Assembly: GCA_018662225.1 (NCBI GenBank)
Contig: JABJGO010000066.1
Location: 62,001-126,000, forward strand
DNA: 64,000 nucleotides
Source: Rhodospirillales bacterium
GTDB lineage: Bacteria; Pseudomonadota; Alphaproteobacteria; Rhodospirillales; Casp-alpha2
Direction: 5' to 3'
The notes beneath the pieces were generated by a model. The model made no database searches, was not told where the DNA came from, and saw nothing but the letters and a program-made list of their open reading frames with translations. The first letter of the stretch is position 1; each line of letters opens with the position of its first letter. The translations under genes and the position numbers were made by a program. Shown here in pieces: positions 1 through 64,000 of this stretch.

Positions 1-1416
1 GTGGTTACAGCGGGCATTGTTATGCAATACGCGCACGACCCGGCCATTGCCTTCACCGTGGTGATGATGGCGGGCGCGTTTCAGATCGCCTTTAGCATCA
101 GTGGCATCGGCAAGTACATCAACCTCATGCCCATGCCGGTGGTGTCCGGGTTTATGAGCGGCATCGGCTGCATTATCATCGCGCTTCAGCTGGCCCCTTT
201 GTTTGGTCATGTCACATCCGGCAACGTTGTGGAGTCCATTATGGCGCTGCCGTTTGTGGTGGGTAATCCACTGGTGGATGCGGCCGTTGTTGGGTTACTG
301 AGTCTGGCCCTCATGTGTTTCCTGCCCCGGGCGGTCAAACGCATCCTTCCACCGGCACTGGTGGCGCTTATTGTGGGCACGGTCTGTGCCTATTGGTTTT
401 TGCCAGAAGCGCCCGTGCTGGGCGAAATTCCAACCGGGTTTCCAAACCTCACATGGCCCATCATTGATACGGCCACACTGGCTAGTATGCTGCAATCGGC
501 GTTTCTGCTGGCTATGCTTGGTACCATCGACAGCCTGCTGACCTCGCTGGTGGCTGACAACGTGACCCAGACCCATCACCGCCCCAACCGCGAACTGTTG
601 GGTCAGGGGATCGGCAATATGGTGGCGGGTTTATTCGGGGCCATTCCCGGCGCTGGCGCCACCATGCGGACCGTAATCAATGTGCGGGCCGGTGGACGTA
701 CACCTATATCCGGGGCGTTACACGCGGTTGTTTTGTTTGCCGTTGTTATGGGCCTGGGGCCACTGGCGTCACATATCCCGCATGCGGTTCTGGCGGGCAT
801 TTTGATTAAAGTTGGTTTCGACATCATCGACTGGGAATACTTGAGGCGCGCGCGGCGAGCACCCAAGACTGGCTTGATTTTGATGGTGATCGTGCTGCTG
901 CTGACGGTGTTTGTTGATTTAATCGTCGCGGTCATGGTGGGGTTGGTGCTGGCCAGCCTGGTGCTAACCAAGCGCATGGCAGATTTGCACATGGCGGGCC
1001 TGACAACCATATCTGCCGATGATGATGATGCCAGTTTAAGCGAAGAAGAAAGATCTATTTTGCGCGCCGCACAAGGTCACATCATGGTGTTTGTTCTGCG
1101 TGGGCCGTTTAGCTTTGGCGCGGCAACCGGCGTTACCAGGCGCATCCGGCAGGAAGTCGATCACAGCGTTTTAATTCTGGATTTGAGTGAAGTGCCCATG
1201 ATTGATTCCAGCGCCTCATTTGCTCTGGAAGAAGTGATCCGCAATGCCGGGGTCAAAGGGCGTCATGCCCTGCTCGTGGGCGTGCGACCAGCCGTTCGCA
1301 CCATTCTTGCCAGTCTCGGCGTACTGGACTTGTTTCCCGCCGGGCATGTGCACCGGGAACGCGAATCCGCCATCCGGCATGCGGCGATATTGTTGAACCT
1401 TGATCAGGCCACCTGA
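1..1416 (+). CDS. SulP family anion permease with STAS domain (5' end cut by window)
   Basis: Inner-membrane transporter of the SulP family, whose members carry sulfate, bicarbonate or dicarboxylates. The visible 471 codons show a run of hydrophobic segments (the transmembrane core) and then a cytoplasmic STAS domain at about residues 357-450, with the typical stretch DLSEVPMIDSSAS near 394-406. SulP proteins usually have 500-590 residues and begin with two or three helices that are missing here, so the gene enters from the left and the GTG at base 1 is probably not the start. The substrate cannot be read from the sequence. No terminator is seen before mutS, 97 bases downstream. Confidence 0.9.
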   Translation: MVTAGIVMQYAHDPAIAFTVVMMAGAFQIAFSISGIGKYINLMPMPVVSGFMSGIGCIIIALQLAPLFGHVTSGNVVESIMALPFVVGNPLVDAAVVGLLSLALMCFLPRAVKRILPPALVALIVGTVCAYWFLPEAPVLGEIPTGFPNLTWPIIDTATLASMLQSAFLLAMLGTIDSLLTSLVADNVTQTHHRPNRELLGQGIGNMVAGLFGAIPGAGATMRTVINVRAGGRTPISGALHAVVLFAVVMGLGPLASHIPHAVLAGILIKVGFDIIDWEYLRRARRAPKTGLILMVIVLLLTVFVDLIVAVMVGLVLASLVLTKRMADLHMAGLTTISADDDDASLSEEERSILRAAQGHIMVFVLRGPFSFGAATGVTRRIRQEVDHSVLILDLSEVPMIDSSASFALEEVIRNAGVKGRHALLVGVRPAVRTILASLGVLDLFPAGHVHRERESAIRHAAILLNLDQAT

Positions 1417-1513
1417 CGCCACCAGACACCAGTCGCCGCCAGTTGTCGATGGCATGACCGGCGTTGCCTGTGATATGGTCGCGGTCTGACTGATAGACGA
1501 ACAGGCAAATGAC

Positions 1514-4225
1514 GTGAACAAGGCAGCCGCCACCCCGGTCCAGCAGGACAATGAGCAAACGCCTGTCGTGAAAGACAAGCCCACGCCCATGATGGAACAG
1601 TACCTGTCCATCAAGGTGGATCATCCCGATGCGCTCCTGTTCTATCGCATGGGTGATTTTTACGAGCTGTTCTTCGATGATGCCGTTGCCGCCGCCGCCG
1701 CCCTCGACATCACCCTCACCAAACGGGGCAAGCATCAGGGCGATGATATTTCCATGTGTGGTGTGCCCGCCCACAGCCACGTTGTGTATCTGGAGCGTCT
1801 GATCCGCAAAGGCTTCAAGGTTGCTATTTGCGAACAGATCGAAGACCCCACCGAAGCCAAACGAAAGCGCGGCCACAAGGCCGTGGTCAAGCGCGCCGTA
1901 TCACGCATTGTGACCCCGGGCACGTTGACCGAAGATACCCTGCTGGATGCCCGCAGCAATAATTACTTAGTCAGCGTCGCCACGGCCAAGGGTCAATTCG
2001 GCGTGGCCTGGATGGATGTGTCCACCGGCTCACTGCAAACCCAGGCCTGTGACGAAGCTGATATCGCTGCGGTGCTGGCGCGATTGTCACCCGGCGAAAT
2101 TCTGATATCCGAAACCGTGGTTGCGCGGGATGCACTGGCCGATGTGGTGTCGGACTGGCGCGACTATATGACCGTTGAGCCCGCCAGCCGGTTCGACAGT
2201 GACAACGCCCGGCGCAGGCTGGAACAAATTTTCGATGTGGGCACGCTGGATTCGTTTGGTAATTTCGGTCGGGCCGAGGTTGCCGCCGCTGGATCGCTGA
2301 TCACCTATGTGGAACTGACCCAGAAAGGCGCCCTGCCCCGCATTGCTCCGCCCCGCCAGTATGCACGCGGCGCGGTCATGGAAATCGACGCCGCAACCCG
2401 GCGCAATCTGGAACTGACCTCGACGCTGACGGGTGACCGCAAAGGCAGCGTGCTGTCCGTTATTGACCGTACGTTGACGGGCCCCGGTGCGCGGCTTCTG
2501 ATGGCCCGTCTCAGTGCGCCGCTGACGGACCGGGCCGTTATCGATGAACGGTTGGATGCTATTCAGTTTTTCATGGATGCAGAGCGGGTGCGCGGCGATG
2601 TGCGTGACCAGTTACGCGGCCTGCCGGACATGGAGCGTGCGTTGTCTCGTCTCAGCATTGGGCGCGGCGGCCCCCGTGATCTGGCGGCTGTTCGTCATGC
2701 GCTGGAACATACCGCGACAATTCGAACCATCGTTTCAACCGAGCGCGGTATGCCGGAAGCTGTGGCAAATTTTCTGACTGAACTTGATCCGCACGTGGCC
2801 CTGGTGGATGCGCTCAGTTGTGCGCTGGCCGAAGACCTGCCCGTTTACGTGCGCGATGGTGGCTTTATCAAACCGGGTTACGCGCCGGGTCTGGACGAAT
2901 TGCGCAGCCTTCGGGACGAGAGCAAACGCCTGATTGCTAATCTACAGGCGGATTATCAGGCCGACACCGGGGTCGCGACTCTGAAGGTTCGCCATAACAA
3001 TGTGCTGGGGTACTTTGTCGAAGTCCCCGCCAAGCAGGGCGACAAAATCATTGCCGACAAAGAAGGCCCCTATATCCACCGCCAGACCATGGCCAACGCC
3101 GTTCGTTTCACCACCACGGACCTGAGCGAACTGGAAGGCCGTATCGCCAAGGCCGCCGATAAGGCGCAGGCTTTGGAAGAAGAAATGTTTCAGGCCTTGT
3201 GTGATGACGTGATGGGATATGCGACCACGCTCGCTGGTGTGGCCCGTGGCTTGGCCATCATGGATGTATCCTCCGGGTTGGCTGAGCTGGCCGTGCAATC
3301 GCGGTATTGCCGACCGGTTTTGAGCGACGATCGCGACCTGCACATCGTGGGCGGCCGCCATCCCGTGGTCGAGGCGGCCCTGATCCAGTCTGGTGATGGT
3401 CAGTTTGTGGCCAACGATACTGATCTGGCTGATGGCGCGCGGCTCTGGCTGCTGACGGGCCCGAACATGGCCGGTAAAAGTACATTCCTGCGCCAGAATG
3501 CGCTCATTGCCCTGTTGGCCCAAATGGGCAGCTTCGTGCCCGCCACCGAGGCTCGCATCGGTATTGTAGACCGGCTGTTCTCTCGCGTGGGTGCCGCCGA
3601 TGATCTGGCCCGTGGGCGCTCCACGTTCATGGTGGAAATGGTGGAAACTGCGGCCATTCTTAATCAGGCGGGTCCCCGGTCGCTGGTCATTCTGGACGAA
3701 ATCGGTCGTGGAACGGCCACATTTGATGGCCTTTCCATCGCTTGGGCGGTGGTCGAGCAACTGCACGAGGAAAATAAATGCCGCGCGTTGTTTGCAACCC
3801 ACTACCACGAGCTGACCGCGCTTGCCGCCCGCTTGGCTGATTTGAGTTGTCACAGCATGCGGGTTAAGGAATGGCAGGGCGATGTGATCTTCTTGCACGA
3901 GGTCGGTGCCGGCGCCGCAGACCGATCTTACGGCATTCACGTGGGCCGGCTGGCCGGCCTGCCACCCGCCGTCATTTCGTATGCCGAACAAATTCTGGCC
4001 ACGTTGGAACAGGGCGAACAATCTTCGGTGCTTACCCAGCTGGCCGATGATCTGCCCTTGTTCGCGGCAGTTTCGGAAGAAGCAAATGCGGGCAGCGGCC
4101 CAGCATCCGCTCCCGATCCGGCCCTTATTGAGCTGGATAGGGTCAACGCAGATGACTTAACGCCACGAGAAGCGTTGGATTTTCTATATTCATTGAAGGC
4201 AATGCGCCAAAACAGCGGCAAATAG
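1514..4225 (+). CDS. mutS: DNA mismatch repair ATPase MutS
   Basis: Recognises base mismatches and small loops and recruits MutL in an ATP-dependent way. The N-terminal mismatch-binding motif GDFYELF is at residues 47-53 (Phe49 and Glu51 are the mismatch contacts in the family). The Walker [10 protein letters not shown] lies at 649-657 and the Walker [12 protein letters not shown] has its acidic pair at Asp728-Glu729. The length of 903 residues is normal for alphaproteobacteria. The start is GTG; an ATG 26 codons in would also keep the motif but would remove the N-terminal tail. The C-terminal part after about residue 835 is acidic and variable, as in other MutS proteins. glnD follows on the same strand after 56 bases. 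Confidence 0.97.
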
Positions 4226-4281
4226 CTTCTAAGGTCACACATTTATTCTTCTTTTTATTACGTTACCGGTACTTAAAGACG

Positions 4282-7071
4282 ATGGTCAGCGCAAAAAAAC
4301 TCAAGGGAATCATCGATGGCCGTGCTGTTGCCGAGGCCGTGCAGGAGATCACGTCCTGGTCCGGATACAGCCCGAAAACCCACAGCAGCATCTTTGCTAT
4401 CTTCCAAACTGCGCTGGAGCAGGGTAACGCCGAGATCAGGCGACGGTTTGAGGAAGAGGCATGGCCCGCCAGCGACATTATTCGGGCCCAATCCCATCTG
4501 ACCGACCAGATTATCGGCCAACTGGTGAAGCTGACCATGGAAGACGTGTTTCCGGCGGCCAATCCCACCAAAGGCGAACAGATCGCGATTTTGGCGGCGG
4601 GCGGCTATGGCCGTCAGGAAATGGCACCTCATTCTGATATCGATCTAATCTTTCTCGTGCCCTATAAAATGACCCCTCATACAGAGCAAGTGGTTGAATT
4701 TATGCTCTATTTTCTGTGGGACCTGAAATTGGCTGTGGGCCATGCCACGCGCAATGTTGACGAGGCCATCCGTCTCGCGCGCGACGATATTACCATTCGC
4801 ACCAACATGCTGGAAACGCGCTGCATCGCCGGAGACAAGAAACTTTTCAAGTCATTTTGGAAGCGATACCGTACCGAAATCATGGACGGCACCCAGAATG
4901 AGTATGTGGAAGCCAAGTTGGGTGAGCGCGACACCCGCCATGACAAGATGGGTGACACCCGTTATGTGCTGGAACCCAATATCAAGGAAGGCAAGGGCGG
5001 TTTGCGTGATTTGCAGACCTTGTTCTGGATCGCCAAGTACATTTATCAGGTCGCCGATATCCATGATTTGGTTGAGCAGGACGTTTTTACCAAAGAGGAC
5101 GTTCGTTTGTTCGACAAGGCGTCCAATTTTCTGTGGACCATACGCTGCAATCTGCATTTTCTGGCCGGTCGCGAAGAAGATCGCCTGACGTTTGATAGCC
5201 AGCAGGAAGTGGCCGTTCGTATGGGATACCGCGATCATGCCGGCACCCGCGGTGTGGAGCGGTTCATGAAGCACTATTTTCTGATCGCCAAGGATGTGGG
5301 TGATCTGACCCGGGTCCTGTGTGCGGTGCTGGAAGAGCAACACAAGAAACGCGGGCGACGGTTCAACCTGCCCACCCTGCCGTTCGGCAAAAGCGCCTAT
5401 AACGGTTTTGATATCGAAACAGGCCGATTAAATGTGGCTGGTCGGGCCGATTATAAGGCCGAGCCCTTAAAGTTGATCACCCTGTTCAAGACGGCACTGG
5501 AAAACGATATTGATATTCATCCCCGCGCGCTTCGGAGTGCGCGGCAAAGCCTGAGCCTTATCGGACCTGAGTTGCGTGATGATCCAGCGGCCAATGCGGC
5601 ATTTGTGGACATCCTGACGTCAAAACGCAATCCGGAAAAGACCCTTATGGGCATGAACGAAACCGGCGTGTTCGGTCGATTTATCCCGGATTTCGGTCGG
5701 GTCGTTGCGCAAATGCAATATGATATGTACCACGTGTATACCGTGGACGAGCACACCATCCGCGCCATGGGCATTCTGCACCGCATTGAGGCCGGTGAAC
5801 TGGCCGATGACCACCCGCTATCCACCGTCGTGGTCAAGGAAATCCAGTCCCGCCGCGTCTTGTACATCGCGGTCATGCTACATGACATTGCCAAAGGTCG
5901 CAAAGGTGATCATTCGGTGCTGGGCGCTGAAATTGCCCTCAAGCTGTGTCCCCGCCTGGGCCTTAACGAGTGGGAGACAGAGACCGTATCATGGTTGGTG
6001 CAGGAACATCTGTTGATGAGCAAAATTGCCTTCAAACGGGATCTGGACGACGCCCAAACCATCAGCGACTTCGCCAGGATTGTTCAATCTCCTGAACGAT
6101 TGCGTCTTTTGCTGGTGCTGACCGTGGTGGATATCCGCGCGGTGGGCCCCAAGGTCTGGAATGCCTGGAAGGCTACCTTGTTGCGTGATTTATATGCCCG
6201 CGCGCAGGAAGATTTAAGCGGCACCCTTGAAGACGGCCGGCGCGAACGGCGTATCGATGCCGCCAAAGGTGCATTACGGGATCAGCTAAAGGGCTGGGAC
6301 CATGATTGGATTGAGGGCTTTTTGGCCCGTGGTCGTGACCATTACTGGATCAGTTTCGATACCGAAACGCTATCTCGTCACGCCCACATTGCCCGCGATG
6401 TGGAACAGACAGGCGATTTGGTGGCCGTGCGTTCAACCGTGTCCGCCCAGCATGATATTACCGAGGTGATTGTTTACGCCCCGGATAGTCCGGGCCTGTT
6501 CGCGGCGATTGCCGGCGCCATGGCCCTTTCCGGCGCATCCATCGAAGATGCCAAAATCGTGACGCTCTCCGATGGTATGGCCATGGATACGTTCTGGATT
6601 CAAGACGAGGGCGGCCACGCCTATGACGAGCCACGCCGTCTGAACAGGCTGGCTGACCGGATCCAGCGCGCCTTGAAAGGCGAGTTGCTGCCTGGACGCG
6701 AGCTGGCCAATGCCCGTGACAAGGCCCTGCCGTCACGAACGCAGGTGTTTAAAGTGCCGCCCCGCGTCCTGTGTGACAATTCCATCAGTAACAGCGCCAC
6801 GGTGATTGAAATCAATGGCCGTGACCGGCTTGGTCTGTTGTTGGACCTGACCACCGTTCTGACTGCCGAAGGTTTTCAGATCAATAGTGCGCATATTTCC
6901 ACCTACGGCGAGCGCGTGGTGGATGTGTTTTACGTGAAAGATGCATATGGGCTGAAGATCACAAGTGAAAGCAAGATTGAGGCTTTGCGTACAAAACTGA
7001 TCCAGGTACTAAGCCCTGAACGGAGAGCCACAGATCGGGGCGCCACAGAAACGCCATCTTCCGCTGCTTAG
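4282..7071 (+). CDS. glnD: Bifunctional PII uridylyltransferase/uridylyl-removing enzyme GlnD
   Basis: Central nitrogen sensor: it uridylylates PII proteins when glutamine is low and removes UMP when glutamine is high. Four expected parts are visible: a nucleotidyltransferase domain with GGYGRQE at 107-113 and catalytic Asp119 and Asp121; a GlnD linker; an HD phosphohydrolase domain with His534-Asp535 (MLHDIAKGRKGDH) for the removing activity; and two C-terminal ACT domains at about 725-800 and 841-915 that bind glutamine in the family. At 929 residues it is full length. It sits between mutS and murJ, an order I recall from Rhodospirillales-type genomes. Confidence 0.97.
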   Translation: MVSAKKLKGIIDGRAVAEAVQEITSWSGYSPKTHSSIFAIFQTALEQGNAEIRRRFEEEAWPASDIIRAQSHLTDQIIGQLVKLTMEDVFPAANPTKGEQIAILAAGGYGRQEMAPHSDIDLIFLVPYKMTPHTEQVVEFMLYFLWDLKLAVGHATRNVDEAIRLARDDITIRTNMLETRCIAGDKKLFKSFWKRYRTEIMDGTQNEYVEAKLGERDTRHDKMGDTRYVLEPNIKEGKGGLRDLQTLFWIAKYIYQVADIHDLVEQDVFTKEDVRLFDKASNFLWTIRCNLHFLAGREEDRLTFDSQQEVAVRMGYRDHAGTRGVERFMKHYFLIAKDVGDLTRVLCAVLEEQHKKRGRRFNLPTLPFGKSAYNGFDIETGRLNVAGRADYKAEPLKLITLFKTALENDIDIHPRALRSARQSLSLIGPELRDDPAANAAFVDILTSKRNPEKTLMGMNETGVFGRFIPDFGRVVAQMQYDMYHVYTVDEHTIRAMGILHRIEAGELADDHPLSTVVVKEIQSRRVLYIAVMLHDIAKGRKGDHSVLGAEIALKLCPRLGLNEWETETVSWLVQEHLLMSKIAFKRDLDDAQTISDFARIVQSPERLRLLLVLTVVDIRAVGPKVWNAWKATLLRDLYARAQEDLSGTLEDGRRERRIDAAKGALRDQLKGWDHDWIEGFLARGRDHYWISFDTETLSRHAHIARDVEQTGDLVAVRSTVSAQHDITEVIVYAPDSPGLFAAIAGAMALSGASIEDAKIVTLSDGMAMDTFWIQDEGGHAYDEPRRLNRLADRIQRALKGELLPGRELANARDKALPSRTQVFKVPPRVLCDNSISNSATVIEINGRDRLGLLLDLTTVLTAEGFQINSAHISTYGERVVDVFYVKDAYGLKITSESKIEALRTKLIQVLSPERRATDRGATETPSSAA

Positions 7072-7116
7072 CTTTTGTACACCGACCCTTAATCAAAAAC
7101 CTTTATTGAATCCGGT

Positions 7117-8664
7117 ATGAATTTATTACGTGCCATCACCACCGTGGGTGGGTTTACGCTCATGAGCCGCGTTCTGGGCTTTGTGCGCGATATGCTGATT
7201 GCCGCTACGCTGGGCGCTGGGCTGACGGCTGACGCTTTTTTTGTGGCGCTCAAGTTTCCCAATTTATTCCGTCGACTGTTTGCCGAAGGGGCATTTGCCG
7301 CCGCGTTCGTGCCGATCTTTGCCGGTAAGCTGGAATCGGAAGGTCGCGGCCCGGCGGTGAGCTTCGCCGCGCAAGCTTTCAGTATTCTGGCTCTGTGCCT
7401 GACAGTATTCGTCATCGTGGTTGAACTTGCCATGCCCTGGGTCATGCAGGCTTTTGCGCCGGGGTTTCTGGATGATCCAGCAAAATTCGATTTAACCGTT
7501 CTGCTCGCCCGCATCACGTTTCCTTATCTGATTTTCATCTCGCTCACGTCATTGATTGCCGGTGTGCTCAATTCCATAGGCCGGTTCGCCGCTGCGGCGG
7601 CTACGCCTATTCTGTTGAACATCTGCATGATCGGCGCGATCCTTTTGCTGGTACCGTATTTTGAGACCCCGGCCCATGCGCTGGCATGGGGCGTATGCGG
7701 CGCGGGGGTGGTTCAGTTGGTGTGGCTTTATGCGGCGCTTGCACGCGAAGGCATTGTTCTGCGATTACCACGACCGCGCCTGACCGAAGATATCCGCACC
7801 CTATACCGACGAGCCCTGCCGGTCGCGTTGGGGGCGGGCATTTATCAGATCAACCTGCTGGTGGATACGGTCATCGCATCCTTGCTGCCGTCGGGGTCGA
7901 TCTCATATCTGTTTTATGCGGACCGGGTGAACCAGCTGCCACTGGGCGTGGTGGGTGTTGCTGTTGGCACCGCGCTCTTGCCCATGTTGTCACGCCACGT
8001 GCAAAGCGGCGACGATAGCGCTGCCCAGAACGGCCAGAACCGCGCCCTGGAATTTACGTTATTGCTAACCCTGCCCGCGGCCGTGGCGCTGTTTGTTATT
8101 GCCCAACCTGTCATATCGGTCTTGTTCGAGCGCGGCGCGTTCAGTCACACCGACGCCGTTGCCACAGCCAAAGCCTTGGCCGTGTACGCGCTTGGCTTAC
8201 CGGCTTACGTTCTGGTCAAGGCGCTGGCACCCGGCTTCTTTGCCCGCGAAGATACCAAAACGCCGGTGGTGATCGCGGTCGCCGCTATGGCGGTGAACGT
8301 TAGTTTATCGCTGATTCTCATGGGGCCGTTCCTGCATGTGGGCATTGCCATGGCGACGGTCATATCGGCGTGGCTCAATGCCGCCTGCCTTGCCATCGTG
8401 CTGCGCAAACGCGGCCAGTTGATACTGGACGCCCGGCTTTGCTCACGCCTGCCCCGAACTATTGTGGCGGCCGCAATCATGGGCTTGGGGCTGTACGCCG
8501 GTCTGGATAATGCGATGCCTTGGTTGGACGGCACCGTCGTACAACGGGCCTCGGCATTGGCGGTACTGGTCGGCGGTGGTTTGGTGGTGTTTGGTCTGTG
8601 CGCCCAGATTTCCGGCGCAGCGCGGATCAGCGATCTGGCCGCCCTCAGAAACAGGGCAGCTTGA
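7117..8664 (+). CDS. murJ: Lipid II flippase MurJ (MviN family)
   Basis: Polytopic inner-membrane protein that flips the peptidoglycan precursor lipid II to the periplasmic face. The 515 residues are almost entirely hydrophobic helices, consistent with the 14 transmembrane segments of the MOP exporter superfamily. The N-terminus carries the typical SRVLGFVRDM segment at about residues 15-24 and LFAEGAFAAAFVP near 60-72, where the family has conserved charged residues. The start ATG is 45 bases after glnD. A small GC-rich inverted repeat (8679-8697) follows the stop but has no T-run, so it is not called as a terminator. Confidence 0.95.
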   Translation: MNLLRAITTVGGFTLMSRVLGFVRDMLIAATLGAGLTADAFFVALKFPNLFRRLFAEGAFAAAFVPIFAGKLESEGRGPAVSFAAQAFSILALCLTVFVIVVELAMPWVMQAFAPGFLDDPAKFDLTVLLARITFPYLIFISLTSLIAGVLNSIGRFAAAAATPILLNICMIGAILLLVPYFETPAHALAWGVCGAGVVQLVWLYAALAREGIVLRLPRPRLTEDIRTLYRRALPVALGAGIYQINLLVDTVIASLLPSGSISYLFYADRVNQLPLGVVGVAVGTALLPMLSRHVQSGDDSAAQNGQNRALEFTLLLTLPAAVALFVIAQPVISVLFERGAFSHTDAVATAKALAVYALGLPAYVLVKALAPGFFAREDTKTPVVIAVAAMAVNVSLSLILMGPFLHVGIAMATVISAWLNAACLAIVLRKRGQLILDARLCSRLPRTIVAAAIMGLGLYAGLDNAMPWLDGTVVQRASALAVLVGGGLVVFGLCAQISGAARISDLAALRNRAA

Positions 8665-8725
8665 CCCATGACGTTCCACGCGCCATAAATCGGCGCGCAA
8701 TCAACTTAATAACAAGGTCTTATCC

Positions 8726-9724
8726 ATGAGCCGGATTTTTTCGGGTATTCAGCCCACAGGCAACCTTCATCTTGGCAACTACCTGGGCGCGATCCGCAAC
8801 TGGGTATCGTTGCAGAATGATTATGAATGCATCTTTTGTGTGGTAGACCTGCACGCCATTACGGTGTGGCAAGACCCGGCCGAGCTACGCGCCAATACCC
8901 GCGAAGTGGCGGCTGCCATGATCGCATCCGGCGTGGACCCGAAGAAGAATATTTTGTTTAACCAAAGCCAGAACCCGTCACATTCGGAACTGGCCTGGAT
9001 ATTCAACTGTGTTGCTCGCTTGGGCTGGCTCAATCGTATGACCCAGTTCAAGGAAAAAGCCGGTAAGCACAAAGAGAACGCATCCATCGGCCTGTTCGCC
9101 TATCCGAACCTGATGGCCGCCGATATTCTGGCGTACCGGGCCACGCACGTGCCCGTGGGCGAAGATCAGAAACAGCACCTGGAGCTGGCCCGTGATATTG
9201 CGCAGAAGTTCAACAACGATTTCGGCGTGGATTTCTTTCCGATTATCGAGCCCGTGATTATGGGTGAGGCCACGCGGGTTATGTCCCTGCGTGATGGCTC
9301 AGCCAAAATGAGCAAGTCTGATCCGTCGGATAATTCACGTATCAACATGGTCGATGATGTGGACACCATTGTTAAGAAGATCAGAAAAGCCAAGACAGAT
9401 CCGGAACCGCTACCCACCTCTAAAGAGGGTCTCGAAGGCCGTCCGGAAGCTGCCAACCTCATGTCTATTTTTGCGGCCCTTTCGGATTGCACCGTCGAAG
9501 ATGTTATCACCAGGTACGGCGATCAGCAGTTCTCGGTGTTTAAGCAGGACCTCGCGGATGTGGCCGTTGAAAACCTGTCACCCATTCAGAATGAAATGCG
9601 CCGATTGGTGGACGACCATGACTATGTGGACGGTATCTTGCGCGAAGGGGCGGGGCGTGCCCGTGCTATTACAGAACCCATCATTCGTGAAGTGCACGAC
9701 GTGATCGGGTTTTTGCGGGCGTAG
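8726..9724 (+). CDS. trpS: Tryptophanyl-tRNA synthetase
   Basis: Charges tRNA-Trp with tryptophan; class I aminoacyl-tRNA synthetase of the cytosol. The HIGH-type signature appears as [12 protein letters not shown] at residues 11-22, and the second signature KMSKS is intact at 194-198. The length of 332 residues matches bacterial TrpS. The ATG is preceded by an AAGG ribosome-binding site. The stop codon is one base before the GTG of the following peptidase gene, so the two are probably co-translated. Confidence 0.97.
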
Positions 9725-9725
9725 C

Positions 9726-11126
9726 GTGAGTCGCGAAGGCGCCATAACCCGCGTTGAGCGCTATTTTGGTGATGGCGGCTTGCTCAACGATCTTTCGCGG
9801 CGCGTGGCGATTCCCACCGCCAGCCAGGAACCATCCCGATTGCCGGAACTGCGTCGCTACCTTGTTGATGAAATGGTGCCGTGTCTGGATGCCATGGGGT
9901 TTACGTGCCAGATCATTGAAAATTCTGTACCCGGCAACGGGCCATTTTTGGTGGCCCGCCGTATGGAGGCGGACGACCTGCTTACGGTGATGAGCTACGG
10001 CCATGGCGATGTGATTTCAGGCCAGGAAGGCCAGTGGAAAGACGGCCTCGATCCCTGGCAGGTGACCGTGGTGGATGATCGTTGGTACGGGCGTGGCACC
10101 GCCGACAACAAAGTACAGCACACCATTAATATGGCCGCCATGGCTGCCGTTCTGGAAGAGCGTGGCAAGCTCGGCTTTAACGTGGTGATGCTTATAGAAA
10201 CCGGCGAGGAAACAGGCTCGCTTGGTTTGCGCGAATTATGCACCGAGAACCGTGACCTGTTTGATGCCGATTTGTTTTTGGCTTCCGATGGGCCGCGGGC
10301 AAGGCCGGACCAGCCCACGATCTTTTTAGGGTCCCGCGGCACGTTCAATTTCAAGATGAATGTGGACTTGCGTGATGGCGGTCATCATTCGGGTAATTGG
10401 GGCGGGCTGTTGGCGAACCCGGGCGTCATTCTGGCCCATGCCATCGCCGCGATCATATCGGATACAGGCACGCTTCAAATACCGGCGTGGCGGCTTGATC
10501 ACATCCCGGATTCTGTTCGAGGTGCCCTTGCCTCAATCACGGTTGATGGCGGTGAAGATGGCCCGGAAATCGATCCTCATTGGGGTGAGCCGGGCATGTC
10601 TGCTATTGAAAAGATTGTTGCCTGTAACAGTTTTGAGGTCCTCGCCTTCAAGACCGGCAACCCGGACAACCCGGTCAATGCCATACCACCCAAAGCCGTC
10701 GCCGACTGTCACGTTCGATACGTTGTTCCGTTTCAGATGGATGACATGATGTCAGCACTACGGGCTCATCTGGACGAACGTGGGTTTGGCATGGTGACGC
10801 TGGCGCTTGAACAGGACGGCATGCAGGCGACGCGGCTGGACCCTGATCATCCGTGGGTGCACTGGGCCGTAGAATCCATGGAAAAAACTACCGGCCAGGA
10901 AATTGCCGTGATGCCAAATTTGGGCGGATCTTTGCCCAATGATGTGTTTGCTGATTTGTTGGGCATACCCACCGTTTGGGTTCCACATTCTTATGCATCC
11001 TGCTCCCAACACGCCCCGAACGAGCATGTGCTGGCACCGGTTTGTCACGATGCCTTGCGTATTATGGCGGGTCTGTGGTGGGATTTGGGTGACGTTGATA
11101 GAGATTTTGTGTTATCAGCCCATTGA
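9726..11126 (+). CDS. M20 family metallopeptidase
   Basis: Zinc-dependent exopeptidase or amidase of the M20/M28 superfamily, probably cytoplasmic since no signal peptide is seen. Metal-ligand positions are visible: His93 in YGHGDV, Asp127 in GRGTADNK, Glu161-Glu162 in ETGEETGS, the Asp of LASDGPRA, and a late His near the C-terminus (PHSYASCSQHAPNEH). The 466-residue length suits dipeptidase-type or carboxypeptidase-type members with a lid domain around 215-340. The GTG start directly follows the trpS stop. The substrate (dipeptide, acyl amino acid or carbamoyl amino acid) cannot be decided from sequence. Confidence 0.9.
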   Translation: MSREGAITRVERYFGDGGLLNDLSRRVAIPTASQEPSRLPELRRYLVDEMVPCLDAMGFTCQIIENSVPGNGPFLVARRMEADDLLTVMSYGHGDVISGQEGQWKDGLDPWQVTVVDDRWYGRGTADNKVQHTINMAAMAAVLEERGKLGFNVVMLIETGEETGSLGLRELCTENRDLFDADLFLASDGPRARPDQPTIFLGSRGTFNFKMNVDLRDGGHHSGNWGGLLANPGVILAHAIAAIISDTGTLQIPAWRLDHIPDSVRGALASITVDGGEDGPEIDPHWGEPGMSAIEKIVACNSFEVLAFKTGNPDNPVNAIPPKAVADCHVRYVVPFQMDDMMSALRAHLDERGFGMVTLALEQDGMQATRLDPDHPWVHWAVESMEKTTGQEIAVMPNLGGSLPNDVFADLLGIPTVWVPHSYASCSQHAPNEHVLAPVCHDALRIMAGLWWDLGDVDRDFVLSAH

Positions 11127-11149
11127 TCTTTATGGGATTTAAGACCATT

Positions 11150-11178
11150 TTGTATTTGGAATCGTTTTAAGTTAGAAT
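11150..11178 (+). promoter_or_regulatory. Possible sigma-70 promoter for nfuA
   Basis: TTGTAT and TAGAAT are separated by 17 bases in the short AT-rich gap before nfuA. The -10 element matches the consensus at five of six bases, while the -35 element is weak (only TTG matches). No other good promoter lies in the gap. Confidence 0.3.
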
Positions 11179-11204
11179 AGCTGAACCGAGTTAGGAAAAC
11201 CGCC

Positions 11205-11768
11205 ATGTTCATTCAAACCGAACCCACACCGAATCCCGCCACGCTGAAATTCCTGCCTGGGCAGGCTGTTATGGATGTGGGCACGGCTAATTTTACACTG
11301 AGCGATGATGCCTCGCGCTCACCGCTGGCGCAGCGGTTGTTTGGTATAGATGGTGTTGCCGGTGTTTTTCTAGGTGGTGACTTCATTACGGCCACCAAGA
11401 CCCCGGACGGTGACTGGGATAATTTGAAGGCGCCGATTTTGAGCGCCATCATGGACCATTACACATCGGGCGAGCCAATCATCAGCGAAGACACGTCTTC
11501 ACAGGTTCCCGAAGGCTTGGAAAGCGATGGTGAAGAAGACAGTGTTGTTTCCCAGATCAAAGAGCTGCTGGAAACCCGGGTCCGACCGGCTGTGGCACAA
11601 GATGGCGGTGATATTATTTTTCATGGCTTTCAGGAAGGCATCGTCTATTTGCAGATGCAAGGGGCGTGTGCGGGCTGCCCTAGCTCATCAATGACCCTCA
11701 AGCATGGTATTGAAAACATGTTGAAATATTATGTTCCAGAGGTTCTGGAAGTCCGCCCCGTCGAGTAA
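11205..11768 (+). CDS. nfuA: NfuA-type iron-sulfur cluster carrier
   Basis: Scaffold or carrier that delivers [4Fe-4S] clusters to target apoproteins. The N-terminal half (about residues 1-90, starting MFIQTEPTPNPATLKF) is the Nfu_N domain typical of alphaproteobacterial and mitochondrial Nfu. The C-terminal NifU-like domain carries the cluster-binding Cys155-x-x-Cys158 in GACAGCPSSS. The length of 187 residues is normal. The surrounding genes (miaB, the CCG-domain protein, rubrerythrin) include several iron-sulfur or di-iron clients, but no direct link can be shown. Confidence 0.95.
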   Translation: MFIQTEPTPNPATLKFLPGQAVMDVGTANFTLSDDASRSPLAQRLFGIDGVAGVFLGGDFITATKTPDGDWDNLKAPILSAIMDHYTSGEPIISEDTSSQVPEGLESDGEEDSVVSQIKELLETRVRPAVAQDGGDIIFHGFQEGIVYLQMQGACAGCPSSSMTLKHGIENMLKYYVPEVLEVRPVE

Positions 11769-11780
11769 GGGGCAGCTCAT

Positions 11781-11816
11781 TTCGAATTGTTTGGGGTTAG
11801 GATTCGAACCCCAAAC
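11781..11816. other. Interleaved inverted repeats able to form an H-type pseudoknot
   Basis: Two perfect inverted repeats interlock just after the nfuA stop. TTCGAAT (11781-11787) pairs with ATTCGAA (11802-11808), and GTTTGGGG (11789-11796) pairs with CCCCAAAC (11809-11816). The order arm 1, arm 2, arm 1', arm 2' is that of a pseudoknot. There is no T-run, so it is not an intrinsic terminator. The segment GGATTCGAACC looks like a tRNA T-arm on the minus strand, but no tRNA body surrounds it. Confidence 0.5.
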
Positions 11817-11954
11817 AGGAATCACTCCATATAGTCTTTTGTTTCGGCCTGTGTTAGAAGGTCTTTTACTGGAATGGCGTTCCCAAGTCTTGGGGGCCCC
11901 CGAACATATCGGGTGTGGAGCGTAACCAAAGTGGTGGTTGAGAAATCAAGATCA

Positions 11955-12995
11955 ATGCGTAAATCGACAACAGTTGATGGTGTGGCATCGCCCTGTGACG
12001 CCATGGCCCAGGCGCAAAGGACGTCGGTGTCCCAGAAGCTTGCCTTGCTTGCAACGGCGGGTCTGGTCGCGGCGGGTATTTTGGTGGCGGTTACAGCGCC
12101 GCCCGCCAGCGTGACCATGGCACCGCATGCCCGGTTGGCATTGGATGGCGGGATTGCCGTTGATGCCGTGCCGCTGACGGCTGTTGAATCGGCTGAACTG
12201 GCGCAATTGAAGCCTGTGTCAAATGGGCTGTCCGTGGCCGAGATGCGGCAGATTCTCGCCTATGATCTGGACCTGATCCGCGATGGTGCATTTGTACCGC
12301 GGGTGTTTATGGCGGCCATTCCGTCCGGCCTGGCCGCGGTGCAGGAAACAGCCGCCCGCAAAGCGCTATTCTATAAAAGCGTTCTGCCATTGGTGTTACA
12401 GGTCAACGATGAAATTCTCGAAGACCGGGCCCGGCTCGACCGATTGGGCGCGGAACTGTCTCGTGGCGCGGAACTCGCCGCCGTGGACCGCCTGTGGCTC
12501 GCCATGCTCAGCGATCGATATAATGTGGCTCGCGATGATACCGTCACGATGTTGAAGCATCTGGATGTGGTGCCGCCGTCACTGGCAATGGCACAAGCCG
12601 CCACTGAAAGTGGCTGGGGCACGTCGCGCTTCACCCGCGAAGGCAATGCCCTGTTTGGTCAGTGGACATATGCAGAGGGCAATCTGGTGCCTGAAGGCCG
12701 CGACGACGGTAAAGAGCACATGATCAAGAGTTTTGAGACACTGATCGATTCGGTTCGCGCCTATGTACGTAACCTGAATACCCACCGGGCGTACCGGGAG
12801 TACCGGGACATGCGCGCCCAGCTACGGGCCAAAGACAAGCCGCTGGATGGCCGCGTGCTGGCTGGCGCCCTGCACCGTTACAGTGAATTGGGTGTCGTGT
12901 ATGTGAACGCTATCCGAACCATGATCGGTCAAAATGGCTTGCGCCGCTTCGATGACGCGCGGCTGGCCCAGGAACCGATTGAACCCGCCGCGTAA
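11955..12995 (+). CDS. Membrane-anchored glucosaminidase-domain protein (Bax-like)
   Basis: Probable peptidoglycan-associated N-acetylglucosaminidase of the Bax/FlgJ-C-terminal superfamily. From the chosen ATG the protein has a short cytoplasmic tail, one transmembrane helix at about residues 27-48 (ALLATAGLVAAGILVAV), and a periplasmic part with the glucosaminidase core near residues 190-320. The core contains PSLAMAQAATESGWGTSRF, whose Glu is the catalytic candidate, then NALFGQWTY. An in-frame ATG 81 bases upstream at 11874 gives an extra 27 non-hydrophobic residues without a good ribosome-binding site; neither start has a strong one. E. coli Bax is of unknown physiological role. Confidence 0.8.
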   Translation: MRKSTTVDGVASPCDAMAQAQRTSVSQKLALLATAGLVAAGILVAVTAPPASVTMAPHARLALDGGIAVDAVPLTAVESAELAQLKPVSNGLSVAEMRQILAYDLDLIRDGAFVPRVFMAAIPSGLAAVQETAARKALFYKSVLPLVLQVNDEILEDRARLDRLGAELSRGAELAAVDRLWLAMLSDRYNVARDDTVTMLKHLDVVPPSLAMAQAATESGWGTSRFTREGNALFGQWTYAEGNLVPEGRDDGKEHMIKSFETLIDSVRAYVRNLNTHRAYREYRDMRAQLRAKDKPLDGRVLAGALHRYSELGVVYVNAIRTMIGQNGLRRFDDARLAQEPIEPAA

Positions 12996-13008
12996 TCAAC
13001 GATTAAAG

Positions 13009-13281
13009 TTATGAGGCTGTGATCGGATCGATAATGCCGGTCACCTCGGTAATAATGGAAGCCGGAAATCCACTGAGCTCGGCATGTTTATGGATGGCCG
13101 CTTCGTCTTCGGCCAGATAGATACAGAATGTTTTCTCGGCGGTAACGTACGAATGCTGCCACTGTACGCGTGGCGCTAATTGCGCCAGTGCCTCATTGGA
13201 TACCTTGGCCGCACCGCCCAGTTGTTCCGCGTCCATTGCGCCAACACCGCCTATATCCCGCTCAATAACATAACGTTTCAT
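13009..13281 (-). CDS. DUF4242 family small protein
   Basis: A 90-residue protein beginning MKRYVIERDIGGVG, matching the DUF4242 family (a relative binds nickel in Streptomyces; no function is assigned to most). The fold is expected to be a small ferredoxin-like alpha/beta barrel dimer. The start at 13281 is chosen because AAGGGG precedes it at good spacing; a longer frame to 13410 would add 43 unconserved residues and run through the divergent promoter. It faces away from the HxlR regulator gene, which suggests control by that regulator. Confidence 0.75.
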   Translation of the reverse strand: MKRYVIERDIGGVGAMDAEQLGGAAKVSNEALAQLAPRVQWQHSYVTAEKTFCIYLAEDEAAIHKHAELSGFPASIITEVTGIIDPITAS

Positions 13282-13363
13282 GACTGTTCCCCTTGTTTTA
13301 AGCACTGCGCGGCGAAAAATCCGCGCTATGGGTGTAGATTGATCCGCTTGTTTCTCTCGCGCT

Positions 13364-13404
13364 AGTTCACGAACTGAACTGAACCGGAATAGTTTCTGAA
13401 CTAT
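13364..13404. promoter_or_regulatory. Two palindromes in the DUF4242/hxlR divergent promoter region
   Basis: AGTTC-AC-GAACT (13364-13375) and ATAGTT-TCTG-AACTAT (13389-13404) are perfect inverted repeats 13 bases apart, between two divergent genes one of which encodes a winged-helix regulator. They are candidate operators for the neighbouring HxlR protein. The assignment is an inference from position and symmetry only. Confidence 0.45.
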
Positions 13405-13459
13405 CCTCATGTCCTGAACTTGTTAGTATGTATGCGGCCAAGATCAGGAGGCGTCCATC

Positions 13460-14155
13460 ATGACAATCAGTTATGAACAATTTTGCCCTGTCGCCATGGC
13501 GTCGGAGGTTTTGTGTAGTCGCTGGACAGTTCTTTTATTACGAGAACTTTGCGCCGGATCAACCAGGTTCAATAACCTGCGCCGAGGGTTGCCACGAATG
13601 TCCCCCGCTTTGTTATCCAAGCGCCTGAAGGAACTTGAGGACGCCGGTGTTCTCGAGCACGTGTTGATACGAAAAACACCCGAAACTTACGAATATCATC
13701 TGACCGACGCAGGGCGTGAGTTGGGGCCCGTAATCGAAGCCATTGGCATCTGGGGGCATCGCTGGGTGGAGTCAGAACCCAGCCTCGACAATCTGGATGT
13801 GCAGTTATTGATGTGGGATATGCGACGAAACCTGGATGTGACGCCGTTGCCCAGTCGCAAGTTAAACATCCAGTTCATTTATCCGGAACTTGATACGGCG
13901 CGGCGTGACTTCTGGTTATTGGTGGACCCGAAAGAGGGTGCTGACCTGTGTTCTATCGATCCCGGGTTTGACGTTGATCTTTATGTGCGCACCGATCTGA
14001 GAACGATGACGGCCATCTGGATGGGCCTGGATAGCGTGCAGCAAGCCAGAAAGGATGACCGCCTGGAATTGATTGGCGACAACGCCGTCGCTAAATCCAT
14101 GCAGACGTGGTTGGGATTGAGTCCGTTTGCTGTTCAGGAAAAACAGGTAAACTGA
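13460..14155 (+). CDS. HxlR family winged-helix transcriptional regulator
   Basis: Residues 1-110 form an HxlR DNA-binding domain, starting near CPVAMASEVLCSRWTVLLLR and containing the recognition-helix region MSPALLSKRLKELEDAG and the wing ending in YEYHLTDAGREL. HxlR proteins are dimeric repressors or activators that often respond to reactive aldehydes, quinones or oxidants through a cysteine; Cys9 and Cys18 are present. Residues about 120-231 resemble the SCP2-like C-terminal domain seen in longer HxlR proteins, which may bind a hydrophobic ligand. A strong AGGAGG precedes the ATG. It is divergent from the DUF4242 gene. Confidence 0.88.
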   Translation: MTISYEQFCPVAMASEVLCSRWTVLLLRELCAGSTRFNNLRRGLPRMSPALLSKRLKELEDAGVLEHVLIRKTPETYEYHLTDAGRELGPVIEAIGIWGHRWVESEPSLDNLDVQLLMWDMRRNLDVTPLPSRKLNIQFIYPELDTARRDFWLLVDPKEGADLCSIDPGFDVDLYVRTDLRTMTAIWMGLDSVQQARKDDRLELIGDNAVAKSMQTWLGLSPFAVQEKQVN

Positions 14156-14162
14156 TCAGCCT

Positions 14163-15218
14163 TCACTCTCCCTTGAGCTGATAATACTGTTGCCCGAACC
14201 AGTGCCAGCGTCCGGCGTTTTTACCGGAACCCGGCAGGGTGCAGTTCAGCCGTACACGACCGGCGGGGAAGGGCGTTTCCACCCGGACCTCAATCCGCGT
14301 ATCGCCAAGGCGAATAATTTCGGCCTTTCCTTCATGGGATAGAAAACAGCTGAGTAAGTTAGACCGGGGCAGGGCCTTACGTAGCGTAAATCCCATGGCG
14401 GGGGCGGGGGCCGACGCGGGGATGGACATATTTTCCGGCGTTATGTCTGTTACCGACATGGCGAGGGCGTTGACCGCCGTCTTAAACCGCCCCATGTCGC
14501 CAAATTTTTCGTTCAGTGGAAAACGCGGTAAATAATAGGCGAAATCCTGACTGTCGAATGCGCCTGAATGCTGACCAAAAGCGGCGGTGTATCCGTGTTC
14601 TTTAACTAGGGACACCACGTCACTGCTGGCCTCACCATAGGGGTAGGCGAACACGGTGGGTGTGATGCCCAGTTCCGCCTTATAGCGAGCGTTGGATTCT
14701 GCCAGTTCTTTGCTAAGCCGGGTGGGCCCAAAATCGGGCATGTGCAAATGGGTTCGGGTGTGGGCGCCAATGGTCACACCGCCCCCGTCCACCATCTCAC
14801 GAATCTGATCCCACGACATGATATCGGCCAGACCCTGATCCACACCGCCGGTGGATACAAATAGGGTAAAGGGCAGCCCAGCATCGCGCAGCCTGGGCCA
14901 GGCTTCTGCATAAACCGACAAATAGGCATCATCGATGGATAGCCCCACCGTGCGATCTGGCAGGCTTTCCCCGCCTTGCTGGCGGCGGATGATCTCGGGG
15001 ATCGGTAGAACAGTGTACCCACCGCTCAACAGCTCCTGCACATGGGCCTCGAACTGTTCCAGTCGAATGTTGGTGGACGGATAGCGATCATCGCCGAATC
15101 GGTGATACATAATGACAACGGCCGAATCAGATTGTACGGACTCCGATTGGGCGTGCGCCGGGCTCCCCAGCAGGATGGGAAACAGCGCTGCCAGCATGGC
15201 TAAAAGTCGTACTATCAA
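14163..15218 (-). CDS. Exported polysaccharide deacetylase family protein
   Basis: NodB-homology carbohydrate esterase family 4 protein. The catalytic domain runs from about residue 30 to 180: VVIMYHRFG opens it, GLSIDDAY holds the metal-binding and base Asp pair, and IGAHTRTHLHM supplies the two metal-ligand histidines. A C-terminal beta-rich part of about 120 residues is not recognised. The TTG at 15218 is preferred as start: GGGGA lies eight bases upstream, and it yields a clean signal peptide (RLLAMLAALFPILLGSPAHA, cut after AHA). A longer frame begins with TTG at 15269. Likely substrates are cell-wall or exopolysaccharide acetyl groups. Confidence 0.82.
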   Translation of the reverse strand: MIVRLLAMLAALFPILLGSPAHAQSESVQSDSAVVIMYHRFGDDRYPSTNIRLEQFEAHVQELLSGGYTVLPIPEIIRRQQGGESLPDRTVGLSIDDAYLSVYAEAWPRLRDAGLPFTLFVSTGGVDQGLADIMSWDQIREMVDGGGVTIGAHTRTHLHMPDFGPTRLSKELAESNARYKAELGITPTVFAYPYGEASSDVVSLVKEHGYTAAFGQHSGAFDSQDFAYYLPRFPLNEKFGDMGRFKTAVNALAMSVTDITPENMSIPASAPAPAMGFTLRKALPRSNLLSCFLSHEGKAEIIRLGDTRIEVRVETPFPAGRVRLNCTLPGSGKNAGRWHWFGQQYYQLKGE

Positions 15219-15347
15219 TTCATCGTCCCCGAAATTCTTGTGCTGCTCGAAAGAGTCTAGCCGTTTCAATGCGGTAAAGGTAGGCTATCTTATCGGTGGA
15301 ATATGTGACCCGGCGCACAAATGCGTCAAGCTGGAAAAGAAAATTGC

Positions 15348-16055
15348 ATGAAAATTCTGGCCCTTGATACCTCAACCTCAGCCTGTTCAGCGGCCTTTTG
15401 GTCAGATGGCGTGTTACAGGGCGATCAGTTCGCCGAAATGGCGAGAGGTCAGTCAGAACACCTGGTGCCGATGATCAGGTCCGTGTTACGTGACTGTAGC
15501 GTGACCATGCAGGACATGGACATGATCGCGGTCTCCACCGGACCCGGTGCCTTTACGGGTGTCCGTATCGGGCTTGCCACGGCGCGGGGTTTGGCGCTGG
15601 CCAGCGGATTGCCGTTGCGGGGTGTTACATCGCTTGAGGCCGTCGCGCACGGCGTTCCTGCGGATGAAAGGCCAGACGGAGGCAAGGGCAGGGGCGTATT
15701 GGCCCTGATCGATTCCAAGCGGGATGACGTTTTCACGCAACTGTTTGATGCGGACCTCTCACCGATGAGCGAGCCGCAAGCCTTGTCGCCTGATGACGTG
15801 ATCCGCTATTGCCAGAAATATAATTTGGAGGTGACGCTGGCGGGTGATGCGGCTGAGCGCATGATGGATCACGGTCTTTCGGGTGCAGGTGTCCACGCGC
15901 GACCATCTTCGTCACGGCATCCTCAAGCGGCTGTTATTGCCGCCGTGGCCTCGGGACGGGGATTGCCGACGCCGGATGATGCGTCACCGGCACCGTTATA
16001 CTTGCGCCCGCCCGATGTGAAGGTAAGGGCCGATGGTGGGCGTCTCCGACCCTGA
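15348..16055 (+). CDS. tsaB: tRNA t6A biosynthesis protein TsaB
   Basis: Partner of TsaD in making N6-threonylcarbamoyladenosine at position 37 of ANN-decoding tRNAs. The ASKHA-fold N-terminus MKILALDTSTSACSAAFW is characteristic, and the dimerisation helix region TGPGAFTGVRIGLATARGLA lies at about residues 65-84. The ATG at 15348 follows GGAAAAGAA and gives 235 residues, normal for TsaB; a start nine codons earlier is less likely. In many alphaproteobacteria rimI follows tsaB. Here the next gene is a convergent TusA-like gene only four bases away. Confidence 0.93.
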   Translation: MKILALDTSTSACSAAFWSDGVLQGDQFAEMARGQSEHLVPMIRSVLRDCSVTMQDMDMIAVSTGPGAFTGVRIGLATARGLALASGLPLRGVTSLEAVAHGVPADERPDGGKGRGVLALIDSKRDDVFTQLFDADLSPMSEPQALSPDDVIRYCQKYNLEVTLAGDAAERMMDHGLSGAGVHARPSSSRHPQAAVIAAVASGRGLPTPDDASPAPLYLRPPDVKVRADGGRLRP

Positions 16056-16059
16056 ACTG

Positions 16060-16326
16060 TTATTCTGTTTTTCGAAAGATTAGTATATGAATGCCGTCGG
16101 CCGGGGCGTCGGTGGTTTCGCCCGCAATGGATACTATTTCGTGGCCATAATCTTTGATGGAGCGCGGTACGTTGTCCAACGGCTCAGCCCCCTGCAAACG
16201 GACCCGCGCTGTTTCGCCAACGGCCATACGCTCAATCAACAGCTTGGCCTTCACGAACGTCATGGGGCAGATTTCGTCCGAGATATCCAGAAAGTAGTTT
16301 TCGTTTATATGGTCGGTTTCGGACAA
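16060..16326 (-). CDS. TusA/SirA family sulfur-carrier protein
   Basis: An 88-residue small protein with the TusA signature at the start of the first helix, ISDEICPMTFVKAKLLI, where the Cys is the persulfide-carrying residue in the family. TusA proteins pass sulfur for tRNA thiolation, molybdenum cofactor or dissimilatory sulfur metabolism; which applies here is unknown. The TTG at 16326 is chosen because GGAG stands eight bases before it and the size then fits the family. An upstream GTG at 16398 would add 24 unconserved residues. It is convergent with tsaB. Confidence 0.8.
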   Translation of the reverse strand: MSETDHINENYFLDISDEICPMTFVKAKLLIERMAVGETARVRLQGAEPLDNVPRSIKDYGHEIVSIAGETTDAPADGIHILIFRKTE

Positions 16327-16463
16327 GATTTGTTCTCCAGCGTGGCCCAGTGGTTTGAGCTGTTTGATGATACTAGTTGAACAGACTCTATGCGCCACTA
16401 TGATGCGAAGCCATTGATGTAGTATTATGCCTGTTTTTAGTCAATCTTGAGCGGAGAGCAAAA

Positions 16464-16895
16464 ATCCCAACAGACATTTCACGTATCGAACAATTGTGTA
16501 TTGACCGGGGCATGAAAATGACCGGGCAGCGGCGCATTATCGCGCGCGTGTTGTCCGAGGCCGATGATCACCCGGACGTGGAAGAGGTTTATAGCCGGGC
16601 TGCCGCTCATGATCCACGCATCAGCATTGCCACAGTTTACCGCACCGCCCGCCTGTTCGAAGAGGCCAATATCATTGAACGTCATGATTTTGGTGACGGA
16701 CGCGCGCGCTATGAAGAAGCCACCGACGAGCATCACGATCATTTGATCAATGTTCAGACCGGTGAGGTTATCGAGTTTCAAAACAGCGAAATCGAAGCCC
16801 TGCAAGAAGCCATTGCCAAAGAATACGGCATGCGTCTGGTGGGTCACCGCCTGGAACTGTACGGCGTGCCGCTTGATCGTTCAAAAAAAGACTGA
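16464..16895 (+). CDS. fur: Ferric uptake regulator family protein (alphaproteobacterial Fur type)
   Basis: Metal-responsive winged-helix repressor. The DNA-binding helix ISIATVYRTARLFEEA and the regulatory metal site HHDHL are clear. The paired cysteines of gammaproteobacterial Fur are absent (NVQTGEVIEF replaces them), as in Fur/Mur of alphaproteobacteria, which can respond to manganese or iron. The start is uncertain. The conserved N-terminus (SRIEQLCIDRGMKMTGQRR) extends upstream of the first TTG (16494) and ATG (16512), and the only well-placed ribosome-binding site (GGAG at 16453-16456) points to an ATC codon at 16464. That start is proposed here; otherwise the gene begins at 16494. Confidence 0.85.
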   Translation: MPTDISRIEQLCIDRGMKMTGQRRIIARVLSEADDHPDVEEVYSRAAAHDPRISIATVYRTARLFEEANIIERHDFGDGRARYEEATDEHHDHLINVQTGEVIEFQNSEIEALQEAIAKEYGMRLVGHRLELYGVPLDRSKKD

Positions 16896-16902
16896 ATTCC
16901 AC

Positions 16903-16939
16903 GCCAGCGATAGCAATTGTTGCCAGCCATAGCAATTGT
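16903..16939. repeat. Tandem 18-base near-repeat between fur and miaB
   Basis: GCCAGCGATAGCAATTGT (16903-16920) and GCCAGCCATAGCAATTGT (16922-16939) differ at one base and have a 19-base period, close to two helical turns. Each copy contains the palindrome CAATTG. The spacing suggests a pair of protein-binding sites rather than slippage debris, but no regulator is identified. Confidence 0.5.
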
Positions 16940-17102
16940 AGAAAGTATTGCCTATACTGATGTGGTAAAGTATATGGCACGAACCTGAACATGATTGTTG
17001 GGGAAACATTGTTGCAAAAGATAGCGTTGCGAAACTTGGTATTGCATCCGTATTCTGAAAAAAAGATTCATTCTCACATGACTTGCAGAGCCTGAGCCTG
17101 CC

Positions 17103-18506
17103 TTGGCCAAATCCCTATTCATAAAAACCTATGGCTGTCAGATGAACGTGTACGATTCAAATCGTATGACGGATATTCTGGCCCCTCTGGGTTATGAGGC
17201 CTCCTCCACGCCTGATGGTGCGGACATGGTCATCCTGAACACATGTCACATACGTGAGAAGGCCGCCGAGAAGGTGTTTTCTGAACTGGGGCGCCTGCGT
17301 TTTCTGAAAGAGGCCAAGCAAGAGGCCGGCGAGAACATGATCCTGGCCGTGGCGGGCTGCGTGGCCCAGGCCGAAGGCGACGAGATCGTGCGCCGCGCCC
17401 CTTATGTGGACATGGTGTTTGGCCCGCAAACCTATCACCGTCTACCGGAAATGGTGGCACGGGCATCCAGGCAGGCAGGCGTTGTGCTGGATACAGATTT
17501 CCCCGTGGAATCCAAATTTGATCATATGCCAAACACCGCGTCTGTCGAAAACAGCACGGCTTTTCTGACCATACAGGAAGGCTGTGACAAGTTTTGCACG
17601 TTCTGTGTGGTGCCTTATACACGCGGCACTGAATTCTCTCGACCGGTTGCCGAGGTATTGGATGAGGCCAGGCGTCTGCGTGACGCGGGTGCACGTGAGA
17701 TTACCCTGTTGGGTCAGAATGTGAACGCCTATCATGGCGCTGTGGCAGGTGGTTCAGAACGTGGCCCCGAACGTGGCCCTGAACGTGGGTTGGGTGATTT
17801 GATTCGCGACCTGGCCGAAATCGACGGTATTGAGCGGTTGCGTTACACCACATCCTATCCGGCAGAAGTGGACGACGCGCTGATCGAAGCACATCGCGAT
17901 GTGCCGGAACTCATGCCATTTTTGCATTTACCCGTACAATCGGGTTCTGATCGTGTGTTATCAGCCATGAACCGACGACACGATTCCGGTCAGTACCGCG
18001 ATCTGGTCGAGCGCCTTCGCGCCGCCCGCCCGGACATTGGCCTGTCATCGGATTTCATTGTGGGCTTTCCTGGCGAGACCGAAAAAGATTTCGAACAATC
18101 CATGGACCTGATCCGTGATATCGGTTTCCTTCAGGCATTCTCGTTCAAATATAGCCCGCGCCCCGGCACACCGGCAGCGAGTATGCCGAACCAGGTGGAA
18201 GAAGCGGACAAGAGCCGCCGCCTGGCCGCATTGCAGGCCTTGTTGGTGGAACAACAGGTTCAGTTCAACAAATCATGTATCGGCAATGACATGCCGGTGC
18301 TGCTTGAAAAATTTGGCCGCCACGATGGTCAGCTGGTGGGCCGCAGCCCTTATATGCAGGCCGTTCACGTGCAGGCCCCGGCAGATTTATTGGGTAGTAT
18401 CGTTTCCCTGCGCATCGATGGATCGGGTGAAAACAGCCTGTCGGCCACGGCTATTGATACCAAGCCCAGTGATACAACGTCGGGCGCCGCCCGCATGATG
18501 GCGTGA
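17103..18506 (+). CDS. miaB: tRNA-2-methylthio-N6-dimethylallyladenosine synthase MiaB
   Basis: Radical-SAM methylthiotransferase that adds a methylthio group to i6A37 of tRNAs. The N-terminal UPF0004 domain starts [16 protein letters not shown] and carries three cysteines for the auxiliary [4Fe-4S] cluster (Cys in GCQM, LNTCH and AGCVAQ). The radical-SAM motif is [15 protein letters not shown] near residues 160-174. A TRAM domain ends the protein. The TTG start is the only in-frame initiator after an upstream stop. A three-copy 12-base repeat inserts [11 protein letters not shown] after about residue 218. Its stop overlaps the next gene start. Confidence 0.96.
17757..17792 (+). repeat. Three 12-base tandem units inside miaB
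   Basis: GAACGTGGCCCC, GAACGTGGCCCT and GAACGTGGGTTG stand head to tail and encode repeated Glu-Arg-Gly-Pro units in a surface loop of MiaB, keeping the frame. Confidence 0.85.
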
Positions 18507-19555
18507 GGATGATGAAGGGCTCAGCTTCCAGAACCGGACATGGTGACGTGAAACAGGTATCCATTGAGATGCAGTTTGACGACAACAAGTATGTACAGGA
18601 ACTGTTTGGCTTTCATCACAGCAATCTGACACGGCTGGAACAATTGCTGGATATTTCCATTCATTCGCGTGGAAACGAGCTGACGGTTTCAGGGGATGAG
18701 GCGAGCATTCAGGACGCGCGAGATGTTCTGGGTGAACTTTATGGACGGCTAAAGCGGGGCCTTGAGGTTTCGCGTGATGAAGTGGATGCAGCAGTGCGCA
18801 TGGCAACAGATCAATCAGGTAAAGTAGAAGACACACAATTAACCGTTCATACGCGGAATAAATCAATATCACCGCGGTCAGCAAATCAGGCGGAATACTT
18901 ACGCGCCATTGATACCCACGATCTGGTTTTTGGTCAGGGCCCAGCCGGTACAGGCAAAACCTATCTGGCCGTGGCCAAAGCGGTTGAACTGTTGGTTAAG
19001 GGATCGGTAGATCGTATCATCCTGTCCCGGCCTGCCGTTGAGGCTGGCGAACAATTGGGCTTCCTGCCCGGTGACATGCAGGAAAAAGTAGACCCTTACC
19101 TACGACCGCTTTATGACGCGCTTTATGACATGCTACCCGATGCCCAGGTGGTGAAGCGTCTCGAAAGTGGTGAAATTGAAGTAGCACCTTTGGCCTTTAT
19201 GCGGGGCCGCACGCTGTCCAACGCATTCGTTATTCTTGATGAAGCGCAAAACACAACAGCCGTTCAGATGAAAATGTTTCTGACCCGGTTGGGCGAGAAT
19301 GCCCGTATGGTCATCACCGGTGATTTAAGCCAGGTGGATTTACCGCGCGGCATTCGCTCAGGCCTGCGCGATGCATTGGAGACGCTTGGCGGTGTTGAAG
19401 GCGTTGCTTTTGTTGAGTTTACGTCCTCGGATGTTGTACGCCATCCGCTGGTATCGCGCATCGTGAAGGCCTACGATTCGGTGGAAAATGACCGGAAAGC
19501 TTCAGCGCCTTATGAGCACGTAAAGGCTGGTGAGACCAAGTCGGGTAAAACTTAA
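18503..19555 (+). CDS. PhoH family ATPase
   Basis: Cytoplasmic P-loop ATPase of the PhoH/YbeZ type, linked to ribosome and RNA maintenance with YbeY. The Walker [20 protein letters not shown] lies near residues 147-165 and the Walker [13 protein letters not shown] near 242-253; an N-terminal KH-like segment precedes them. GTG at 18503 overlaps the miaB stop by two bases; ATG codons at 18509 and 18512 are alternative starts. It is followed at once by ybeY, the usual operon partner. Confidence 0.93.
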
Positions 19556-19559
19556 GCCG

Positions 19560-20075
19560 ATGAACCCTGATACCGACATCATTGTCCGGGACGCCCGTTG
19601 GGAAGCGGCTATTCCTGACGTAATTGATCTGTGTGGCGTGGCCGCCGGTGCTGCTTTTCGTGCATCAGCCATTCAGCCAGCCAACGCCGAAGCCTCACTG
19701 GTGTTGGCGGATGATGATTTTGTCGCATCATTGAACCAGCAATATCGTGACAGGGAAGGGCCAACCAACGTTCTGTCATTTGCGGTTTATGATGATGTGG
19801 ATGAATTGGCAGGCCTGCCTGATGGTATGCCTGCCATGTTGGGCGATATCATTGTGGCCTATGACACGACGACGCGCGAAGCACAGCAATCCGGGGTGGT
19901 TCTGGGTGACCATCTACGCCATTTGGTCGTTCATGGAATGTTACACTTGTTGGGATACGATCATATAACTGATGAGCAGGCTTCGGAAATGGAGCCGCTT
20001 GAAACCAGCGTACTGGCCCAATTGGGTGTGGCCGATCCCTATGGCGGCGAAGGTGTGGAACGAAACAATGACTGA
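19560..20075 (+). CDS. ybeY: Endoribonuclease/rRNA maturation factor YbeY
   Basis: Metal-dependent RNase involved in 16S rRNA 3' end maturation and ribosome quality control. The family signature HGMLHLLGYDH, with its three metal-ligand histidines, is near residues 125-135. The ATG at 19560 gives 171 residues and lies four bases after the phoH stop; an upstream GTG at 19530 would overlap phoH and add an unconserved segment. The 3' end overlaps the corC start by eight bases, so translation is likely coupled. Confidence 0.94.
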   Translation: MNPDTDIIVRDARWEAAIPDVIDLCGVAAGAAFRASAIQPANAEASLVLADDDFVASLNQQYRDREGPTNVLSFAVYDDVDELAGLPDGMPAMLGDIIVAYDTTTREAQQSGVVLGDHLRHLVVHGMLHLLGYDHITDEQASEMEPLETSVLAQLGVADPYGGEGVERNND

Positions 20076-21006
20076 GGACCCTCCAGGTTCGGATAAATCG
20101 AGTTCGGACAAAACTGTCCTGCACGGCTCCGCCAGTACCGGCAATGGAACCGGCAGCCGACGCAGTGGGCCTGGCGGCTGGCTTCGTTCCCTATTCGGAT
20201 CGAAGAACGGCGAGGGATCAGCCCGTGATTCCTTTGATGACTGGATCGAAGATCGTGATGACAACGCGCCATTCGATGAGAGTGAGCGCGCGCTGATCGG
20301 CAACGTTCTGGACCTGCATAGCCGGACCATCAATGACGTGATGGTACCCCGTGTGGACATCATTGCGGTTGATGCGGAATTGGGATTCGAAGAGATCATT
20401 GAGATCATGACAGGCAAGGGGCATTCACGCCTGCCGGTCTATCATGAAACCCTCGACGATGTTGTGGGCATGGTTCACATCAAGGATCTGGTTGCATGGC
20501 GCGGCAAGGTTGAAGATTTTTCACTTGAAACCGTGCAGCGGCACATTCTGTTTGTATCGCCGACCATGCGGGTGTTGGAGCTTTTGCTGGAAATGCGCGT
20601 GGCGCGCTCACACATGGCCATCGTTGTGGATGAATATGGCGGTGTGGACGGTCTCGTAACCATTGAAGATCTGGTCGAGGAAATCGTGGGCGAAATCGAA
20701 GACGAGCACGACCGCACGGACGAGCCGGAATTCATTGAACGAAGCGCCGGGGTTTACGAAGTGGATGCCCGCGTCGAAATTGAAGTGTTGGAAAAGACCT
20801 TCGGCCCATTTCTTGATGATGATGAGCGTGAAGATGTTGATACGTTGGGCGGCCTTGTGTTTTCCGTTGCCGGGCACGTGCCAATCCGGGGCGAGCTTGT
20901 GAGGCACCCTGCCGGATTTGAATTCGAGGTTCTGGATGCAGACCCACGCCGTATCAAGCGGGTCAAACTAACCCGGCTTGAACCATTATCCGATACCAAT
21001 GACTAA
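20068..21006 (+). CDS. CorC/HlyC family CBS-domain protein
   Basis: Soluble protein with two CBS domains (about residues 85-210; [14 protein letters not shown] opens the first and [20 protein letters not shown] closes the second) and a C-terminal CorC_HlyC domain (about 225-305). The CBS pair normally binds adenine nucleotides. Despite the old hemolysin C name, these proteins are tied to magnesium or cobalt homeostasis or to YbeX-like ribosome function. The start ATG overlaps the ybeY stop and is preceded by GGAACG. The position ybeY-corC-lnt is the classic operon order (ybeX in E. coli). Confidence 0.92.
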
Positions 21007-22615
21007 TCAAATGATCAGCCTGCGTCCTTTTGTGGGCTTACGCCGGTGGGTGGATGGCCGTGGCCGCTGGTCACGCTTGTTGTTGGCGTTGGTGCTGGGT
21101 GGCTTGTCCGGCTGTGTATTTCAGCCTTTATCTTTCTTACCGTTACTGGCCGTATCATTGGTTGGCTTGTTGTGGATAGTCCACAGCAGTCCATCACGCC
21201 GTAGCGCCGCGTTTGCTGGCTGGGTGTTCGGGACCAGCCATTTTTTGGTGGGCCTGTATTGGATCGGTAACGCATTTATGGTGCATGCAGCGCGCCACGC
21301 GATGCTGGCGGTGCCGGCCGTTGTGGCCATGGCGGCGGTGCTTGGTGTTTATATAGCGGTCGTTGTCTGGATTTATCGCCGCCTTGTGCCAGGCTCATCC
21401 GTAACAGCCGGTAGTGTGTTGGTGTTCTCGTCCCTGTGGGTCGGTATGGAGTGGGTCAGAGGATGGGCCTTCACCGGATTTCCGTGGAATTTGATCGGCA
21501 ACATGTGGACCGTATCTGATGCTATGGTGCAAACTGCGGCGCTCGGCGGGGTCTATACCCTTAGCCTCCTGACCGTCGCGATCTTTTCCATGCCCGCCAT
21601 CCTGGGATCACAAACCAGACATCCTTATCCAACCATATTGTGCGGCCTGATCGTGTTGGGCCTCATGTATGGCGGCGGTCTGTATCGATTGTCGGGCGCT
21701 GACAACAACACCGTCCCGGATGTGCGCCTACGTCTTGTTCAGCCTAATATTCCACAAAACCAGAAATGGGCGCGGGATTTACGCGGCGCGCACGTGGCCG
21801 CCCAACTCGAAGCCAGTCTTCTGATGGATAAAATGGGGATGGATAATACGGGGGCGGGTAACACGGACCAGCCACCCACACATATTATCTGGGCGGAAAC
21901 CGCCGTGCCCTACGTTCTGTCGAACGAGCCTGATCTGGTGAAGCTGATCGCCCGGGCGGTTCCGGAAAATGGCCTGTTGATTACAGGATCATTGCGGGCG
22001 GGCGCTAAACCCACAGATGGCGGTCGTCCCCCTGTTTGGAACAGCCTGTTTGTCATTGGTGGTGACGGGAACATTCTGGATACCTATGACAAATCACATC
22101 TGGTTCCATTTGGTGAGTATGTGCCGTTCCGCGATATCCTGCCGATTGCGAAACTGACAGCGGGCGCTGGCAGCTTCGCCACGGGTCAGGGGCGAAGGCG
22201 CATTTCATTGGACGGCCTGCCGCCATTCAGCCCGTTGATTTGCTATGAAATTATCTTCCCCGGTCGCGTGATCGCGGGTGATCAGCCGCGACCATCCTGG
22301 ATATTGAACATCACCAACGACGCATGGTACGGCAAATCCGATGGTCCGTATCAGCATTTTGCCATGGCTCGACTACGCGCGGTCGAAGAGGGCCTGCCGG
22401 TGGTGCGGGTTGCCAACACAGGCATCAGCGGCGTCATTGACGGATATGGTCGCCGTGTTGCCGAACTTGCCTTGGGACAGGCCGGAACGTTGGATTCTGA
22501 TTTGCCTGTCGCCTTGCCCGCAACCCTCTATGCCCGGTGGGGCAATAGCGTGCCGCTTGGCCTCATTATACTCACCCTGATTGGCGGCGTCTTTATCAAC
22601 CGCCGTGGCCTGTAA
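20999..22615 (+). CDS. lnt: Apolipoprotein N-acyltransferase Lnt
   Basis: Inner-membrane enzyme that adds the third acyl chain to the N-terminal cysteine of lipoproteins. The N-terminal half has about six to eight hydrophobic helices. The C-terminal periplasmic nitrilase-like domain shows the catalytic triad contexts: Glu in IIWAETAVPY, Lys in DTYDKSHLVPFGEYVPF, Cys in PLICYEIIFPG. The ATG at 20999 overlaps the corC stop; other ATGs at 20978 and 21011 are possible. A GATGGATAA direct repeat (21823-21831 and 21838-21846) adds a short loop before the catalytic Glu. Confidence 0.95.
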   Translation: MTNQMISLRPFVGLRRWVDGRGRWSRLLLALVLGGLSGCVFQPLSFLPLLAVSLVGLLWIVHSSPSRRSAAFAGWVFGTSHFLVGLYWIGNAFMVHAARHAMLAVPAVVAMAAVLGVYIAVVVWIYRRLVPGSSVTAGSVLVFSSLWVGMEWVRGWAFTGFPWNLIGNMWTVSDAMVQTAALGGVYTLSLLTVAIFSMPAILGSQTRHPYPTILCGLIVLGLMYGGGLYRLSGADNNTVPDVRLRLVQPNIPQNQKWARDLRGAHVAAQLEASLLMDKMGMDNTGAGNTDQPPTHIIWAETAVPYVLSNEPDLVKLIARAVPENGLLITGSLRAGAKPTDGGRPPVWNSLFVIGGDGNILDTYDKSHLVPFGEYVPFRDILPIAKLTAGAGSFATGQGRRRISLDGLPPFSPLICYEIIFPGRVIAGDQPRPSWILNITNDAWYGKSDGPYQHFAMARLRAVEEGLPVVRVANTGISGVIDGYGRRVAELALGQAGTLDSDLPVALPATLYARWGNSVPLGLIILTLIGGVFINRRGL

Positions 22616-22647
22616 GGGTAAAAAGTCGCTCTCTGCGCTCTTTTGGG

Positions 22648-22677
22648 TTGCATAGGGTTGTATGCGCTGCGTATAAT
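22648..22677 (+). promoter_or_regulatory. Possible promoter for the XRE regulator gene
   Basis: A perfect TATAAT (22672-22677) lies 18 bases after TTGCAT (22648-22653), in the gap between lnt and the regulator. The -35 element is weak. A leader of about 105 bases would result. Confidence 0.35.
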
Positions 22678-22791
22678 TCCAATCTAAATCGTGCAATACG
22701 GTGGAACAACGGGTTCAATTGACCATTCGTCTGGTGTAGGGTAATGCCCGAAGCGCCCTTTTACTAAAGTCTAGCTCGCAAAGATAATCAT

Positions 22792-23268
22792 ATGACCAAA
22801 TCAAACTCAGCTCGATCCGAAAAACCCCGCAAGGTACGCCGGTTACCACCAGGAACGCCTAACCCAGTTGACATTCATGTTGGTGCGCGTGTTCGCCTTC
22901 GACGCACCCTTCTCGGCATTAGCCAGGAACGTCTTGGCGACGCTGTTGGTCTGACATTTCAACAAATTCAAAAATACGAGCGTGGCGCAAACCGTATTGG
23001 TGCTTCGCGCATTTATGAGTTGAGCCGCATTCTGGATGTCCCGGTATCGTTCTTTTTCGAAGATATGCCCGACGAGCTGGAAACCCATGAAGGCCGGTTC
23101 AGCGCAGGCTTGCGTGACAAGGAGCAGGGCACCTATGAAGCCGACCCGCTGGCCCGCCGTGAAACGCTGGAGCTTGTCCGTGCTTATTACAAGATTACCG
23201 ACCCCAAGGTCCGCAAGCGCATGTTTGAGCTGACCAAGACCCTGGCGAAGGCCGATCTGGAAGACTGA
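22792..23268 (+). CDS. XRE family helix-turn-helix transcriptional regulator
   Basis: A 158-residue regulator with a Cro/C1-type helix-turn-helix at about residues 22-78 (VRLRRTLLGISQERLGDAV, then TFQQIQKYERGANRIGASRI). The remaining helical C-terminus (about 80-158) has no recognised ligand site. A gene of this type is commonly found between lnt and metK in alphaproteobacteria; its target genes cannot be read here. It has its own upstream gap with a possible promoter. Confidence 0.9.
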   Translation: MTKSNSARSEKPRKVRRLPPGTPNPVDIHVGARVRLRRTLLGISQERLGDAVGLTFQQIQKYERGANRIGASRIYELSRILDVPVSFFFEDMPDELETHEGRFSAGLRDKEQGTYEADPLARRETLELVRAYYKITDPKVRKRMFELTKTLAKADLED

Positions 23269-23404
23269 TGCTGTCAAACTTGCCGACCTTAACCTTTGGT
23301 GAGACCAGCCTCGTTTACTCGTCGAATCTCAACATTTTTGTTGACGCCATAGCCAATGTGCGCGACAAGTCAGTCGTTCCGGTGCCTTCGTTGAGGCTTG
23401 GGAC

Positions 23405-23456
23405 CGTGGATAGATTTCAGCTACTTGCCACCACGTAAAAAAAGGGACTAAGTGGG
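23405..23456 (+). promoter_or_regulatory. SAM-II-like riboswitch (H-type pseudoknot) in the metK leader
   Basis: Stem 1 is CGTGG (23405-23409) with CCACG (23431-23435). Stem 2 is CTACTT (23421-23426), inside the loop of stem 1, with AAGTGG (23450-23455), six pairs including one G-U. This is a pseudoknot of SAM-II topology. The loop holds GATTT (23413-23417) and CTTGC (23424-23428), and the joining region is A-rich followed by ACTAAG. These correspond to the conserved GAUUU, CUUGC and GCUAAA elements I recall for SAM-II. Its place upstream of S-adenosylmethionine synthetase fits. The downstream CCCCCTT (23485-23491) could pair with the AAGGAGG ribosome-binding site. Confidence 0.7.
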
Positions 23457-23537
23457 CGATTTTGGCGGCGATAAGCCGTTACAGCCCCCTTGGAAATTGA
23501 TTGTGAATTTTCTGCTCACTTGAAGGAGGGCATTGCA

Positions 23538-24731
23538 TTGTCTAGTTCCAGTTATCTTTTTACCAGTGAATCCGTCTCTGAAGGTCATCCCGATAAAGTC
23601 AGCGACCGCATTTCCGATGCCATTGTTGACGCCTTTCTGACCGCCGACCCTATGTCGCGCGTTGCCTGTGAAACACTAACGACCACCAACCGTATCGTCA
23701 TCGCTGGCGAAGTTCGCGGCCCGGCACCGATGGTTGATTCCAGCGGCGACGTGGATAAGGCGCACATCGAAGACATCGCCCGCGCCGCTGTCAAAGACAT
23801 TGGTTACGAGCAGGATGGCTTCCATTGGAAAAACTCCAAAGTCGCTGTTCATCTGCATGCCCAATCAGCCGACATCGCTGTTGGTGTTGATGCGGCTGGT
23901 AACAAAGACGAAGGCGCTGGTGATCAAGGCATCATGTTTGGCTACGCCTGTACCGAAACTGATGTGCTGATGCCTGCCCCAATCCACCTGTCACATGGTA
24001 TTTTAAAGTCGTTGGCCGAAGCCCGCCATTCCGGCGCAGAGCCTGGCCTTGGCCCGGATTCAAAAAGCCAGATCACGTTGCGTTACGAAAATGGCAAGCC
24101 TGTTGCCGCGACCAGTGTTGTGGTTTCAACGCAGCACTCGGGCGACCTGTCACAGGAAGAGGTTCGTGAAATTGTTCGCCCCCATGTGACCAATGTTCTG
24201 CCTGATGGCTGGATGTGTGATGAGAGCGAGTTCTATGTAAATCCCACCGGCATCTTTGTCATTGGCGGCCCAGATGGTGACGCTGGCCTTACAGGGCGCA
24301 AGATTATTGTTGATACCTATGGTGGCGCGGCCCCTCACGGTGGCGGTGCCTTTTCTGGCAAAGACCCCACCAAGGTTGATCGCTCTGCTGCCTATGCTGC
24401 GCGTTATCTGGCCAAGAATGTGGTTGCCGCTGGTCTCGCCGACAAGTGCACCATTCAGTTGGCGTATGCCATCGGCGTTTCCAAGCCGCTCTCCGTATAC
24501 ATCGATACCGCCGGTACAGGCCGTGTGGATGAAGACAAGCTTGTGGCTACGTTGATGGAAATGGTTGATCTGTCGCCACGCGGCATTCGTGAGCACCTGA
24601 ATCTGAGCCGTCCGATCTATGCACGGACTGCGGCTTATGGTCACTTCGGTCGTAACGTTGATTCCGATGGTGGGTTCTCATGGGAAGCGACCACGCTGGT
24701 CGACGACCTGAAATCAGCATTCGGCGTTTAG
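23538..24731 (+). CDS. metK: S-adenosylmethionine synthetase
   Basis: Makes S-adenosylmethionine from methionine and ATP. Typical segments are [20 protein letters not shown] at residues 6-25, the P-loop-like [20 protein letters not shown], and [10 protein letters not shown]. The TTG at 23538 is chosen because AAGGAGG sits eight bases before it and the protein then has 397 residues; an upstream TTG at 23490 adds 16 residues with no ribosome-binding site. A SAM-II-like leader lies about 80 bases upstream, so product feedback on expression is likely. trmB starts directly after the stop. Confidence 0.97.
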
Positions 24732-25466
24732 TTGAGCGAACCAGAACCCGATCCAGAAAAATCATCACGGTTTTATGGCCGACGCCAGGGGCACGCTTTA
24801 CGCCCCCGGCGGCGTCAGCTTATGGAAACGGTGCTGCCGCGTATTCGTGTACCGCTTCCTGATGACAGCTCGACCTTAAGCCTCGACGGATTATTCGACG
24901 GACCCAAGCGCGCCTATTGGATGGAAATCGGGTTCGGCAGTGGCGAGCATCTTGCTGCACTGGCAGAAGCAAACCCGGATATCGGCTTTATTGGCTGTGA
25001 GCCCTTTATCAATGGCGTGGCCGCTCTGGTTTCTGTCATCGATGAACGCAAGCTGGAAAACATCCGCATCTTTGATGACGATGTGAACCTGTTATTTGCG
25101 TCTCTGCCTGACGCCTGTTTCGACCGCATCTACCTGCCTTATGCGGACCCGTGGCCCAAGACCCGGCATCATCGCCGCCGAATGGTTCAACCCAATACGG
25201 TGGTCACCTTTTCGCGCCTGTTACAGGACGACGCAGAGTTTCGATTTGCCAGTGACCATATGCCATATATTCAATGGACACTGGGCCACGTCACAGACAA
25301 CAGCGACTTCCAGTGGCTGGCCCGCAGCGCCGCCGACTGGCGCACGCGGCCCACGGATAGCATCGAAACCCGCTATGAAGCCAAGGCGCGTGGCAAAGGT
25401 TCCGCCTGCGTCTACTTACAATTCAGGCGCCGGGGTCGGGCCGGAGTCGGGCCAGAGCCGGAATAG
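24732..25466 (+). CDS. trmB: tRNA (guanine-N7-)-methyltransferase TrmB
   Basis: Methylates G46 in the variable loop of tRNAs with S-adenosylmethionine. Motifs: EIGFGSGEHLAALAEANP (SAM binding, near residues 64-81), the acidic GCEPFINGV, and YLPYADPWPKTRHHRRR, the signature tRNA-binding/catalytic stretch near 136-152. The TTG start abuts the metK stop codon, so the SAM maker and a SAM user appear to be one transcript. The C-terminus after the conserved RGKGSACVYLQF is a short Gly/Arg/Glu tail produced by an 11-base direct repeat (25435-25456). Confidence 0.95.
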   Translation: MSEPEPDPEKSSRFYGRRQGHALRPRRRQLMETVLPRIRVPLPDDSSTLSLDGLFDGPKRAYWMEIGFGSGEHLAALAEANPDIGFIGCEPFINGVAALVSVIDERKLENIRIFDDDVNLLFASLPDACFDRIYLPYADPWPKTRHHRRRMVQPNTVVTFSRLLQDDAEFRFASDHMPYIQWTLGHVTDNSDFQWLARSAADWRTRPTDSIETRYEAKARGKGSACVYLQFRRRGRAGVGPEPE

Positions 25467-25562
25467 ATAACTAAACACCCTTGTCAAACGACACGATGTG
25501 GGTGTATACCCCTGATCAATTCAACACGTTACTCGTTAGGCCGATCTTTAACGGTTTGGTGG

Positions 25563-25587
25563 GGTGGGCCTCTGGCCCGCCTTTTTT
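25563..25587 (+). terminator. Intrinsic terminator after metK-trmB
   Basis: GGTGGGCC-TCT-GGCCCGCC forms an eight-pair stem (one G-U) followed by six T. It ends the metK-trmB unit and sits 37 bases before the rimP start, so the rimP operon promoter must overlap or follow it, or transcription reads through. Confidence 0.88.
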
Positions 25588-25623
25588 GTTATCTATAAGC
25601 CATTGAAATCAGGTTGGAAGCCA

Positions 25624-26115
25624 TTGGATTTAACGGACCGCATCAACGCCATCATCGAACCCACTGTCATTGACATGGGATACGATCTGGTGCGCACGCA
25701 TATCAAGGGCGCTGATCGCCTGCAGGTACAAATCATGGCCGAGCGGGCCGATGGTACCGGCATGGGCGTGGCTGATTGCGCCACCTTAAGCCGCGCCATT
25801 GCGGCCTTGCTTGATGTGGAAGATCCGATCTCTAAAGGCTACACGCTGGAGGTCAGCTCACCGGGCATTGATCGCCCACTGGTCAAGCTCAGCGATTTTG
25901 AACGCTTTGTGGGCTTCGATGTGCGCATTGATGCTGAGCGCCCGGTCGATGGCCGTCGCCGGTTTACCGGCCCCATTTCTGCGGTCAAGGACGAGATCGT
26001 TGCCATCAAAACCGATGGTGGTGAAATTGAAATACCGTTCGATCACATCGCACGGGCAAAACTTCTGCTTACAGACCGGTTGATTGCCGCTGCGACAGAA
26101 AAAGGACTTTCATAA
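25624..26115 (+). CDS. rimP: Ribosome maturation factor RimP
   Basis: Assists assembly of the 30S subunit. The conserved core TDRINAIIEPTVIDMGYDLV opens the protein and LEVSSPGIDRPL is the family hallmark in the middle domain; an SH3-like C-terminal domain follows. The TTG at 25624 (MDLTDRINA in translation, 163 residues) is preferred over a longer frame from 25564, because the latter would begin inside the terminator hairpin. It is the first gene of the rimP-nusA-infB-rbfA-truB-rpsO-pnp block. Confidence 0.92.
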   Translation: MDLTDRINAIIEPTVIDMGYDLVRTHIKGADRLQVQIMAERADGTGMGVADCATLSRAIAALLDVEDPISKGYTLEVSSPGIDRPLVKLSDFERFVGFDVRIDAERPVDGRRRFTGPISAVKDEIVAIKTDGGEIEIPFDHIARAKLLLTDRLIAAATEKGLS

Positions 26116-26181
26116 TTGGTGCCCGTTGTACCAGATTGTGTGAATTGAAATAACGTTAACTAGGACAGACAGAGAACCGTC

Positions 26182-27774
26182 ATGGAAACCGAAGCAGTAT
26201 ACGCGCGACCCGAATTATTGACCGTAGCAGACACCGTAGCCCGTGATAAATCCATCGATCGCGATGAGGTTATCGAGGCAATGGAACAGGCTATCCAAAA
26301 AGCCGGCCGGTCCAAATATGGTCACGAACATGATATTCGCGCCACGATCGACCGTACCACGGGCGCTATTTCTCTGGCCCGCTATCAAGAAGTTGTTGGC
26401 TCGGTGGAAGAAATCGAAAACGAGGTTGCTCAGCTTCTGTTACCCGAAGCCCAGAAAATCAAGGCCGATGCCGAAGTTGGTGAATTTCTGATTGATCCCC
26501 TGCCGCCTATCGATTTTGGCCGTATTGCTGCCCAAACCGCCAAACAGGTGATCGTCCAGCGTGTGCGTGAAGCCGAGCGTACCCGTCAGTACGCTGAGTA
26601 CAAAGAACGTAAGGGCGAGATCGTCAACGGTCTGGTCAAGCGTATCGAGTATGGCAACATCATCGTTGATCTGGGCCGAGCCGAAGCCCTGCTGCGCCGT
26701 GATGAGTCGATCCCGAGAGAGCACTTCAACAATGGCGACCGCATTCGTGCCTACATTATGGATGTGCGCGAAGAACAGCGCGGTCCGCAAATTTTCCTTT
26801 CCCGTACACACAACGATTTCATGGCAAAGCTTTTTGCCCAGGAAGTGCCGGAAATTTATGACGGCGTGATTGAAATTATGTCCGTGGCACGTGATCCCGG
26901 ATCACGCGCCAAGATTGCTGTGTTGTCTAATGATTCCAGCATTGATCCGGTTGGTCCTTGTATTGGTATGCGTGGTTCACGCGTTCAGGCCGTTGTGGGC
27001 GAATTGCAGGGTGAGAAAATCGACATCATCCAGTGGACCACTGATCCCGCCGCGTTCATCGTCAACGCACTGGCCCCGGCCGAAGTGGCCAAAGTTGTTC
27101 TGGATGAAGAAAAGCAGAATATCGAAGTAGTGGTTCCTGACGAACAACTTTCGCTGGCTATTGGCCGGCGTGGCCAAAACGTTCGTTTGGCTTCTCAGCT
27201 TTCCGGCTGGAGCATCGATATCATGACGGAGGCCGCAGAAAGCGAAAAGCATCGCGAAGAATTCAATACCCGTTCGCAGATGTTCATCGAGGCCCTGGAT
27301 GTGGATGATGTTATTGCGCACCTTCTGGTCACCGAGGGTTTCTCGGCCATCGAAGAAGTGGCGTTCGTTCCCGTTGAAGACCTCGTTGATATCGAAGGCT
27401 TCGATGAAGGAATCGCTGAAGAATTGCGTGTTCGTGCCCGCACCTATTTGGAGCAGCAGGAAGCCGTTCTGACCGAACGCTCCAAGGAACTGGGTCTCGA
27501 TGATGATATGCAAGGCCTTCCAGGCGTTGTGCCGGCTATGCTGGTTGCATTGGGCGAACAGGATATCAAAACCCGTGATGACCTGGCCGATTTGGCTGGT
27601 GATGAGTTGATCGAACTGCTTCAGGGCGCTTCATACAAGGAGGTCCCAACAGCAACGCAGGCCGATGAGATCATTATGGCCGCCCGAGCACACTGGTTCG
27701 AAGACGAAGAAGCTGCACCAGAAGCAGCAGAAGAGGAAGTCGCAGCCGAAGATGGCGGAGAAGCAGAGGCCTGA
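26182..27774 (+). CDS. nusA: Transcription termination/antitermination factor NusA
   Basis: Binds RNA polymerase and nascent RNA, modulating pausing, termination and rRNA antitermination. Order of domains: N-terminal polymerase-binding domain (1-125), S1 domain (about 130-200, GEIVNGLVKRIEYGNIIVDL), two KH domains (about 230-350, GPCIGMRGSRVQAVVGEL and LSLAIGRRGQNVRLASQL), and helix-hairpin-helix C-terminal acidic repeats (about 370-500) as in proteobacteria. The protein ends in a Glu/Ala-rich tail. At 530 residues it is of normal length. Confidence 0.97.
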   Translation: METEAVYARPELLTVADTVARDKSIDRDEVIEAMEQAIQKAGRSKYGHEHDIRATIDRTTGAISLARYQEVVGSVEEIENEVAQLLLPEAQKIKADAEVGEFLIDPLPPIDFGRIAAQTAKQVIVQRVREAERTRQYAEYKERKGEIVNGLVKRIEYGNIIVDLGRAEALLRRDESIPREHFNNGDRIRAYIMDVREEQRGPQIFLSRTHNDFMAKLFAQEVPEIYDGVIEIMSVARDPGSRAKIAVLSNDSSIDPVGPCIGMRGSRVQAVVGELQGEKIDIIQWTTDPAAFIVNALAPAEVAKVVLDEEKQNIEVVVPDEQLSLAIGRRGQNVRLASQLSGWSIDIMTEAAESEKHREEFNTRSQMFIEALDVDDVIAHLLVTEGFSAIEEVAFVPVEDLVDIEGFDEGIAEELRVRARTYLEQQEAVLTERSKELGLDDDMQGLPGVVPAMLVALGEQDIKTRDDLADLAGDELIELLQGASYKEVPTATQADEIIMAARAHWFEDEEAAPEAAEEEVAAEDGGEAEA

Positions 27775-27809
27775 TTGGCCCAGATGGGACGAACAGAGGA
27801 TAAGCAGTT

Positions 27810-28508
27810 ATGGCGTCACGCCAGCGCAAGCAAGACCGTAAAGGCGTTGAAAGTGGTGCCGAAAACAATGGCTCTATGCGAAAATGTATCGCTTCGGGCC
27901 AAAGTTTCCCCCCCGAATTGCTTATTCGGTTTGTTGTGGGTCCGGACAATTTTGTGGTTCCGGATCTGGAAGAGCGGTTACCGGGACGGGGTTTTTGGTT
28001 GAGTGCCGACCCGGATATGATAAATACAGCCTGCGCTAGGCAGTTGTTTAGTAAAGCAGCTCGGCAAAAGGTTGAATTTTCGCCCACGTTGGCGGAAGAC
28101 GTTGAAAGATTACTGGTCCGGCGTTGTCTGGATCGGGTGTCGCTGGCAAGACGGGCCGGACAGGCCGTCGCCGGATTTGAGAAGGCCTCAATCTGGTTAC
28201 GTAAGAGCGGCCGCAAGGGAAGTGTTATACTCGAAGCATCGGATGGTGCCTCGGGTGGAAAAGAAAAGTTCAGGCGGTTGGCTGGTGATGCCACTGTTAT
28301 TGATCTTTTCAGTGCCGACGAACTTGGCGGCGCGATGGGAAGTGAGCGAACTGTTCATTTGGTGATTGCACCGGGTGGATTGGCTGATGGGATTTTACGT
28401 GAAACACAGCGTCTGGCTGGATTTCGTAAAACACCAACAGTCGAAGATGACGAGCCAGAAGAGCCAGAAGAGCCAGAAGAGCCAGAAGAGATAGACGAAA
28501 TTAACTAA
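27810..28508 (+). CDS. YlxR (DUF448) and L7Ae-like RNA-binding fusion protein
   Basis: Residues about 20-95 are a YlxR/DUF448 domain (MRKCIASGQSFPPELLIRFV, then RGFWLSADP), an RNA-binding fold found between nusA and infB in many bacteria. Residues about 105-205 resemble the L7Ae/YlxQ ribosomal-protein fold (RVSLARRAGQAVAGFEKA). Fusion of the two is usual in alphaproteobacteria, where it is annotated only as an RNA-binding protein. The C-terminus is a run of Glu-Pro-Glu repeats from a 9-base tandem repeat. GAGGA precedes the ATG. Confidence 0.9.
   Translation: MASRQRKQDRKGVESGAENNGSMRKCIASGQSFPPELLIRFVVGPDNFVVPDLEERLPGRGFWLSADPDMINTACARQLFSKAARQKVEFSPTLAEDVERLLVRRCLDRVSLARRAGQAVAGFEKASIWLRKSGRKGSVILEASDGASGGKEKFRRLAGDATVIDLFSADELGGAMGSERTVHLVIAPGGLADGILRETQRLAGFRKTPTVEDDEPEEPEEPEEPEEIDEIN
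28452..28487 (+). repeat. Four 9-base tandem units at the ylxR 3' end
   Basis: Four perfect copies of GAGCCAGAA encode a repeating Glu-Pro-Glu tail. The unit keeps the reading frame, so copy number can change without breaking the protein. Confidence 0.9.
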
Positions 28509-28558
28509 CCAGCAGCTCTGCTGCCAAATTGCCGCGATTGCAAAAGTGAAAGAACGAC

Positions 28559-31090
28559 ATGACCGAGACCAACGAGACAGATGATGGCGAGAACAAGCTA
28601 GAGATTGCTCGACCAAAAAAGCTTGAGCTGAAAAAGACCGTTGAGACTGGCCAGATTCGCCAGAACTTCTCGCATGGTCGCTCCAAGATGGTTCAAGTGG
28701 AAGTCAAAAAGAAGCGCACCTTCGCCCGCGGTGCCGCCGGTGGTATGTCTGAAGTCAAAGCAGGAAGCATGGGCGAAGCCATCGCCAACCTGGAAGCGGC
28801 TGAACTGGACGATGCAACCCTTAGCAGGCTGACACCCAGCGAACGCGAAAAACGTATGGCCGTTCTGGAAGAAGCAAAACGTACCGCTGAACAGCGCGCT
28901 ATCGAAGAAGCTGCCGCAGCCGAAGCGGCAGAAGCAGACCGTATCGAAGCCGAAGCCCAGGCCGAACGGGATGCCATAAAAGCAGCTGAAGAAGCGGCCG
29001 CTGCACCCGAACCGGAACCTGAGCCCGAGCCGGAACCTGAGCCCGAAGTGGACCCGGCACAGGCCGCCGCCGAGGCCATGCCTATTCCGCCTTCGGAAAA
29101 ACCCAATATAAAATCGGCTCCGGATGAAGATCGCGCCAAGAAAGCGGCTCGTGAAGAAGCCGCCAAGAAACCAGCGGCCCGCAAAGACAGTGAGCCACGC
29201 CGACGTTCCGGTAAGCTGACCATCGCCGAAGCACTGGGCGACGGCGAAGAGCGTGTTCGGTCGCTGGCCTCTGTGCGCCGTGCCCGCGAACGCCAGAAAG
29301 CCGCCCGTCAGGGACCAATTGAAACCACGAAAATCGTTCGTGAAGTCGTTGTGCCGGAAACAATCACGGTACAGGAACTAGCCAACCGTATGGCCGAGCG
29401 CGCGCCTGCTGTTATCAAGACTTTGATGGGCATGGACGTGATGGCGACCATCAATCAGAACATTGATGCAGATACGGCCGAACTGGTGATCGCTGAATTT
29501 GGTCATACCGTTAAACGCGTGTCTGAATCCGATGTGGAAGATGGCCTGCGTGGTGAAGACGATGCACCCGACTCAAGATTGCCTCGTCCACCCGTTGTAA
29601 CGGTTATGGGCCATGTGGATCACGGCAAGACATCCTTGCTGGATGCCATGCGATCAACCGATGTGGCGGACCACGAGGCCGGCGGCATTACCCAGCACAT
29701 TGGCGCCTATCAGGTCAACATGGCGGGCGGACAGAAGATCACCTTCATTGATACACCGGGCCACGCCGCGTTTACTGAAATGCGCTCTCGTGGTGCCCAG
29801 GTGACGGATATTGTTGTGTTGTGTGTGGCTGCCGATGATGGCGTCATGCCACAAACCATCGAAGCGATTCGACATGCCCAGGCCGCTGAAGTGCCGATCA
29901 TTGTTGCCATCAACAAGATGGATGTTGCTGGTGCCGATGCCAACCGGGTTAAACAGGAACTCCTACAGCACGAAGTGGTTGTGGAAGATATGGGCGGCGA
30001 AACCCTGACGGTGGAAGTATCCGCCAAGGAACGCACCAACCTGGATAAGCTGGAAGAAACTATTCTGTTACAAGCCGAGTTGCTTGATCTGACGGCTAAC
30101 CCTGACCGCGCTGCCGAAGGCGTTGTTGTTGAATCCCGTATGGAACAGGGCCGCGGCGCTGTGGCTACGGTTCTGGTACAGCGCGGCACCCTTAACATTG
30201 GCGACCTGTTGGTTGCTGGTGGCGAATGGGGTCGTGTCAAAGCCATGACTGACGAGCGCAATAGCAAGATTGACTCTGCTGGCCCTGGCGTGCCGGTTGA
30301 GGTTTTGGGTCTTAATGGTGTTCCCCTGGCTGGCGATGAAGTGTCCGCTGTGGAATCTGAATCCCGCGCCCGTGAAATCACCGAGTATCGCCAACGTCGC
30401 ATAAAAGACACACAGGCCGCAAAAATTGCTCGCGGTACGCTTGAGCAGATGTTTGAGAAGATCAAAGAGGGCGACAAAGAAACCCTTTCTGTGGTCATCA
30501 AAGCGGATGTTCATGGTTCTGTTGAAGCGCTCATCGGCTCGATTGAGCAAATGAACAACGATGAAGTTTCCATCAATGTTCTACACAGCGCCATTGGCGG
30601 GATTAACGAATCAGATATTACGCTGGCCAATGCCTCTGATGCGCTAATCATCGGGTTCAACGTCCGTGCAAACCCACAGGCGCGTGAGCACGCCCGTCGC
30701 GATGGTGTGGAAATTCGTTATTATTCGATCATTTATAATGCCATTGACGATCTGAAGCAGGCGCTGTCCGGTATGCTGTCACCGGAAATTCGCGAAACCT
30801 TTATCGGTTATGCCGAAATCAAGGAAGTCTTCAGCGTTTCCAAGGTTGGCAAGGTTGCCGGTTGCATGGTCACAGAAGGCCTGGTGAAACGCGGTGCCAA
30901 AGTACGCTTGCTGCGTGATGATGTGGTTATTCACGAAGGTGATTTGAGCCAGTTGAAACGCTTCAAGGACGATGCCAAGGAAGTTCGCGAAGGGACCGAA
31001 TGTGGCATGGCGTTTGCCAATTATGACGACCTCAAGGCCGGTGATATTATCGAATGCTTTGAAGTTGAAGAAATTGCGCGGGAGCTCTAG
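28559..31090 (+). CDS. infB: Translation initiation factor IF-2
   Basis: GTPase that places initiator tRNA on the 30S subunit. The long N-terminal region (1-260) is Ala/Glu-rich and of low complexity, with a Pro-Glu repeat near residues 151-164. The conserved G2 region starts about 265. The GTPase domain shows GHVDHGKTS (about 352-360), DTPGHAAF and NKMD, and domains II-IV continue to the end. The length of 843 residues is ordinary for alphaproteobacteria. Confidence 0.97.
29012..29047 (+). repeat. Two 18-base tandem units in infB
   Basis: CCGGAACCTGAGCCCGAG and CCGGAACCTGAGCCCGAA are adjacent and nearly identical; they encode alternating Pro and Glu in the flexible N-terminal region of IF-2. 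Confidence 0.85.
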
Positions 31091-31181
31091 GGCAACGCCT
31101 GAACAAAGTGGTTTAATTTGTGAAGGTGGCTTTGCGTCATATTAAAGCTTCAAGTCCGCCACAGAACTTAACGAGGGTATC

Positions 31182-31547
31182 ATGTCAACACGAGGTGGTA
31201 ATGCACCGTCCCAGCGCCAACTGCGCGTTGGCGAGGAAGTCCGCCATGCATTAGCCATGGTGATGGAACGTGGCGAGCTGCGCGACCCTGGCCTGCATGG
31301 TGTTTCGGTCACGATTACCGAAGTACGGGCTACACCTGATCTCAAGCATGCCTATGTGTATATTATGCCGCTGGGCGGTGGCGATATTGAAGGTGTTTTA
31401 AAGGCCCTGAACCGGGCCAAGCCTTATCTGAGGCGACAAATTGCCAAAGGCGTACAACTGCGTCATGCACCTGATCTGCATTTCAAGGCCGATGAGACTT
31501 TTGACAATGCCGAACACATCAGCGCCTTGTTGCGCGATTCCAAATAG
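31182..31547 (+). CDS. rbfA: 30S ribosome-binding factor RbfA
   Basis: Cold-shock-related assembly factor that binds pre-30S particles near 16S helix 1. Family features: RQLRVGEEVRHALAMVMERG at the N-terminus and KHAYVYIMPLGG, with the late RHAPDLHFKADET. The length of 121 residues fits, and GAGGG precedes the ATG. truB starts 13 bases after its stop. Confidence 0.95.
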   Translation: MSTRGGNAPSQRQLRVGEEVRHALAMVMERGELRDPGLHGVSVTITEVRATPDLKHAYVYIMPLGGGDIEGVLKALNRAKPYLRRQIAKGVQLRHAPDLHFKADETFDNAEHISALLRDSK

Positions 31548-31560
31548 ACCCAGATAGATC

Positions 31561-32490
31561 ATGGCCCGTAAACGCAAAGGCGATCCCGTACACGGCTGGG
31601 TGATTATTGATAAGCCTTTGGGCCTCTCGTCCAGCAAAGTTGTGGGCATTGTTCGTCGGTCACTGAATGCACAGAAAGCGGGCCATGGCGGCACGCTTGA
31701 CCCGTTGGCCACCGGTATTTTGCCCATTGCTCTGGGTGAGGCCACAAAGACGGTGTCTTATGCCATGGATGGCACCAAGGTTTACCGCTTTACCATCTGT
31801 TTTGGCGAAAGCCGCACCACCGACGACCGCGAAGGCGACGTGGTTGAAACCAGTGATGTGCGCCCTACACCCGAACAGATCCAAAGCGTGTTGGCGCAGT
31901 TTACGGGTGAAATATCGCAAATTCCGCCCATATATTCGGCCATTAAGGTTGATGGGAAGAGGTCTTATGACCTCGCCCGCGCCAATGAAGCCGTTGAGCT
32001 TAAATCCCGCGTCATTACGGTGCATTCCCTGGCCCTCTGTGAGATGCCCGATGCGGACCATGCGGTGCTTGAAGTTACGTCAGGGAAGGGCACTTATGTG
32101 CGGTCTTTGGCCCGTGATATTGCCGTTGCCGTGGGCACGGTGGGTCATGTGTCTGAGCTGCGTCGGACGGCTGTTGGACCATTTTCAGAAAAAGATGCAA
32201 TTTCGCTGGATTCCCTTGAAAGCCTGGGGCATAGTGCGCCGCCCGGCGAGATAGTGTTGCCGATCGAAACCGTGCTGGACGACATCCCGGCATTGGCTTT
32301 GACGGAACAAGAAGCCCGGCGCTTACGCCAAGGACAGGCTATTCCAGCTTTGCCCGTGGCAACCCGATCGCCGCTTACAGATTTCAACCTAGATGAAATT
32401 GTATGCGCCATGACGGGAGAGCGTCTGGTAGCGCTGGTTAAAGTAACGGGCGGCGAAATTCGTCCGGTACGTGTTATGAACCTGAGTTAA
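31561..32490 (+). CDS. truB: tRNA pseudouridine-55 synthase TruB
   Basis: Converts U55 in the T-loop of tRNAs to pseudouridine. The catalytic Asp lies in GGTLDPLATGILPIALG near residue 44-60, and the start HGWVIIDKPLGLSSSKVV is standard. At 309 residues it carries the C-terminal PUA-like extension. It lies between rbfA and rpsO, the common proteobacterial order. Confidence 0.96.
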   Translation: MARKRKGDPVHGWVIIDKPLGLSSSKVVGIVRRSLNAQKAGHGGTLDPLATGILPIALGEATKTVSYAMDGTKVYRFTICFGESRTTDDREGDVVETSDVRPTPEQIQSVLAQFTGEISQIPPIYSAIKVDGKRSYDLARANEAVELKSRVITVHSLALCEMPDADHAVLEVTSGKGTYVRSLARDIAVAVGTVGHVSELRRTAVGPFSEKDAISLDSLESLGHSAPPGEIVLPIETVLDDIPALALTEQEARRLRQGQAIPALPVATRSPLTDFNLDEIVCAMTGERLVALVKVTGGEIRPVRVMNLS

Positions 32491-32508
32491 ATATAAAAGG
32501 AGTACCCG

Positions 32509-32778
32509 ATGTCGATTACTGCTGAACGAAAAGAAGAAGTTATCAAAGAATATGCGGCGAAAGACGGAGACACCGGTTCGCCCGAAGTCCAGGTAGCTAT
32601 TATTACTGAACGGATCAGAAACCTGACCGATCACCTGAAGATTCACAAAAAAGACTTTCACTCACGTCGTGGCCTGCTGAAACTGGTTGGCCAGCGCCGT
32701 CGCTTGCTTGACTACGTCAAGGGCAAGCAAGTCACTCGCTACGAAGAAATCATCAAGCGCCTTGGCATCCGTCGTTAA
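32509..32778 (+). CDS. rpsO: 30S ribosomal protein S15
   Basis: Primary 16S rRNA-binding protein of the platform. The 89 residues contain the hallmark [17 protein letters not shown], then [18 protein letters not shown] and the C-terminal [21 protein letters not shown] strong AAGGAG ribosome-binding site precedes the ATG. A GC-rich hairpin lies between it and pnp. Confidence 0.98.
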
Positions 32779-32804
32779 AAGACAGTCAGACGTTTGAGGG
32801 TATA

Positions 32805-32841
32805 GGAACCGGCGCATGGAATGGTCCAGCGCCGGCGTTCC
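32805..32841 (+). other. Structured hairpin in the rpsO-pnp gap
   Basis: GGAAC-CGGCGC (32805-32815) pairs with GCGCCG-(GC)-GTTCC (32829-32841), an 11-pair stem with a two-base bulge and a 13-base loop. Only TGTTT follows, so it is a weak terminator at best. In E. coli, an RNase III-cut hairpin in the same position controls pnp; this hairpin is the positional equivalent. Function here is inferred. Confidence 0.6.
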
Positions 32842-32916
32842 TGTTTAAGGCATGTGTATGCCGAGGCGTTTCCGGAATGGCCGGACACGTTCTATGTATG
32901 AAGAAAGAGAATAGAT

Positions 32917-35064
32917 ATGTTTCAAGAATATCGTAAAGAAATCGAATGGGGCGGCCGCACGCTGACCCTGGAAACGGGCAAGGTAGCCCGCCAAGCCGAC
33001 GGCGCGATCATCGCGACCTATGGTGATACCAAAGTACTGTGCACCGTTGTTGGTGAAAGATCCCCGAAACCCGGTTTGGATTTTTTCCCACTGACTGTTC
33101 ATTATGTTGAGAAAGCCTATGCAGCGGGTAAAATCCCGGGTGGCTTCTTCAAACGTGAAGCACGTCCCAGCGAAAAAGAAACATTGGTCTGTCGTCTGAT
33201 TGACCGTCCAATTCGTCCGCTGTTCGTTCCTGGTTTCAGAAACGAAACGCAAGTAATCTGCACCGTGCTTAGCCACGACATGGACAATGATCCTGATATC
33301 GTTGCTTTGGTTGGTACGTCCGCTGCGTTGACCATTTCAGGTCTGCCGTTCCGTGGTCCTATTGGCGCTGCCCGTGTTGCCTACATTGACGGCGAATACG
33401 TCCTCAACCCCACACTTGATCAGATGCCTGACAGTTCTCTTGATCTGGTTGTTGCTGGTACCAACGAAGGTGTTCTGATGGTTGAATCGGAAGCCAAGGA
33501 GCTTTCCGAAGAAATCATGCTGGGTGCCGTTAACTTTGGTCACGAAGGGTTTCAGCCCGTCATCAACGCGATTATCGAATTGGCCGAAGCTTGCGCCAAA
33601 GAGCCAATCGACATGCCGGGCGAACCTGAAGGTCTTGATGATCTGGCCGCCAAGGTCAAATCACTGACCGACGCTCCGCTGCGCGCCGCCTACAAAGAAA
33701 CCGTCAAACAGGCTCGTCAGGAACTGATCTCAGCCGCCAAAAAGGGTGCGAAGGCATCTTTGCAGGAAGACGACTCAGTCGATCAGGATCTGCTGGAAAA
33801 AGCCTTTGGTGGCATCGCCAAGGATGTGGAAAAAGACATCGTTCGTCGCGATATCCTGGATACGAAAAAACGTATCGATGGTCGCGACACTTCAACGGTT
33901 CGTGCTATTGCCAGTCAGGTTGGCGCATTGCCTCGTGCACATGGTAGCGCGCTGTTCACCCGTGGTGAAACGCAGGCTATCGTGGTTACTACATTGGGTA
34001 CGGGTCAGGATGAGCAAATCATCGACGCGTTGGCCAATGAATACCGCGAAAGCTTCATGCTGCATTACAACTTCCCACCTTATTCAGTAGGCGAAGCCGG
34101 TCGTTTTGGTTTCACCAGCCGTCGGGAAGTGGGTCACGGAAAGCTTGCATGGCGCGCCCTGCATCCTGTGATGCCGAGCAAAGAAGATTTCCCTTATACG
34201 GTTCGTGTGGTTTCTGAAATCACCGAGTCCAACGGTTCTTCTTCTATGGCCAGTGTTTGTGGTGGCTCGCTTGCCATGATGGACGCCGGTGTACCATTGG
34301 CACGCCCGGTTGCGGGTATTGCCATGGGCCTGATCAAAGAAGGTGACGACTTTGCTGTTCTGTCAGATATTCTGGGTGACGAAGATCATCTGGGTGATAT
34401 GGACTTCAAGGTTGCCGGTTCCGATCAGGGTATTACAGCCCTTCAGATGGACATCAAGATCACGTCCATCACCAAGGAAATCATGGAAATCGCCCTGAAG
34501 CAGGCCCACGAAGGCCGTCTTCACATTCTGGGTGAAATGTCTGCGGCTATTTCATCGTCCCGTGATGGTGTCAGTGATAATGCCCCGCGTATTACCACGA
34601 TGACCATCAACAAGGACAAGATTCGCGACATCATCGGCCCAGGTGGCAAAATGATCCGTGAAATTTGTGAAACAACCGGTGCCAAGATCGATATTGATGA
34701 TGATGGCACGGTCAAGGTTGCCGCTGTTGATGACGCAGCGGCCAAGGCTGCTGTTGACTGGATCAAGGGCATTACGGCCGAACCTGAAGTCGGCGCGATC
34801 TACGACGGTAAAGTTGTTAAGACCGTTGATTTCGGCGCTTTCGTCAACTTCATGGGTGCCAAAGACGGCCTGGTGCATATTTCAGAAATGAAAAATCACC
34901 GGGTTGGCAAGGTTTCCGACGTTGTAAGCGAAGGCGACTTGGTCAAAGTCAAACTGATCGGTATTGATGATCGTGGCAAAGTGAAGCTTTCCATGCGCGT
35001 CGTTGATCAGGAAACCGGAGAGGAAATTTCCGGCGATAAAGAAGAAGCACCTGCAGAAGAGTAA
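32917..35064 (+). CDS. pnp: Polyribonucleotide nucleotidyltransferase (PNPase)
   Basis: Phosphorolytic 3'-5' exoribonuclease, core of the RNA degradosome. Two RNase PH-like domains flank a helical linker; the second holds [15 protein letters not shown] and the catalytic [18 protein letters not shown] region (about 490-507). The KH domain ([20 protein letters not shown], about 569-588) and S1 domain ([15 protein letters not shown], about 631-645) end the protein. At 715 residues it is full length. A strong terminator follows. Confidence 0.98.
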
Positions 35065-35085
35065 TCTGTAGTCTGTAAGCATTTA

Positions 35086-35124
35086 AAGGGCCGATTACCG
35101 GATTAAGGTGATCGGCCCTTTTGT
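35086..35124 (+). terminator. Intrinsic terminator after pnp
   Basis: A 14-pair stem (35086-35099 with 35107-35120, one G-U) with a seven-base loop is followed by TTGTTT. It closes the rimP-to-pnp transcription block. Confidence 0.88.
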
Positions 35125-35212
35125 TTATGTATCTCCTTTGGCACTGGATATATATAGGGGCGATGTATAAAGTTATGCATCACACAGCACACATAGATGG
35201 AGCCTGATCGCT

Positions 35213-35731
35213 TTGACGCAAAAAGACAGTTATAGCTACGAAGACCTTCTGGCCTGTGGTCGAAGTGAATTGTTTGGCCCCGGGAATGCGCTGCTTCCCG
35301 CGCCGCCTATGTTGATGTTTGACCGCATTACGACGATCAATGCGGATGGTGGGTCTTATGGCAAGGGTTTGATTCAGGCAGAATTCGACATTAGCCCTGA
35401 TCGCTGGTTCTTCGACTGCCACTTTATTGATGATCCGGTCATGCCGGGCTGCCTGGGCGTTGACGCCTTGTGGCAGCTGTTGGGCTTTTATCTGGGCTGG
35501 ACCGGTGCGCCCGGTCGGGGCCGTGCGCTTGGCGTGGGATCGGTTAAATTTACCAATCAGGTCTTGCCGACGAATAAACTTGTGACATATCAGATAGATG
35601 TGAAACGCGTCATGTCCCGCGGCATCACGCTTGGTTTCGGTGACGGAACAATGTCCGTTGACGGTGAATTGGCGTATGAAGCCAAGGACTTGAAGGTCAC
35701 GCTGGTACCAGACGGCACCGGTGAAGAATAA
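35213..35731 (+). CDS. fabA: 3-hydroxydecanoyl-ACP dehydratase/isomerase FabA
   Basis: Introduces the cis double bond for unsaturated fatty acids by dehydrating and isomerising the C10 acyl-ACP. The active-site pair is in its classical place: His70 in [10 protein letters not shown] and Asp84 in [11 protein letters not shown]. At 172 residues it matches E. coli FabA. The start is TTG with GGAG ten bases before. fabB and fabI follow on the same strand. Confidence 0.97.
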
Positions 35732-35760
35732 ACCCGAAGAAAAAATAGGGCGAATATCGT

Positions 35761-36978
35761 ATGAAACGTGTAGTTGTAACCGGTATGGGAATCGTGTCGT
35801 GTATCGGTAATTCCATTGACGAAGTGACCACGTCCCTGCGCGAGGGTCGTTCCGGCATCACCTTCAATGAAGATTTCAAAGAGCGCGGATTCAGATCACA
35901 AGTATCCGGCTGTCCCGATATTGATTTGACTGAAGCCGTTGACCGCCGTTGGAAAAGGTTCATGGGCGATGGCGCGGCCTACAATTATGTGGCAATGGAG
36001 CAGGCCATCGCTGATTCCGGCCTCGAGCCAACTGAAGTGGAAAACGTGCGTACTGGCCTGATCATGGGGTCAGGCGGGCCGTCCACAAAAAACCAGGTAT
36101 GGGCCGCTGATACCGCGCGCGAAAAAAGCGCCAAGAAGGTCGGCCCCTTCATGGTGCCCAGGTGCATGTCTTCAACCAATTCCGCTACGCTGGCCACGGC
36201 CTTCAAAATCAAGGGCGTCAATTATTCAATTACATCCGCCTGTTCCACCAGTGCCCATTGCATTGGTAACGCATCTGAATTGATTCAGATGGGCAAGCAG
36301 GATGTGGTGTTTGCTGGCGGTGGTGAGGAGCTGGACTGGAGCCTGTCTGTTCTGTTCGATGCCATGCCCGCCATGAGCTCCAGCTATAACGACACGCCTG
36401 AAAAAGCATCCCGAGCCTATGATGCGGGTCGTGATGGCTTTGTGATTGCGGGCGGCGGCGGCGTTCTGGTTCTTGAGGAACTGGAACATGCCAAGGCACG
36501 TGGCGCGAAGATTTACGGCGAAGTGGCCGGATACGGTGCGACCTCTGACGGCCACGATATGGTTCAGCCTTCCGGCGAAGGCGCGGTTCGTTGCATGCAG
36601 ATGGCCATGAGTACGCTGGACAGGCCGGTGGATTACATCAACACACACGGCACCTCTACGCCGGTTGGTGATACCAAGGAGCTGGCCGCTATTCGTGAAA
36701 CCTTTGGTGATCGTATTCCGCCGTTCAGCTCGACCAAGTCTCTGACCGGTCATTCATTGGGCGCGACAGGTGTTCAGGAATCCATCTATAGCCTGATTAT
36801 GATGAAGGAAAACTTCCTGACGGCGTCGGCCAATATTGAAGATCTGGATCCGGATGCAGCGGATATGCCGGTGCTGATGGAGCGCCAGGACAACGCAGAC
36901 GTGAACTGTGTCATATCCAACAGCTTCGGCTTTGGTGGCACCAATGCCACGCTGGCGTTCAGCCGGTTTGAGAGCTAG
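35761..36978 (+). CDS. fabB: 3-oxoacyl-ACP synthase I FabB
   Basis: Elongating ketoacyl synthase needed for unsaturated fatty acid synthesis. The Cys-His-His triad is visible: Cys161 in [13 protein letters not shown], His296 in [11 protein letters not shown], His331 in [10 protein letters not shown]. The 405-residue length and pairing with fabA favour FabB over FabF. The ATG is 29 bases after fabA. Confidence 0.96.
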
Positions 36979-36983
36979 TCCAG

Positions 36984-37820
36984 ATGACAGACTCTGAGGG
37001 ATCAATCGGCCCATCAATTAGCACAACAGGCCTGATGGCTGGTAAGCGCGGCATTATTATGGGCGTCGCCAATAATCGCTCCATTGCCTGGGGTATTGCG
37101 TCGAAACTCGCTGAACAAGGCGCTGAACTGGCCTTTACCTATCAGGGCGAAGCGCTGGGCAAGCGGGTTACGCCACTGGCTGAGTCTGTGGGCTCTTCCA
37201 TTCTGGTTGAATGCGATGTGGAAGATGATGCATCCGTGGAAAATGCTTTTTCCGTCGTGCGTAAGTCCTGGGACAGCATTGATTTTGTGGTGCATGCTAT
37301 CGCCTATTCTGACAAAGATGAGCTAAACGGCCGGTACGTGGAAACCAGCCGCGAAAACTTCCGCCGCACCATGGATGTTTCATGTTTCTCGTTCACTGCG
37401 GTGGCAAACGCGGCGGCGGTGGCTATGCCTGAAGGCGGCAGCCTGCTGACACTGACATTTTCGGGTGCTGAGCGGGTGGTGCCAAATTACAATGTCATGG
37501 GTGTGGCCAAGGCCGCGTTGGAAGCCAGCGTGCGATATCTGGCCGCTGATCTGGGCTCACAAGGTATTCGCGTTAATGCCATTTCTGCCGGGCCGGTGAA
37601 AACCCTGGCGGGCAGCGCCATTGCGGGCGCGCGTCATATATTCCGGTGGAGCCAGGACCACGCGCCGCTGAAGCGCAACGCGGATCTGGCCGATATTGGT
37701 GGTTCTGCGCTCTATCTGCTCAGTGATTTATCCAATGGCGTGACCGGGGAAATTCACCATGTGGATAGTGGTTACAATGTGATTGGCATTCCTGATCCGG
37801 ACAATTCATCGGATCCGTAA
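36984..37820 (+). CDS. fabI: Enoyl-ACP reductase FabI
   Basis: NADH-dependent last step of each fatty acid elongation round, a divergent short-chain dehydrogenase. The cofactor loop GVANNRSIAWGIA is typical of FabI, and the catalytic Tyr-x6-Lys is in YNVMGVAK. The C-terminal substrate loop NAISAGPVKTLAGSAI is also standard. It begins five bases after the fabB stop. The N-terminus has an extra Ser/Thr-rich 14 residues before MAGKRGIIMG; an ATG at 37035 would remove it. FabI is the usual triclosan target. Confidence 0.96.
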   Translation: MTDSEGSIGPSISTTGLMAGKRGIIMGVANNRSIAWGIASKLAEQGAELAFTYQGEALGKRVTPLAESVGSSILVECDVEDDASVENAFSVVRKSWDSIDFVVHAIAYSDKDELNGRYVETSRENFRRTMDVSCFSFTAVANAAAVAMPEGGSLLTLTFSGAERVVPNYNVMGVAKAALEASVRYLAADLGSQGIRVNAISAGPVKTLAGSAIAGARHIFRWSQDHAPLKRNADLADIGGSALYLLSDLSNGVTGEIHHVDSGYNVIGIPDPDNSSDP

Positions 37821-37943
37821 CGCAAGGTTAAACGTTCAAAAATAATCCTTATAAATACAATGGTTTTATGGTAGAGACGTAGTTCTACTTTAAAAACGTT
37901 ATAAAAACGCAGTCTTTTCCAGACGCTCGATGAGGATTATTAC

Positions 37944-38363
37944 ATGACGACCACACGCCCTTACAGCCATATCATCGAACGACTTCGCGGCGTTGGCTTG
38001 CGACCAACCCGTCAACGACTGGCGCTGGCCAAGATGCTGTTCGAAGGCTCTGACCGCCACGTCACCGCCGAAATCTTGCACGGCGAATCCTGCGCTAATG
38101 GTATCAGCGTATCGCTCGCCACCGTTTATAACACCCTGAACCAGTTCACCGCCGCTGGCTTGCTGCGGGAAATCGTTGTTGATGGTGACCGCTCTTACTT
38201 CGATACCAATACCAGTGACCATCACCATTTCTATCACGCTCAGAACCGCCAGCTTGAAGATATAAATGGTGGTGACGTGGTTTTGCAGAAAATACCACCT
38301 GCACCTGAAGGCACGGCAGTTTCTCGTATTGATGTGATCGTAAGGTTAGAAAATATTCAATAA
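37944..38363 (+). CDS. irr: Iron response regulator Irr (Fur family)
   Basis: Fur-superfamily regulator that, in alphaproteobacteria, senses iron through heme and controls heme, iron-sulfur and iron-storage genes. Helix-turn-helix: SVSLATVYNTLNQFTAAGL. The HHH-type heme-related motif is present as SDHHHFYH, and the cysteine pairs of Fur are absent. No N-terminal Cys-Pro heme regulatory motif is seen (RLRGVGLRPTRQRL), as in Rhizobium leguminosarum-type Irr. GAGG precedes the ATG. It lies between fabI and a rubrerythrin gene. Confidence 0.92.
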   Translation: MTTTRPYSHIIERLRGVGLRPTRQRLALAKMLFEGSDRHVTAEILHGESCANGISVSLATVYNTLNQFTAAGLLREIVVDGDRSYFDTNTSDHHHFYHAQNRQLEDINGGDVVLQKIPPAPEGTAVSRIDVIVRLENIQ

Positions 38364-38405
38364 TTACAATTGATTATAAGAATTATTAGAACGATAAAAA
38401 CATCG

Positions 38406-38434
38406 TTGACACTCGCTCCTATAATCTTCATATT
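38406..38434 (+). promoter_or_regulatory. Promoter of the rubrerythrin gene
   Basis: A perfect TTGACA (38406-38411) stands 17 bases before CATATT (38429-38434). An overlapping TATAAT (38420-38425) is only eight bases from TTGACA and cannot pair with it. Just upstream, the AT-rich stretch 38374-38391 contains TTAGAA-like half-sites that could bind a Fur-family protein. Confidence 0.55.
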
Positions 38435-38529
38435 GCCTGTAAGAAATTCAAGCGGCGCTTTGGATTCTGTGCCGCCCAATAAGTCCGACATAAACAACCT
38501 CAAGACAATCCAACACCAGGGAGATCGAC

Positions 38530-38949
38530 ATGAGTCTTAAAGACAGCAAAACCGAACAGAATTTGAAAGACGCCTTTGCTGGCGAATCACAGGCTAACCG
38601 CCGCTATCTGTATTTCGCGCAGAAAGCCGACATCGAAGGTTACAACGATGTAGCCGCTGTATTCCGTTCAACTGCCGAAGGTGAAACCGGCCACGCACAC
38701 GGTCATCTGGAATTCCTCGAAGAAACCGGTGATCCTGCAACGGGCCTGCCAATCGGTGGCACGTCTGACAACCTGAAAGCATCTGTGGCTGGCGAAACTC
38801 ACGAATACACAGACATGTATCCGGGTATGGCTAAATCAGCCCGTGAAGAAGGTTTCGACGAAATTGCAGATTGGTTTGAAACACTGGCAAAGGCTGAAAA
38901 GTCACACGCTGGTCGTTTCCAGAAGGCCCTTGATAGCCTTGATTCCTAA
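38530..38949 (+). CDS. Rubrerythrin-type ferritin-like di-iron protein
   Basis: A 139-residue four-helix di-iron protein without the rubredoxin tail: only the ferritin-like domain is present (no CxxC motifs). Helix motifs include [20 protein letters not shown] and [20 protein letters not shown], with ExxH metal ligands, and a second ExxH in [12 protein letters not shown]. Such proteins reduce peroxide or store iron. GGGAG precedes the ATG and a strong terminator follows, so it can be expressed alone, but the next two genes are its regular companions in other bacteria. Confidence 0.92.
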
Positions 38950-38975
38950 GCATTAAGGCCAACTTGATTAAGAAG

Positions 38976-39002
38976 AGGGGGCCAGTAAATGGCCCCCTTT
39001 TT
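38976..39002 (+). terminator. Intrinsic terminator after the rubrerythrin gene
   Basis: AGGGGGCCA-GTAAA-TGGCCCCCT forms a nine-pair GC-rich stem with a run of T. It would attenuate transcription into the downstream iron-sulfur gene. Confidence 0.9.
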
Positions 39003-39028
39003 CGTTTAGTGACGTGGAGCATGTGACA

Positions 39029-40369
39029 ATGGCAAGCGAAGGCAGTTTAGGCGCGCCGGTCCGCCACCCCATCCCCTGGAATGATCCTGATTTCTATGAT
39101 GAGGCGAAGCTGGATGATGAGCTGCGCCGTGTCTTTGATATCTGTCATGGCTGTCGTCGGTGCTTCAATCTGTGTGACAGCTTCCCGCGCTTGTTTGATC
39201 TAATCGACGATTCTGATTCCGGCGAACTGGATACGGTTGCCAGCAAGGATTTCGGCCCGGTTATCGATGCCTGCACGTTGTGCGATTTGTGCTTCATGAC
39301 CAAGTGCCCTTACGTGCCGCCGCATGAATTCGATCTGGATTTCCCGCACCTGATGTTGCGCGCCCGTGCCATAGAACAAAAGAAAAGCGGTACCCCGTTT
39401 TTCGACAAACAGCTCACTGAAACTGATCGTAACGGCAAGGTCGGCTGTTCGCTGTCTGGTTTGGCTAATTGGGGCAGCAAACAGGGTAACGCCCTGACCC
39501 GTCCCCTGTTGGAAACGGTGGCCGGTGTTCACCGTGAAGCCCACCTGCCGGAATTCGGCTCTAAGACGCTGGTTCAGATGGCGCAAGAGACGCCCCTTGA
39601 AAAATCCATGGAATCAGACCGTAAGGTCGTTCTCTACGCCACCTGCTTTTCCAACTATAACGCACCGGCCATTGGTCAGGCCGCGCGCCAGGTCCTGGCT
39701 CGTAACGGTGTTGAGGTGGAAACACTGCATCCCGGCTGTTGCGGGATGCCACAACTGGAACAGGGCGATATCGCCCGTGTGGCAAAGCAAGCCAAGGAAA
39801 TCGCAGCGGAATTCAAACCGTGGATCGAAAAAGGTTACCGGATCGTGCCACTGGTACCGTCGTGCTCGCTGATGCTTAAATTTGAATGGCCGCTTATTCT
39901 ACCCGAAGACGACGACATCAAAGCATTGTCCGAAGCGACCAGTGATATCAGCGAATATATCTGTGACATTTCCCGCGAAGGCGGATTGGCCGAAGGCTTA
40001 CAGCCAATTGATGGCGACATTACGGTTCATATCGCCTGTCATGCCCGCGCCCAGAATATGGGGCAGAAAGCAGCAGAGCTTCTGCGCCTTATTCCGGATA
40101 CCAACCTCAATGTAATCGAGCGGTGTTCCGGCCATGGCGGTGCCTGGGGTGTGAAGAAAGATAACTTTGAGGTCGGTATTAAAATTGGCAAGCCGGTTGC
40201 CCGTCAGGCCGTAAAGGCGTCTGTTGCCGGGGCTAAATACCTGGTGTCCGAATGCCCGCTCGCTCGCGACCACATTGTTCAGGGCATTGCCAAGCTGGGC
40301 GAAGAAATCCCCGACCTGGGTGAGAACAAGCACCCGATCGAATTACTTGCAGCTGCGTATGGTTATTGA
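39029..40369 (+). CDS. [4Fe-4S] ferredoxin/CCG-domain protein (GlpC/HdrD-like)
   Basis: Probable electron-transfer protein. Near residue 38 comes CHGCRRCFNLC and near 83 CTLCDLCFMTKCPY, two CxxCxxC(x3)C sets for [4Fe-4S] clusters. Two CCG-type cysteine-rich domains follow: a complete one with HPGCCGMPQ near 235 and a second, degenerate one around CSGHGGAWGVK near 368, where CCG is replaced by HGG. No transmembrane segment is seen. The ATG at 39029 has GGAG in front; a GTG five codons earlier is possible. It is followed by a DUF3501 gene and preceded by rubrerythrin, a recurrent trio. Confidence 0.87.
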   Translation: MASEGSLGAPVRHPIPWNDPDFYDEAKLDDELRRVFDICHGCRRCFNLCDSFPRLFDLIDDSDSGELDTVASKDFGPVIDACTLCDLCFMTKCPYVPPHEFDLDFPHLMLRARAIEQKKSGTPFFDKQLTETDRNGKVGCSLSGLANWGSKQGNALTRPLLETVAGVHREAHLPEFGSKTLVQMAQETPLEKSMESDRKVVLYATCFSNYNAPAIGQAARQVLARNGVEVETLHPGCCGMPQLEQGDIARVAKQAKEIAAEFKPWIEKGYRIVPLVPSCSLMLKFEWPLILPEDDDIKALSEATSDISEYICDISREGGLAEGLQPIDGDITVHIACHARAQNMGQKAAELLRLIPDTNLNVIERCSGHGGAWGVKKDNFEVGIKIGKPVARQAVKASVAGAKYLVSECPLARDHIVQGIAKLGEEIPDLGENKHPIELLAAAYGY

Positions 40370-40382
40370 GGCGAATATTGAG

Positions 40383-40967
40383 ATGAAAACTGAAATTACC
40401 CGGGGCGACGTGATGGACATGGACGCCTATGCCGGTGTCCGCAAAGAACGGCGTGCGCGGATTACCGAACTCAAGCGTGACCGCCGTGTGCATGTGGGCC
40501 CGGACGCCACGTTCTATTTCGAATCCTATGACACCATGTGGCATCAGGTCCATGAGATGCTGTATATCGAACGCGGCGGCGAAGAACAGATCGCGGATGA
40601 ACTCGAAGCCTATAACCCGCTCATTCCAAATGGTCGGGAGCTGGTCACCACGTTAATGTTTGAAGTGGACGACCCCGACCGGCGCGAGGTCTTTCTGGCT
40701 GATCTTGGCGGTGTGGAAGAAACTGTCACCATCGCTGTTGGCGGCGAAACTATTACGGGCGTGCCGGAAACCGACATTGATCGAACCACGGCTGACGGCA
40801 AGGCCTCTGCCATCCAGTTCATTCATTTTCCATTTAACGATGCCCAGGCTGAAGCGTTTAAGACCGAAGGCGCACAAGTGGTGCTCGGTATCGGGCATGC
40901 CAAGTACGGGCATCTGGCGATTATGGGTGAGAATGTTCGCGCTGCACTGGCCAGCGACTTTGCCTAA
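40383..40967 (+). CDS. DUF3501 family protein
   Basis: A 194-residue cytoplasmic protein beginning MKTEITRGDVMDMDAYAGVR. It contains the arginine-rich stretch ERRARITELKRDRRVHVGP and the segment FYFESYDTMWHQVHEMLYIE typical of DUF3501. No catalytic motif is known and none is proposed. It starts 13 bases after the CCG-domain gene; upstream in-frame starts would lie inside that gene. Persistent linkage suggests it works with the rubrerythrin and iron-sulfur proteins. Confidence 0.85.
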   Translation: MKTEITRGDVMDMDAYAGVRKERRARITELKRDRRVHVGPDATFYFESYDTMWHQVHEMLYIERGGEEQIADELEAYNPLIPNGRELVTTLMFEVDDPDRREVFLADLGGVEETVTIAVGGETITGVPETDIDRTTADGKASAIQFIHFPFNDAQAEAFKTEGAQVVLGIGHAKYGHLAIMGENVRAALASDFA

Positions 40968-40976
40968 AGTTTGGGC

Positions 40977-41744
40977 TTAAAACTCACGAAACAAGCGGCC
41001 GTAACCCTCAATTTTATCGTCAATCCCGGCCAGGCGAAGCGTGTCCCATATCATGGCCTGATTGCTTGTGATAACCGGTTTACCGACGGCTTGTTCCAGT
41101 TCTTCCACGATGTCCAGTGACCGTAACGCGCCGCAACTGATGAACAGTGTATCGGCGTCAGCCCTGTCGGCGGCTTGTGCGAATTCCTTAATGAAGTCGG
41201 GCGCGACTTTAACCATGTCGCTATCGCGTTCAATATTCATGCCCTGAATATTGATGGTCTCAAACCCGGCGTATTTCAGGTAATCGGCTTCCATACGGTT
41301 GATTTCATCCAGGTACGGCGTGGCAATGGCCAGCCGAGACGAGCCAAAGGCATTGAGCGCGCGAATGACGCTGGTGATCAGCGATGTGGCCTTGGCGTTT
41401 GGTGCCCCTGTGTTCAGTTCGTGGAACACGCGCTCTTCCCCAATAACCAGGCTGCCCGACGTGCAAGCGTAACAGACTACATCAAGCGATCCATCAGGCA
41501 GGATGGTCGCCGCGGCGGTGCCCAGCTCTGATGCCTGTGCAGCGAGAGTATCTACCGTAATGCTGTCGGGGATCGGTGCTCGCGCAAAATGCACACCCAC
41601 GCCCGGCGGTACAATCTTGTACACATCGTCCGGAATCGTTTGTTCTGTGGCGAGCAGCACATAGCCGATCTTTGCCCGGCTATGCCTTCCGGCATCGAAC
41701 CGAATACCGGGGACCTGATCGGGGTGAGGTTGTAGCTGTTGCAT
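40977..41744 (-). CDS. Asp/Glu racemase superfamily protein (maleate isomerase / arylmalonate decarboxylase-like)
   Basis: Cofactor-independent enzyme fold with two candidate catalytic cysteines in symmetric positions: VVCYACTSGSLVIG and TLFISCGALRSLD. The N-terminus RAKIGYVLLATEQTIPDDVY and the early VHFARAPIPDSI fit the maleate cis-trans isomerase/arylmalonate decarboxylase branch rather than amino acid racemases. The ATG at 41744 (255 residues) has AGG nine bases upstream; in-frame ATG 41753 and GTG 41783 are alternatives. The substrate is unknown. It is convergent with DUF3501 with nine bases between stops. Confidence 0.8.
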   Translation of the reverse strand: MQQLQPHPDQVPGIRFDAGRHSRAKIGYVLLATEQTIPDDVYKIVPPGVGVHFARAPIPDSITVDTLAAQASELGTAAATILPDGSLDVVCYACTSGSLVIGEERVFHELNTGAPNAKATSLITSVIRALNAFGSSRLAIATPYLDEINRMEADYLKYAGFETINIQGMNIERDSDMVKVAPDFIKEFAQAADRADADTLFISCGALRSLDIVEELEQAVGKPVITSNQAMIWDTLRLAGIDDKIEGYGRLFREF

Positions 41745-41830
41745 GGCGATCATCCTGTGTGAGTTCAGGCACACAGTATTCACTCATTCGTTCAGGAGAT
41801 AAAGTCTAGTGGCCAGGGTCTTTCCGCGCC

Positions 41831-42349
41831 CTAGTCAAAGACTTCGTTTTTGTAGGCGCCCCAGAAGTCCACATGGCGTAACCACCCCTGATAGCCATCG
41901 GCTTCAATCTGGCACCAGCCATTGCCATTGGGACAATCCATCAATCGAGCGACCACACCCGGTTCCAGCCGCGCTACTAGTTTGCTTTTGGCATCATCTT
42001 TCTGGCGCAACAACCGAACGTCACCTTGGATGATCACTGTGCGCTTGCCGCTCAGCATGCTCTGGTGAACCCAGCCTTGCGTGCCTTCCCAATCGCGAAT
42101 TTTGCGCCAGGTCTCGAATTCGGCAATCACTTCCACGGGTAAGTCTTTGCGCACGTAGACCCATTCGACCGGGTATTGTACACCGGGGCCGGTACGTAAA
42201 TTTACCTCACTTGCGCGCAGGCTTACAAACCGCGGCAAGGGCAATCCCGACGTGCCCTGTCCCGCTGAAACAGCGGCCAACACCGGGCCTGTGGCCAGTA
42301 TCAGGGCGACTAGTGCGCCCATGATGTATGGAAGGGTTCTTCTTTTCAT
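41831..42349 (-). CDS. Exported SH3-domain protein
   Basis: A 172-residue protein with an N-terminal signal peptide (RRTLPYIMGALVALILATGP, cut near VLAA) and two bacterial SH3-like modules: about 45-105 (SEVNLRTGPGVQYPVEW, then TQGWVHQSML) and 108-165 (VRLLRQKDDAKSKLVARL, then YQGWLRHVDFWG). SH3b domains bind cell-wall peptides; the DUF1058-type arrangement is common in alphaproteobacteria. It is divergent from the dehydrogenase gene across a 188-base gap. Confidence 0.87.
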   Translation of the reverse strand: MKRRTLPYIMGALVALILATGPVLAAVSAGQGTSGLPLPRFVSLRASEVNLRTGPGVQYPVEWVYVRKDLPVEVIAEFETWRKIRDWEGTQGWVHQSMLSGKRTVIIQGDVRLLRQKDDAKSKLVARLEPGVVARLMDCPNGNGWCQIEADGYQGWLRHVDFWGAYKNEVFD

Positions 42350-42537
42350 CTTCTGGAATTTAACGCTCAGAGGTTAAGAAATTGCCAAAAATTAAGGCCT
42401 GAAAAGGCTTTGAGGTATATCTTTTAGGCCGCGAAACACCATTCCGGCTAGACATTTCCGGGTGCAATTGCTATGGCCTGAACAAGAATTACGCTGATTA
42501 CCACGCCCAGCACTTTTCCGCGACCAGAGAGGCATGC

Positions 42538-43524
42538 ATGTCTACCAAAAAGCCCCGCGTTGTTATCACCCGCAAGCTGCCAGACGCTATTGAAACGCGG
42601 ATGATGGAGCTGTTTGATGTGCAACTGAATCTCGACGACACACCCATGACCAGCGCCCAGCTTATCGACGCCATGAAAACAGCCGATGTGCTGGTGCCTA
42701 CGGTGACAGACCATATTGACGCGGGCGTTCTGGCTCAGTCTGGGCCCGATCTGCGCCTGATTGCCAACTATGGGGCCGGTATTGACCACATTGATCTGGC
42801 GACGGCACGCCAGCGCGGCATTACCGTGACCAATACACCGGACGTGCTGACCGAAGATACCGCTGATATGACCATGGCCCTGATGCTGGCGGTTCCCCGC
42901 CGGCTTTCCGAAGGCGAGCGGGCCATGCGGTCGGGCGAGTGGAGTGGCTGGTCACCCACATGGATGCTGGGCCACCGCATTTTTGGCAAGCGCCTCGGCA
43001 TTATTGGTATGGGCCGCATTGGCCAGGCCGTTGCCCGCCGCGCCCGTGGGTTCGGTTTGTCGGTGCACTATCACAACCGCCATCAGCTACACGAAGATAT
43101 TGAAAACGAGCTGGAAGCAACCTATTGGGAAAGCCTGGACCAAATGCTGGCGCGTATGGATATTATTTCCATCAATTGCCCGCATACCCCGGCAACTTAT
43201 CATTTGCTGTCTGCCCGCCGGTTGAAGCTGCTTCAACCACAAGCCTACATCGTTAACACCGCGCGTGGTGAGATCGTGGACGAGAATGCCCTGACCCGCA
43301 TGTTACGCGCGGGCGAGGTGGCCGGTGCCGGGCTCGATGTGTTCGAGCACGAACCCGCCGTGAACCCCAAACTGCTGGAACTGGACAATGTGGTTCTGTT
43401 GCCACATATGAGCTCCGCCACCGTTGAAGGCCGTATCGATATGGGTGAAAAGGTTCTGATCAACATCAAGACCTTTGCTGACGGTCACAAGCCACCGGAT
43501 CGCGTGCTCGGCGATATCGCTTAA
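42538..43524 (+). CDS. NAD(P)-dependent 2-hydroxyacid dehydrogenase (glyoxylate/hydroxypyruvate reductase-like)
   Basis: D-isomer-specific 2-hydroxyacid dehydrogenase, 328 residues. The Rossmann motif LGIIGMGRIGQAVA is at about 153-166. The catalytic Arg is Arg243 in NTARGEIVDE, a Glu is in LDVFEHEPA near 270-272, and His290 is in LLPHMSSAT. The closest family by pattern is glyoxylate or hydroxypyruvate reductase (GyaR/GhrA-like). GAGAGG precedes the ATG. Its stop overlaps the stop of the convergent DsrE-like gene by four bases. Confidence 0.88.
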   Translation: MSTKKPRVVITRKLPDAIETRMMELFDVQLNLDDTPMTSAQLIDAMKTADVLVPTVTDHIDAGVLAQSGPDLRLIANYGAGIDHIDLATARQRGITVTNTPDVLTEDTADMTMALMLAVPRRLSEGERAMRSGEWSGWSPTWMLGHRIFGKRLGIIGMGRIGQAVARRARGFGLSVHYHNRHQLHEDIENELEATYWESLDQMLARMDIISINCPHTPATYHLLSARRLKLLQPQAYIVNTARGEIVDENALTRMLRAGEVAGAGLDVFEHEPAVNPKLLELDNVVLLPHMSSATVEGRIDMGEKVLINIKTFADGHKPPDRVLGDIA

Positions 43525-43943
43525 ATAAACACCACTGAACCACTGGCGCTGGCGTTTGATAAAAACGTCACCAAACCGCCCGATGTGACGGGTATGTCAT
43601 CGCGTAAATCGCCGGCATCCAGGCCGCGGGCTTTCAGGCCCATTTCACACACCATGATGGTGACGCCAAATTCGATGCAGGCTGATAGCAGTTCATCAAA
43701 CGTGGCGATCTTTTGGGCGGCGAAATCATCATCCATGGTGCCGCCATTACCAGATCCTTGTGAAACAGGTAAGTCCCGCCAACCTGATTTCATTAACGCC
43801 CGGCAGGCGTCCATGGTAAAAAACAGGGTTACAGACGTATCAATAGCCGCCGCAGACGATGCCATGGCCAGGGCATAATGGATTTTGTCGTAATGACCGT
43901 CGTAGATAACGATCGACAGTTGGGATAATCGTTCATCAGCCAT
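43521..43943 (-). CDS. DsrE family protein
   Basis: A 140-residue DsrE/DsrF-like protein (IVIYDGHYDKIHYALAMAS at the start, a flavodoxin-like alpha/beta fold). A cysteine in TIMVCEMGLKARG falls where DsrE and TusD carry the sulfur-accepting Cys, and another lies in MDACRALM. It starts within the end of the MoeB-like gene (eight-base overlap), so it is translationally coupled to a ubiquitin-like-protein activating enzyme, supporting a role in sulfur transfer. Confidence 0.85.
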   Translation of the reverse strand: MADERLSQLSIVIYDGHYDKIHYALAMASSAAAIDTSVTLFFTMDACRALMKSGWRDLPVSQGSGNGGTMDDDFAAQKIATFDELLSACIEFGVTIMVCEMGLKARGLDAGDLRDDIPVTSGGLVTFLSNASASGSVVFI

Positions 43944-44739
43944 GGATGCTCAGGTCCTTAATCTCAGGGTTATCCCCGCACAGCGGACAGCCCGGATCAG
44001 CTTTCACACCGATGCGCCGGAACTCACTGGCCAGCCCTTCGTACATCATTAGTGTGCCGGACAATGTGTCGCCAATGTCCAGAATTTCCTTCACGACCTC
44101 GGTTGCCTGTAGCGATCCCATCACACCACACAGCGCCCCCAACACGCCGGCTTCGGCGCAGGACGGGATTTGACCGGGCGGTGGTGGTTCACGGAAAATA
44201 CAGCGATAACACGGCCCATGATCGCCACCCTCACCCATCTCAAACGCCTTGTAGGTGGAAATCTGGCCATCGAACCGCAGAATGGCCGCAGACACCAACG
44301 GGATGTGGGCAAAATAAGCCGCATCATTGATCAGGAACCGGGTCTCGAAATTATCGGTACCATCGGCCACCACATCGTACCGGCCAAACAGTTCCATCAC
44401 ATTGTCAGGTGTCAGCCGTTCTTCATACAATTCCAGCTCTACATCCGGATTGATGGCGGCAACGGCCTGCTTAGCACTTTCCACTTTGGATAGGCCAACC
44501 CGGTCTGTTGTATGCAGCACCTGGCGTTGCAGGTTCGACAAATCCACAACATCCGGATCGATGACACCGATATGGCCGATACCGGCAGCGGCCAGATACA
44601 GAATAACGGGTGAGCCCAGTCCACCGGCGCCCACGACCAGCACACGACTGTTCAATAGTCGCGATTGCCCCTCGCCGCCAATTTCTTTCAGCAGAATATG
44701 TCGGGCGTAACGTTCTATTTGTTGTTCGGAGAAATCCAT
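43936..44739 (-). CDS. moeB: MoeB/ThiF/HesA family adenylyltransferase
   Basis: E1-like enzyme that adenylates the C-terminal Gly-Gly of a small sulfur carrier (MoaD, ThiS or CysO type). Residues 1-30 hold RYARHILLKEIGGEGQ, typical of MoeB; the ATP-binding GAGGLGSPVILYLAAAG lies near 37-53; ADGTDNFETRFLINDA carries the catalytic Asp. Two Cys pairs for zinc are present: CYRC near 176 and CPLC near 255. There is no rhodanese domain. Its location between cysK and a DsrE gene may mean it acts in cysteine, thiamine or molybdopterin sulfur transfer; the symbol reflects sequence class only. Confidence 0.88.
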   Translation of the reverse strand: MDFSEQQIERYARHILLKEIGGEGQSRLLNSRVLVVGAGGLGSPVILYLAAAGIGHIGVIDPDVVDLSNLQRQVLHTTDRVGLSKVESAKQAVAAINPDVELELYEERLTPDNVMELFGRYDVVADGTDNFETRFLINDAAYFAHIPLVSAAILRFDGQISTYKAFEMGEGGDHGPCYRCIFREPPPPGQIPSCAEAGVLGALCGVMGSLQATEVVKEILDIGDTLSGTLMMYEGLASEFRRIGVKADPGCPLCGDNPEIKDLSIHG

Positions 44740-44758
44740 TGGATGGGCCAGTCTACAT

Positions 44759-45724
44759 TCAATCCATGTTCAGGCCATCAAACAGACCAGTGGACAAATA
44801 CCGCTCGGCGAATGATGGCAGGATCACAACGATGGTTTTGCCTTCCATGCCGTCCCGGGAGCCGACTTCGATGGCGGCCGAAAGGGCGGCCCCCGATGAG
44901 ATACCCACCGGTACGCCTTCCAATTTGGCGACGCGCCGTGACATGTCCATGGCAGTTTCGTTACCGATTTTCAGCACTTCATCTATGTGATCAGTATTCA
45001 GGTTGCCCGGCACGAACCCGGCACCGATACCCTGAATCTTATGGGGGCCCGGCATGCCGCCTGACAGGATCGGACTGTCTTCCGGCTCAACCGCAATGAC
45101 CTGGAAGCCCGGCTTTCTCTGTTTTAGAACATCCGCCACACCGGTCAGCGTGCCGCCCGTGCCCACACCAGAGATTAAAATATCGGCGGCACCGCTTGAG
45201 TCCTGCCAGATTTCTTCGGCTGTGGTGTTACGGTGAATTTCCGGATTGGCAGGGTTTTCGAACTGTTGCAACAAAACCGCATTGTCATTTTCGTCGGCGA
45301 TCTCCCTGGCCCGCTCAATCGCACCGGCCATACCCTTGGTCGCTGGCGTTAGTTCCAGCTCAGCACCCAGAAAGACCAGCATCTTACGGCGTTCAATAGA
45401 CATGCTTTCCGGCATGGTCAGAATTAGCCGGTACCCCTTGGCAGCACACACAAAAGCCAGCGCAATGCCGGTATTGCCTGATGTGGGTTCAACCAGCACG
45501 CCACCCGGTTTCAAACGGCCGCTTTTCTCCGCGTCTTCGATCATGGCGAAACCGATGCGATCTTTAACCGATGCCAGCGGGTTGAAAAATTCACACTTGC
45601 CTAACAGCGTCGCCTTGCACCCTGTTTCTTTGGCCAGTCGGTCAAGGCGTACCAGCGGCGTGCCGCCAATGGTTTCAAGGATTGAGTCGTATATTTTCCC
45701 GCGTGGTGCTGCTGGGCTTGTCAT
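44759..45724 (-). CDS. cysK: Cysteine synthase (O-acetylserine sulfhydrylase)
   Basis: PLP enzyme making cysteine from O-acetylserine and sulfide. The PLP lysine is in NPLASVKDRIGFAMI near residue 52, the phosphate-binding loop is SGVGTGGTLTGV near 185-196, and the substrate loop is EPTSGNTGIALAF near 77-89. At 321 residues it is the CysK/CysM size; IGAGFVPGNL argues for CysK. An Rrf2 regulator gene lies 33 bases upstream and the MoeB-like gene 19 bases downstream. Confidence 0.95.
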   Translation of the reverse strand: MTSPAAPRGKIYDSILETIGGTPLVRLDRLAKETGCKATLLGKCEFFNPLASVKDRIGFAMIEDAEKSGRLKPGGVLVEPTSGNTGIALAFVCAAKGYRLILTMPESMSIERRKMLVFLGAELELTPATKGMAGAIERAREIADENDNAVLLQQFENPANPEIHRNTTAEEIWQDSSGAADILISGVGTGGTLTGVADVLKQRKPGFQVIAVEPEDSPILSGGMPGPHKIQGIGAGFVPGNLNTDHIDEVLKIGNETAMDMSRRVAKLEGVPVGISSGAALSAAIEVGSRDGMEGKTIVVILPSFAERYLSTGLFDGLNMD

Positions 45725-45757
45725 TGGTTAGGTCCCGTCTGGTTGTTGCTTTATTGG

Positions 45758-46213
45758 TTAAATCGTAAAATCGAGATTGGATCGCCCTTCGCTGGGCACG
45801 TCCGATTTAAGCGCCTGATCACACAAGTCATCGATGGAAATAGATTCGAGGTGCGTCATCATGTCGCTTTGCAATTGATCCAGCAAAGGCCGAACAACCT
45901 TGGTGCCCAATTGAGATTCGGCGTCGCCTGAAGGCTTCCGGTCATCTAATTCCATTTCGTGAACGACCCTGACAATATCGGCCACGGAGATGCGCCGCCG
46001 TTCGCGCGCCAGTCGGTAGCCACCCCTTGGCCCCCGCACACCGCGCAGAACATCGTTGCGCACGAGAACCTGCAACGCTTGTTCAAGGTATCGTTTCGGA
46101 ATTCCCTGACGCCGGGTAATTTCCTGGCTTTGCACCGGCGTGCTACCCGCATGATAGGCAATGTCGAGAACAGCCTCAATTGCGTACAGCATTTTTTTGG
46201 ACATTTTCAGCAT
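45758..46213 (-). CDS. Rrf2 family transcriptional regulator
   Basis: A 151-residue Rrf2 winged-helix protein starting MLKMSKKMLYAIEAVLDIAY. The recognition region is QEITRRQGIPKRYLEQALQVL and the wing VRGPRGGYRLARERRRISV. The three cluster cysteines of IscR are missing; only one Cys (IDDLCDQ) is present. It is therefore closer to CymR-type cysteine-metabolism regulators, and its place just before cysK supports that. The ATG at 46213 is chosen because longer frames overlap dut and lack conservation; ATG 46204 is possible. Confidence 0.88.
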   Translation of the reverse strand: MLKMSKKMLYAIEAVLDIAYHAGSTPVQSQEITRRQGIPKRYLEQALQVLVRNDVLRGVRGPRGGYRLARERRRISVADIVRVVHEMELDDRKPSGDAESQLGTKVVRPLLDQLQSDMMTHLESISIDDLCDQALKSDVPSEGRSNLDFTI

Positions 46214-46250
46214 GTCAGTTTTATCCCTGTTTCCCCAAAACGTGGTTCCC

Positions 46251-46709
46251 CTAAACGTGTGTGCCGGTCGAGCCAAACCCACCGCCGCCCCGCGCACTCT
46301 CGTCCAAATCATCTGTTTCCTGCCACTGGGCAACAGAAACCGGTGCGATGATCAGTTGGGCAATGCGCATGCCACGGTCGATGGTAAATGGTTCATCACC
46401 ATGATTGATCAGGATTACGCCAACCTCGCCCCGGTAATCCGCATCGATGGTGCCCGGGCTATTCAGCACCGTAACCCCGTGTTTTGCGGCAAGCCCGGAT
46501 CGTGGTCGTACCTGTGCTTCATAGCCGCTCGGCAACGCAATCGATATGCCTGTGGGCACAATCGCTCGTTTGCCCGGATCCAGTGTTACCTGTTCTGTTA
46601 CGGCGGCCAGCAAGTCTGCACCCGCCGACTGGTCGGTGGCGTATCCGGGTAGAGGTAGGTCCATGCCATGCGGCAGACGCGCCAGTGGTACCTGAACAAG
46701 TGCGCTCAA
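46251..46709 (-). CDS. dut: Deoxyuridine 5'-triphosphate nucleotidohydrolase
   Basis: Trimeric dUTPase that keeps uracil out of DNA and supplies dUMP. All five family motifs can be traced: [50 protein letters not shown] and the C-terminal GGFGSTGT. The 152-residue length is normal. The start is TTG, overlapping the coaBC stop in the four bases TTGA, with GGAGG seven bases before. Confidence 0.96.
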
Positions 46710-47914
46710 CGGGATGCCTCCAACGTATCAACGATGCGATTGGCCAGCTTTTGTGCCACCGCGATCTTGCTGAGCCGGGGCCAGTCTTCGACGCCGTGCT
46801 CATCAACCAGGTGAATAACATTCTCATCGCCACCAAAGGTACCTGTACCGGCAGACACATCATTGGCCAAAATCCAGTCACAGCCTTTGGACAGGCGTTT
46901 CTTTTGGGCGTTCTCGACCACCGAGTCGGTTTCGGCGGCAAAGCCGATCAGCAAGCCCGGTCGTTTGTTTCCAGCCGCACCAAGGGTGCGCAGAATATCA
47001 GGGTTCTCGCTTAGGCTCAGCGGTGCTGGCGCTTCACCCGGTAATTTCTTCATCTTGGATGCCGCTTCATCGGCGGGTCGCCAATCGGCTACGGCTGCGG
47101 CGCAAACGGCGATATGAGCGGGCAGGGCGCTCTCACAGGCATCCAGCATATTGCGCGCTGACTGGACGTGAACCATATGAACGCCCGCCGGGTCAGGCAG
47201 GTTCGTCGGGCCAGAAACCAGCGTTGTTTCTGCACCCATAGCGGCAAGCGCTGCGGCAATGGCGTGGCCCTGTTTACCCGATGATCGATTTGCAATGTAG
47301 CGCACGGGATCAATGGCTTCATGGGTGGGGCCGCTTGTGACCAGGGCGCGCTGACCCATCAAGCGGTTAGAGGCTTGAAAAAAAGACTGGATAGCCGCCA
47401 GAATATATGCCGGTTCAGCCATGCGGCCCATACCGTATTCACCGCATGCCATGTCGCCTTCTTCGGGTCCAACCATGTGGACGCCTCTGGCGGATAGTGT
47501 TTGCAGGTTTTGTTGGGTGGCGGCGTGTTCCCACATGCGCACGTTCATGGCGGGCGCGATCATCACCGGCTTGTCTGTGGCTAACAATGTCGTGCTGGCC
47601 AGATCAGTTGCCAGCCCTGTGGCCATCTTCGCCATCAGGTCCGCCGTTGCCGGGGCCACGACCACCAGATCGGCTTCGCGCGATAGCTGGATATGGCCCA
47701 TGTCGCTTTCTTCGGTCAGGGAAAATAAATCGTCATAGACCGTATCGCCACTGACCGAGCCCAACGTCATGGGTGTGACGAACTGCGCACCGGCATCCGT
47801 TAGGATGACCCGCGTGCTGCCACCGGCCTTTGCGATGAGGCGGACCAGTTCAGGCGTCTTATAGGCGGCAATGCCACCGGCGACGATCAGCAATATGCGT
47901 TTATCTGTCAGCAT
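46706..47914 (-). CDS. coaBC: Phosphopantothenoylcysteine decarboxylase/phosphopantothenate-cysteine ligase
   Basis: Bifunctional enzyme of coenzyme A synthesis. The N-terminal flavoprotein half (1-185) contains the CoaC signature [10 protein letters not shown] near 118-127. The C-terminal ligase half starts near [20 protein letters not shown] and includes [12 protein letters not shown] and the dimer-region [15 protein letters not shown]. At 402 residues it is complete. dut is translationally coupled downstream, an arrangement also seen as coaBC-dut in E. coli. Confidence 0.96.
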
Positions 47915-47998
47915 CGGATTACCCTAATGGGGAAATAAAATTATTTCACGCAAATTTAGTGTGTTAAACTAGGTCCATGGCTGCATTACTGCAAGCCT

Positions 47999-49534
47999 CT
48001 AGAGCAGGTAAGCGACCAAAACAGCCAGACCTGCAATGGCGCTCCACAACCATACTGGTGAGACCAGCGGCGATGGGTTGCCCTTTAGGGCGGCGATGGT
48101 CTCCGGGTCCAGCTTAAGCTGTCCGCTGGCGACCATTTCGGCGCCCTTTTCCAGATTGCGAATCACGCGCGGCAGGCGCTCCAGTGTCTCTAGCCCTGTG
48201 GTCACAATATCACGCAACCGGGCTTCCGGTCCCAAATGCTGGACCATCCATGCTTCGATCAAAGGCCGGGCCATGAACCATATATTGGCTTCAGGGGCCA
48301 GGCTGCGGGCCGTTCCTTCGGCCACCAACATGGTTTTTTGCAACAACAGTAATTGCGGTTGGGTTTCCATATCAAAGGTCTTGGCGACCTGAAATAACAG
48401 GCCCAACAGACGCGCGATGGATACTTCGCTCTGTGGTTTGTCCAGTATGGGCTCGGCGATGGCCCGACAGGCCTGTGTGAAGTCCTCAACCGACTTATGT
48501 CCGGGAATCCAGCCCGCCTCCATGTGAAGCTCGGCCACGCGGGCGTAATCACGGGTCAGGAAGCCCAGCAAAATGCCCCCGAGATAACGCCGGTCCGGCA
48601 TGCTGAGGCGGCCCATGATACCGAAATCAACGGCACCGACGGTCCCGTCGCCCAGCACAAACAGATTGCCGGGGTGCAGGTCGGCGTGGAAAAAGCCGTC
48701 CCGAAATAGCTGGTTAAAGAATGCATCGGCGGCCTTTTGCAATACATTCAGCGGGTCGTGACCAGCGGCTATAATGGCCTCGCGATCATCGAGCGGAATG
48801 CCTTCCAGGCGTTCGGTGGTCATCACACGCTGGCCCGACAGAGACCAGTCCACGGATGGAATGTTGAAAGTCCCGTCCCCGGAGAAGTTCTCGCCTATTT
48901 CGGCTGCCCCTGCTGCCTCAAAGCGTAAATCCATTTCCATGTGGATTGTTTGTTCCAGAACCGCAACGGATTCCTGTGGTTTAAGTCGCCGATAGCCGGG
49001 CGCGCGGCGCTCCACCATTTGGGCCACCCACGAAAACATCTCGATATCGTTATGAAATGCGTCTTCGATGCCGGGCCGCAGGATCTTCACGGCCACCTCC
49101 CGGCCTTCTTTTGTGACGGCAAAGTGCACCTGCGCGATTGAGGCGGCGGCATGCGCTTTCTCATCGAAGCTGGCAAACAGCTCTTCAGGCGTCTGCCCGA
49201 ATTCATCCACAATGGCGGCGCGCACCTGGTCGATGGAAAACGGTGGCAAATTATCCTGTAGCAACGACAAGTCCCGGCACAGCTCCTCACCCAACAGATC
49301 CGAGCGGGTGGAAAGGGCCTGACCGAATTTGATGAAACTGGGGCCGGCCTCTTGCAGCGCCCGCGACAGTCGTTCGCCCGGACGGCCCTTGGATCGGCGC
49401 CGGCTGCCTACTCTGGCTGCCCAGCGAATGCCCGGGGCCACGTCCAGCCGGTCGAGCAGGAACAAGGCATCGTGGCGTGCCAGAATACGTGCAACACGGA
49501 GCAACCGAAGCGCGTTTCGAAAATTGCCTGCCAT
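47999..49534 (-). CDS. ubiB: Ubiquinone biosynthesis ABC1-type kinase-like protein UbiB
   Basis: Atypical kinase-like membrane protein required for ubiquinone synthesis, thought to extract or present lipid intermediates. Features: the KxGQ segment PSFIKFGQALSTRSDL near 67-82, the A-rich nucleotide loop AAASIAQVHFAV, the Lys in EVAVKILRPGI, and the catalytic-loop HADLHPGNLF followed by VGAVDFGIMG. The extreme C-terminus is a hydrophobic anchor (LWSAIAGLAVLVAYLL). The ATG at 49534 (511 residues) is used because an upstream start would overlap ubiE. Confidence 0.95.
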   Translation of the reverse strand: MAGNFRNALRLLRVARILARHDALFLLDRLDVAPGIRWAARVGSRRRSKGRPGERLSRALQEAGPSFIKFGQALSTRSDLLGEELCRDLSLLQDNLPPFSIDQVRAAIVDEFGQTPEELFASFDEKAHAAASIAQVHFAVTKEGREVAVKILRPGIEDAFHNDIEMFSWVAQMVERRAPGYRRLKPQESVAVLEQTIHMEMDLRFEAAGAAEIGENFSGDGTFNIPSVDWSLSGQRVMTTERLEGIPLDDREAIIAAGHDPLNVLQKAADAFFNQLFRDGFFHADLHPGNLFVLGDGTVGAVDFGIMGRLSMPDRRYLGGILLGFLTRDYARVAELHMEAGWIPGHKSVEDFTQACRAIAEPILDKPQSEVSIARLLGLLFQVAKTFDMETQPQLLLLQKTMLVAEGTARSLAPEANIWFMARPLIEAWMVQHLGPEARLRDIVTTGLETLERLPRVIRNLEKGAEMVASGQLKLDPETIAALKGNPSPLVSPVWLWSAIAGLAVLVAYLL

Positions 49535-49544
49535 GGCCTGTACT

Positions 49545-50315
49545 CTAAATCCGCCAGGCCGAATGGATGGCCGCAATCCCGCCTGACAGGTTCTGGTAGG
49601 TCACATTGCCGAGGCCTGTGCGCTCAATCATGGCGGCGAAGTCCTTTTGCGCCGGGAACTGGCGAATGCTTTCGGCCAGGTACTGGTACGCGTCCGCATC
49701 GCCAGCAATGCTTGATCCCAATGTGGGCAGAATGTTGAACGAATAGGCATCATACAGTTTGGATAACCACGGCAAGGCCACGGTGGAAAATTCAAGGCAC
49801 AGGAAACGCCCGCCCGGCTTTAACACCCGGCGCGCTTCTTCCAACGCTCGTTGCGGATTCGTAACGTTACGAATACAAAACGCAATGGTGAACGCATCCA
49901 CAGACGAGTCCTCTATAGGCAGGTTTTCGGCATCACCGGGTACCCAGGTAATATTATCCAGAACCCCCCGGTCGATGGCACGGTCCCGGCCTACGGCCAG
50001 CATTTCTTCGTTGATATCCACCACGGTGACCGAGCCGCCACCATTTTTGAGAAATCGCAAGGCGATGTCACCGGTGCCGCCGCCCACATCCAGCAATGTC
50101 ATGTTGGCGCGTGGGCGAAGCTGGTTGATGAGGGTGTTTTTCCACAAACGGTGAACACCGGCGCTCATCAGGTCGTTCATCAGGTCATATTTGGGCGCCA
50201 CAGAATCAAACACCCCCCGCACCATGCCAGACTTATCATCCGCATTGACGGTTTTGAAGCCAAAGTGGGTTGTTGTTTCTGGTGTCACTTCCGGGTTGGC
50301 CATAAATTTTTCCAT
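49545..50315 (-). CDS. ubiE: Ubiquinone/menaquinone C-methyltransferase UbiE
   Basis: SAM-dependent C-methyltransferase of quinone synthesis. Start TTHFGFKTVNADDKSGMVR, SAM motif LLDVGGGTGDIALRFL near 74-89, and the family signature GDAENLPIEDSSVDAFTIAF near 126-145, followed by RNVTNPQRALEEARRVLKPG. At 256 residues it is standard. It heads the minus-strand run ubiE-ubiB and is divergent from mutM with 53 bases between starts. Confidence 0.97.
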   Translation of the reverse strand: MEKFMANPEVTPETTTHFGFKTVNADDKSGMVRGVFDSVAPKYDLMNDLMSAGVHRLWKNTLINQLRPRANMTLLDVGGGTGDIALRFLKNGGGSVTVVDINEEMLAVGRDRAIDRGVLDNITWVPGDAENLPIEDSSVDAFTIAFCIRNVTNPQRALEEARRVLKPGGRFLCLEFSTVALPWLSKLYDAYSFNILPTLGSSIAGDADAYQYLAESIRQFPAQKDFAAMIERTGLGNVTYQNLSGGIAAIHSAWRI

Positions 50316-50368
50316 TCAAACAGCGCGTCACCATAGCTTATGCGAACGGGACAAGCTAGATTGATCGC

Positions 50369-51223
50369 ATGCCAGAATTACCTGAAGTTGAAACCGTCCG
50401 TCGAGGCCTGATCCCCATCATGGAAGGGCAGGTGCTTTCCCGTGTGGTGGCGCGCCGTCCTGATTTACGGTTCCCAATCCCCGATGGTTTCGGTCAGCAG
50501 TTAACAGGGCGTCGGGTGGTCAGGTTAGATCGCCGGGCCAAGTACCTGTTAATTCATTTCGATAGCGGGGTAGTGCTGATCTGGCATCTGGGCATGTCTG
50601 GTCGCGTGTTGATATTTGAGCGCGACCCGCCGCCTGAAGAAAAGCACGATCATATTATTTTTGAGACGGAATCCGGTGCCGTGGTGCGCTTCAATGATAC
50701 TCGGCGGTACGGCTTTGTGGATCTGGTCGACGGGGACGCGCTGGACACTTATCCCATGATCGCCAAGTTGGGCCCGGAGCCGTTGGATGACAGTTTTGAT
50801 GGGGCCGCCCTGGCCCTGCGTCTGAAGAACCGAAAGACGCCGATCAAGGCCGCATTGCTGGATCAGTCTGTGGTGGCGGGGCTGGGAAACATCTATGTAT
50901 CCGAGGCTCTTCACCGTGCGGGCATCTCGCCGCGCCGGTTGGCCGGTACGGTTCAGGGTGGGCGGGCCGTCAAATTAATCGTCGCCATTAAACAGGTGCT
51001 GCGGGATGCCATCGCCGCTGGCGGATCATCCTTGCGCGACCACCGTCAACCCAATGGGGAGCTGGGTTATTTCCAGCACAGCTTTGTGGTCTATGACCGT
51101 GCCGGTCAGCCGTGCCCCCGTTGTGATCATGGTGGTGATCATGGTGGTGATTGTGGCGGTGTGATCCAACAAATCGTTCAATCGGGCCGCTCCACATTCT
51201 TTTGTTCGGCCTGTCAGCGTTGA
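50369..51223 (+). CDS. mutM: Formamidopyrimidine-DNA glycosylase MutM
   Basis: Removes 8-oxoguanine and formamidopyrimidines from DNA and cuts the abasic site. The catalytic N-terminus MPELPEVETVRRG (Pro2, Glu3) is exact, RRAKYLLIHF gives the conserved Lys near 58, and SVVAGLGNIYVSEALHRAGI is the helix-two-turns-helix. The C-terminal zinc finger starts CPRC and ends STFFCSACQR, but a 12-base triplication inserts DHGGDHGGDCGG after the first Cys pair where the family has only one or two residues. The finger would have an enlarged, His/Asp-rich loop with an extra Cys. Confidence 0.95.
   Translation: MPELPEVETVRRGLIPIMEGQVLSRVVARRPDLRFPIPDGFGQQLTGRRVVRLDRRAKYLLIHFDSGVVLIWHLGMSGRVLIFERDPPPEEKHDHIIFETESGAVVRFNDTRRYGFVDLVDGDALDTYPMIAKLGPEPLDDSFDGAALALRLKNRKTPIKAALLDQSVVAGLGNIYVSEALHRAGISPRRLAGTVQGGRAVKLIVAIKQVLRDAIAAGGSSLRDHRQPNGELGYFQHSFVVYDRAGQPCPRCDHGGDHGGDCGGVIQQIVQSGRSTFFCSACQR
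51125..51160 (+). repeat. 12-base tandem triplication in the mutM zinc-finger region
   Basis: Two perfect copies of GATCATGGTGGT (51125-51136, 51137-51148) are followed by a diverged third copy GATTGTGGCGGT (51149-51160). They encode DHGG, DHGG and DCGG within the zinc-finger loop. Confidence 0.88.
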
Positions 51224-51264
51224 TTACTCGTGCAAAGCCGGGTTTACAGCGATATACAGTCAGT

Positions 51265-51657
51265 ATGATTTCAATTCGCCTGCGCTCTGTACTTTATGCT
51301 GTCGTGATCGTCGTTTTGGCGGTTGCTGCACGGCCCGGTATGGCCCAGGAACTGAGCTTCCTCAGCGGCATTGATGATCTGCCCCTTATGCCGGGCCTGC
51401 TGGAACAGACAGATTTAACTCTGGTATTTGATTCAGCCGAGGGCCGGTACGTCGAGGCCTATGCCACGGGAAACGTAACTGAGTTGACGGTCTCGCAGTT
51501 TTATCAACAAAGCCTGCCACAACTGGGCTGGCTGCATGATGGTTTGGTCACGTACCAACGTGATGGCGAGATTCTAATTATTCTGTCATCCCCATCGCCT
51601 GATGGTAGTAGTGCAACCACTGTTCGGTTTGCCCTCTCGCCACAAAACAGCAATTAG
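51265..51657 (+). CDS. Small exported protein of unknown function
   Basis: A 130-residue protein with a clear signal peptide ([20 protein letters not shown], cut before QELSF). The mature part of about 100 residues contains [20 protein letters not shown] and [15 protein letters not shown], resembling small periplasmic proteins of alphaproteobacteria that lie between mutM and an enoyl-CoA hydratase. No enzyme motif or cysteine pair is seen. The start ATG is 41 bases after mutM. Confidence 0.75.
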
Positions 51658-51691
51658 ACCAACCTCATTCCAACACGGAGAACCGTCCCGA

Positions 51692-52462
51692 ATGTATAAT
51701 ACCATCTTGAGCGAAACCCGTGATGCGGTTGGCCTGATAACCCTGAGCCGCCCTGACGCCCTTAATGCCCTTAATGCTGAACTGCTTTCTGAGCTTGGCG
51801 ATGCGCTGGATGCCTTTTCGAGCGATGATGCGATCCGCGCCATTGTGATTACGGGCAGCGAAAAAGCCTTTGCCGCCGGTGCCGACATCAAGGAAATGAT
51901 GAACCTCTCCTATATGGACGCCTACAAGGTTGATCTGCTGCCTAACTGGGACCGCATGCAGGCGTGCCGCAAACCTGTTATCGCGGCGGTGGCCGGGTTT
52001 GCACTGGGCGGTGGGTGTGAACTGGCCATGCAGTGTGACTTTATTATTGCTGCCGATACCGCCCAGTTCGGCCAACCAGAAATCAAGCTCGGCATCATTC
52101 CGGGCGGTGGCGGCACCCAGCGCCTGACCAGTTTGGTGGGAAAATCCAAGGCCATGGAGATGTGCCTGACTGGACGCATGATGGGTGCCGAAGAAGCGGA
52201 GCGTGCTGGGTTGGTCAGCCGCATCGTACCCGCCGCGAGCCTTTTGGACGACGCCCTCGCCACGGCGGCGACTATTGCTGCGAAGTCCCAGCCGATCGCC
52301 ATGATGGCCAAGGAGGCGGTAAACACGGCGCTTGAGACGTCATTGAGTAAGGGCATTTTCTTCGAAAAACGGCTATTTCAAGCCACTTTTGCTACCGAAG
52401 ATCAAAAAGAAGGCATGGCTGCATTCAACGAAAAGCGGAAACCCGACTTTAAACATAAGTGA
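51692..52462 (+). CDS. Enoyl-CoA hydratase
   Basis: Crotonase-family enzyme hydrating trans-2-enoyl-CoA in beta-oxidation or amino acid breakdown. The oxyanion-hole segments [12 protein letters not shown] near 64-75 and [15 protein letters not shown] near 104-118 are present. Both catalytic glutamates of true hydratases can be placed: the Glu in GCELA and the Glu-centred [19 protein letters not shown]. At 256 residues it matches short-chain ECH. It starts 34 bases after the preceding small gene; an in-frame GTG or ATG further upstream would overlap that gene. Confidence 0.93.
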
Positions 52463-52512
52463 GGACGCGCACCGTTGACCGTGGCTCGCCAAAAAACATT
52501 GTGCAGCAACGC

Positions 52513-52541
52513 TTGACGCCCGGTGAGAGTGCCTATATATA
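52513..52541 (+). promoter_or_regulatory. Promoter of rpsT
   Basis: TTGACG (52513-52518) and TATATA (52536-52541) are 17 bases apart, 76 bases before the rpsT start codon. Both elements are close to the sigma-70 consensus. Confidence 0.65.
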
Positions 52542-52617
52542 CCTCGCTTCCGACCCGGTTAGAGACTGTTTGATACTGTTTGAGACTGGGACCGCATGAA
52601 ATTCAGGACGATAAAAA

Positions 52618-52884
52618 ATGGCTAATTCACTACAGGCACGCAAACGCATCCGTCAGACCGAACGACGCACCCAGGTAAACCGCGATCGTCGCAGTACGAT
52701 GCGGACATTTGTTCGTAAGGTTGAAGAAGCAATCGAAGCTGGCGATGTAGGTGCCGCTAAAGCAGCGCTACGTGACGCAGAGCCTAAATTGATGCGCTGT
52801 GCGCAAAAGGGCATCCTCGAAAAGAATACGGCTGCACGAAAAGTTTCTCGTCTAAGCGCTCGTGTGAAAGCACTGGCCAGCTAG
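52618..52884 (+). CDS. rpsT: 30S ribosomal protein S20
   Basis: Primary 16S rRNA-binding protein of the 30S subunit, a three-helix bundle. The N-terminus [20 protein letters not shown] and the following [20 protein letters not shown] are diagnostic; the end [19 protein letters not shown] is also typical. At 88 residues it is normal. It has its own promoter and terminator and lies upstream of dnaA, a pairing seen in many alphaproteobacteria. Confidence 0.98.
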
Positions 52885-52922
52885 TCTGGATCAGAAAACA
52901 GGGTCAGCTATCCGATCCTCGA

Positions 52923-52953
52923 AAGCCGCGTTTTTTGAACGCGGCTTTTTTTA
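52923..52953 (+). terminator. Intrinsic terminator after rpsT
   Basis: AAGCCGCGTT-TTTTG-AACGCGGCTT is a ten-pair stem with a five-base loop followed by a T-run. Confidence 0.92.
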
Positions 52954-53416
52954 TGGGATTTTTTCTCGCTCAGGCTGCATGAGTCTGCAAAACGATTTTC
53001 TGTCAAGCCCCATTATTTGTGGATTCGCAAATTGAATCCGTTGCGCCCAAGCGCAGACCCTCCTAAGATTACTTGTGACGTGATTAGGGAGATGCGTCGC
53101 GCGTAACCTTAGAGGGTTTGCCATTGCTGCTGAATGTGGCGGACCCATCCTACTATTAGTTGAAGACGCAACGCCAGGGAGGCATCGTAGGTCACCACCG
53201 CAATGACGTTAAACTATGTCAATGGTGATGTATTTTTTTGGGGGGCTGTCGTTCTCTGATTCTACGAAAATCGTGTCGTGTGATCGCTGTTACAGCGCCC
53301 GACATTTAAATGCCCGACACTGGCATGTGCAATTGGTTGGCTAAGCGAAGCACCCGACCAATAATGATGAAATTAATATTGGCACCAGAATGCCAATGCC
53401 CGGGGATCAAAAATTT
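52954..53416. other. Long noncoding gap between rpsT and dnaA
   Basis: About 460 bases without a convincing gene. It holds three GANTC sites (GATTC at about 53022 and 53258, GAATC near 53035), the methylation motif of alphaproteobacterial CcrM. CCCGAC occurs three times (53298-53303, 53313-53318, 53353-53358), the first two within the 15-base direct repeat GCCCGACA. There is a long T/G homopolymer stretch near 53231-53245. Only one poor DnaA-box match (TGTGGATTC, near 53018) is seen, so a replication origin is not claimed. It most likely carries the dnaA promoter and its control sites. Confidence 0.55.
53337..53365 (+). promoter_or_regulatory. Possible dnaA promoter
   Basis: TTGGCT (53337-53342) and AATAAT (53360-53365) are 17 bases apart, giving a leader of about 45 bases before the chosen dnaA start. 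The third CCCGAC copy lies in the spacer. Confidence 0.4.
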
Positions 53417-54811
53417 ATGTCGAGCGATCAGATTAAGCGCGAAATAGACGCGCAGTGGTTAGAACTAAGCGAGCAACTCCGCGCCGAAATCGGCGAGGCT
53501 GCGTTCCAGAGCTGGATCAAACCAATCTCTGTGCGTGATCAAGATGGCGGTACCGTCAAGATGACTGTGCCGACACGGTTTATGCGTGACTGGGTTGCCG
53601 CCCACTATGTGGACCGTTTAACCGACCTGTGGTCACAATGTGATGCCGGTATCTCGGCTGTTGAAATCAATGTGCAGACGGACCGGCATGTGCAAGCGAC
53701 GCCTGAGCGTGCCGATGACGGCAACACGTTCGGATCAGCGCGCCGTATCGGCGATATGGACAAAGATCTTCAGGCAAAACGCGACGATATCAGCGCACCG
53801 CTGGACTCCCGTTTCATGTTCGAGCGATTTGTTGTGGGTAAGCCGAACGAATTTGCCTACGCCGCCGCCCGTCGTGTGGCCGAAGCCGAGGTGGTGCCGT
53901 TCAATCCGCTGTTCCTGTATGGCGGCGTCGGGCTTGGTAAGACTCACCTGATGCATGCTATTGCCTGGCACATTCGACAGGTCACGCCACAGCGTAACGT
54001 TATGTATCTGTCGGCTGAGAAATTCATGTACCAGTTCGTGCGCGCCCTTCGCGAGCAGAACACGGTGGATTTCAAACAGCAATTCCGTTCCGTGGACGTG
54101 TTGATGATTGATGACGTCCAATTCATCAGCGGTAAGGACTCCACCCAGGAAGAATTCTTCCACACCTTTAACGCGCTTGTTGATCAGGGTCGCCAGATCG
54201 TTATTTCGGCGGATAAGTCACCGTCCGATTTAGAGGGCATGGAAGAGCGCCTGATTTCACGCCTTAACTGTGGCCTGGTTGCTGATATTCACGCCACGAC
54301 ATACGAACTGCGTTTGGGCATTCTGCAATCCAAGGCTGAGCAGATGGGTGTAGAAGTGCCACCCAAGGTGCTTGAATTTCTGGCTCATAAAATTACGTCC
54401 AATGTTCGCGAGCTTGAAGGTGGCCTCAACCGTGTTGTTGCCCATTCTCAGCTTATCGGTCGCGATATCTCGCTGGAGACAACACAAGAGGTTCTCCATG
54501 ATTTGTTACGCGCCAATGATCGCCGCGTGACCATTGAAGAAATTCAAAAACGCGTTTCACAACATTTCAATATCCGCGTTTCCGACATGCATTCGGCCCG
54601 CCGGGCTCGTTCGGTTGCCCGGCCTCGTCAGGTCGCCATGTATCTGGCCAAGCAACTTACATCGCGTTCCTTGCCCGAAATCGGCCGCAAATTTGGCGGT
54701 CGAGATCACACCACGGTCATGCACGCGGTCAAGAAGGTGGACGAGCTGCGCGAACACGATTCGTCGTTTGCAGAGGACGTGGAGCTGCTTCGGCGTATGC
54801 TGGAGGGCTAA
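53417..54811 (+). CDS. dnaA: Chromosomal replication initiator DnaA
   Basis: AAA+ ATPase that binds DnaA boxes and opens the origin. Domain I (about 1-75: FQSWIKPISVRDQDGGTVKM), a short linker, the AAA+ core with Walker A GGVGLGKTHLMHAIAW near 169-184 and Walker B VDVLMIDDVQFISGK near 225-239, and the C-terminal DNA-binding signature GGRDHTTVMHAVKKV near 427-441. ATG 53417 is preferred because GGGGA stands ten bases before it; an ATG at 53390 would add nine residues. Confidence 0.97.
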   Translation: MSSDQIKREIDAQWLELSEQLRAEIGEAAFQSWIKPISVRDQDGGTVKMTVPTRFMRDWVAAHYVDRLTDLWSQCDAGISAVEINVQTDRHVQATPERADDGNTFGSARRIGDMDKDLQAKRDDISAPLDSRFMFERFVVGKPNEFAYAAARRVAEAEVVPFNPLFLYGGVGLGKTHLMHAIAWHIRQVTPQRNVMYLSAEKFMYQFVRALREQNTVDFKQQFRSVDVLMIDDVQFISGKDSTQEEFFHTFNALVDQGRQIVISADKSPSDLEGMEERLISRLNCGLVADIHATTYELRLGILQSKAEQMGVEVPPKVLEFLAHKITSNVRELEGGLNRVVAHSQLIGRDISLETTQEVLHDLLRANDRRVTIEEIQKRVSQHFNIRVSDMHSARRARSVARPRQVAMYLAKQLTSRSLPEIGRKFGGRDHTTVMHAVKKVDELREHDSSFAEDVELLRRMLEG

Positions 54812-54881
54812 GGCTCTTCTCTGTCCCTGTAATCCGTTGAAATTGCGTCTGTTTTCGCCTCCATTTTGGTTGCGAAAATGC

Positions 54882-54909
54882 TTACCATTCCGGACCTATC
54901 TGATATACT
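54882..54909 (+). promoter_or_regulatory. Possible dnaN promoter
   Basis: TTACCA (54882-54887) and TATACT (54904-54909) are 16 bases apart in the 284-base gap between dnaA and dnaN. The -10 element matches at five of six bases. An open frame covering this gap is judged to be chance. Confidence 0.4.
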
Positions 54910-55095
54910 GTGAAGCCTTATCGCGGGGCCGTTCGATAGCCTTTATTGTGATGGGCGAATGGGTGTTTTCCGGGCTAATTTCGACCCGGATTTCTGTTCG
55001 TCATGGATACTGGTATCCGACCCAATTTATGGGGCGCAATTTGCGAGGCGCGGGCGGATTGGAACAAGTTATTTTAAGCGGGTTATGAATTAACA

Positions 55096-56214
55096 ATGAA
55101 ACTGACTATTGAACGAGCAACGCTCCTGAAGTCTCTGGGACATGTGCAAAGCGTTGTCGAGCGACGCAACACTATTCCCATTCTGTCCAATGTGAAAATG
55201 ACCGCTGCCGATGGCAGGCTGGATCTGGACGCAACGGATATGGACTTGGATATTGTGGCGGGTGTGGCGGCAGATGTGTCCGCTCCCGGCTCCACCACGG
55301 CACCGGCGCATACCTTGTATGAAATCGTCCGTAAATTGCCCGATGGCACGCAGGTAGAACTGGACGCCACCTCTGATGATGGCCAGCTGGCCTTGCGCGC
55401 TGGTCGTTCACGATTTTCGCTCACCTGCCTGCCGACCGAAGATTTTCCGGTTATGGCTGGAGGCGACGCAACGCATACCTTCAGCATTGCGGCTGGCGAG
55501 CTGCGCGGGCTGATTGACCGCACCCGATTTGCTATATCCACCGAAGAAACCCGGTATTATCTAAACGGTATTTACCTGCATAGCACAGATCGTGACGGCA
55601 CCAGCGTGCTGCGCGCTGTTGCAACCGACGGGCACCGCCTGGCGAGTGTGGAATGCCCCTTGCCCAGTGGCGCGGCTGGTATGCCGGGCATTATTGTGCC
55701 CCGTAAAACCATTGCTGAATTACGCAAGCTGATCGAAGATTCTTCGGACGATGTGGATGTTTCGTTGTCTGAATTCAAAATCCGGTTCACTTTTGATGGC
55801 GCGGTTCTGACATCCAAGCTTATCGATGGCACTTTCCCCGATTACCAGCGCGTGATCCCGGAAGGCAATGATAAGGAAATGGATGTTGAATGCCGGATGT
55901 TTGGTGATGCCGTTGATCGCGTTTCCGCTATTTCCAGTGAAAAATCCCGCGCCGTGAAAATGAAGCTGGCTGACGGTATTTTGACGCTATCGGCCTCTAG
56001 CCCCGAGCACGGTAGTGCTTCCGAAGAAATAGAAGTGGATTTCGCCGGTGATGAGATTGAGATCGGTTTCAATTCTCGCTATCTGCTGGACATCGTTCAA
56101 CAGGTTGAAGGCGACGCCATGCGGTTTGTTTTAGCGGATGCCGCCTCGCCCACCATTATCCGTGAAGTTGATGACGAAAGCGCGCTCTACGTCCTCATGC
56201 CAATGCGCGTGTAA
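55096..56214 (+). CDS. dnaN: DNA polymerase III beta subunit (sliding clamp)
   Basis: Ring-shaped processivity clamp, three similar domains in 372 residues. Recognisable segments: the start MKLTIERATLLKSLGHVQSV, RNTIPILSNVKM, VATDGHRLASVECPL, and the C-terminal ALYVLMPMRV, which matches the end of all bacterial beta clamps (PMR). It lies between dnaA and recF in the standard order. Confidence 0.97.
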   Translation: MKLTIERATLLKSLGHVQSVVERRNTIPILSNVKMTAADGRLDLDATDMDLDIVAGVAADVSAPGSTTAPAHTLYEIVRKLPDGTQVELDATSDDGQLALRAGRSRFSLTCLPTEDFPVMAGGDATHTFSIAAGELRGLIDRTRFAISTEETRYYLNGIYLHSTDRDGTSVLRAVATDGHRLASVECPLPSGAAGMPGIIVPRKTIAELRKLIEDSSDDVDVSLSEFKIRFTFDGAVLTSKLIDGTFPDYQRVIPEGNDKEMDVECRMFGDAVDRVSAISSEKSRAVKMKLADGILTLSASSPEHGSASEEIEVDFAGDEIEIGFNSRYLLDIVQQVEGDAMRFVLADAASPTIIREVDDESALYVLMPMRV

Positions 56215-56308
56215 TAGTTAGAGGGTAACAAAAATCTTGTTACAGACGCCATGCGATACGCCAACTGTATCTGACTCTGTATCTAGCAATGGATCACCGG
56301 GTGTTTTT

Positions 56309-59957
<3,649 letters not shown>

Positions 59958-60003
59958 TTTGGGGTGTCGTTTGCTGTTTCGGCTTTCCGGAAATCACACG
60001 ATG

Positions 60004-61344
60004 TTATTGGGGTTGGGAAGCCTTAACCCCCTTATAATCAGCTAGAAGATCGGCCACTTCTTTTCTTCTTGGATAGAAGAACGCCGTGTAAGCCATATCA
60101 TCTTTCAGAATGTGACTGTACCACCAGTCCAGCAGCGCGTTGGCTACGACGTTGCTACGCCAATCATCCGTTGTCTCGAGAGGGGAAGCCAAGATGGTCT
60201 CCATCCAATGCCGAAATTCATCATGCTTGGCAAGGTGAGCTGTATAATCCGGGTAATTCATCCGTTTCATGACGAATTCTTCAGAGGCGAGATGAATATC
60301 TATGTAGGGAACCAGTGTATTCAGGATATACCCTTTCACCTCCAGTGGTTCACCATTTTCTATCGCGCCCTGCAGTTCTTCAATGAGACCCAGCAACGCA
60401 ATATGGTCGGCGTCCCACTTCTCTATGCCAATACTCATTGAGGGTAACCAGGGGCCTATTTTTCCTGACTCGGTTTTAGGGGTCTCGGTTATTTCCAAAC
60501 TCTCTATGTCGGTTGGGACGAGGGAAAAGCTTGCTACCGTTCCCTTTCCCTTTTCACTATGTATCGTAAACTTCCCACCCTGGAGCTCTGCAAAGTGATT
60601 GCACAAAGAAAGTCCCAGGCCTGTCCCTTCATGAGAGCGACCTTTTTCCCGCTCTATCTGTACAAACGGTTCAAGCGATCTTTTTTGTTCTTCACGGGAC
60701 ATTCCGATCCCGGTATCAATGACATTGACGACGACTTCCCTTCCGCTCATTAAAACTCGAACCGTTACTGAACCACCCGCAGAGGAAAACTTGACGGCAT
60801 TTGTCAGAAGGTTGACCAGGATCTGTTTGGTTATCATCCTATCGGCTTTAACCTCCAGCGATTCTGAAGGAAACTCCGTGGCAATCGATATCTGTTGACT
60901 GTTGGCCCTTATCTTGATCATCGCCAGCACTTCTTTGATTACATCTGACAGTCGAAAATCTTCAATAAAGACCGTATGTTTTCCGGCCTCAATTTTCGAC
61001 ATATCAAGAACCTGGTTAATCAGCGCAAGAAGGTGGTTTCCGCTCTCGTTAATATCATCCGCATAGTCCTGGTATTTGGAAGGGCTCACAGGCCCATGTA
61101 TCTGATATTTTATCATATCAGAGAATCCAATTATCGCGTTGAGTGGTGTTCGTAATTCGTGACTCATGGTCGACAGAAAGTCTGATTTGGCCCGGTTCGC
61201 GCGATCCGCGTCGGATAAGGCCGTTTGCAATTCAATTTGACCTTTCCGTATGCGTGAAAGAATGATCAAAATAATTATCAGTCCAATTATTGAGACCCCT
61301 GACACGATCGTAGCAATAATAATATTTTCGTTTCGCTCTTCCAT
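60004..61344 (-). CDS. Histidine kinase with C-terminal bacteriohemerythrin domain (downstream part of a split gene)
   Basis: Residues 8-30 form a transmembrane helix. HisKA has its phospho-acceptor His62 in MSHELRTPLNAI. HATPase_c follows with the N box NLLTNAVKF (179-187), G1 VIDTGIGMS and G2 GTGLGLSLC (240-248). Residues about 300-425 are a complete bacteriohemerythrin: the di-iron ligands His314, His351, Glu355, His370, His374, His411 and Asp416 are all present in the canonical spacing. Such domains bind oxygen or nitric oxide. No receiver domain or response regulator gene is nearby. The frame lacks a good ribosome-binding site and its N-terminus fits as the second membrane helix of the upstream sensor frame. 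Confidence 0.88.
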   Translation of the reverse strand: MEERNENIIIATIVSGVSIIGLIIILIILSRIRKGQIELQTALSDADRANRAKSDFLSTMSHELRTPLNAIIGFSDMIKYQIHGPVSPSKYQDYADDINESGNHLLALINQVLDMSKIEAGKHTVFIEDFRLSDVIKEVLAMIKIRANSQQISIATEFPSESLEVKADRMITKQILVNLLTNAVKFSSAGGSVTVRVLMSGREVVVNVIDTGIGMSREEQKRSLEPFVQIEREKGRSHEGTGLGLSLCNHFAELQGGKFTIHSEKGKGTVASFSLVPTDIESLEITETPKTESGKIGPWLPSMSIGIEKWDADHIALLGLIEELQGAIENGEPLEVKGYILNTLVPYIDIHLASEEFVMKRMNYPDYTAHLAKHDEFRHWMETILASPLETTDDWRSNVVANALLDWWYSHILKDDMAYTAFFYPRRKEVADLLADYKGVKASQPQ

Positions 61345-61880
61345 CCTTGCTGCCAGAACGGCGTGCTCATACTCAGCACAGCCCCAATACCGTCAGTCGT
61401 TAGTGGAATTTGAGATAAAACGAACGCCTCTATTTCCTGCCCGGCAGCAACCAGTTCGTCGACTCTGGACCTGGTCGTGTCATTCCCGTACCGGTCCTCT
61501 AATATTTGCAAGGATTGGATTGCATGCCCTGAAACATACAAGGTGTCCTCGACCACCTGAATGATACCTGAGTACCTTGACTGGAGCTCTAGATCGCCCG
61601 GACGCATTTCAGCCAGTATCTGGGAATTCAAGAAATTCGACACCTTTTCGTAGGTTATCGAAACTTCTGCGACAACCTCACTTGACCATTCTCCAGCCGC
61701 GAGGTGGTAATCATTGATTAGAATATTCCGCCATTCGTCGGAATTGTACCGCCAGATCAACCCGGTTATGACGACCCCTGCCGTCAAAACCATGATCCCG
61801 ATCAGAAAAAATATATACTGGGATAAAGTAAATTCGGTTCTTGAGGGGGCATCGTCATCCGATTCTACTAAGGCCTCCAT
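61287..61880 (-). CDS. Membrane sensor region of the same histidine kinase (upstream part, frame broken)
   Basis: The 197-residue frame has a charged cytoplasmic start, one transmembrane helix (about 22-44: YIFFLIGIMVLTAGVVITGL) and a mainly helical periplasmic region of about 140 residues. After residue 166 the sequence turns improbable (ending LLLLRSCQGSQ), while the neighbouring -1 frame gives a natural join GCAEYEHAVLAARM into the kinase. Adding one G to the GGGG run (plus-strand CCCC, 61382-61385) would fuse both into a single 625-residue sensor kinase. It may be a real frameshift mutation or a sequence error. The ATG directly follows the stop of the PhnD-like gene. Confidence 0.75.
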   Translation of the reverse strand: MEALVESDDDAPSRTEFTLSQYIFFLIGIMVLTAGVVITGLIWRYNSDEWRNILINDYHLAAGEWSSEVVAEVSITYEKVSNFLNSQILAEMRPGDLELQSRYSGIIQVVEDTLYVSGHAIQSLQILEDRYGNDTTRSRVDELVAAGQEIEAFVLSQIPLTTDGIGAVLSMSTPFWQQGWKSETKILLLLRSCQGSQ

Positions 61881-62765
61881 CTAAAGCATTCCCAGACTCT
61901 CGGCGATGGTTGATAGTTCTTGAAAGTCATCCAGACTGGCTGGCAAGAACCCCCCGGCATGGAGTTTGTTCAGTATTGCGGTATCGGGCTCGTCAGTGGG
62001 AGATAATTGAAGGAAGGCCTGTATCAAGGAATTTCGGACTTCGGCGCCCAGGCCCTTGTTGGCCGCCCACACATAATCCGGGTAAGGCGGCGTCTTCCAG
62101 ATAATCTGTACGTTGGTCTTTGACAATTGCCCATCAGAAAACATGGAATCAATAATCGAGGCGTTAGCGACGCCAAGATCAACCATGCCATCGCGAACTA
62201 GAAACCCGGTTTTGTCATGCGCGCCAGAGAACTTAATTTCCGAAAAATACGTTTCTGGAACGATGCCTTTAGTTTGGAGAAAATGCCTGGGCATAAGATG
62301 TCCGGACGTGGATAGCTTCGCTCCAAAGGCCAAGCGTTGGCCCTTGAAATCGTGTATCGTTTTTTCTATACGATCTGATCGTGCCAGAAAATAGCTCCGA
62401 AAACGAAGGTCCGTATCACGCATAACCATTGGAGCAGCACCAAGCTGTTTGTGTGCCTTAAGGAACGTCAAACCGCCGAAATAGGCGATATCAACCTGAT
62501 TCTGACTAAATAATTCAAGAAGGTGGCTATAGCTCTTGGGCACGACTAATTCAGTTTTCAAGCCAACGGCGCTTTCCAGGTGTTGAAAAAGTGGAAGGTA
62601 ACGTTCACGCAATTTAGCCTCTGTCTCATCAGGAAGGACGCCGATTCGAATCATTGTCGGTCGTTCTGATTTTTGCTGATCGAGAATGTCCATTGGATTA
62701 AGGATCAGAACCAATCCGATGGATAAACATAGGATCATCAACGCAAGTAGCATTCGTTTTGTCAT
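61881..62765 (-). CDS. PhnD/SsuA/transferrin family periplasmic binding protein
   Basis: A 294-residue solute-binding-type protein. The N-terminal hydrophobic segment (about 4-23) is a signal peptide or anchor with no clear cleavage site. The mature domain begins TMIRIGVLPDETEAKLRERY and contains SHLLELFSQNQVDIAYFGGL, the PhnD-like pocket region, then LAFGAKLSTSGHLMPRHFL and VRDGMVDLGVANAS. No ABC permease or ATPase gene is adjacent. Instead it abuts the sensor kinase gene with no gap, so it is more likely a ligand-sensing partner of the kinase than a transport component. The ligand (phosphonate, phosphite or another oxyanion) is unknown. Confidence 0.87.
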   Translation of the reverse strand: MTKRMLLALMILCLSIGLVLILNPMDILDQQKSERPTMIRIGVLPDETEAKLRERYLPLFQHLESAVGLKTELVVPKSYSHLLELFSQNQVDIAYFGGLTFLKAHKQLGAAPMVMRDTDLRFRSYFLARSDRIEKTIHDFKGQRLAFGAKLSTSGHLMPRHFLQTKGIVPETYFSEIKFSGAHDKTGFLVRDGMVDLGVANASIIDSMFSDGQLSKTNVQIIWKTPPYPDYVWAANKGLGAEVRNSLIQAFLQLSPTDEPDTAILNKLHAGGFLPASLDDFQELSTIAESLGML

Positions 62766-63011
62766 ATGGCGTGCCTCAAACAGCAGAGTTTCTCAACAAT
62801 GGGCAGGCGCCTACTCTGAGGAATATTGCGTCGACCGGGTAACTCTTTGAATTATATGTGAGTGTTATAGTATGCATATTCAAGAGATTTGTAAAATACC
62901 CGCTGCTTTTATCTGAATTCCTCAACACCACCATACCGAAATTGCCCGAGCGTGAGCTATATTGCCGTCGTTCTTAACCCATTTATAAGTCCCATCCCTT
63001 TATTGTAGGCC
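62766..63011. promoter_or_regulatory. Divergent intergenic region between the PhnD-like gene and the PBP gene
   Basis: The 246-base gap separates two divergent genes and is AT-rich around 62845-62895. On the minus strand a TATAAT can be read at about 62851-62856; on the plus strand TTGAAT and TAGTAT occur 15 bases apart. No assignment is firm. No further gene is seen. Confidence 0.35.
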
Positions 63012-64000
63012 ATGGAAAAGTCACGAAAATCTGGGGCCAAACCGGTCTCGCGGCGAAAAACGGGACCCAGGCCTGCAAGTAACCGAGCACGGGCCAAAAA
63101 ACCGGCTGCTGCGCCGAGTCGCGGTCGATTATCTGGCATGTTTAAAGGTCTGGGACGTGTTGCATCCTTCCTGTTGTATTGGGGTTCTGTTGCGGCCATC
63201 TGGGGCGGTGTTGCTGTCGGCGGCATCTTTGCATTCTATGCCTATGATCTGCCTGATGTTGATGCGGCATTCACGGCTACCCGGCGCCCCGCTGTGACGA
63301 TTCTCGCCGCAGATGGCAGTGAACTTGCCACGGTAGGAGACATGTACGGCATGCCGGTGCAGCTGAACCAGTTGCCGCCGGTTTTATCCCAAGCCATCAT
63401 CGCCACCGAAGACCGCCGTTTTTACAGTCATTTTGGTTTGGACGTGATCGGACTGGCCCGGGCTATGTGGGTTAATGTACAGGCCGGGCGTATTCGTCAG
63501 GGTGGCTCAACCTTAACCCAGCAAGTGGCGAAGAACCTGTTTTTGACGCCCGCTCGCACCATCAAGCGCAAGGTTCAGGAGGTTATGCTCGCGTTGTGGC
63601 TGGAGCATAAATTCACGAAAGATGAGATCCTTACCGTTTATTTGAACCGTATCTATTTAGGTGCTGGTACGTGGGGTGTGGACGCGGCCGCTCGTAAATT
63701 TTTCGGTAAGCCAGCGTCTCAGGTTTCCACGTGGCAGGCCGCCATGATTGCGGGACTGATGAAAGCGCCCAGTCGGTTGAACCCTATCGCCAGCCCTGAG
63801 CGTGCGAGAGCCCGAACGAACATTGTCTTGGGCAATATGGTCGCTGCCGGATACCTGAGCACCGCATCCGCAGACATCGCCCGCCGCGACAAAGGGCGCA
63901 ACGTGCAAACCGCCATGGGTGGCGGCAGCCGTTATTTTGTGGACTGGGTGCTGGAACAGGTGCCCGATTATATCACCCTGGACCGGGACGTGGTGGTCAG
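63012..64000 (+). CDS. Bifunctional penicillin-binding protein, class A (3' end cut by window)
   Basis: Peptidoglycan glycosyltransferase/transpeptidase; only the first 329 codons are inside the window. A very basic cytoplasmic tail (1-40, rich in Lys/Arg/Pro/Ala) precedes a transmembrane helix (about 50-76). The glycosyltransferase-51 domain has catalytic Glu133 in TEDRRFYSHFGLD, then RQGGSTLTQQVAKNLFL and the second motif KDEILTVYLNRIYLG. The transpeptidase domain would lie beyond the edge. The ATG follows an in-frame stop closely, so the start is well defined. It is divergent from the PhnD-like gene. Confidence 0.93.
   Translation, partial: MEKSRKSGAKPVSRRKTGPRPASNRARAKKPAAAPSRGRLSGMFKGLGRVASFLLYWGSVAAIWGGVAVGGIFAFYAYDLPDVDAAFTATRRPAVTILAADGSELATVGDMYGMPVQLNQLPPVLSQAIIATEDRRFYSHFGLDVIGLARAMWVNVQAGRIRQGGSTLTQQVAKNLFLTPARTIKRKVQEVMLALWLEHKFTKDEILTVYLNRIYLGAGTWGVDAAARKFFGKPASQVSTWQAAMIAGLMKAPSRLNPIASPERARARTNIVLGNMVAAGYLSTASADIARRDKGRNVQTAMGGGSRYFVDWVLEQVPDYITLDRDVVV

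Follow-up and report, generated by a model that had tools for sequence, protein, structure and literature searches.

The question raised by this locus is whether the minus strand between 60004 and 61880 of the window, i.e., the whole 64,000-nucleotide stretch of DNA that was analysed, encodes two overlapping proteins or a single sensor kinase whose reading frame has been broken. In the assembled sequence, two minus-strand open reading frames (ORFs), 61287-61880 and 60004-61344, lie in different frames with a 58-base overlap, and the ATG of the first directly abuts the stop codon of a binding-protein gene. The features on which the argument draws are as follows:

61881..62765, minus strand: PhnD-like periplasmic binding protein, 294 aa (Pfam Phosphonate-bd, 206 bits, cut-off 27)
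61287..61880, minus strand: sensor ORF, 197 codons; a membrane helix followed by a helical segment
61383..61880, minus strand: in-frame part of the sensor half, 166 codons
61746..61832, minus strand: membrane helix 1, predicted from hydropathy at sensor residues 17-45
61287..61382, minus strand: end of the sensor ORF that is out of frame (31 codons plus stop)
61327..61392, minus strand: interval bounding the frame change, from the opening of the kinase frame at 61392 and the homology that begins at kinase-ORF residue 7
60004..61344, minus strand: kinase ORF, 446 aa counted from its first ATG; membrane helix, HisKA, HATPase_c and hemerythrin; frame open back to 61392
61234..61332, minus strand: membrane helix 2, predicted from hydropathy at kinase-ORF residues 5-37
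60982..61191, minus strand: HisKA (Pfam, 71.1 bits, cut-off 26.9)
60520..60837, minus strand: HATPase_c (Pfam, 88.1 bits, cut-off 26.4)
60091..60429, minus strand: C-terminal hemerythrin domain (Pfam, 43.2 bits, cut-off 25.3), with ligand positions from alignment to solved bacteriohemerythrins and from motifs

The frame break is confirmed to be real in the assembled sequence, and the ORF coordinates bear out the initial annotation, which had placed the sensor and kinase frames on either side of a GGGG tract (CCCC 61382-61385 on the plus strand). Its fused protein of 625 residues with two membrane helices was likewise reproduced (166 + 13 + 446, with one hydrophobic helix predicted in each half). 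A TGA at 61395-61393 closes the kinase frame upstream, and both frames are open together over about 100 nt (61392-61290). Since the kinase frame opens at 61392 and kinase homology is found from ORF residue 7, the shift must fall within 61392-61327. The longest run in this interval is GGGG at 61385-61382 (minus strand). When codon usage was modelled on 123 long frames from the contig of the window, the optimum for the frame switch fell at 61376, although this optimum is broad, with positions from 61385 to 61361 lying within about 2 units. From the tract to the kinase ATG, the score is +1.56 for the kinase frame vs. −1.74, a difference of only about 3 units over 13 codons, and the sensor tail (61382-61290) scores −5.6, reading as non-coding. 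Of the earlier claim that a single base was lost from the G4 run, a single indel in one gene is supported, while GGGG as the exact site is a reasonable choice that codon usage does not single out.

The position of the G run at or near the break would suit a phase-variable gene in which tract slippage serves as a switch, a possibility raised in the initial annotation. However, the tract is short, there is no long hypermutable repeat, and the only other run of at least three in the interval is AAA. G/C runs of at least four number 234 (200 + 28 + 5 + 1) across the 64-kb window and are thus so common that the GGGG tract is not special, making phase variation a highly improbable explanation.

The kinase half carries the marks of a sensor histidine kinase, with HisKA and HATPase_c above their curated cut-offs and with the phospho-acceptor and ATP-binding motifs present. 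The input half lies in the other frame, and no single polypeptide holds both input domain and kinase as assembled. The iron ligands of the hemerythrin domain were assigned by eye as H314, H351, E355, H370, H374, H411 and D416 of the kinase ORF, matching the published ligand set of five histidines, a glutamate and an aspartate (PMC9388753). Domain and ligand set place the protein among hemerythrin-domain sensors, with a putative response to oxygen or redox state. PADLOC returned one weak kinase match (20.5 bits) over the ATPase region, which was taken as generic, and the kinase search of genome contigs returned two remote kinases that were of no use.

Related genes speak for the two halves belonging together. 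Eight of eight related kinase–hemerythrin genes consist of one unbroken ORF, in which an input region forms the N terminus; these were chosen from match lists for matches spanning kinase and hemerythrin and are not a full count (the paralogue on contig C55 of the same genome, two genes in G177, and one each in G044, G167, G004, G005 and G009; Pfam was run on five). Their input regions consist of PAS, 5TM-5TMR_LYT, GAF plus PAS, or other parts, and none of them shares the sensor half of the window. The fusion of kinase and hemerythrin is thus not unique to the window, several occurring in the order. The closest comparison is with the paralogue (G000:C55:26323-28020; PAS-HisKA-HATPase_c-Hemerythrin), which is 66% identical over query residues 38-446 and, at a GC content of 0.474, is low in GC like the window operon. 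However, it is unbroken, a weak PAS match without a membrane helix replaces the two-helix sensor, and no binding-protein gene was recognised beside it (ORFs of at least 150 aa in the 7 kb read). As a side observation, the C-terminal kinase–hemerythrin module (60091-60429 in the window; L031, L032, L128, L129 and L130 elsewhere) appears as a modular family in the order, preceded by inputs as varied as PAS, 5TM-5TMR_LYT, GAF plus PAS and the two-helix sensor.

Could the two ORFs instead be genuine overlapping genes, one for a membrane-anchored sensor (197 aa) and one for a kinase with an N-out helix (446 aa), acting in complex with the binding protein? Each ORF is intact as assembled, and the kinase ATG lies ahead of a complete helix, flanked by acidic residues on its N-terminal side and basic ones on its C-terminal side, such that the kinase could insert alone. 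Moreover, the GeneTack study (PMC3711429) expects gene overlaps to account for roughly one in three orphan frame transitions. However, the overlap is 58 nt long, the sensor tail reads as non-coding, all of the relatives above are fused, and the Shine–Dalgarno match of the kinase ATG is weak, at −3.0 where 29 long ORFs have a median of −4.6 and 1117 arbitrary ATGs one of −3.7. The start of the kinase ORF right at its membrane helix also speaks for one gene. The fused relatives, the weak Shine–Dalgarno sequence and the non-coding tail therefore favour one gene, and two genuine genes are unlikely. A split that has been kept, with binding protein, separate helical sensor and one-helix hemerythrin kinase assembling as a three-protein receptor, is most unlikely; if true, it would mean that kinase output is set by the translation level of the overlapping second ORF. 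The preferred reading is that of one membrane sensor kinase gene of about 625 residues, very probably disrupted by an indel of recent date or by an error in the consensus. The split separates a membrane helix and its helical segment from a second membrane helix and the kinase.

A programmed ribosomal or transcriptional frameshift would reconcile one gene with two frames by yielding a short and a full product, and the geometry would allow it, as about 100 nt are open in both frames and a −1 shift gives the fused product. However, no X-XXY-YYZ heptamer is seen by inspection at GGT ATT GGG GCT, and transcriptional slippage sites are often runs of eight or longer (PMC3711429), vs. four here. The eight relatives are fused without a shift, though none shares the sensor. 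A programmed shift is very improbable, in agreement with the initial annotation, which had not favoured it.

The age of the break separates a decayed gene from a fresh or apparent lesion. The kinase boxes and the hemerythrin ligand positions are all present, and the 612 codons hold no second lesion. A neutral gene gaining 0.05 indels per substitution should (95%) have acquired another lesion once divergence reached about 1.75%, a figure that ranges from about 1 to 4% with the indel rate assumed. Relative-rate counts against a majority outgroup gave 8 changes for the window copy and 10 for the paralogue. With single outgroups, six of seven comparisons were even, the exception being G005 (7 window-only vs. 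22 paralogue-only changes). The window copy thus shows no excess of private changes relative to the paralogue, from which it differs by an NG86 dN of 0.249 and a saturated dS of 2.55 (0.243 and 1.45 by LWL85). An old pseudogene that looks intact by chance would be in keeping with a low-GC accessory operon and with the existence of a paralogue in the same genome, yet the lack of a second lesion over this length and the balanced counts make it scarcely credible, and of the decay suggested in the initial annotation, a long-standing one is not supported. Taken together, the intact motifs, the lack of a second lesion and the balanced changes indicate that the break is either recent or not real. In the GeneTack study (PMC3711429), frame transitions that do not cluster are put down to errors in sequencing or to indels of recent origin, and some of the orphans to gene overlaps. 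As to the cause, a recent mutation has close to an even chance, and a draft consensus error is a realistic possibility, short of an even chance.

A census by codon usage of same-strand overlapping pairs covered 211.5 kb of the contig, a design in which breaks with a short overlap would be missed. The filter passed 81 pairs, six of them with an upstream tail of at least 40 nt, the sensor–kinase pair among these. It is the only pair with a tail longer than 80 nt and a downstream start beyond the switch, and the clearest candidate break in the census. Breaks of this kind are not abundant in the contig, which gives no independent sign of poor assembly. A second pair among the six (51151-51657 and 51602-52462) was considered and is probably not a break, as the downstream ORF has a later ATG beyond the first stop, which presumably corresponds to where proteins of that family normally begin. 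The frame break itself is ordinary: for an isolated break in a draft genome, unshared by relatives, a recent indel or consensus error is the simplest explanation, which calls for caution.

The setting of the operon (binding protein, then kinase) bears on what its loss would mean. Its GC content is 0.465-0.482, vs. 0.545 for the contig, and it lies between genes that we take to be gyrB-like and penicillin-binding-protein-like (PBP1A-like). In G009 and G006, these flanking genes are about 0.6-0.7 kb apart with the operon absent between them, and in G001, of the same genus, they are separated by about 7 kb holding other genes, again without the operon. In four further genomes with a gyrB match (G007, G015, G018 and G025), the operon and the second flanking gene were both absent from the stretch read, and G002 gave no gyrB match. 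The operon looks like an accessory insertion, so gene loss there would cost little. The interval 59957-63012 varies between relatives and may be a place where genes are often acquired.

If the single indel within 61392-61327 is the only damage to an otherwise intact gene, the intact product would comprise, in order, a helix, a periplasmic helical domain, a second helix, HisKA, HATPase_c and hemerythrin, encoded by the second gene of a two-gene operon after the PhnD-like binding protein. In the intact form, the binding protein, carrying an oxyanion-like ligand, may dock with the helical sensor and thereby switch the kinase, and the cytoplasmic hemerythrin domain may add an oxygen or redox input. 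Such a protein would be a two-input receptor, sensing a periplasmic ligand via the binding protein and oxygen or redox state via hemerythrin. As assembled, the sensor half runs through 31 wrong codons to its stop and the kinase half has no input, so the pathway is probably off.

This arrangement resembles known systems in part. The relatives of the binding protein in the PDB are 7s6g, PtxB, PhnD, ArrX and AioX. In the AioX–AioS, ArrX and ArxX systems, as in the window, a gene for a PhnD-like binding protein adjoins a sensor kinase gene, and AioS is a kinase that works with the periplasmic protein AioX (PMC5908839). However, the arsenic-binding Cys106 of AioX (PMC5908839) has no counterpart in the window binding protein, whose sole Cys is residue 13, in the signal region. 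No ORF of at least 80 aa recognisable as an AioXSR-type response regulator was found between the flanking genes (59957-63012), and the window kinase differs from AioX-type modules in its hemerythrin domain. Among relatives, none of 29 binding-protein loci (L036-L064) had a kinase match within their short flanks. TorS, which works with TorT, also has an all-helical periplasmic domain (PMC8534201); in contrast to its two stacked four-helix bundles, the window sensor is shorter and its model is of low confidence. DcrH, Bhr-DGC and Bhr-HD-GYP resemble the window kinase in using a hemerythrin domain as an oxygen or redox input, a role that is putative in the window, and in DcrH the domain is C-terminal as well (PMC9388753). 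However, the hemerythrin sensors that this review describes as characterised are MCP, c-di-GMP and ATPase proteins, whereas the output in the window is a histidine kinase, and the consulted part of PMC4919030 names MCP and GGDEF fusions as the commonest, a kinase fusion not being among them. A title-level literature search returned no paper title on this combination. The sensor is an unusual combination of known parts, and its architecture is mildly interesting.

No relative carrying the sensor half was found. Searches matched 1 of 317 genomes of the order and 1 of 385 of the class, and among 398 genomes of the phylum only the window itself matched at E ≤ 0.001. Genus, plasmid, PDB, Pfam, NCBIfam and PADLOC searches gave nothing usable: no Pfam domain exceeded its cut-off in the sensor ORF, and no sequence relation to solved structures was found in the PDB. 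No homologue spanning the sensor–kinase join was found in the order, class or phylum genomes searched, which is where the one-gene reading is weakest. One match on the same contig as the window (C32:206741, E 0.001) was dropped because its ORF looks unrelated. Weak matches in the phylum search (E 0.003-0.1) came from 21 other genomes. The structure model of the sensor half, with a mean pLDDT of 52.8, predicts an all-helical fold at low confidence.

Three further hemerythrin matches with long frames (L131, L132 and L133) were set aside as relatives of the kinase–hemerythrin module, since it is the hemerythrin portion that they match and none has a notable match to a kinase domain. Two of them, L131 (2287-4638) and L132 (3950-6271), encode long acidic proteins in two genomes, each with two hemerythrin-like stretches.
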